The position numbers and the translations under genes were made by a program. From positions 1 through 35,260 of the forward strand of contig JAHLWX010000011.1 of assembly GCA_019057675.1 (NCBI GenBank): a stretch of 35,260 bases of DNA, written 5' to 3'. Source of the stretch: Candidatus Jordarchaeum sp. LHC_1308 (GTDB lineage Archaea; Asgardarchaeota; Jordiarchaeia; Jordiarchaeales; Freyrarchaeaceae). Every line of letters begins with the position of its first letter. The first letter of the stretch is position 1. Shown piece after piece: positions 1 to 35,260 of this stretch. The notes below the pieces were generated by a model. The model did no database searches and had not been told where the DNA came from. It worked only from the letters and a program-made list of their open reading frames with translations.

Positions 1-349
1 GGAAGAGGGGGTGCCTGCTCCGAAAATAAAGGACGTCAAGCTTACCATTCAAGAGTTGAAGAGGACATTTGAAAAAGTGATAGATTACGTTTCCAAGCTT
101 TACAGGAAAGCAGAGCTCGTACACTCGGATATAAGTGAGTATAATATCCTCTGGTGGGATGAGCCCGTACTCATAGATCTCTCCCAAGCGGTAATGCTTA
201 GTCACCCGTTATCTAACGATTTTCTCGTCAGAGACCTTAAAAACATATTAACATATTTTTCACGTGAAGGTGTAAAAGTGCCATCTCTCGAAGAATTATA
301 TTACCAAGTAACAGGAGAGGAGGCCCCATGGAAGCAAAGGAACACGTGA
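1..349 (+). CDS. rio1: RIO1-type serine protein kinase, C-terminal part (5' truncated by window edge)
   Basis: Motifs LVHSDISEYNILWW and VLIDLSQAV (catalytic HxDxxxxN and metal-binding D of RIO kinases); frame open to the window edge. Confidence 0.85.
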   Translation, partial: EEGVPAPKIKDVKLTIQELKRTFEKVIDYVSKLYRKAELVHSDISEYNILWWDEPVLIDLSQAVMLSHPLSNDFLVRDLKNILTYFSREGVKVPSLEELYYQVTGEEAPWKQRNT

Positions 350-885
350 AAGTTCCTAAGGAACGTGTGGCAGTAATAATAGGTAAAAACGGATGCGTCA
401 AGAAAAAGCTAGAACAAGAAACAAAAACCAAAATAACAATAGATAGTAACGAGGGAACTGTAACGATAGAGACGACGGAGGAGACAGACGACCCCCTTGC
501 AGTATGGAAGGCGAGAGATATAGTAGTCGCCATGGCAAGAGGGTTCAGTCCTGAAAGGGCATTCCGCCTTATGGACGAAGATCAAATGTTGGAAGTTATA
601 GACCTAACAAAAATAGTAGGAGACTCCAGAAACGCACTCACAAGAATTAAGGGAAGAATAATAGGAGAAGAAGGAAAAAGTAGAAGAATAATAGAGGAAA
701 CTTGTGGAGCGGCCATATCAGTATACGGGCACACGGTAAGCATAATAGGAGACATCGACCAGCTTCAATGTGCAAAAAAGGCTATAATGATGCTCATCGA
801 GGGGGCTCGGCACTCAACGGTTTACAGAATTATACAAAAAATGGCCAGAGCTATAAAAATGAAACGAATAATGCCGACAACTTAA
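328..885 (+). CDS. KH-domain RNA-binding protein, archaeal Dim2/Pno1-like
   Basis: KH motifs VAVIIGKNGCVKKKLEQ and GRIIGEEGKSRRIIEE; overlaps rio1 as in many archaea. Confidence 0.85.
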   Translation: MEAKEHVKVPKERVAVIIGKNGCVKKKLEQETKTKITIDSNEGTVTIETTEETDDPLAVWKARDIVVAMARGFSPERAFRLMDEDQMLEVIDLTKIVGDSRNALTRIKGRIIGEEGKSRRIIEETCGAAISVYGHTVSIIGDIDQLQCAKKAIMMLIEGARHSTVYRIIQKMARAIKMKRIMPTT

Positions 886-1445
886 GCATGTAAAAATGAT
901 TTTACAATACTACATTTTTCTGATTTGATTAGAGAAGAACAAACTGCTACGTATATTATCAAAACACTAATTGAACACGGACACTAAGCTAAATAATAAA
1001 GCTCAAAAAATTTAAACGCCAATTTTTTAAGCTTGTCAAAAACAAAATTAGGGTTTACGGGCCATCGCAGCCAAAGTATTCAAAAATTAAAACTCACTTA
1101 ATGTTAGGAACAATTTTAATAAAGTTAATAAAGCAATTAAATTTGGCCATCTTCTCAATTGTAGAATGAATCACGTGGAGAAAATCATCACAAATAGTTC
1201 CAAGGGTTTTTCTGATTTCAGTTATTTTAAGATGAATTTTATCCATTACCATTGACACCTCTACATTAATCACTCTAACACCCAACGAACAAACCTATAA
1301 ACGCATAAATAAGAAACAGTAAAACAACTAAAATAAAAAATGAACCCTTAGAGAGGGAAATTTCACAGAACATTAACAGAAAAACGCAAAGGAATTTGAA
1401 ACAAAGAAATTGAGAGGATGCGAGCATTTGTTTGAATTAGGAGGA

Positions 1446-1572
1446 TGGTGCAGGGGGTGGGATTTGAACCCACGCAGGCATACGCTCCCAGTTTGGATCT
1501 ACGCCACGCGGGCCTCAGCCGCGTTCCTTTGACTTAGCCCGCGGTTCATGTGTCTGGCTCGGACACCCCTGC
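1446..1572 (-). tRNA. tRNA-Leu(GAG) with a non-canonical D-loop intron; CCA encoded
   Basis: Acceptor GCAGGGG/CCCCTGC, T-arm GTGGG-TTCAAAT-CCCAC, anticodon arm CGCGG-CTGAGGC-CCGCG, long variable arm; D-arm TCC-GAGCCAG...GTCAAA-GGA is interrupted by about 20 nt (approx 1534-1553). Confidence 0.85.
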
Positions 1573-1636
1573 TCCATCTGGAGTATTAATAATCGTATCT
1601 TTTTATAGTTTTCTTCGCTGTGAAAGAAATTGCTTG

Positions 1637-2368
1637 TTACTGTTTTGATAGTATGATCCTAGCATCTACGGCCTTTGCTCCTTTTGGGTAAGCGAAGATA
1701 GGGTTTAAATCCAGTTGGTCTATTTCGGGGTATTCTGTGACGAGGGCTGAAACCTTTAGGAGTATGTCTATTAATGCTTCTACATCTGCGGGAGGTTGCC
1801 CTCTTATTCCCTGTAGTATCGGGTATGCTTTTATTTCCTTTATCATTTCTTCCGCATCATACTTTGTTATCGGGGCAACTCTGAAGGAAACGTCTTTGAG
1901 GACTTCTACGAAGATGCCCCCTAGCCCGAACATAAGCGCTGGTCCAAACTGGGGGTCTTTGGCCATACCGACTATTACTTCTCTTCCTTCCGGGCAGAAT
2001 TCCTGAACTAAGATTCCGGTGATTTTTGCATCACTTTTGTATTTTTTCACGCTTTCAAGTATTTCGTTGTAAGCCTTTACAACTTCGCCTTTGTTTTTAA
2101 GGTTGACTTTTACTCCTCCCGCGTCGCTTTTGTGTATTATGTCGGGAGAGATCACTTTGAGGACGATGGGATAACCTATTTCCTCAGCATATCTAACCGC
2201 TTCGTCAGGTGTTTTTGCTACTTTGAAACTTGTTGTTGGTATTCCGTAGGCTCTGATTATTTCTTTTGCTTCTGGCTCTAGGAGATAGGTTCTTCCCTCA
2301 TTTAGGGCTTTTTGGATTATTTTTGAAACCACTTCGTTGGACATTTCATTCATCCTCGCATAGTTCAT
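1637..2368 (-). CDS. Acetyl-CoA synthetase (ADP-forming) beta subunit, ATP-grasp
   Basis: IPTTSFKVAKTPDEAVRYAEEIGYPIVLKVISPDIIHKSDAGGVKVNL and GGIFVEVLKDVSFRVAPI are typical of the ACD ATP-grasp subunit. Confidence 0.9.
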   Translation of the reverse strand: MNYARMNEMSNEVVSKIIQKALNEGRTYLLEPEAKEIIRAYGIPTTSFKVAKTPDEAVRYAEEIGYPIVLKVISPDIIHKSDAGGVKVNLKNKGEVVKAYNEILESVKKYKSDAKITGILVQEFCPEGREVIVGMAKDPQFGPALMFGLGGIFVEVLKDVSFRVAPITKYDAEEMIKEIKAYPILQGIRGQPPADVEALIDILLKVSALVTEYPEIDQLDLNPIFAYPKGAKAVDARIILSKQ

Positions 2369-2455
2369 GACGGGATTTAAGGGACATTATCAGTTTAGGT
2401 TCTCGAGAGCTGGCTCCCTATAAAAGTTTCCAGTATCCAATATTGAGCTACCTAT

Positions 2456-3217
2456 TTATGTTGCTAGTTCGCCGCCAGTATATATCCGCTCCAGAGCTGC
2501 TTGAAGATTATCGAGACCTTCAAGCTTGGTTGAGGAGACGGGTATTGGAACGTCGAACATGTGAATTTTCGCTAAAGCATCACATATGCCAAGTGACATT
2601 TCTCTTTTCATTCCCTGAGTTTCATTTTCTATTGCTTCGATTAATGTCTGTGGATCCAATGCCCAACCAATGATTTTTTGAATTTCCCGGCCGGTTAACA
2701 TGTCGCTTTTAGAAAGAACGGTAAGTTGTGGAAGAAAGAAGCGGTATTGGATAGATGCCCCCAAGAGCATGATGCTTACGAACCCCTGTGGTGTGCGTGT
2801 GAGAAAGGGATCCATCAAGAAGCAAACAGCACTTTGAGTCCCTCCAAGCGAGGATGTCACTATTGGCCCTGATTCCCTGAAGGCGAAAAGTTCCAGCTGA
2901 CCTGGGGTGTCCACCAGGACGTGTGTTGCACCTAGGTCGTCAATTTCTTTCTTAATTTCTTCTATAAAGTTGACCATCATATCGACGCAAGCTACAAGTC
3001 CTCCATTGGGGCCTAGATTAAATGCATCCATCACGTCTTCTAGAACCACATATTCTCTTATGTCAACATCTGGAGTGTATGGAATGTAACGTGCTCCTGG
3101 GTCAAGATTTACTGTAACCACATCTATGTTCTGTTCTCCCAACCACTTCGAGTATATATTTGCAAGGGTTGACTTTCCACTTCCAGCGGTTCCGACAAAA
3201 AAAGTTGTATAATACAT
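2456..3217 (-). CDS. GPN-loop GTPase (Npa3/XAB1 family)
   Basis: P-loop GTAGSGKSTL, GPNGG motif, DTPGQLELF. Confidence 0.93.
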   Translation of the reverse strand: MYYTTFFVGTAGSGKSTLANIYSKWLGEQNIDVVTVNLDPGARYIPYTPDVDIREYVVLEDVMDAFNLGPNGGLVACVDMMVNFIEEIKKEIDDLGATHVLVDTPGQLELFAFRESGPIVTSSLGGTQSAVCFLMDPFLTRTPQGFVSIMLLGASIQYRFFLPQLTVLSKSDMLTGREIQKIIGWALDPQTLIEAIENETQGMKREMSLGICDALAKIHMFDVPIPVSSTKLEGLDNLQAALERIYTGGELAT

Positions 3218-3300
3218 TTTCTCCTCCTAAATTCAGTCCTGATTTCGGGAGTAAAAGTAAAAAGAAGAGTGGTGAAAAACTTTTTTATGGAGGAACAAGT

Positions 3301-3444
3301 TTGGTTTACCATTGCGCGGTTGTGAACTGTGGAAAAATACTGAACGAGGAAGAAAGCGTCGAACTTAACGGAGAAAGGTACTGTAAAGAATGTGCTACGT
3401 TGATTATGAAAGAAGTACTAGTAAGACTTACAGGAAGAATTTGA
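3301..3444 (+). CDS. Small zinc-binding protein (two Cys/His pairs)
   Basis: YHCAVVNCGKIL...YCKECATLIMKEVLVRL; likely TTG start near 3301 after GGAGG. Confidence 0.45.
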   Translation: MVYHCAVVNCGKILNEEESVELNGERYCKECATLIMKEVLVRLTGRI

Positions 3445-3520
3445 ACGATAAAAATTTAGCCACAAGCGCAAAAAAGTGGATGAAATGACCGAGCGAGAAT
3501 TGAAAAAGAGTTATTAGTAG

Positions 3521-4243
3521 TTACCATGGTTCCTTTTTTAGATGTAAAGCGTACCCCACAATGTTGGCTGCAAGGTGTACTAATGGCGTGATTATTACTG
3601 CTGTTAATATAAGTTCAAACGGCGGAACATAGATTATTGAGGAAAGTATGATGGCTCCTGCTACAAAGTCAAGTTGGTCTAATCCAGGTGCAGGGTAACC
3701 GCGGCTTATGTTTAAGCGGCGCTTGATAAATGACCCAATTAGGTCTCCTGTCAAAGCTCCAAGCGAGAGAAGGAAACCTTTAATGATGCTTGGAAAAATC
3801 ACTTCTTTTATTGTTGAAGGATACCCCAGAAGGGCAAAATAAATAGGGGTAAATAAAAGGGCGTTAATTGTGACTAGATAGACTACGTTCTCGGGGCTTA
3901 ATGTACTTACTACTATCATGAGAAAGGCTGATTGGGGAGAGAACAGTAAAATTGGAGCGCCTAGTGTTTCCCCAGCAATGGACTGAGCAACGCCGGCAGC
4001 TGTTCCGGTAGCTACACCGCCCACAAAACCCCTTACTGTTTTCCCCTCTCCAAAAATTCTTTTTCCATCAATGAAATTTTTTCCTAAGTCTAAAGGTGCA
4101 TTAAACTGGTTTCCTCTTCCAAATATTACAGCCAATCCATTAGCAGCATAAGCGGGAAGAATATACCAGAACATTAAAAGTAACAATGTCAGTAGATCCA
4201 TTTTCTTAGACCTCCAGTTGATGAATATGTTCACCTTCATCAA
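3521..4243 (-). CDS. carS: CDP-archaeol synthase (CDP-2,3-bis-(O-geranylgeranyl)-sn-glycerol synthase)
   Basis: Multi-TM; PLDLGKNFIDGKRIFGEGKTVRGFVGG and SFIKRRLNISRGYPAPGLDQLDF motifs; the N-terminus may begin at an internal Met. Confidence 0.88.
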   Translation of the reverse strand: MMKVNIFINWRSKKMDLLTLLLLMFWYILPAYAANGLAVIFGRGNQFNAPLDLGKNFIDGKRIFGEGKTVRGFVGGVATGTAAGVAQSIAGETLGAPILLFSPQSAFLMIVVSTLSPENVVYLVTINALLFTPIYFALLGYPSTIKEVIFPSIIKGFLLSLGALTGDLIGSFIKRRLNISRGYPAPGLDQLDFVAGAIILSSIIYVPPFELILTAVIITPLVHLAANIVGYALHLKKEPW

Positions 4244-4252
4244 TTTTAATTT

Positions 4253-4933
4253 TTATGTGAGCCCGTTCTCTGAGAGCGTTAGTTCCACAGAGGAACCCGC
4301 TTTTCTTCCGCCCTTAATTAGAGTTACTTTTACTTTGTCGGGTGAAACGCGTTCCATTTTTAGGTCAACCGTAGACCAGTAAGATATAACGTTTCCGCCT
4401 ACTGGGCGTGTTTCGCCTGTTTCTGGATCAAGCGTGACTTGATTTGTTAGAATGACGGATGATGAAGTATTCTGAGCTAAAGCTAGAAGCTCAGCAAGCT
4501 GCATGTTTAGTTTGCGATTCGCAAAAATGTTTCGCTCCTTCTCTTCGAGCTCTAACCGATACATGTTTGTGACGCTATCGATGACTACAAGAGAGAATGG
4601 AGGAGCGATGATGCTTAATCGCTCAATTAATCGTTCCTGCTCTGAGAAAGAGAATGGTTTAGCGATCATAAACTTCTCTAAGTTCTCTTTATGTGAGAGA
4701 TGTGCTAGACGTTTCGGGTGAAGAGAGTGCTCTGTATCTATGTAAAATACAGATGCGCCAAGAGACAAAGCTGTGAAAGCGCAGTGGATGACGAAAGTGG
4801 TCTTACCTCCACCTCTAGGCCCAAAGATGTGAGTTATTAATCCAACTGGAAGGCCGCCGGAAAGCAATAAGTCGACTTTACGTACTCCTGAGGGCATTTT
4901 CCTTAACTGTTCCATCGTCAATGGACTCACCAC
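4253..4933 (-). CDS. radB: RadB-like RecA-family ATPase
   Basis: GPRGGGKTTF Walker A, SLVVIDSVTNMYR Walker B, LTNQVTLD. Confidence 0.85.
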   Translation of the reverse strand: MVSPLTMEQLRKMPSGVRKVDLLLSGGLPVGLITHIFGPRGGGKTTFVIHCAFTALSLGASVFYIDTEHSLHPKRLAHLSHKENLEKFMIAKPFSFSEQERLIERLSIIAPPFSLVVIDSVTNMYRLELEEKERNIFANRKLNMQLAELLALAQNTSSSVILTNQVTLDPETGETRPVGGNVISYWSTVDLKMERVSPDKVKVTLIKGGRKAGSSVELTLSENGLT

Positions 4934-5088
4934 CGTATGAAGAGCGTCGCCTCGAGACTTGAAGGGGATCCTAAGGGGAGTAGATGAAAATAAATTATAA
5001 AATCAACTTTGTATTTTCCTCTTCCTAAGAAAGAAATTTTTTCTGCCTAATAAATAAGAAGCATAAATGGAAGGTTCGAGGGAGATCA

Positions 5089-6372
5089 TTGGAACATGTT
5101 GAGAATGTGAATGATGGGGAATGTATACTAATAAGAGGTCCTGCTAACATAGAGGTCAAAGAAGGCAGGGTGACGGTACTGGGTGGAACTTTTGACGCAG
5201 GAGAACATATAATGATTCCTAAGGGAAAAACTCTCTCTTTAAAAGCGTGTACATCAGCAATCCTGAGGATCGTGTCAAGCAGTATTGAACGGGTAAAGGA
5301 AGATGTACCATCACAATGGCGTATTGCCGTTGAGGAGCTGGACAAGGTCGAAAAGCCAGCTGTAGTTATCGTGATAGGCGGCGTTGATACCGGCAAAACG
5401 ACGTTTACAGTTTTTCTAGGAAATATGGCTCTCAAAAAAGGATTAAGGGTTGCTATAGTGGATGCGGATGTTGGGCAAAGCGACATAGGGCCGCCATGCT
5501 TTGTGGCGATGGGATTACTCGACAAGTCGGTAGTAGACATGTCTAAGGTTGAATTAAATGACGCTTACTTCGTAGGGTCGACTACACCGTCGGCATACCC
5601 ACATAGAATGGTTACAGGTGTAAAGTTAATGGTTGAAAAAGCGCTTATGCTTGGAAGCGAAGTCGTGCTTGTTGATACTCCGGGATGGATTTCGGGCTTT
5701 AGAGCAAGAGACTTAATAATATCATTATTACATGTTTTACGACCTTCCATTGTTGTAGCGTTGCAAGATAATGAGGAGGCTGAGGGAATTCTTAAGGCGT
5801 TTTCAAGTTCAGAGATGCACATTATAAGGCTTCCAGCTTTGGCGTCATGTAAGAGAAACAGAGAAACAAGGAAGTTCCTCCGCGAAATGGCCTATAGAAA
5901 GCATCTACATGGAGGCATAAACGTCGAACTAGATATAAATAAGGTTTCAGTTGCATACACCACTCTGTTCAGCGGAAACACATTAAGTAGTGATGAGGAA
6001 AGAAAAGTTTCAGGAATTTTGGGAGTTAGCCCAGTGTATGCAGAAGCTTCATTCGACACGTTAACTTTAGTTTTGCCGAGTTATGTTGATGTTTGGGAAA
6101 AAATTGAAATGTTAGGACTGTTATTTAAAGGGAGAGAAGTGTACCTGCTTCGCGAAGAGTCACTTGAAAATCTTCTGGTTGCGCTTCTAGACAAGAGAAA
6201 CAGGTATCTTGGAGTGGGAATTCTGAAGAAGATTAACTATGCTACAAGGAAAATGCTTCTCTACACTTCGGTTCCACCAGACAAGGTAGCAACCGTACTT
6301 TTTGGTTCGGTGAAAGTCGCAGAAAACGGTGAGGAAATGGGCTCTATACAGCTACATAAAGTAAAAGTTTAA
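5089..6372 (+). CDS. Clp1/GRC3 (Nol9)-type polynucleotide 5'-kinase
   Basis: IGGVDTGKTTFTVFL P-loop, DADVGQSDIGPP, VDTPGWISG; TTG start. Confidence 0.88.
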   Translation: MEHVENVNDGECILIRGPANIEVKEGRVTVLGGTFDAGEHIMIPKGKTLSLKACTSAILRIVSSSIERVKEDVPSQWRIAVEELDKVEKPAVVIVIGGVDTGKTTFTVFLGNMALKKGLRVAIVDADVGQSDIGPPCFVAMGLLDKSVVDMSKVELNDAYFVGSTTPSAYPHRMVTGVKLMVEKALMLGSEVVLVDTPGWISGFRARDLIISLLHVLRPSIVVALQDNEEAEGILKAFSSSEMHIIRLPALASCKRNRETRKFLREMAYRKHLHGGINVELDINKVSVAYTTLFSGNTLSSDEERKVSGILGVSPVYAEASFDTLTLVLPSYVDVWEKIEMLGLLFKGREVYLLREESLENLLVALLDKRNRYLGVGILKKINYATRKMLLYTSVPPDKVATVLFGSVKVAENGEEMGSIQLHKVKV

Positions 6373-6378
6373 GTTTTT

Positions 6379-7557
6379 TTATTTTAGTCCGAGCCATTTT
6401 ATGCCGCTAGGCTCCTCACCTTCTTCTATCATTCTGAATGATTGCTTCAGTAGGCTTATTTCTTCTTCAAGAGTCACGTCCCTGCCTCCTAAACCAGCAA
6501 TGCACTCCATAACCATAGGCATTTCTTTGAAACCGTAAAGTGCGGCTTTAAGCTCTGAACCTAGCGCTCCTCCTTTTCCAGGGCTGAGGTTTCTGTCTAT
6601 GACTGTAATGCACTTAGTTCTCTTTGCGACGCGTCTGAGCTCCTCCTCTGGAAATGGCCTGAAAGCTCTAAGCTTTAGAGCTCCAGCTTTATATCCTTCC
6701 TCTCTCAACACGTCAACAGCTACCTTAGCTTGGTCAGCTATGGATCCCATGGAGAGAAGGATGACGTCCGCATCGTCACATTTATATTCTTCTATTAGGT
6801 GGCCGTGGTTACGTCCAAAAATTTTTTCAAACTCTATCGAGCAACGAATTATTTTTTCTTTGGCGGCCTCCATGGCTCTATGCATCAGGTATCTGAACTC
6901 ATAAAACCAGTCTTCGGGCATCTGGAGGTTTCCATGAGTTATCGGGTTGTCGACGTCAACTATGATGTGTCTCCAAGGCTCATGAGGTATGAATGCGTCT
7001 ACGTCCTCTTGGTTAGGAATTGTTACCGGCTGGGCAGTGTGACTAATGACGAAGCCCTCGAAACATACCATGATGGGGAGAAAGACATCTGGATCCTCAG
7101 CTATCCTATATGCTTGAATGATCGTGTCAAATGCTTCTTGATGGTTGCTCGTGTAAAGCTGAATCCAGCCTGTGTCTCTTTGAGATATCGAGTCGCCATG
7201 CTCAGCCCAAATGTTCCAAGGGGGGCCTATGGTTCGGTTTACGACAGCCATAACTATTGGAAGCCTAGTGGCTGAGGCCCAGTGAAGCATCTCGTGCATG
7301 TATGCCAAACCGTGGCTGCATGTAGCCGTAAACGTCCTCACTCCCGTTAAGCTTGCACCTATGCAGGCCGCCATAGCTGAATGTTCAGACTCAACTGGTA
7401 CGAAGACCGCTTTCAACTCACCGTTAAGAATGAACTCTGATAGCTTTTCTACTATTCCTGTTTGAGGAGTTATCGGATAACATGAAATGAAGCTTGCCCT
7501 AGCTATCTTTACTGCATATGCAACAGCGTGATTCCCGGTTAGGATTAGAGTTTCCAT
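6379..7557 (-). CDS. porA: Pyruvate (2-oxoacid):ferredoxin oxidoreductase alpha subunit
   Basis: ISCYPITPQTGIVEKLSEF, VESEHSAMAACIGASLTGVRTFTATCSHGLAYMHE. Confidence 0.92.
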   Translation of the reverse strand: METLILTGNHAVAYAVKIARASFISCYPITPQTGIVEKLSEFILNGELKAVFVPVESEHSAMAACIGASLTGVRTFTATCSHGLAYMHEMLHWASATRLPIVMAVVNRTIGPPWNIWAEHGDSISQRDTGWIQLYTSNHQEAFDTIIQAYRIAEDPDVFLPIMVCFEGFVISHTAQPVTIPNQEDVDAFIPHEPWRHIIVDVDNPITHGNLQMPEDWFYEFRYLMHRAMEAAKEKIIRCSIEFEKIFGRNHGHLIEEYKCDDADVILLSMGSIADQAKVAVDVLREEGYKAGALKLRAFRPFPEEELRRVAKRTKCITVIDRNLSPGKGGALGSELKAALYGFKEMPMVMECIAGLGGRDVTLEEEISLLKQSFRMIEEGEEPSGIKWLGLK

Positions 7558-7567
7558 GCGCTCAGCC

Positions 7568-8479
7568 TCACTTCTCTTCGATAACCATGCTTATAGCTTT
7601 CCTAGGACATTCATTAAAGCATACTTCACAACCTTTACAATAATCGTAATCTATTTCAGGAAAGCCACTATCGTCCACATTTATTGCGGCTTCAGGGCAA
7701 TACATCCAACAAAAGAGGCACTTACTGCACTTTTCTTTATCAATCACGGGCCTGTGTGTGCGCCATTCGCCTGTTTTGCCTATACTCCCCTTACTTGGGG
7801 TTGATACAGGAACTGGGGGTAGATCAGTCCAATGTCGAATCTCAGGTATCCTCGCTGGCCTTGAAGGGGGAACTGGAGGCACATACTGTTCAGGCTTTAA
7901 ATGAACTTTTCTTGTTAACTCGTACGCCTTTATGACAGCAGCTATATTTTTCTTCACAGCTCCAGCTTCGAAAGAAGATGCTATAGCTTTTTCAAGGCTC
8001 TTGAGGCTCACGAGGCCTGTAGCATTAGCGAAGGCACCCAACATAGGCATAGCTAAGACTTCCAACCCTGCAACTTGAAGGTCAAGTTCCAAGCATATAG
8101 AGGTAGCATCGACCACATAAACTGAACATCCTTCCGGAGCACGAAGTAACGGAGTAATATTTAAGCGAGCCGTATTAATCACGAGGAAACCATCGCGTTT
8201 CAAGCCACGAATAACACCATTTTCATTTCCGGATAGTATAGATGGGTCAACTACTACGACGGCGTCAGGCTCATACACCTGAGAGTGTAGTAAGACCGGT
8301 GCGTGAGAAATCCTGTTATAAGCTTCTATTTGGGCTCCTCTTCTCTCGGCACCTATCCAAGGAATAGACTGAACGCCCACAAAGCCTTCATTGAAAGCTG
8401 CAACCGCAAGTATCCTCGATGCTGTTACAAGGCCTTGCCCGCCACGGCCATGCCATCTTACCTCGAAGACGCCGCGCAT
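7568..8479 (-). CDS. porGD: Pyruvate:ferredoxin oxidoreductase, fused gamma and delta (ferredoxin) subunits
   Basis: N-terminal GRGGQGLVTASRILA (gamma); C-terminal CSKCLFCWMYCPEA...CKGCEVCFNECP (2x[4Fe-4S], delta). Confidence 0.9.
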   Translation of the reverse strand: MRGVFEVRWHGRGGQGLVTASRILAVAAFNEGFVGVQSIPWIGAERRGAQIEAYNRISHAPVLLHSQVYEPDAVVVVDPSILSGNENGVIRGLKRDGFLVINTARLNITPLLRAPEGCSVYVVDATSICLELDLQVAGLEVLAMPMLGAFANATGLVSLKSLEKAIASSFEAGAVKKNIAAVIKAYELTRKVHLKPEQYVPPVPPSRPARIPEIRHWTDLPPVPVSTPSKGSIGKTGEWRTHRPVIDKEKCSKCLFCWMYCPEAAINVDDSGFPEIDYDYCKGCEVCFNECPRKAISMVIEEK

Positions 8480-8491
8480 GTTAAAACACCT

Positions 8492-9406
8492 CTAAAAGAA
8501 AAGCGGTTCCCCGTCCAGTTTAGCTGCTTTTTCCAGCTTTTTATCAATCATTTCCTGAAGGAGATCTATCTCGCGCTCGTCTATTCCTCTAAATCGGCCC
8601 TGAGCTTTAATATATTCTTTAACCGGAACGCGTTTTTCAGGGCTCTCTAAAATCCTCCTGCTTGGAGGACTTAAATAAAAAATGCCATTCTTAACCTCGT
8701 AGAGGAGCCACATCCCAGACTCAACAGCTAATCTGCCAATTTTAACTGTTAGTCCAGTATCAAACCGCCACCCAGGAGGGCAAGGAACAAGAATGTGGAT
8801 ATACCGCATTCCTCCAATAAGTTTAGCTTTCTTAGTTTTTTCATATAAGTCAATGGGATAAGAGGAGCATGAGGTAGCAACGTAGGGGATTCTATGAGCG
8901 GCCATGATAAATGCCATGTCCTTCTTGCTTTCCTTCTTTCCTAGAGGAGTAGTTGTAGTCCAAGCTCCAGCGGGAGTACTACCACTTCTCTGCGTTCCAG
9001 TATTCATGTAAGCTTCGTTATCGTAGCAAAAATATATGTAATTTGTATTTCTTTCTGCACTACCGGAAAGACTCGAGACACCTATATCAGCAGTACCCCC
9101 ATCACCAGCCCAGCATACTACTGTGATGTCCTTTTTACCCTGAACGTCTAGGCCGCCTACTATACCTGACGCTGCAGCAGGACCTGCTGCGAACGCCATT
9201 TGAATGTATGGAACACTTAACGCCGTCCGAGGATATAAGCCTACATAAACGCAGCCGCACGAGGCGGGGTTAACTATAACCGTTTTATTGCCCAGAGCCT
9301 TTAGCACCCATCGGAGAGCAAGTGTTGAACCGCATCCTTGGCAGGCAGAGTTTCCAGGTAATACGTATTCCTCTGAGGCTTCTTGAAAAATTTTTCTAGC
9401 AGACAA
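8492..9406 (-). CDS. porB: Pyruvate:ferredoxin oxidoreductase beta subunit (TPP-binding)
   Basis: CQGCGSTLALRWVLKAL, WAGDGGTADIG...DNEAYMNTGTQRSGSTP. Confidence 0.93.
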   Translation of the reverse strand: MSARKIFQEASEEYVLPGNSACQGCGSTLALRWVLKALGNKTVIVNPASCGCVYVGLYPRTALSVPYIQMAFAAGPAAASGIVGGLDVQGKKDITVVCWAGDGGTADIGVSSLSGSAERNTNYIYFCYDNEAYMNTGTQRSGSTPAGAWTTTTPLGKKESKKDMAFIMAAHRIPYVATSCSSYPIDLYEKTKKAKLIGGMRYIHILVPCPPGWRFDTGLTVKIGRLAVESGMWLLYEVKNGIFYLSPPSRRILESPEKRVPVKEYIKAQGRFRGIDEREIDLLQEMIDKKLEKAAKLDGEPLFF

Positions 9407-9684
9407 GCTTACTTCGCCTCTTTAAGACTAAGAAAAGTGTTAGATAACGAAGAGAGCAAGATTGCTTAAAAAAATAATGGTTTTGAAAGTGCTTTCTTGA
9501 AAACATAAGATGAGGGGGGAGATGAGCTTAAATGGTATATGGGTTTTATGTAGAGAGGTTTTAAAAATCTGAGTTCGAAACAAATAAAACTTTTTAGCAT
9601 TTTTCGTAATACTTGTTAAGCAGGATAAAAAGGATACGTTATTTAAGGATGAATGATTTCGTTTGAGATTTAGAGGTGAGTGTA

Positions 9685-10119
9685 ATGAGCGGTATTGCAT
9701 CCAGCAATTTCTTCAGGGATTTGACGGCCGTAGTAGGTAAGAAAATTAAAGTAAATCTTGAGGGGGGCAAAGTGTATACTGGAACATTGAAGAGCTATGA
9801 GACAAACACTTTGAGTTTATGCTTAACTGACGCTGAAGACGAAGGAGGGAACATCTACAGCAAGGTGTTCATTAAAGGAGACAAAATTATAGATTTCTTC
9901 CAAATAGAAGGTGGAATTAATTTGAGGGAGCTTTATATGGAAATTAGCAAAGTGTTCCCTCCTGGCGACGTGGAGTTCCTTGAAGACAACAACGTAATAC
10001 TTGTTCTTAAAAAGGTCAAGGTTACTGAGAACGGAGTAGAGGGCGAGGGGCCCGTAGCGAGAAGAGTTAGAGAAATATATGACAGGTTTATGGCGGAAAA
10101 AGGGGCTTCCGCCTCTTAA
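9685..10119 (+). CDS. Sm-like archaeal protein with C-terminal extension (SmAP3-like)
   Basis: Sm1 VGKKIKVNLEGGKVYTGTLKSYETNTLSLCLTDA, Sm2 IKGDKIIDFF; ATG at 9685 fits the ribosome-binding site better than GTG at 9676. Confidence 0.75.
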   Translation: MSGIASSNFFRDLTAVVGKKIKVNLEGGKVYTGTLKSYETNTLSLCLTDAEDEGGNIYSKVFIKGDKIIDFFQIEGGINLRELYMEISKVFPPGDVEFLEDNNVILVLKKVKVTENGVEGEGPVARRVREIYDRFMAEKGASAS

Positions 10120-10424
10120 CTCTCCAGTGTTTCAAGAGGATGCATCCTAAAGAGAACGACGGCCACCCATTTTTTCTCAGGATAGAGACTCTCCTCAGCT
10201 TTCTTCAGGCGGAACTGTATGCATTGCCTGCAAGTTGAGTGGCGCGGATCAAGTGGGCCTTCACAGGAAGCGCAGTGAAACATGATGACAGGGTGTTCGC
10301 CTATTTTTGCCTGTAAGAATTCTTCCTCGTCGTACTCTGGAGAAAAATCGGGCCATATTTCATATAGATGAGGGTCGCCTAGGACATCCTTTAACTTTCT
10401 GAACATATACTCGAAGCTTGTCAT
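10116..10424 (-). CDS. Conserved-looking zinc-finger protein, function unknown
   Basis: FHCASCEGPLDPRHSTCRQC; convergent with and slightly overlapping the SmAP gene. Confidence 0.6.
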   Translation of the reverse strand: MTSFEYMFRKLKDVLGDPHLYEIWPDFSPEYDEEEFLQAKIGEHPVIMFHCASCEGPLDPRHSTCRQCIQFRLKKAEESLYPEKKWVAVVLFRMHPLETLES

Positions 10425-10654
10425 CCTACCCCTTCCGTAGAAGTTTCAAGAAAAAAAACAGCTACATGATATTAATAACTTGGTCTTCTCAAGACAACAC
10501 TTGAATAAGAGTAAAAATAGCTGTATTGCGGTTTACTTGATGTTAGTTTATTACGTTCTTGTAACATTTAAAAGAAACAATGTATGCTTGGGGGCCTGAA
10601 AAAATTTAAATCATATTTTAGATTACTTTTACCGTAAGTTTTGGAGGGAATAGC

Positions 10655-10915
10655 ATGGAACCCCATGAAGTTATAAAAGCTCCACTAGCAACAGAGGCTG
10701 CTTTTAGAATGATTGAAGAGGAGAATAAACTAGTTTTCATAGTTGATCGAAGAGCTAATAAAAAAGTTATAAAGTCCGCTGTTGAGAAGCTTTACGGTGT
10801 GAAGGTCGAGAAGGTTAACACGCTCATTACGCCTAGAGGAGAGAAAAAGGCGTTTGTTAAACTTAAGGCAGAATATAATGCAGCCGACCTCGCAACTAAG
10901 ATAGGGCTATTCTAA
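10655..10915 (+). CDS. rpl23: Ribosomal protein L23 (uL23)
   Basis: [64 protein letters not shown]. Confidence 0.95.
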
Positions 10916-10932
10916 GCGAGGAGGAAGAAAGA

Positions 10933-11565
10933 ACGTCTTTATCGAATCCGCATTCCCTGCTGGATAAAATAAACGAACTTAAAAAAGGTGAAGTTGGAGA
11001 ACTGATTAAAAACAGGATTAAAGAATTTGAGAATCTTCCTCCTGAAAAATGGTTTTCCGAGCTTTGTTTTTGTATTTTGACAGCTAACTCCTCAGCTCAG
11101 ATAGGTATTAAAGCCCAAGAGATGATAAAAGACGGATTTTTAACGATGGATAAGGACAGCCTTGCCCTTCTCCTGAGAGAACTGGGCCACCCATACTATG
11201 AAAAAAGAGCGGAATATATTATTGAGGCAAGGAAATACAGTAGGATTTTTGATATCGTCTCTCATTTTAGAGACGAAAGGCTAGCAAGGGAGTGGCTCGC
11301 CAGAAACATAAAAGGAATAGGGTACAAGGAAGCTAGCCACTTTCTGCGGAATGTGGGATACAAAAATGTAGCGATAATCGATAGGCACATCATAAGAGCC
11401 ATGGTTAAGTATGGATTGATCGAGAATGCACCGAAAAGCCTAACGAGGAAAAAGTATATTGAGCTCGAGAAGATGCTCGAAAAAATAGCTAAAGATGCAG
11501 AGTTAACGCTGGCGGAACTAGACCTTTACCTCTGGTACATGGAGACGGGAAAAGTTCTCAAGTAG
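10933..11565 (+). CDS. ogg: Archaeal 8-oxoguanine DNA glycosylase/lyase (Ogg2-type, HhH-GPD); start codon uncertain
   Basis: IKGIGYKEASHFLRNVGYKNVAIIDRHI HhH-GPD; homology-like sequence LNELKKGEVGELIKNRIKEFENLPPEKWFSELCFCILTAN extends upstream of the called TTG at 11077. Confidence 0.85.
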   Translation, partial: TSLSNPHSLLDKINELKKGEVGELIKNRIKEFENLPPEKWFSELCFCILTANSSAQIGIKAQEMIKDGFLTMDKDSLALLLRELGHPYYEKRAEYIIEARKYSRIFDIVSHFRDERLAREWLARNIKGIGYKEASHFLRNVGYKNVAIIDRHIIRAMVKYGLIENAPKSLTRKKYIELEKMLEKIAKDAELTLAELDLYLWYMETGKVLK

Positions 11566-11587
11566 TAACGAAAGCGAAGCGGTTGAA

Positions 11588-12388
11588 TCAAATGCCGGCA
11601 AGGAGAATGATCGCGATGAAAATAATAGCGTATGATGATATGAGAGAGAAGCTCGTAGAGAACTTAGTTATTTTCCGGATGGCTGGCGTTAGCATAAAAG
11701 CCACGCCCAGCAGACATACAACCTTGACGGTTCTCCCTAGAGACCATGCAGAATAAAGATGAAGTTGGAGAACAAGCAACTGTAACAAAGGATGCATTGT
11801 AGGTATGAGAATCATGTTGCCGAAGGCGGTAACCATCGTGAAGATTTCTCCTAACACCACTAAAATATACGCATAACCGAGCATGGAAACGAAGGACCTA
11901 AAGCTACTGCTCCGCCCCAAAAGTTTGAATGGCAACCAGTATAAGAAACTGACTAATATAAGTTCCAAGAAGGCGAACAAAAAGTTGAAGAAGAAAATTT
12001 CCATTGAAAGAGAATTAGACATGGATCTAAAGACTAGCATTATGAACATATCTGCGAAGAAAACATTATTCATGATGAATAAAAAGTAAAATGTAAGGAG
12101 AAAGCCGTTTAGGAGAGTTATGATAAATGGACCGAAGAGGTCTGGTGATGTGGCGACGTTACTAAAAACGATGTTCGGCTTAATTATGCCGGCTAGAAGC
12201 CTATAGTAGAATGGAAGAGGGCTTGCAGGTTCTTCTGAGGGCCTCTTTAGGAGAGGGAGTAAACGCTCGATAATCTCCTCGCCGATTTTAGCCCCGCAAT
12301 TTGGACACTTTACCTCATCGGGTGAAACTTCAAAGTCACAGTTTGGACATTTCACCCCAGCCACCGGAAAAGAAGAATGAAGAAGCAC
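11588..12388 (-). CDS. Zinc-ribbon plus multi-TM (Yip1-like) membrane protein
   Basis: N-terminal CPNCDFEVSPDEVKCPNCGAKIGEE followed by about five hydrophobic segments. Confidence 0.65.
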   Translation of the reverse strand: MLLHSSFPVAGVKCPNCDFEVSPDEVKCPNCGAKIGEEIIERLLPLLKRPSEEPASPLPFYYRLLAGIIKPNIVFSNVATSPDLFGPFIITLLNGFLLTFYFLFIMNNVFFADMFIMLVFRSMSNSLSMEIFFFNFLFAFLELILVSFLYWLPFKLLGRSSSFRSFVSMLGYAYILVVLGEIFTMVTAFGNMILIPTMHPLLQLLVLQLHLYSAWSLGRTVKVVCLLGVAFMLTPAIRKITKFSTSFSLISSYAIIFIAIILLAGI

Positions 12389-12452
12389 CTAAATATTCTT
12401 TCTGAGAAATTAAGTTACTTTGACGTTTTTAATGTAAATTGACCTATGCTGT

Positions 12453-13778
12453 TTAAACTATCTCGGTGAGGGAGAGACGTATGTAGCTGTCGTAAGTTAG
12501 ATTCACCGATAAGAGATAGTGGGGAGTCCAAGGTTTAATTCCGGAGATAAAAATGTAACCGTTTTTCTCGCTGAATGCGAAAACGCGGCTTGCCAATCCT
12601 TGAATTACAGGAGAAGGATTTGTGCATGCGCCAAGTAGGCATGTGCCTCCGGCTGAGAAATGATTGATCAAGGAGTAGAGTAAATACGTAACGCTATCGT
12701 ACCCGAGTACAGCATTCAAGAGATCAATGTTAAGTATAAACAAAAAATGTCTTGATTCGCTTTCTGAAATCTGATCTCTAATGCTACTTATGATTTCATC
12801 CACGCTACCGAGAACAGGCATAGAAATAAGCGATTCATATTCTTCGAAGGATGGAGGAAAAAGTAATTTTAAGAAGGGATCCATACCGATTGAAGCAGCA
12901 ATGCCTCCATTTTTCGTGAAGCGTTTAATTATGCTTAAAAAGGTTAATGCACGGACTAATGATGGAACGTTAGCGTCAAAAACGAAGAGGTTAAAGCAGT
13001 TCTCGGCTAAGCCACCGAGAAATCGGTCTAGGGATTCAGACCCAAAGCTGATAACTCTCTCGCCTAGAAACCCTGCATGGGCGCCGCTTTCCAACGCTAA
13101 ACCCCGAATTTTATTCAGGACATTATCTGGCAAATTTTCAACATTTACCAGCGAGCGTGAGAGAGGCGTGAAACGGCCTCCAAAAAGAGTATAGAAAAAA
13201 CAGGGATTAGAAATTCTCACTCCTTGAAGCTTCTTAAACAAAGCTTTTCTGATCAACCTGCCGTCTATGTTTTCCACTTCGAGTGTTACAACACCATCGA
13301 CAACACGGCTCAAATTACTCTCACTTCTAACAGTAACAATACTATGAAGACCAGCGCGCTTGAGAAATGAGACATAAAGTTCCATAGTCGAAACGAGATT
13401 CAAGTCAACTACATTACAGATACTCTCAAAATCATCTAAAAAAATAAAGGTATTCTTTACCTTCTCTGCTTTCTCATAAAGATATCTTAGAAATACGGGC
13501 AGGTTAGACCTCGAAATAGACTCGTAAATATCTTCTTCCTGAGGAAAGGGGAAATCAATTGCATCAATCACTTCACATAGATACCGGCCTAAGTCGCCAT
13601 GCCGACCAAGAATAACAGCATGATCAACACCACAAGAAACATAAATACAGCATCCGACGCCGCCAACTTCCCTTAACACCTCAAACCCAAAAAGAGTCTT
13701 CCCGACCCCCGAATCGCCACAAACAAGTAAAACATTATTACCATCTATCTCAAAAAATTCTCTAATAAGCTTAAACAT
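12453..13778 (-). CDS. Divergent RecA/KaiC-like P-loop ATPase, function unknown
   Basis: VLLVCGDSGVGKTLFGFEVLRE Walker A, TFIFLDDFESI Walker B; second half contains HFLFILNIDLLN, possibly a degenerate second ATPase domain. Confidence 0.55.
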   Translation of the reverse strand: MFKLIREFFEIDGNNVLLVCGDSGVGKTLFGFEVLREVGGVGCCIYVSCGVDHAVILGRHGDLGRYLCEVIDAIDFPFPQEEDIYESISRSNLPVFLRYLYEKAEKVKNTFIFLDDFESICNVVDLNLVSTMELYVSFLKRAGLHSIVTVRSESNLSRVVDGVVTLEVENIDGRLIRKALFKKLQGVRISNPCFFYTLFGGRFTPLSRSLVNVENLPDNVLNKIRGLALESGAHAGFLGERVISFGSESLDRFLGGLAENCFNLFVFDANVPSLVRALTFLSIIKRFTKNGGIAASIGMDPFLKLLFPPSFEEYESLISMPVLGSVDEIISSIRDQISESESRHFLFILNIDLLNAVLGYDSVTYLLYSLINHFSAGGTCLLGACTNPSPVIQGLASRVFAFSEKNGYIFISGIKPWTPHYLLSVNLTYDSYIRLSLTEIV

Positions 13779-13989
13779 TATCTTTCACCCAAGAATAGAA
13801 AATATAAAAGGAATAACAAAAATACTTAACGCTTTTTTGAAGAAAAGCAAATAAAATAATCGTGAAATAAATGATGACGACAGAAATTCGTAGTTTATAA
13901 AGGGTATACAAAATCCTTTCCGTGCACTTTTAGCGTTCCCTACCATTTAACCCACACGAGAAATACATTTAAACAACAAGGCAGAAGGC

Positions 13990-14330
13990 CGTAAATTATG
14001 ACCCTATTTTAAGTGCTCTTCGCACGTAGCAGTTTTTAGTACTTACATTAGGTAGCCTTAAGCCGATAAAGGAATTAAGAAAATAGGGAATTGCTAAGAG
14101 GTGAAGAAGACAAAAACATAGAAGAAAACCATCACGATGAGGAATATGGAACGACTCGGCGTCAAGCAACAGGATTTAGTTAAAGGGTAGATTAACGCTA
14201 TGAGAAGGCTTTGTTTCTCAGGAATTGACATAGGGCTTTAACACGGCTTTAGGGGCTAAGGCCGAATATGAACACTGGCAGTTGGAATTTTCCCACTAAA
14301 TCGTGAGCCCGAGGTTAAAAGTTCATGAAA
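13990..14330 (+). ncRNA. Candidate structured non-coding RNA (identity unknown)
   Basis: No supported ORF; TATA-like catttaaac at about 13967; CCCTATTTT (14002-14010) pairs AAAATAGGG (14080-14088); 9-bp hairpin CGGCTTTAG-GGG-CTAAGGCCG (14244-14264). Confidence 0.3.
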
Positions 14331-14382
14331 AAAGCGGGTCACGAAAGATTTAATAACTTCTCGGACAAGAAATTTGCTGTGT

Positions 14383-14521
14383 GCCCCGGTGGTGTAGTCA
14401 CCAGATGGCTGTAACGGCCGAGCATACGGGACAGCGGTCCCCTAATGTCACTCCCGCGACCCGGGTGATGTGCCCCTCATCGCGGGTACATTAGGGATTT
14501 CAAATCCCGGCCGGGGCGCCA
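14383..14521 (+). tRNA. tRNA-Asp(GTC) with three introns (D-loop, anticodon loop, T-loop); CCA encoded
   Basis: Acceptor GCCCCGG/CCGGGGC; removing approx 14400-14415, 14433-14445 and 14466-14498 gives anticodon arm CGGGA-CTGTCAC-TCCCG and T-arm CCGGG-TTCAAAT-CCCGG. Confidence 0.85.
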
Positions 14522-14622
14522 TTCTTCTTGTTTCTTGTTCTTTTGATTCATGTTTCTCGTGGTTTAACAGGGGTGGAAAGTTCGTAAATTATTTAAGTTT
14601 TGTGCTTGGCAAAGTTTAGGTA

Positions 14623-14769
14623 GGGCGGGTAGTCTAGAGCGCGATATGCGGGGAACTTGGTATGATTCCCCTGTTTGGGGGAATGAAACCGGGTTTGGGA
14701 CCCGGAGGCCCTGGGTTCAATGTTGCAGCGTGGTCTTCGCTGAGCGAGTAAATCCCAGCCCGCCCACCA
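14623..14769 (+). tRNA. tRNA-Pro(TGG) with three introns (D-loop, D/anticodon junction, T-loop); CCA encoded
   Basis: Acceptor GGGCGGG/CCCGCCC; anticodon arm CCGGG-TTTGGGA-CCCGG; introns approx 14638-14655, 14667-14688, 14721-14750. Confidence 0.85.
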
Positions 14770-14806
14770 TGTTTGTTTCTATTAACTTAAATTGGAGGAG
14801 TATGAA

Positions 14807-16366
14807 GTGAAGTTTGCATTGAAGGGTTACATAGAGCTTAGTGACAGTATTCCTAGTAGTGTAATTAATGATGTTGAGAAATTTTTAAGTGATGCTTGTA
14901 GCTCTCTTTTTTTGAGAGGCGTTCCTTCTGGACGTGAAAGTGAGGGGGCACATCTGGTTGGGTGGAGAGTGGAAGGTAATAGGTTCTACATTGAGATTGA
15001 GAGTGGTAGATATGTGCGTGCTCATGTTGCACTTGTTAGGTTAAGAAACGCTTTGGCGAGTTTTCTTGGCTCTAAGTTTGGTGTTGGCGTCCGGTTTTGT
15101 AGGGTGCTTGACTATGTTTTGGAGTTTGAACTTGAGAAGGAGCCGTTGGAACCTGTAAGTGTTTTGTTTGCAAGAGAAGTTAGATTTGATGGTAAGAAAG
15201 TTACAGTTTTCTTGGAGGAGTTGAATGATGAAGCGCTGGAGAAAAATTACCCTGACCGCATAATAAGTCGGATCCGTGAAAAGGTTTCAAGGCAGCACGT
15301 GTCAGGGAAGGGAGAATTCACTCGCACAGTTAGGCGTAGTTTTAATGGGTTTGAAAGGTATAAGCTGAGTGATGATCCAACCGAGATGGCGATTAAGCTT
15401 GGTTGGGTCAAAGAGTATCCTGCGACGGGAATTTGGCAGATTATGCCACCTATGGCGGCTTTAATTAGGGCGATGGAGGGGTTAATTATTGATGGGGTCG
15501 CTAAGCCTCTTGGTTTCCAAGAAGTTATGCTTCCACGCCTCATTCCACTTGAGGTTGAATATAGAAAAGGGCATTTCGGTATAGCGAACGAGATTATTTG
15601 GGCTTGCCCGCCTGTCTCTCGAGATCCGAAGGAGTTCGAGGATGTTATGGATTACGTTGAAATAACTGGCGGTCCTCCACCTGCTGAAATGTTGAGGGAA
15701 AAACTTAGACCACCCATGTACGGGCTTTCATACGCTCAGTGTGAACCTTTCTATGAGATGTTTCATAGGGAGATAGTGGACTTAGACCTTTTGGAGAAGG
15801 AGCCAATCATGTTTTTTGACAGGAACGGACCAACATACCGATGGGAGAGCGGGGGAGTTAGGGGACTTGAACGGCTTAACGAGTTCCACAGGGTGGAGCT
15901 TGTTTTCCTTTCAACACCCGAGAAGTGTGTTGAGATAAGGGACGCTGTACTTGAGAGAGCGGAGAGAATTGTTGGCAAGATACTGGACTTAGACTACAGA
16001 GTAGATGCTACTACTGCCGTATATCTTGAACACGCAGGGAAAACCGAGGAGAAGGAGGGGGATTTAGTTAAAACATATGACTTAACTGTTCTTCTGCCTT
16101 TCCAGACGAAAAGCAGGCCTGAAGCCGAGCTTGAAGTGGCAAGCTTCCACGTCCATACGGATTTCTATGCCAAACGTTTCGGCTTCAAGGATAAGAAGAG
16201 AAGGACTGTCTTTACCGGGTGTGCTGGACTTGGCCAATCGAGATTCGCTTACGTTTTCCTAGTAAGACATGGATTTGATTTTGAGGAATGGCCCCGCGAA
16301 GTCAAAAGGTACATAGGTGAAAGGCTTCCTGAACCGCCACGTATGGTGACATGGCCAAAGGGATAA
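14807..16366 (+). CDS. serS: Seryl-tRNA synthetase, rare methanogenic-type (type 2 SerRS)
   Basis: WQIMPPMAALIRAMEGLIIDGVAKPLGFQEVMLPRL, ITGGPPPAEMLREKLRPPMYGLSYAQCEPFYEMF, GPTYRWESGGVRGLERLNEFHRVE; GGAGG favours GTG at 14807 over TTG at 14792. Confidence 0.85.
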   Translation: MKFALKGYIELSDSIPSSVINDVEKFLSDACSSLFLRGVPSGRESEGAHLVGWRVEGNRFYIEIESGRYVRAHVALVRLRNALASFLGSKFGVGVRFCRVLDYVLEFELEKEPLEPVSVLFAREVRFDGKKVTVFLEELNDEALEKNYPDRIISRIREKVSRQHVSGKGEFTRTVRRSFNGFERYKLSDDPTEMAIKLGWVKEYPATGIWQIMPPMAALIRAMEGLIIDGVAKPLGFQEVMLPRLIPLEVEYRKGHFGIANEIIWACPPVSRDPKEFEDVMDYVEITGGPPPAEMLREKLRPPMYGLSYAQCEPFYEMFHREIVDLDLLEKEPIMFFDRNGPTYRWESGGVRGLERLNEFHRVELVFLSTPEKCVEIRDAVLERAERIVGKILDLDYRVDATTAVYLEHAGKTEEKEGDLVKTYDLTVLLPFQTKSRPEAELEVASFHVHTDFYAKRFGFKDKKRRTVFTGCAGLGQSRFAYVFLVRHGFDFEEWPREVKRYIGERLPEPPRMVTWPKG

Positions 16367-16682
16367 GCTGACAGAAGAAGAATTAATTTTTGACTTAAAT
16401 ATGACTTCTTTGGAAAATACTATATCACATTGTAATTAAGAAAGCCTTACAGGCTTCCTGAAAACTCGAAGTTGCAAAACTTAAAGGATCAAAATCTTTC
16501 GCCGATCAGTTTTAGCATTCCCTGAAAAATGCTACGAGTTTAACATTTGAAACTAAAAGGTTCATTTTCTTTCTGAGGCATCCTGCATATTAAAAGAAAT
16601 TTTTGAACAAATCTTGGTATGGTTATCGCAAGATAAAGATGGTTATTCCTGTTTGAATCTTGGTTTAGAAATCCTAACATAT

Positions 16683-19523
16683 TTATTCAATGTAAATGCC
16701 GGGCTTTAATGGTTCAGCAACTTTCGCTTTCTCATGCATTGATTCTTCAGCGAGTAAAACTTCTACTTCCGTATCAAACTCGCGTCCGATAAACAATGAA
16801 GCAGACCTTAGAGCATCTATTTCTTCTTCCTGTGTGAGGAAGACTGGTGGAAGTTCTTTCATCAACTTTTCCGTGTATTTTACAGCTTCCTTACTGTACG
16901 CCTTAACCTCTGGGATTTGCATAACGCGTTTTATCAGTCCCTCTTTTCCTCTGATGGCTTCTTCCAGAACTCTGTATTTCCAGCGTGGAGCAACAAATAG
17001 AAGTATACGCTTTGGTTTTCTGCCTGTCACGCTTACGATTTCTCTTATGTCATTTACAAGATTCTCCAGTAGTGCTTCTTTCCCCTCGACCACCTCGTCG
17101 AAATATTTTTCATCATACTCGGGCCACTTCTCAGTAGCTATGAGATTTTTTTCTCCCATTTTTTCCCATAGTTCTTCACATAGATGGGGTACAACCGGGG
17201 CCAGCAGGAGAACCATTGTTCTTACGGTTTCTCTCAGTATGTCGCCATAGCTACTTGTCCTCCTCATATACCATCTTAAGTCATTCCAGAGGTTAAAGAG
17301 ACACTCCTGTATGGCGGATCTAGTTTTCAGAGATTCGTAATTCTCAGTTGCAGCCTTTATTCTCCGGTGTAGTCTGCTCCTAAGCCACCGGTCTATCTCT
17401 CTGTCAAGAGGCTTGGTTGGCGGGATGTTCACTACTAATTCGTATAATGCTTCGAGACGCTTCTTGAGTCCTTGAACTTCCTTATCGCGCCAGTCGGGAT
17501 CATTTAACCCCTCAGCAGCATAAGCCAGCCCAATCCTCGTAACGTCAGCACCATACTTGCTTAATGCTTCACGCATAGTTATGAAGTTCCCCTTGGACTT
17601 AGACATTTTTTCTCCTTCAACCCGTATCATACCGTTAACTCCTATTTTGCGAGGCCACTTATCCTCAGGCCAGATCGCTACGTGATGAAACAAGAAGAAA
17701 GTTAGGTGGTTAAAAATCAGCTCCTTGGCGGAAACTCTTAGTTCCACCGGATACCAGTACTCGAACTCGTCCTTCATAGCTTCTAGAAGCTCTTCACTAA
17801 GTCCACTTTTAGATGCAACTTCTTCTAAGTTTCCTTTACCAAGAAAAACGTAGTTGAATACTTCAGGCGTAAGTTTGCTCGCGTCCACGTTAAAAGCGTT
17901 CAGGTACTTTGCCAAAGTGTAAAAAGCCATGTATATCGTTGAGTCAGAAAGAGTCTCGACGATCCATTCAGGATCCCACGGCAGACGAGTTCCCAGCCCG
18001 GTCTTGCGGACGCATGCTTTGTCCTCAAGCCACTCTATCGTGCTCTCAAAGGCGCTCCTTGCTTCCTCGGGAAGGATCATCATAGTCCTCAGTAAGCGGT
18101 AAACTTTCTCCTTCCATTCTGGGTCAGAATATCTTAAAAACCACTGATTCTCGAGTATCTTAACTATACATTTCGTGTTGCACCGGCATATGACCGTGTC
18201 AGCACACTCATACATAACGGAGGCCTTGTTTTCAGCTATAAGATCATCGATTAGGACACGCTTAACAGATCTAACAGGCATTCCACTATACTTGCCTGTG
18301 TTCTCTTTAAGCACACCTTTATGGAACTCTTTCTTGTAGATTTCCTTGGTAAGCTCCTCGAGTCTTTGGTCAAGCTGACTTGTCACCCCGACACTATCGA
18401 CAGCCTCCACTGCCGGATGTTCCCCTAAGCCATCAGTTTTTATCAAGCTTATGGGTTTCAGTTCTTCAAGCATATTAGTAGAAACATTATATTTTTCGAG
18501 AAGTGCAGGATTGGATTTTAACTCCTTGATTGCAGCCCAATCGTATGGGGCATGGCTGGGGACGCTCATGACGATCCCTGAAGCGTTACTGGGATCCACG
18601 AAGAATGCTGGTAGAATAGGCACTTTATTGCCCAAGACGACATTTTTACATAGTTTACCTATAAGGGAACCACCTTTAAAGGACTCAAAAACTTCAACTT
18701 GCTTTCTCTGTGCTCTAAGTTTAGATACGGCATCTTCACTCACTATCCAAAATTCGTTATTACACTTAACTCGGACATAAGTTGCGTCGGGGTTAACCCA
18801 AATGTTGGTAACACCAAACACCGTTTCAGGCCTCAATGTCGCAGCCATCAGAAAAGCACCATTCAGCTCGAACTTCAGCAAAATGAACTCAACATAAGAT
18901 ACGCCCTCTCCCACAAGGCGGTCATGGTCACCCGTTGGGCTCTCACAGTTAGGACACCAAATGACGGGATGAGTCCCAAGGGAGACATATCCCAGTTCTC
19001 TCAGCCTAAGGTACTGCCACTCGATGAATCGATTATAGGGGGGATCTATCGTCGTGAACTGACGCCGCCAGTCGATGGAGAAACCAATTCGCGTAACATC
19101 TTCTATTGCCTCGCGGCGATAATACTCAACAATATAACGTGGATCCTTAAATTTCTCAACTTCACTCTCCGGTATACCGCCTTTTACCAAAATTTTAATC
19201 TGATCCTTATCGCCTTTGCGAATCCTTTCAGCTACCCCAACTATAGGCTCACCAGTAGCGTGAAAAGCGAATGGAAAAAGAACGTTAAAACCCTGCATCC
19301 TTTTAACGCGAGCATAAATGTCAGCCTTTAAACAAGTAAAGGCATGCCCTAAATGAAGGCGACCATTAAGATACGGGTAAGGAAAAGTTATAAGCAAACC
19401 TTTTTCCTTTTTCCCGGTTCTTTTATCCCTCGGTATTGGATCAGCTTCAAAGACTCTGCATTCAGCCCAGCGTCTTTGCCATTTTACCTCAATATGATTC
19501 CAGTCGACTTCCATTGCTAGCAC
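16683..19523 (-). CDS. leuS: Leucyl-tRNA synthetase, archaeal type
   Basis: FPYPYLNGRLHLGHAFT (HIGH), GEKMSKSKGNF (KMSKS), ATLRPETVFGVTN editing domain. Confidence 0.96.
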   Translation of the reverse strand: MLAMEVDWNHIEVKWQRRWAECRVFEADPIPRDKRTGKKEKGLLITFPYPYLNGRLHLGHAFTCLKADIYARVKRMQGFNVLFPFAFHATGEPIVGVAERIRKGDKDQIKILVKGGIPESEVEKFKDPRYIVEYYRREAIEDVTRIGFSIDWRRQFTTIDPPYNRFIEWQYLRLRELGYVSLGTHPVIWCPNCESPTGDHDRLVGEGVSYVEFILLKFELNGAFLMAATLRPETVFGVTNIWVNPDATYVRVKCNNEFWIVSEDAVSKLRAQRKQVEVFESFKGGSLIGKLCKNVVLGNKVPILPAFFVDPSNASGIVMSVPSHAPYDWAAIKELKSNPALLEKYNVSTNMLEELKPISLIKTDGLGEHPAVEAVDSVGVTSQLDQRLEELTKEIYKKEFHKGVLKENTGKYSGMPVRSVKRVLIDDLIAENKASVMYECADTVICRCNTKCIVKILENQWFLRYSDPEWKEKVYRLLRTMMILPEEARSAFESTIEWLEDKACVRKTGLGTRLPWDPEWIVETLSDSTIYMAFYTLAKYLNAFNVDASKLTPEVFNYVFLGKGNLEEVASKSGLSEELLEAMKDEFEYWYPVELRVSAKELIFNHLTFFLFHHVAIWPEDKWPRKIGVNGMIRVEGEKMSKSKGNFITMREALSKYGADVTRIGLAYAAEGLNDPDWRDKEVQGLKKRLEALYELVVNIPPTKPLDREIDRWLRSRLHRRIKAATENYESLKTRSAIQECLFNLWNDLRWYMRRTSSYGDILRETVRTMVLLLAPVVPHLCEELWEKMGEKNLIATEKWPEYDEKYFDEVVEGKEALLENLVNDIREIVSVTGRKPKRILLFVAPRWKYRVLEEAIRGKEGLIKRVMQIPEVKAYSKEAVKYTEKLMKELPPVFLTQEEEIDALRSASLFIGREFDTEVEVLLAEESMHEKAKVAEPLKPGIYIE

Positions 19524-19742
19524 CTCTTTTAGAGGTGGACTACTTAGAAAGTAAGTATTGGGTAAATAAGTATTTTCACTAACTAAAAGCTTCTTCGTCC
19601 CCCTTATCCTTATTTATGCTTCAATTGGGAAGCTGTTTTCTCTAATTTAACGGTTCTAATAGAGTTAGGAAAAGTTTTTTAATGATTCGTATTTGATGGT
19701 CTCACGAGGAAAGCCCCCCTCATGAGTTCTTGGGTGTTTAAA

Positions 19743-19937
19743 ATGGGTAGGATAAAGCTTTCAGAAGAGGAAAAGGTTGTGGTCAAGAAAGTCATGGATG
19801 AATTAGGGATGAGCGGTGGAAGAGTCAAGATGCTTGTTGAGGCCATAGGCGTTAGGACAGGTTTTGACAAGAGGAAGATGCTAGTGGCTGTTAAGCGTGC
19901 ACTAGTTGGGGGAGAGCCCGCTGTTAAGAAGAAATGA
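19743..19937 (+). CDS. Small basic protein of unknown function upstream of hdrA
   Basis: ATG at 19743; MGRIKLSEEEKVVVKKVMDELGMSGGRVKMLVEAIG..., charge pattern looks coding; co-directional with hdrA. Confidence 0.5.
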   Translation: MGRIKLSEEEKVVVKKVMDELGMSGGRVKMLVEAIGVRTGFDKRKMLVAVKRALVGGEPAVKKK

Positions 19938-19972
19938 AGAAAGGAATGCTAATTGGAGGTGGTTAAAAAAAG

Positions 19973-21937
19973 ATGGTTGAAAAAGAGAAAAAAGCAGAGG
20001 AGCCTGTCATTGGCGTCTACGTTTGCAAGTGCGGCGTTAACATCGGCGGCGTCATAGACACAGAAGCTGTGGCGGAGTACGCGAGTAAGCTGCCAAACGT
20101 TAAGGTGGCAAAGACGTATTCGTTCTTCTGTTCCGACCCTGGACAAAAGATGATAAAGGAAGATATTGAAACGCAGGGTATTAACAGAGTGGTCGTTGCA
20201 GCGTGTACACCCAAAATACACGAGCCAACATACAGGGCTTTACTGCAATCAGCAGGACTAAGCCCATATTTCCTTGAAATGGTGAATCTAAGAGAGCACT
20301 GCTCTTGGGTTCACATGACCGATCCACAAGCAGCAACTGAAAAGGCTAAGAAGCTTGTAGCTGCAGGTGTGGCGAGAGCTAGAGTGCTCGAAGATGTGCC
20401 CCAGAAGAGGTTACCTGTCAAACCTGCCGTCATGGTTATAGGTGGAGGTATTGCTGGAATAAGCGCCGCTCTGAGCGTTGCGAACCATGGAATAAAGGTT
20501 TACCTTGTAGAAAAGGAGGCGACTATTGGAGGACTGGCGGTTCGCTTAGACAGGACTTTTCCGACGGATGACTGCGCTATCTGAATACTGGCGCCGAAGA
20601 TGGTTGAGGCTGCTAAGCACCCAAACATCGAGATACTTTCCTACACGGAAGTGCTAGACGTTAAAGGGATACCGGGATCCTACACCGTGAAACTTCTTAA
20701 GAAGCCAAGATACGTTGATGAGAAAAAGTGCACCGGGTGCGGTAGCTGTACAGAGGTGTGCCCTGTAGCCGTGCCCGACGAGTTCAACTACGGTTTGGGC
20801 TACAGGAAGGCGATCCACATACCATTCCCTCAAGCTGTACCCAAGGTAGCCTTAATATCTATGGACGATTGTATTCAGTGTAAGTCTTGCCAAAAGGAGT
20901 GCAGAGCGGGAGCGATAGACTACGAGCAGAAGCCAGAGGAAATAGAGTTGACCGTTGGGAGCATAATAGTTGCAACAGGATTCGAGATCTACGATATATC
21001 TAAATATGGCGATTACGGCTATGGGCGGTTCGAAAACGTCATAACTCAAATAGAGCTGGAGAGAATGCTAAGCCCCACCGGACCTACAGGAGGAAAAGTC
21101 GTCAGGATATCAGACGGGAAACACCCGAGACGCATAGCGATGATACAGTGTGTTGGGTCAAGGGACGTGAAGAGAAACCCCTACTGCTCAGAGGTTTGCT
21201 GCATGGTGGCCATCAAGAACGCCAAAATCATAAAACAGGAAAGCCCTGACACCGAGGTGATCATATTCTACATGGATATCAGAGGAATAGACGAGGGACA
21301 TGAAGAGTACTACCTGGCGACACGCGAGTACGGAGTAGTGTTTGTGAGAGGAAGAGTGGCAGAGGTCATAGAGGATCCGGAAACTAAGAGCCTCAAGCTC
21401 CTCGTCGAGAACACGCTCACCGGAGAGTTGCTGGAAACAGAAGTAGACTTACTGGTGCTTTCAGCTGCCGTAGTACCATCTGAGGGAACAAAGAAAATAG
21501 CACAGATTCTGGGGCTGAATAGGATGCCAAGTGGCTTCCTAGCGCCACAACATGTTGCACTAAACCCGCAGGAAACGAAAAGTCCAGGGATATACATCTG
21601 CGGAGCAGCATTGGGACCGAAGAACATACCGTATGCTGTTTCAAGCGCCAGAGCTGCGGCAGCAGCGGCTACAGCATGGACGCTTTCAGGAGAAGTTGCG
21701 GTGGAAATGATGATTCCAGAAGTGAATAAAGAGCTTTGCGTTGGTTGCAGAAGATGCGAAAGAACGTGTCCCTTCGGAGCCATAAAGGTCGTGGACGGAA
21801 AAGCGGTAGTTAGTGAGGTGCAATGTAAGGGATGTGGTTCATGCGTCGCTTCATGCCCGGCTCATGCGTTAGACATGCGCTACTACAGAGACAAGCAAAT
21901 TATAGAGGAGATAAAGGCAGCAATCAAGGTTCATTAA
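19973..21937 (+). CDS. hdrA: CoB-CoM heterodisulfide reductase-like subunit A (HdrA), predicted selenoprotein: UGA at 20582-20584 read as Sec
   Basis: Two same-frame ORFs (19973-20584, 20600-21937) separated only by TGA: [27 protein letters not shown]; FAD motif VMVIGGGIAGISAALSVANHG; ferredoxin motifs CTGCGSCTEVCP, CIQCKSCQKEC, CVGCRRCERTCP, CKGCGSCVASCP. Confidence 0.88.
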
Positions 21938-21951
21938 GTAAAGGTGGTCTT

Positions 21952-21997
21952 AGCCTATGAATGCGCTGGCAAAAGCTTTAGCCCAGCGTGGGAGGCT
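21952..21997 (+). promoter_or_regulatory. Candidate SECIS element of hdrA (3'UTR)
   Basis: AGC / TGAA (21958-21961) / TGCGCTGG : loop CAAAAGCTTTAGC : CCAGCGTG / GGAG (21991-21994) / GCT; 8-bp helix, 13-nt loop with AAAA. Confidence 0.65.
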
Positions 21998-22075
21998 CTG
22001 GCTAGCGGCCAGATGACCTATTTATTCATCTTCCCTCTTTTTCGTCTGCCCGTAGATGCTTATTGAAGAGTAAAT

Positions 22076-22088
22076 GTTTTATAATACT
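22076..22088 (+). promoter_or_regulatory. Putative TATA-box promoter of vhuD
   Basis: tgttttataatac about 35-40 bp upstream of the vhuD ATG at 22120. Confidence 0.4.
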
Positions 22089-22119
22089 GTTTGAAACAGT
22101 CCACCGAGGTGCTGTTAGC

Positions 22120-22530
22120 ATGCCCACGCCAAGCTTCAACATAATATCTTTCTGTTGCTGGAAGTGAGGCTATGGTGCAAGCGACTTAACAGGGGTTTCT
22201 AGGGTTCAGTATGATCCTTCAGTGATAGTAGTGAGAGTCAAATGCACCGGCAGAGTCGATGTCAAACATATTCTGGAGGCTATAAGGCAGGGCGCTGACG
22301 GCGTCATGGTCGTCGGATGTCACCCCGGTGAGTGCGACTTTGGAGATGGAAACATGAAGGCACGCCAACGTGTTGAGTTCGCAAAAAAGGTGCTCGACAA
22401 GGTTGGCCTGGGAGGAGATAGAGTCAACATGTATAATGTTTCGGCAGCTGAAATCGGAAGATTCAGGGACGCTATAATGGATATGATTGAAAAGCTAAAG
22501 AAAATTGGTCCAAACCCGTTAAGGGGGTAA
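22120..22530 (+). CDS. vhuD: F420-non-reducing hydrogenase-associated iron-sulfur subunit D (VhuD/MvhD), predicted selenoprotein: UGA at 22165-22167 read as Sec
   Basis: MPTPSFNIISFCCWK-U-GYGASDLTGVSRVQYDPSVIVVRVKCTGRVDVKHILEAIRQGADGVMVVGCHPGECDFGDGN; aligns by eye with FCCNWC/U-SYGGAD of the MvhD/VhuD family; ORF track lists only 22222-22530. Confidence 0.88.
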
Positions 22531-22558
22531 CGAGTAATCGATTGGTAGGAGGATGTTT

Positions 22559-22605
22559 GGGATGAGCCTCAGGCCGAAAGTGAGTGTGCTTGAGGTGACT
22601 GGCCC
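22559..22605 (+). promoter_or_regulatory. Candidate SECIS element of vhuD (3'UTR)
   Basis: GGG / A-TGAG (22563-22566) / CCTCAGGC : loop CGAAAGTGAGTGT : GCTTGAGG / TGAC (22596-22599) / CCC; 8-bp helix and 13-nt loop as in the hdrA element. Confidence 0.65.
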
Positions 22606-22709
22606 TCGTAAGCGGTGGGCCAATTCAAAATTAAATGATAAAGTATCGCTTGTTAAGAACGAGACGAGGAGATTTGGAGGTGTTACGACTTTAGCTTTGA
22701 TCGCGGAGG

Positions 22710-24137
22710 GTGCCCGGCTTGAGTGAGCTTAGGAGAAGAGTTGATGCTATTACGGAGGCTGCGGACAGCTTTAGAGTGAGAGCGTTCTTCACAGGTGAAA
22801 AAGAAATATTAGAAGCAGGGAAGTTTTCTAAGGAAGAGTATGAAAGATACTTAGACTACTTGTTAGAGGATGAATTCAGGAGGCGACTTGTACTCGGAGT
22901 TATAAGAGAAGGAAATGGGCTAACAATAGATGAGATAGCTCATAGAGCAGAGTTTTCTAGACTTGAAGTGATTAGACACATTAATGCATTAAGATACGAG
23001 GAGCTGGCTGAGCGCAAGAGCGATGGGCTCGTAGTAGCCAAGAGGGAAGAACAACGGAAAGTGCCTTACGAAAAAATAAAATTCATTGTTGAAGGGGGAT
23101 TATGCACTGGGTGTGGTGGATGTATTGCTGCTTGCCCGGTCTACGCGATAAACTTCATCAACGAGAAGCCTGTAATAGATGAAGACAAATGTATAGGTTG
23201 TGGCATCTGCAACGTTCACTGCCCCAGAACATTCTTTCCTATAAGTTTGATCAGGGAAAGCCTGAAGGGTAGCCCTGTTGATGTAGAAACGGAGGGTGTG
23301 TCATTCTATAGACAAGCTTTTACTGCACAAACAGCCAAGGAAAAAGTTAAACAGGTTTGCCAAGACGGAGGAATAGTGACGTCAATTTTAGCATATCTTT
23401 TCGATAGAGGAATGATAGACTGTGCCATAGGCGTCAGGAAGGCGGATGAAGAATGGAGGACGCAGGCAGCCTTAGTCACCAATGTTGATGAGCTACTTGG
23501 AATTGCAGGCACCAAGTATACAGTGACCCCATCCATTTCCTTACTTGAGGAAGTTAAGAGGAGAGGTTTTAGGAGAGTTGCTGTCGTTGGAGTTCCCTGC
23601 CAGATTCACACTGTTAGAAAAGCCGAGGTTTATTCCTCCGAGCTATTATCATTTCTTGGAGAGATTGTGGTTTTAATAGGAATTTTCTGCATGGAAAACT
23701 TCGGGCATACCGCTCTTAGAGAAATAGTTGAAGGACGCCTCGGCGTTAAGCTTGAAGATGTCGCCAAATTCAACATAGAAAAGGGAAAATTCTATGTTCA
23801 CACCATGAGCGGAGAGGAAAGGTCAATACCAACTAAGGAGATAAGTGTATTGGCACGGCATGCATGCCACTATTGCCCTGACCTAACCAACGAGCTAGCA
23901 GATATATCTGTGGGATCTATAGGGTCTTCAAAGGGCTGGTCAACGGTACTGATAAGGACGAAACGAGGAGAAAAGATATTTGAGGAAGCAATGAAAGAAG
24001 GCTACTTGATTGCTAATTCGCTTCCAGACGCAGGCATGGAACTACTTCAAAAGCTGGCTAAGGGGAAGAGAAAGAGAAACCTTGAAGCGCTGAGCGAAAG
24101 AGCAAAGGAGGGTAAATACGCGACACTAATTGTTTAA
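22710..24137 (+). CDS. FrhB-like (coenzyme F420 hydrogenase/dehydrogenase beta family) Fe-S protein with N-terminal winged-HTH-like region
   Basis: CTGCGGCIAACPVY..CIGCGICNVHCPRTFF; DGGIVTSILAYLFDRGMIDCAIGVRK, VGVPCQIHTVRKAE; LTIDEIAHRAEFSRLEVIRHINALRYEELAER resembles a wHTH. Confidence 0.82.
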   Translation: MPGLSELRRRVDAITEAADSFRVRAFFTGEKEILEAGKFSKEEYERYLDYLLEDEFRRRLVLGVIREGNGLTIDEIAHRAEFSRLEVIRHINALRYEELAERKSDGLVVAKREEQRKVPYEKIKFIVEGGLCTGCGGCIAACPVYAINFINEKPVIDEDKCIGCGICNVHCPRTFFPISLIRESLKGSPVDVETEGVSFYRQAFTAQTAKEKVKQVCQDGGIVTSILAYLFDRGMIDCAIGVRKADEEWRTQAALVTNVDELLGIAGTKYTVTPSISLLEEVKRRGFRRVAVVGVPCQIHTVRKAEVYSSELLSFLGEIVVLIGIFCMENFGHTALREIVEGRLGVKLEDVAKFNIEKGKFYVHTMSGEERSIPTKEISVLARHACHYCPDLTNELADISVGSIGSSKGWSTVLIRTKRGEKIFEEAMKEGYLIANSLPDAGMELLQKLAKGKRKRNLEALSERAKEGKYATLIV

Positions 24138-24201
24138 ATTACCGTTTTTCTTCTTTTTTAGTTTCATAACAATAAATGAGCCATAAAAAGGTGGAGAGGA
24201 G

Positions 24202-25338
24202 CTATAGTCGCTTGACTATAACGTTCCCCTCGTTATCCTCTAATGTAACTTGGTAATTCTCGGCTTGCTCTTCATAGTCGAATGATATTTCTCCGCTGGG
24301 AGGTAGCTCATTTACACCTTGAATGAATGGTTTAACTTCAAATAGTTCCTCTTTGATGGCGCTTACGCGCACCGTTACTCCTCTTAGGAGATTGCTTGAT
24401 GCATTTTTGACAGTAATCGTCGTCTTTGATGCCCCCTTGTTCGCCGAAATGATAATTGAGTGAGGGTCTAAAGGTTTGGAGAGTGGTTTTAATTCTTTCA
24501 TTGATTCCTCGAAGATTTTTTCTTCAGTTTTCTTCTCTGTAACTACATTTATTGGGATTTGGAATTTTATGGATTCCCCGCTAGCCTTCACGCATTCAAC
24601 CTCGAGATACCATCTGGAGTATGCCCCAAAGATTAAGGACCAGTAGGTCACTTCAGGCGGTTCCCAAAGGTAGTTGTAGCTAGGCTCAGCGTACCCGGGT
24701 ATTCTTATGGTTACGAAGCCTGACCCTGGATTTCTCTCTTCGACAGAAAGAACTTTCTCTTTCGGCTGCCTTTTAACGTGAACGCAGATTGTTCTATACT
24801 GGGGACAGGCACATTGTATATTTGATTCGTGAATTAGGTTAACGATCATCGTTCTGACGTTTTGAGTGGAATAGTTCAGTTTGACTTCTTCTCCGGGTTT
24901 AAACGTATCCTTGTCCAGAGAGAATGACATGCCCTTTATGTTCATTGAAACTGGCGTCTCCTCAGCAGTTACTCTAGCTAGTAGTTTGATTGGCTTCTCA
25001 GATTGTATTCGCAATTCTTCTTCACGCGTCTTAGGTCTCTTCACGGAAAGTGAAGCTCTAAGAGTGTAGCTGACCTTGTCAGGTATTGAGGGGACGACGC
25101 GTCTGCTAATAATCAGGTCTCGTGACCGCACGTATTCACCCCTTTTTAATGTACCTTCGCAGAAAATATCGCTGCTCGCCACAGTGAGCTCGTTTCCACA
25201 GGGAAGTTTAGTGATAATGGAGATCCCGCCACCCCATATTTCCATATCTTCATTTATGTTGAAGACTGTCCTAGTTTTTAATGAGCCACCTACCTCTGTG
25301 AAGTCGTCCGAAGACAAGCTTATCGACATGGGCCACAA
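24202..25338 (-). CDS. Arrestin-fold-like protein with C-terminal beta-sandwich domain
   Basis: GEYVRSRDLIISRRVVPSIPDKVSYTLRASLSVKRP and SFSLDKDTFKPGEEVKLNYSTQNVRTMIVNLI resemble arrestin N/C domains. Confidence 0.55.
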   Translation of the reverse strand: MWPMSISLSSDDFTEVGGSLKTRTVFNINEDMEIWGGGISIITKLPCGNELTVASSDIFCEGTLKRGEYVRSRDLIISRRVVPSIPDKVSYTLRASLSVKRPKTREEELRIQSEKPIKLLARVTAEETPVSMNIKGMSFSLDKDTFKPGEEVKLNYSTQNVRTMIVNLIHESNIQCACPQYRTICVHVKRQPKEKVLSVEERNPGSGFVTIRIPGYAEPSYNYLWEPPEVTYWSLIFGAYSRWYLEVECVKASGESIKFQIPINVVTEKKTEEKIFEESMKELKPLSKPLDPHSIIISANKGASKTTITVKNASSNLLRGVTVRVSAIKEELFEVKPFIQGVNELPPSGEISFDYEEQAENYQVTLEDNEGNVIVKRL

Positions 25339-25365
25339 CCCAAGAAAGTTTTTACAGAAAGGATA

Positions 25366-26280
25366 TTATTTCTCGGTATGAGCGCGTACCACTAGATCCG
25401 CGAATACCTCCATGTCTTTTAGGAGAGCTTCCACTTTTTCCTCGTCTTCCTTCTCAAATTTGCCGCTTTTCATTATAAGGACAGCTATGATGTATTTGAA
25501 AAGATTCAGGACCAATTCTTTCTCGTCACTCTTGCTTTTTCCCGTGAATGCCGCTGAATCAGCCATGAAAAAGTTTTCCCTTAGATTATTACATGCGGTG
25601 ATGAAATCTCTTAGGTCAGCTCTAAGCTGCAACCCAGTGCTTACACCCTGTACATTGTGAACTATAACATTTCCAGCGGTATCACTTATAATTACCTTTG
25701 CAGGTATTTCCGCTAGTTGCTTCTGTGCATTCTCAAGGTGCTTCTGAAGCTCCTCGTAATGAGCCACCAAAATGTCTCTGAATAATTCAGCAAGCCTCTC
25801 CTGTTCATAAATGGAAGTCACATAATACTTTGCACCCCACTTGTCGAAGAGATCACTAAAGACGCGTTTAGCTTCGCTTAGGTTCTTCTCTAACAGTTCT
25901 TTGGCATAATCCTTAACGTCATACTTGTGGAAGAAAACATAGATCGTAGGCTTAACGCCTTCTTTCTTAAAGAAATCCAAAACTTTCTGGAAGTATTTTT
26001 TAGCTTCCCCAAACTTACCTGGGTCATGAAGATCTATCACTGAGATCAGAATATCTGTGCCAGCGAAAACTTTAGGATCCTCCAAGTATGATTCAATGTA
26101 TTGTTCTTGTCCACCGAAGTCGAAGAGGCTCACGTCAATCCCCAAAAAAGGGTGACGGCGTACCTCATACATCACGGTGGGAGCAATTCCCTTCGTTTCC
26201 TGAGGTTTCTTACCAGCGAAGGTCGTAAGATATATGCTTGTTTTTCCACTACCAGCCAATCCTATAAGCGAAATCTTCAT
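25366..26280 (-). CDS. Rag/Arf-like small GTPase with C-terminal roadblock/LC7-like region
   Basis: GLAGSGKTSIYL (G1), DFGGQEQYIESY (G3), HKYDVKD (G4-like); C-terminal VIISDTAGNVIVHNVQGVSTGLQLRADLRDFITA... Confidence 0.75.
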   Translation of the reverse strand: MKISLIGLAGSGKTSIYLTTFAGKKPQETKGIAPTVMYEVRRHPFLGIDVSLFDFGGQEQYIESYLEDPKVFAGTDILISVIDLHDPGKFGEAKKYFQKVLDFFKKEGVKPTIYVFFHKYDVKDYAKELLEKNLSEAKRVFSDLFDKWGAKYYVTSIYEQERLAELFRDILVAHYEELQKHLENAQKQLAEIPAKVIISDTAGNVIVHNVQGVSTGLQLRADLRDFITACNNLRENFFMADSAAFTGKSKSDEKELVLNLFKYIIAVLIMKSGKFEKEDEEKVEALLKDMEVFADLVVRAHTEK

Positions 26281-26340
26281 ATGGATCCCCTCCAGCTTCG
26301 GCTTACAAAAGAGGAAATACCAGCTTTAAACGTTTCCGTT

Positions 26341-27828
26341 TCACTCCTTTTTAAGCTCAGCTATTGTAATACGCTTCATCAGAATGGGGCCATGTTTAGT
26401 AGCAACTCTCACTAAATACTCTCTGTCGTTCAGCGCACGTGGATACTTGAACTCAAGTTCTTCTAATGGATGCCACATTTCAATGTCCGTCGCCCAAGCA
26501 TTCGTTTCAAACAATTCATCAACATGTGATATCCGCACGTTCACGTCATAAAGAATTTGTCCTGAAGTGTTTTGCAAAATCAGCAAAAGCTCCTGACCGT
26601 TGTTCGTCAACGTGTACTCCACAACTTTAACAGGAGATTTGCCGGTCAGCTTAATGCCTTCCACAGCCTCTTTCTCCAATGGAATTGGCCCTGCCTTCAG
26701 TTCTAATTCCGCCAATGGCACCCCTGGAACTCTAACGACGTAAGTCCGCCGTCTCTTAACAGTGTAAAGTTGAACCTTCTTAACTCTAGCTAAGTTCAGC
26801 ACGCTTGTAAGCCCTTGCCTGTCAAGCGGCTCGACTTCCAAGTAACCATTATCGGCAGCATTGTAAAGAAGTTCAAGGGCTATAGGGGACCTCACTAAAA
26901 CTGTTGAGTAACCCTCGGGAGAGCCGACACTACCAACAGATATATCCGCATCCTCAGATGTCAAATCTGAACAGAAGTAGCAACTTGACGCTCTATACTT
27001 GTCTAGCCTACTTAAAGGATAAGAGGCAACTTTATCTCCGTCATAGTAAACGCTGAATTTACCAGCGGAAATGCTCATTTTCGAAATAGACGCCAAAGGA
27101 ATTTTTTCTTCTTCCTCAAAGAACGTTCTTAAACCATCATAGGAAAACGAGTCCATGCAGAACAGACCTATCTTGAGAATATTTGCTCTCATCAAGAGGT
27201 GAAGCATTCCAGCCGGAAATCCTTGCATTTTCTTAACAGCAGATATATTGCACGGAGTGCCAACAAAAGCCAAGGAAGTCAATCCTTTCTTTATCGCATC
27301 AATTAAAGCCTTAACGGTGTAACTGTGCGAGTAAACGCTACCTGCGCCTTCTAGTATCTCCTCCTCAGTAGTAGCGACAACAGCTACAGGCTTCCATGGC
27401 TCCTCTTTACTCTTATGAGTCACCACGGCACCGTCAATCAATCCCTCCCTCAGAGCATACAGGAGCAAACCGGTAACCACGCCTCCATCTTGCCCGTGAA
27501 CAGCATCAATTTTACACTTAGCCTTGTATGCCGAAATAAAGTCGCCTATAAGGTCGTTTACGTGTGTTCTTGTTCTGGGGCATACGTTGTAGCATACTCC
27601 GCAAGCTGTGCACTTTCCCTTGAGCGTTGGTCGTCCGTCTACCATCTCCAAGGCATTTTCGGGGCATGAAGCTACGCAAGCTGTGCATTCTGTACATACC
27701 CCTGAAAGTATGACGTGGTTTTGAAGTCGAGCAAAGTTTTCGAATTTTCTTTCTTTTAGAGCGCGTTCCGGGTAAAAGTAGCTTACGTGCGTTTCTTCGT
27801 TAGGCGAAGACAAGCCCTCACCACCCAC
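26341..27828 (-). CDS. FrhB-like ferredoxin/F420 dehydrogenase beta-family protein with extra C-terminal domain shared with two neighbours
   Basis: CTECTACVASCPENA..CTACGVCYNVCPRT, DGGVVTGLLLYALREGLIDGAVV; C-terminal VRISHVDELFETNAWATDIEMWHPLEELEFKYPR. Confidence 0.8.
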   Translation of the reverse strand: MGGEGLSSPNEETHVSYFYPERALKERKFENFARLQNHVILSGVCTECTACVASCPENALEMVDGRPTLKGKCTACGVCYNVCPRTRTHVNDLIGDFISAYKAKCKIDAVHGQDGGVVTGLLLYALREGLIDGAVVTHKSKEEPWKPVAVVATTEEEILEGAGSVYSHSYTVKALIDAIKKGLTSLAFVGTPCNISAVKKMQGFPAGMLHLLMRANILKIGLFCMDSFSYDGLRTFFEEEEKIPLASISKMSISAGKFSVYYDGDKVASYPLSRLDKYRASSCYFCSDLTSEDADISVGSVGSPEGYSTVLVRSPIALELLYNAADNGYLEVEPLDRQGLTSVLNLARVKKVQLYTVKRRRTYVVRVPGVPLAELELKAGPIPLEKEAVEGIKLTGKSPVKVVEYTLTNNGQELLLILQNTSGQILYDVNVRISHVDELFETNAWATDIEMWHPLEELEFKYPRALNDREYLVRVATKHGPILMKRITIAELKKE

Positions 27829-27867
27829 TTTCCTTTAAGATAAAGAAGAGTCAGTTAAATATAAAAA

Positions 27868-30468
27868 TTATTGAGGAGTAGATATTCTTTGTTTTTGCCT
27901 CCGTGACTCGTTCTTCGTGTGGCTTCTTTTTTGGGTAGTATGGTGTGAGAGGAGGAGTATTATCGTCATGGTGGCTGTTATGGTAACCATAATCGGGATT
28001 TGCCACGTGGCTTGTTGTGATACTGTTAGTGGGAGATTTAGAGGGATTCTATCTTCTATTACTGTTATGGATTTGGCGTCTGATACGTATATTTCCCCGT
28101 TTTCCGTTACCGCTACCGCATAAACTAATATATTGCCTCCGAGTTCTGTTGTGTCGAGCTGAAGATGTACAATGCTTTTCTGTGAGGTATTCGTAATGAT
28201 TCTTTGGCTACTTACGACTATAATTGTTAGGTTTATGATATTGTAGGGGTGATCAGCTGTAATGTTTATTGAAACGGTTTCGCCTTTCCTTGCTTCTGAG
28301 GGAGCTGATATATTGAATTGCGCTGGGGCCAAGTCTCCAGCCAACCATTCACATAAAGATTTGAATAGTTGAAAATTGTCTTTTTCTCTTATCGAAGTAT
28401 TTTTCCATAGATCTAGATCAGAGACGAACGCTACTCTTCCATTGTACCATTTAATGCATGAGGCAATGATGAATTCCTGGGCGTCGTATGACGTAATAAG
28501 TATCGGTGTTCCTCCTTCGACTTTTCCAGGGTCTTTCAAGAGAACCTCATTTGTCCTGAACGTTTGAGGAGCCTTGATACATTTAGCGGTTACTGTACCC
28601 GAGAGGCTGGATGTTGAGAATGCGATATTAAAGTATGATGCAAGCTTGTTTGCATTACTCGCCAAGGCAGGATCGTTTTCCCCAATTATCAGTAGACTTC
28701 CACCTGACTGGATGAAATTACGTATAGCTTCAAGTTCATCTTCAGTATAGTTTTGTGAGGGATAATAAACAATAAGTACGTTGAAGTTCTTAAGGGTACC
28801 TAGTGTTATTTGAGTTTCAAGTATTTCAAAGTGGAATAGACATGCGTTTAGTGTTGTTCTAAGGATGGAAGTGTTGTTCCAGAACTCCAAGTGATAGTCC
28901 TGCTGATGATATTCGTCAATAAGTATCTTGATAGGTGTTCCCACCTCAATGGATATTTGAGCGGGAGAAAAAACTTCTTTGGTTACTGTTACGTTATATA
29001 TACCTCTTTCGGGGCAAGGCAAATGTACTTCGCCGTTTTTGTCTGTAAGGTATGTGTGGTAGTAATTCCATCCTTGTATACACACGTAAGCACCGTTAAC
29101 AGGGGAATTTCCATCTGAAACCTTGAGTGTTATTTCTTTCCCTGGAACTAAACGACCATCAATGTTTACATTCAAGCTCTTTAGCGGCCCGAAGCATACC
29201 GGAAGTTCCGGGTCACCTAATAGTATATACTCGATGAATAATTGTGTATATGTCGTGTTGCTTTCAAGCAAGTTTTTATACGACTTATAGTATTCTTTTT
29301 TGGCTTCGTATAGGGCATATCCTGGGCGATGGGTGAATGGCTGGTCTGCACTAAAGAAAATTCTGAAGAAAGTGTAGTCGAAGAATGTGTCTGCAGCATC
29401 GTTTAATGTATCGCCACCAAAAGTCGTTCTGGTTGATGCTATAACAGCTATGGCGCCCCCTCCAGGATTTTTCAATAGGGACTCTGCAACAGAGTCAGTA
29501 TTACTATCAATGCAACCTGCAAGACAGGCCGATATGAAAAACAATGGTAAACGATAGCCATTGGAGAGAGCTTCTGCGGTGGTTGAGTTTAAAAATGGAG
29601 AGCCAATCTGGGATATGTAAAGCGCGGTTTCTCTTCCATGAGAACATATGTCAACTATCGCTGCTCCCTCGTTAATTTTGCTTATGAATGATTGCTCTGT
29701 GAGATTTTTAAATTCTCGTATACTGTCATATGTGAGGAGGGTATAGTCAGATAGTTGGGGAAATGCTTTCACGGTGGCTTGTTTAGCCCGCCACCCTTGA
29801 ATGTCCTGAGATGAGCTTATTTCGCCCCCTGCAAGGAGCACGTTACCTGTCCATTCACCTGAGTATAAGTATAGGTACTGTTCATATGTCAATGTTTTAT
29901 TTACGAAAGATTCTAACTCGTCTATAGAGGAAACGGGTATTCTTCCAACGTAGAGTTCAGGGGTCCAGTCTATTTCTCCAAGCTCCCCATAGTGTCCATC
30001 GTGATCTTCGTCGAAAGAACCATCAAGGGCTGCGTAGTAATAGTCTGAGGGAACAAGAGTGCTGCCCATGGTGAAGAACCTTATCGGAATCTTATCGACG
30101 TCCCCCACAAGAAGAGCCCACTGAAGTTTCTTTGAAACATATAGATCCTTCAAGAAGTTACGGATTTTCGACGCGTTATCTTCACCTGTGTAATTCTGGT
30201 AAATTGATTCGACTGTATAAATCTCTGCTGGGATCCCTTTGAGCGTTTTCCACTCGGCGAGTGGAAGAACGGAGTTAATCCAACTTGCATCGCCTAAAAT
30301 TATTACGTACTTTGTTTCGTTATCAAGAAGGAAGGCGGGAGTATATGGAGAAGACTGAGGATGGATGGAGAATAGTGAGTATAATTGTGGAGGTTGGTTC
30401 AGGACGGGGGACGCTAGAAGGGAGATTATCAGAAAAAGAGGTATTGCGGCTTTTCTGAACGTTTTCAT
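27868..30468 (-). CDS. Secreted/membrane-anchored gingipain-like C25 cysteine peptidase
   Basis: Signal peptide; YVIILGDASWINSVLPLAEWKTLKGIPAEIYTVESI; catalytic-type CSHG and FFISACLAGCID; C-terminal TM followed by basic tail. Confidence 0.82.
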   Translation of the reverse strand: MKTFRKAAIPLFLIISLLASPVLNQPPQLYSLFSIHPQSSPYTPAFLLDNETKYVIILGDASWINSVLPLAEWKTLKGIPAEIYTVESIYQNYTGEDNASKIRNFLKDLYVSKKLQWALLVGDVDKIPIRFFTMGSTLVPSDYYYAALDGSFDEDHDGHYGELGEIDWTPELYVGRIPVSSIDELESFVNKTLTYEQYLYLYSGEWTGNVLLAGGEISSSQDIQGWRAKQATVKAFPQLSDYTLLTYDSIREFKNLTEQSFISKINEGAAIVDICSHGRETALYISQIGSPFLNSTTAEALSNGYRLPLFFISACLAGCIDSNTDSVAESLLKNPGGGAIAVIASTRTTFGGDTLNDAADTFFDYTFFRIFFSADQPFTHRPGYALYEAKKEYYKSYKNLLESNTTYTQLFIEYILLGDPELPVCFGPLKSLNVNIDGRLVPGKEITLKVSDGNSPVNGAYVCIQGWNYYHTYLTDKNGEVHLPCPERGIYNVTVTKEVFSPAQISIEVGTPIKILIDEYHQQDYHLEFWNNTSILRTTLNACLFHFEILETQITLGTLKNFNVLIVYYPSQNYTEDELEAIRNFIQSGGSLLIIGENDPALASNANKLASYFNIAFSTSSLSGTVTAKCIKAPQTFRTNEVLLKDPGKVEGGTPILITSYDAQEFIIASCIKWYNGRVAFVSDLDLWKNTSIREKDNFQLFKSLCEWLAGDLAPAQFNISAPSEARKGETVSINITADHPYNIINLTIIVVSSQRIITNTSQKSIVHLQLDTTELGGNILVYAVAVTENGEIYVSDAKSITVIEDRIPLNLPLTVSQQATWQIPIMVTITATMTIILLLSHHTTQKRSHTKNESRRQKQRISTPQ

Positions 30469-30508
30469 CGTCTACCCTCGATTGGCGTTAAGGGTTCGCG
30501 TTCAGCGT

Positions 30509-31621
30509 TTAATATATGTCTTTTTCTTCCTCAGCCTCTTCTTTTTTCATCAGCTCCTTTACAGATATTCTTTTTATCAGGAGATTCCTTGTTGAGTCTT
30601 CTACTTTAATTATGTATTCTCCATTGTTGTCTACTCGTGGAAAGATGAAGACTAGACTTTCTAGAGGAAACCATAACTCCACGTTTGTTGACCACGAGTA
30701 TGTCTCGAAGATGTCCTGTATGTGGCTTATGGTTATTTTTATATTTTCAAGTGCTTTTTCAGACGAGTTTTTAACCATTATTTTAAGCTTTTTTCCTTGC
30801 TCCATTAGTTCTACGCCTTCTAGCCCGACTGGGTTCTCGCGCATTAAGTCTACTTGCCTAATTTTTGGAGGTTCTTTCTCGGAGAGAGTAACTTTTCTGA
30901 TTGGAGCTTGTTCGCCGTAGAGATGGCTTAGGAGAAAATAAACGAGACTCTTCTGTTTTTCTGCATCAAATTGAAGGGATTCTATGACTCTTCGGGAGAT
31001 TTCTGGTATCGCTGAAATACAAATGTCCTCTAGCATTGAAGTTATCCGCTTGCCCTCCTCGATAAGTTTTTTATCTTCCTCGCCTTTGACAGGTTTAAGG
31101 TTCGCTTCCTCAACTAGGATTAGGAGATAAAGGTTCTCATAGAGCTGCTTTTGAATTTTCTCCCTTAGCAATCTTAGGAGTTCCTCGCCGAGAGGTTTTG
31201 CTATGGACGTAGGTGTGCTAATTATGAGGACAAAGACCTCTTCTGCACTTTCTTCAACTCCGGCTCTCTCTTTTTTCCTAGAGGACTTGGTGGTAAACTT
31301 TGTTCCGGAGTATACTTTCCCACCGAATTCCATGTCAACGTGATCTACGCTTCCTTTGAATTCGTTAACGTCAAGCCACCAGACGGGGTGACGCTGGAGG
31401 AGCCTGATGACGGATTTATCACCCTTCAGCTTTTGAGGTATAGTGAAGAGAATTAAATGCCCTTTCGCTTCATGAAAGCAACAAAGATATATTTCAATAA
31501 ACTCGGAGGGAAAGAGAGCCTTTGAATTGACGTACGTACTGCTACCTGCGACCTCGTCCTCCCGTAGAAAAAAGGACTCTGTTACTTCACCATTAAGATG
31601 TCTAGACGGGTGATCAGACAT
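30509..31621 (-). CDS. Unknown protein whose C-terminal domain matches the FrhB-like neighbour; N-terminus possibly longin-like
   Basis: C-terminal ITISHIQDIFETYSWSTNVELWFPLESLVFIFPRVDNNGEYIIKV...LLIKRISVKELMKKEE; N-terminal FIEIYLCCFHEAKGHLILFTIPQ. Confidence 0.6.
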   Translation of the reverse strand: MSDHPSRHLNGEVTESFFLREDEVAGSSTYVNSKALFPSEFIEIYLCCFHEAKGHLILFTIPQKLKGDKSVIRLLQRHPVWWLDVNEFKGSVDHVDMEFGGKVYSGTKFTTKSSRKKERAGVEESAEEVFVLIISTPTSIAKPLGEELLRLLREKIQKQLYENLYLLILVEEANLKPVKGEEDKKLIEEGKRITSMLEDICISAIPEISRRVIESLQFDAEKQKSLVYFLLSHLYGEQAPIRKVTLSEKEPPKIRQVDLMRENPVGLEGVELMEQGKKLKIMVKNSSEKALENIKITISHIQDIFETYSWSTNVELWFPLESLVFIFPRVDNNGEYIIKVEDSTRNLLIKRISVKELMKKEEAEEEKDIY

Positions 31622-31641
31622 TTTAAACCCTCAACAAAATT

Positions 31642-32097
31642 TCAATGTTTTTCGCTTTCAATTTGATGAGAAACGGGTTGCAGCTCTATGTTGTAGTAGC
31701 GAGCATACCGTTTAAATCCATTAACCCACTTCTTACTTATTACCCCTATAAGCTTTCCATCTTTATCTACTACGCCCACACGTTTTATCTTGGTCTTCTC
31801 AAACAAATCCTTAATCTCATCTATTGAAGCATCTTCACGCACGGTGATTATCTCGCGAAACATGATATCCTTAGCTTTATACTTTCTAGGATCCTCTTCC
31901 TTAGCAATAAGCCGGAATATCGCCCCATCCGTTATTATGCCCACAACTTTGCCCTCATGATTAACTACGAAAACGCTACTCACCCAATTGTCAACCATAA
32001 GCTGAGCAACTTTAGACAGGGAATCGTCCTCATTACACGTAACAATGTCTCTCATGGCAATATCTAAGATAGAGAATGAACGAGTCCCCGACTGCAA
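31642..32097 (-). CDS. CBS-domain pair protein
   Basis: DIVTCNEDDSLSKVAQLMVDNWVSSVFVVNHEGKVVGIITDGAIFR ... REIITVREDASIDEIKDLFEKTKIKRVGVVDKDGKLIGVISKK. Confidence 0.9.
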   Translation of the reverse strand: MQSGTRSFSILDIAMRDIVTCNEDDSLSKVAQLMVDNWVSSVFVVNHEGKVVGIITDGAIFRLIAKEEDPRKYKAKDIMFREIITVREDASIDEIKDLFEKTKIKRVGVVDKDGKLIGVISKKWVNGFKRYARYYNIELQPVSHQIESEKH

Positions 32098-32329
32098 TTA
32101 CAAACCTCCTCTAATATCTAGAATTCAACAGACAATATAATGTTTATTGTGATATAACCCTTAATATGGAAAGTTACAAAGTCTTTCACTATCTCTTCTA
32201 TTTGAGATTTTAGCATTTTAATTGCTAACCACGGGGTAGCGTTAAGTTCCAACGAAAAATTATCCTTTAAGGGGGTAAGTAGTAAATAGTTTAATTAAAC
32301 GTGAGAGTTCAAAACTAAAAACAATGAAG

Positions 32330-32472
32330 TGGTGCCTCGGCCGGGATTTGAATTCCCTTAGCGTTTTATAAATAGCTACCCGGGTCAAGGGGTCGAGTGG
32401 GCAGGTTGTAACCTTGAGCCCCTTATGCTTGGCCGTTACAGCCCTTTCTAAAGGTGACTACACCACCGAGGC
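32330..32472 (-). tRNA. tRNA-Glu(CTC) with three introns (D-loop, anticodon loop, T-loop); CCA encoded
   Basis: Acceptor GCCTCGG/CCGAGGC; removing approx 32435-32455, 32398-32416 and 32353-32378 gives AGGGG-CTCTCGA-CCCCT and CCGGG-TTCAAAT-CCCGG. Confidence 0.83.
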
Positions 32473-32574
32473 ACTCGAATATTCTCGGTAAGAAGTGCCG
32501 TTTATTAATGTTTCGCCACCTAAAAATAAATGAGAAAAAATATAGATAATTAAAAACTAAGGGAGGCGCCATAT

Positions 32575-33252
32575 GTGAGAGTTACATTATCCCCCGCGGC
32601 TTTATCAAAGGTTTTCTATGTGGCGCTTAGTAACAGGGAGGTTGAAGTGGCAGGTTTTCTCTTAGGGCAAGTGAGGGAAGATCAAGTTCTAGTGATTGAT
32701 AGTTTATGGGTTGGTAGTAGAGGGGGAAAAGCCCATGTAGAACTCGACTTTAATGTCATGGCTAAAGTAGTTGAGGAGCTGGAGAAGAATGGGAAAGACG
32801 AAGTTATAGTCGGATGGTGGCACAGTCACCCAGGGATGGGAGCGGATTTCATGTCAGCGATAGATGTTAAAACGCAATATGTTTGGCAATCACTTTTCCC
32901 GTATGCTATAGCACTTATCGTTGATCCAGCAGAATATGAAAAGGGGGGGATTAGTGAAAAAAGTTGTAGACTTTACAGGATAGCAAACAGTGAATATGAG
33001 GCTATCCCCTTCGATATGACGTTAGAATTAGATGACTTATCACATACGGGCTTGAAGTCTCTCCAAAGAACTTTAAGGAGAGGTGTTGGAGTTACTTTAA
33101 CACGGATGGGAGAGGAAACTTACAAGGAAAGGTTTACTAAAAGAACGAGAGAACTAATTGTACTTGCTCTTTCAATTTGGATAATAATATTTATTCTTCT
33201 TTTATGGGCTCTCTTTCACGTATTTTCTTACATGAAAAAACGTGAGGAATGA
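32575..33252 (+). CDS. Rpn11/CSN5-like JAMM (MPN+) metalloprotease with C-terminal transmembrane anchor
   Basis: EVAGFLLGQV ... VGWWHSHPGMGADFMSAIDVKTQ; C-terminal LIVLALSIWIIIFILLLWALFHVFSYMKKREE; GTG start. Confidence 0.85.
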   Translation: MRVTLSPAALSKVFYVALSNREVEVAGFLLGQVREDQVLVIDSLWVGSRGGKAHVELDFNVMAKVVEELEKNGKDEVIVGWWHSHPGMGADFMSAIDVKTQYVWQSLFPYAIALIVDPAEYEKGGISEKSCRLYRIANSEYEAIPFDMTLELDDLSHTGLKSLQRTLRRGVGVTLTRMGEETYKERFTKRTRELIVLALSIWIIIFILLLWALFHVFSYMKKREE

Positions 33253-33311
33253 TTCCCTTCACTTGAAAATGCAGGTTTTGCGTTACATTGAAAATGTGGG
33301 GATAATATGTT

Positions 33312-35053
<1,742 letters not shown>

Positions 35054-35113
35054 CTTTCCCTGCCAGTACCATGCAAGGCAGTGATAGTGGATAGGGGTTA
35101 AAAAATTTTTTGA

Positions 35114-35260
35114 CTAGTAGAGAGCGAAATCCAGAACTCTACCGCACGAACAACTCCTTTCTTTGGGAATTGCCTCAATGACCTTATAGAGTAGCTTTCT
35201 CACTTTTTCTATGTTCTCGCGCATACTCTTTGCAACCTGTTCCGCTGTGACTGGTCTTAC
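35114..35260 (-). CDS. C-terminal fragment of an unidentified protein (truncated by window edge)
   Basis: VRPVTAEQVAKSMRENIEKVRKLLYKVIEAIPKERSCSCGRVLDFALY* reading from the right edge. Confidence 0.5.
   Translation of the reverse strand, partial: VRPVTAEQVAKSMRENIEKVRKLLYKVIEAIPKERSCSCGRVLDFALY

Follow-up and report, generated by a model that had tools for sequence, protein, structure and literature searches.

Selenocysteine genes and their downstream hairpins

The window, a stretch of 35,260 nt that makes up one entire contig of a metagenome-assembled genome (MAG; assembly 1.9 Mb, 84% complete), carries hdrA and vhuD, each with an in-frame UGA and each followed by a hairpin in its 3' untranslated region (UTR). 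The host belongs to the Asgard class Jordarchaeia, not to Lokiarchaeota. The features of the locus are as follows.

19973..21937, + strand: hdrA, selenocysteine (Sec)-containing heterodisulfide reductase subunit A, 654 aa with U204; frame continuous with TGA read as U; NCBIfam HdrA2, 1.2e-260
20582..20584, + strand: Sec codon UGA of hdrA, context FPTDDCAIUILAPKM (U204)
21952..21955, + strand: 5' strand AGCC of helix I in the hdrA SECIS, pairing with GGCU at 21994-21997 in the minimum free energy (MFE) fold
21958..21994, + strand: hdrA SECIS hairpin with UGA/GA quartet, 8-bp helix II and 13-nt CAAAAG loop
22120..22530, + strand: vhuD, Sec-containing, 136 aa with U16; Pfam FlpD, 1.9e-45; NCBIfam VhuD, 3.3e-53
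22165..22167, + strand: Sec codon UGA of vhuD, context FCCWKUGYG (U16)
22563..22599, + strand: vhuD SECIS hairpin with quartet, matched by the descriptor and, at 22555-22620, by covariance model R2

The reading frames of both genes are intact on either side of the TGA. When named genomes were scanned with a DNA pattern for Sec-HdrA, 118 stretches showed the hdrA TGA in this context, and among the matches listed nearly all come from Asgard MAGs; the vhuD TGA is present in all same-genus vhuD genes. Same-genus VhuD proteins harbor a second Sec (VVGUHPGEC) where the VhuD of the window has Cys (VVGCHPGEC), and at the Jordarchaeum loci L135 and L147 hdrA and vhuD apparently form one fused frame through a Sec codon. 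Sec-HdrA also occurs on records named Bathyarchaeota Bin_245 (L090, L100) and Bacteroidales CSMAG_1791 (L069), which are probably misnamed or contaminated MAGs. The genome encodes SepSecS (1.9e-141), PSTK (8.4e-42, below the curated cut-off) and, adjoining SepSecS, an archaeal-type EFSec (PF21440, 3.5e-21) whose gene is truncated at the contig end; its SelD itself contains Sec (HGUACK).

The two hairpins named in the first-pass annotation are real and of a known kind: every string and coordinate of both was found as given there, along with the 5' UGAN/3' NGAN quartet, the 8-bp helix II and the 13-nt loop opening with C-R-AAA-G. In the hdrA element, UGA lies at 21958-21960 and GA at 21992-21993, helix II spans 21962-21969/21983-21990 (8 bp, the two basal pairs being U.G and G.U) and the apical loop is CAAAAGCUUUAGC (13 nt); in the vhuD element, UGA at 22563-22565 is followed by an 8-bp helix II, the loop CGAAAGUGAGUGU (13 nt) and then GA. 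Both share an AUGA_GA core, an upper stem of 8 bp with 0 mismatches and a 13-nt loop starting with CRAAAG, and they lie 1.37 kb (hdrA) and 0.4 kb (vhuD) from the respective Sec UGA. The 3-bp helix I proposed for both elements holds in part: the unconstrained fold of hdrA contains it with 4 bp (AGCC/GGCU), whereas no equivalent was found in vhuD.

Run over both strands of the 35 kb, a strict descriptor ([AG]UGA, N, 8-9 perfect pairs, a 10-14 nt loop with an early AAA, N, GA) had two matches in total, exactly the hdrA and vhuD elements, and matched forty dinucleotide shuffles of the window 0.025 times on average (maximum 1). The folding energy of the vhuD hairpin is exceptional (z -3.6) and that of the hdrA hairpin is not (z -0.42), so that energy alone is decisive for vhuD only. 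The origin of the sequence from a MAG, together with the unremarkable energy of the hdrA hairpin, could suggest that chance produced the hairpins and that the UGAs are stops due to a pseudogene or to sequencing. However, the recurrence of the TGA in relatives, the intact frames, the presence of Sec machinery and the position of each of the two strict motifs just past a Sec gene make this reading exceedingly improbable.

Four genus members and family f2 have homologous elements, with differing stems, after both hdrA and vhuD. Elements of the same genus and order retain the quartet, the AAA loop and a helix II of 8-9 bp of different sequence, and some same-genus hdrA elements have AUGA_AA instead of AUGA_GA. 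The first-pass view that the layout and the 3' position are kept while helix sequences differ is thus borne out, and a lack of conservation in homologous 3' UTRs, which would have spoken against it, was looked for and conservation was seen. The recurrence in relatives and the Sec machinery of the genome likewise support a eukaryote-like SECIS identity. The identical 13-nt loop geometry, put forward as a conserved feature, is a coincidence, given that same-genus loops range from 11 to 17 nt and stems from 8 to 9 bp. A covariance search with Rfam SECIS families yielded no SECIS family even at E 10, either in the full window or in the 0.8-kb stretch alone.

An outer helix and a third hairpin in Asgard SECIS

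The two-helix eukaryotic layout assigned earlier to the elements is incomplete, as it overlooked an outer helix (P1) and a third hairpin (P3), whose positions in the window are listed below.

21946..21949, + strand: 5' strand GGUC of outer helix P1, hdrA SECIS; pairs with 22015-22018 in the unconstrained MFE fold, with other complementary pairs in relatives
21997..22013, + strand: accessory hairpin P3, UCUGGC-UAGCG-GCCAGA, hdrA SECIS; predicted by MFE, conserved in the genus and family f2
22015..22018, + strand: 3' strand GACC of outer helix P1, hdrA SECIS; predicted by MFE
22600..22622, + strand: accessory hairpin P3, UGGCCC-UCGUAAGCGGU-GGGCCA, vhuD SECIS; predicted by MFE, identical in four genus members

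The unconstrained MFE fold of the hdrA region contains P1 (GGUC/GACC), helix I, helix II and P3, and that of the vhuD region contains helix II and P3. The three-way topology in the MFE folds is clear for hdrA, even though its P1 is weak at only 4 bp, whereas the P1 of vhuD is weak or absent in the window, where it competes with P3, and unclear across the genus Jordarchaeum. In family f2, the vhuD P1 is strong (GGUUACC/GGUAACC).

Evidence for the additional helices also comes from relatives across the Asgard archaea. The flanks of 91 non-redundant hdrA and vhuD elements were listed and scored for P1 and P3 jointly, since a greedy search for P3 had picked wrong hairpins in some Lokiarchaea. P3 begins 0-6 nt past the 3' GA and is followed by a strand complementary to the sequence just upstream of AUGA; these two strands form P1. 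The joint pairing score was 27.1 for the 91 elements and 14.1 in dinucleotide shuffles, and the P1 score fell from 15.3 to 8.7 when upstream strands were swapped between elements. The P3 loop, centred on NGCR, contains GC in 81 of the 91 elements, compared with 16% of hairpins from shuffled flanks; these elements are related, and such counts are not independent events. Of 14 selD elements, 13 could be scored by descriptor, and these have P1 and P3 (pairing 28.2 vs 13.2). A MAFFT alignment of Jordarchaeal hdrA elements, in which helix II is shifted by one column between families, was excluded from the pair counts. At Lokiarchaeal loci such as L022, L024 and L200, the TGA of the AUGA quartet is in frame with vhuD, and such genes may have their own stop inside the SECIS core or undergo readthrough for a few residues.

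Covariance models extended the comparison. Model R1, built with P1, helix II and P3 from 18 elements of one Lokiarchaeal subgroup, retrieved 48 elements at E up to 0.01 from 100 sources, none of which supplied its training sequences. In the alignment of these 48, all 17 pairs of the three helices show two-sided change in at least one place, 93.0% of cells are paired (68.0% when shuffled, 39-56% when slid) and the covariation score is 0.611 (0.194 shuffled), figures to be read with the tendency of covariance-model alignments to lean towards their own structure. A further, partly overlapping set obtained with R2 gave covariation of 0.87 (0.22 shuffled) and similar pair counts. The covariation check at homologous loci that had been suggested for the hairpins thus came out positive for P1, helix II and P3 across Asgard relatives.

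R1 found neither window element in the genome itself. R2, built from the 48 R1 elements, one of them from the genus of the window and none from the window, gave a single match at E up to 1 among the candidates scored in the same genome, namely the vhuD SECIS at 22555-22620 (E 0.005). Over 12 genomes, those strong R2 matches that could be checked mostly lie after Sec vhuD genes. The 23 loci intended as a negative control (98 kb) contained one R2 match (E 2e-6), directly after an unannotated short vhuU gene with Sec (MVEVDPKLL...RAYDCULGCGAH...) on contig C14 of the same genome:

G000:C14:20553-20620 (L182:2876-2943): vhuU SECIS with P1 and P3, CCCCC-AGCA-GGGGG; R2 match

The Sec vhuU and its SECIS likewise occur in three genus relatives, and the element places the motif, with both added helices, at a further Sec gene of the genome. 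The window's hdrA element was recovered by neither R1 nor R2, and R2 did not find the selD SECIS, which are too different; consequently, the membership of hdrA and selD rests on the descriptor, relatives and folding.

A distinctly unlikely alternative is that the elements are simple two-helix Asgard eSECIS of type I and that P1 and P3 form a separate neighbour, such as a terminator or an mRNA-stability hairpin. The published model comprises a simple lower stem, the quartet, the upper stem and the apical loop and goes no further (PMC11227280), P3 sits at the 3' end of the mRNA, and in some Lokiarchaea the 3' strand of P1 continues into a U tract. However, P1 pairs sequence preceding the quartet with sequence following P3 and covaries, and therefore encloses the SECIS and P3 in one structure. 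In addition, UUUU within 10 nt after P1 occurs at background frequency (14% of elements vs 13%), which speaks against a plain terminator, and a terminator has no need of the GC kept in the P3 loop. Judged from sequence comparison, each Asgard SECIS appears to be larger than published, with a covarying P1 and a 3' P3 hairpin that would enclose the quartet hairpin in a three-way junction.

One element per gene and the decoding machinery

In Jordarchaeia, hdrA and vhuD each have a SECIS of their own, and the two genes are separated by 183 nt in the window (~180 nt in the genus). This spacer contains a candidate promoter.

22068..22087, + strand: GAGTAAATGTTTTATAATAC, a genus-conserved, BRE/TATA-like block before vhuD, seen in the alignment; candidate separate vhuD promoter

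The block is probably vhuD's own promoter, and separate transcription of vhuD is probably the reason for one SECIS per gene. The competing view is that one of the two SECIS suffices for both genes, leaving the other redundant. In most Lokiarchaeia the spacer between hdrA and vhuD measures 10-60 nt and a single SECIS follows vhuD, and one SECIS can serve several UGAs. However, both elements are under pairing constraint in two Jordarchaeal families, and the 183-nt spacer with its TATA-like block suggests separate transcripts, which renders a shared element rather unlikely here.

A search with RF01852 in the 84%-complete MAG and three same-genus genomes recovered ordinary tRNAs only, and the best tRNA-Sec candidate (46 bits, G001) is a tRNA-Leu. 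Since tRNA genes of the genome carry introns, an intron-split or divergent tRNA-Sec may have been missed by this search. A separate feature concerns selD: all seven Jordarchaeal genes examined (that of the same genome, G000:C20 L051, and L234, L242, L232, L233, L235 and L236) contain an insert of ~30-34 nt, stop-containing or frame-breaking, between ..DVY and A[KI]G[AG]T.., and this insert is absent from the selD of Njord, Loki and f13. Five inserts, folded without constraints, each formed a hairpin with arms of differing sequence; several took a bulge-helix-bulge (BHB) shape, and a cut inside the 3-nt bulges restores the frame. The insert is apparently a pre-mRNA intron of BHB type that interrupts a protein gene, a case known in archaea from crenarchaeal cbf5.

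Relation to known SECIS and proposed recognition

Mariotti et al. 2016 reportedly described eukaryote-like SECIS in Lokiarchaeota and related them to the archaeal VhuD SECIS. Huang et al. 2024 (PMC11227280) had already published this eukaryote-like element class from Asgard archaea, and Sun et al. 2021 (PMC9723677) had reported eukaryote-like SECIS in Jordarchaeia, so there is precedent for the basic identification. The window elements share with type I eSECIS-like elements the position in the 3' UTR of hdrA, frhD (vhuD), frhA or selD, the AUGA_[G/A]A core, an upper stem of 7-15 bp, an 8-20 nt loop beginning with an unpaired A, and Sec machinery in the host. Each lies after a Sec gene and has a 5'-GA_[G/A]A-3' core preceded by AU or GU, an upper stem within 7-15 bp and with no more than 2 mismatches, and an 8-20 nt loop with an early unpaired A; SecS, EFSec, PSTK and SelD were all four found, EFSec truncated and PSTK below the curated cut-off. 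Type I as published comprises the core, upper stem, apical loop, internal loop and a simple lower stem, whereas here a covarying P1 also surrounds a P3 with an NGCR loop. Moreover, hdrA and frhD almost always share one common element in Huang et al. 2024, whereas here each gene has its own. The three-helix form is a variant that extends to the whole of the known Asgard SECIS class.

Eukaryotic SECIS have in common with these elements the AUGA_GA sheared quartet, the unpaired AA(A) at the apical loop and the 3' UTR location, but the elements described here have P3 inserted as a third helix on the non-bulged strand and match no Rfam SECIS family. They depart from the eukaryotic two-helix form in that P3 is conserved and covaries in relatives and is predicted in both window elements. 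The eaSECIS of methanogens (GAA_A; Methanococcales and Methanopyrus) likewise lie in the 3' UTR, with a kink-turn-like core and Sec in hdrA, vhuD and selD, whereas the window elements have a long helix II and lack the GAA_A bulge followed by three S-S (C/G) pairs: in hdrA, UGAA is followed by U.G, G.U and C-G, and vhuD has GAG, not GAA. A review assigns one apical loop to Lokiarchaeal SECIS (PMC9499178), and the literature consulted, Mariotti et al. 2016 and supplements aside, mentions no third hairpin in Asgard SECIS and gives no earlier description of a k-junction for SECIS. By definition, a k-junction is a kink-turn with a third helix on the non-bulged strand (Wang et al. 2014, PMC4005666), and known examples are TPP riboswitches and rRNA (PMC4005666). 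The Asgard topology read from pairing, P1-linker-quartet/P2-P3-P1', is the same.

The reading we favor, with a probability of about 0.85, is that each element is a 3'-UTR SECIS directing Sec insertion at the UGA of its own gene and that the working unit is a three-way junction. Within it, a short linker on the 5' side would join P1 to the AUGA_[G/A]A quartet and helix II, a kink-turn arm with an unpaired AAA apical loop, and P3, with its NGCR loop, would lie on the non-bulged strand between the quartet and the 3' strand of P1, the topology of a k-junction. The kink-turn would most likely be bound by an L7Ae-type or still unknown protein, a partner proposed because SBP2 has not been found in archaea. 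Contact with aEFSec would be made by the AAA loop. By stacking on P1, P3 would set the direction of the arm, and its loop would dock, as a second contact, to EFSec or the ribosome. What the analysis shows are the two Sec frames, the genes of the machinery, the conservation and covariation of P1, helix II and P3 among relatives, and the close tie of the elements to Sec genes. The Sec insertion activity of the elements, the role of P3, the protein partners, the coaxial stacking and the separate transcription are what we infer. Asgard genomes are reported to contain no SBP2 (PMC11227280), and in M. maripaludis a Lokiarchaeal SECIS showed no activity (PMC11881835), which is consistent with a host-specific partner.

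Archaea must recognise SECIS without a known SBP2, and the group proposed to connect them with the eukaryotic system is the Asgard archaea. For the recognition site still missing from this picture, the conserved third arm, whose loop motif is close to invariant, offers a concrete candidate, and it may bear on why a Lokiarchaeal SECIS failed in M. maripaludis. The arm concerns the known Asgard SECIS class beyond this contig, published models (Mariotti et al. 2016 and supplements aside) do not include it, and the three-helix model makes genome-wide SECIS detection possible in Asgard genomes, as the unannotated vhuU exemplifies. More tentatively, and at slightly less than even odds, Asgard SECIS in general (hdrA, vhuD, vhuU and selD) may be k-junctions, kink-turn SECIS that cannot do without the third hairpin; the NGCR loop of this hairpin would act as a second site of recognition and take on part of the job of SBP2, and eukaryotic SECIS may be the stripped form of a three-helix archaeal ancestor. 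If this is general, models of the origin of eukaryotic SECIS must include helix loss.
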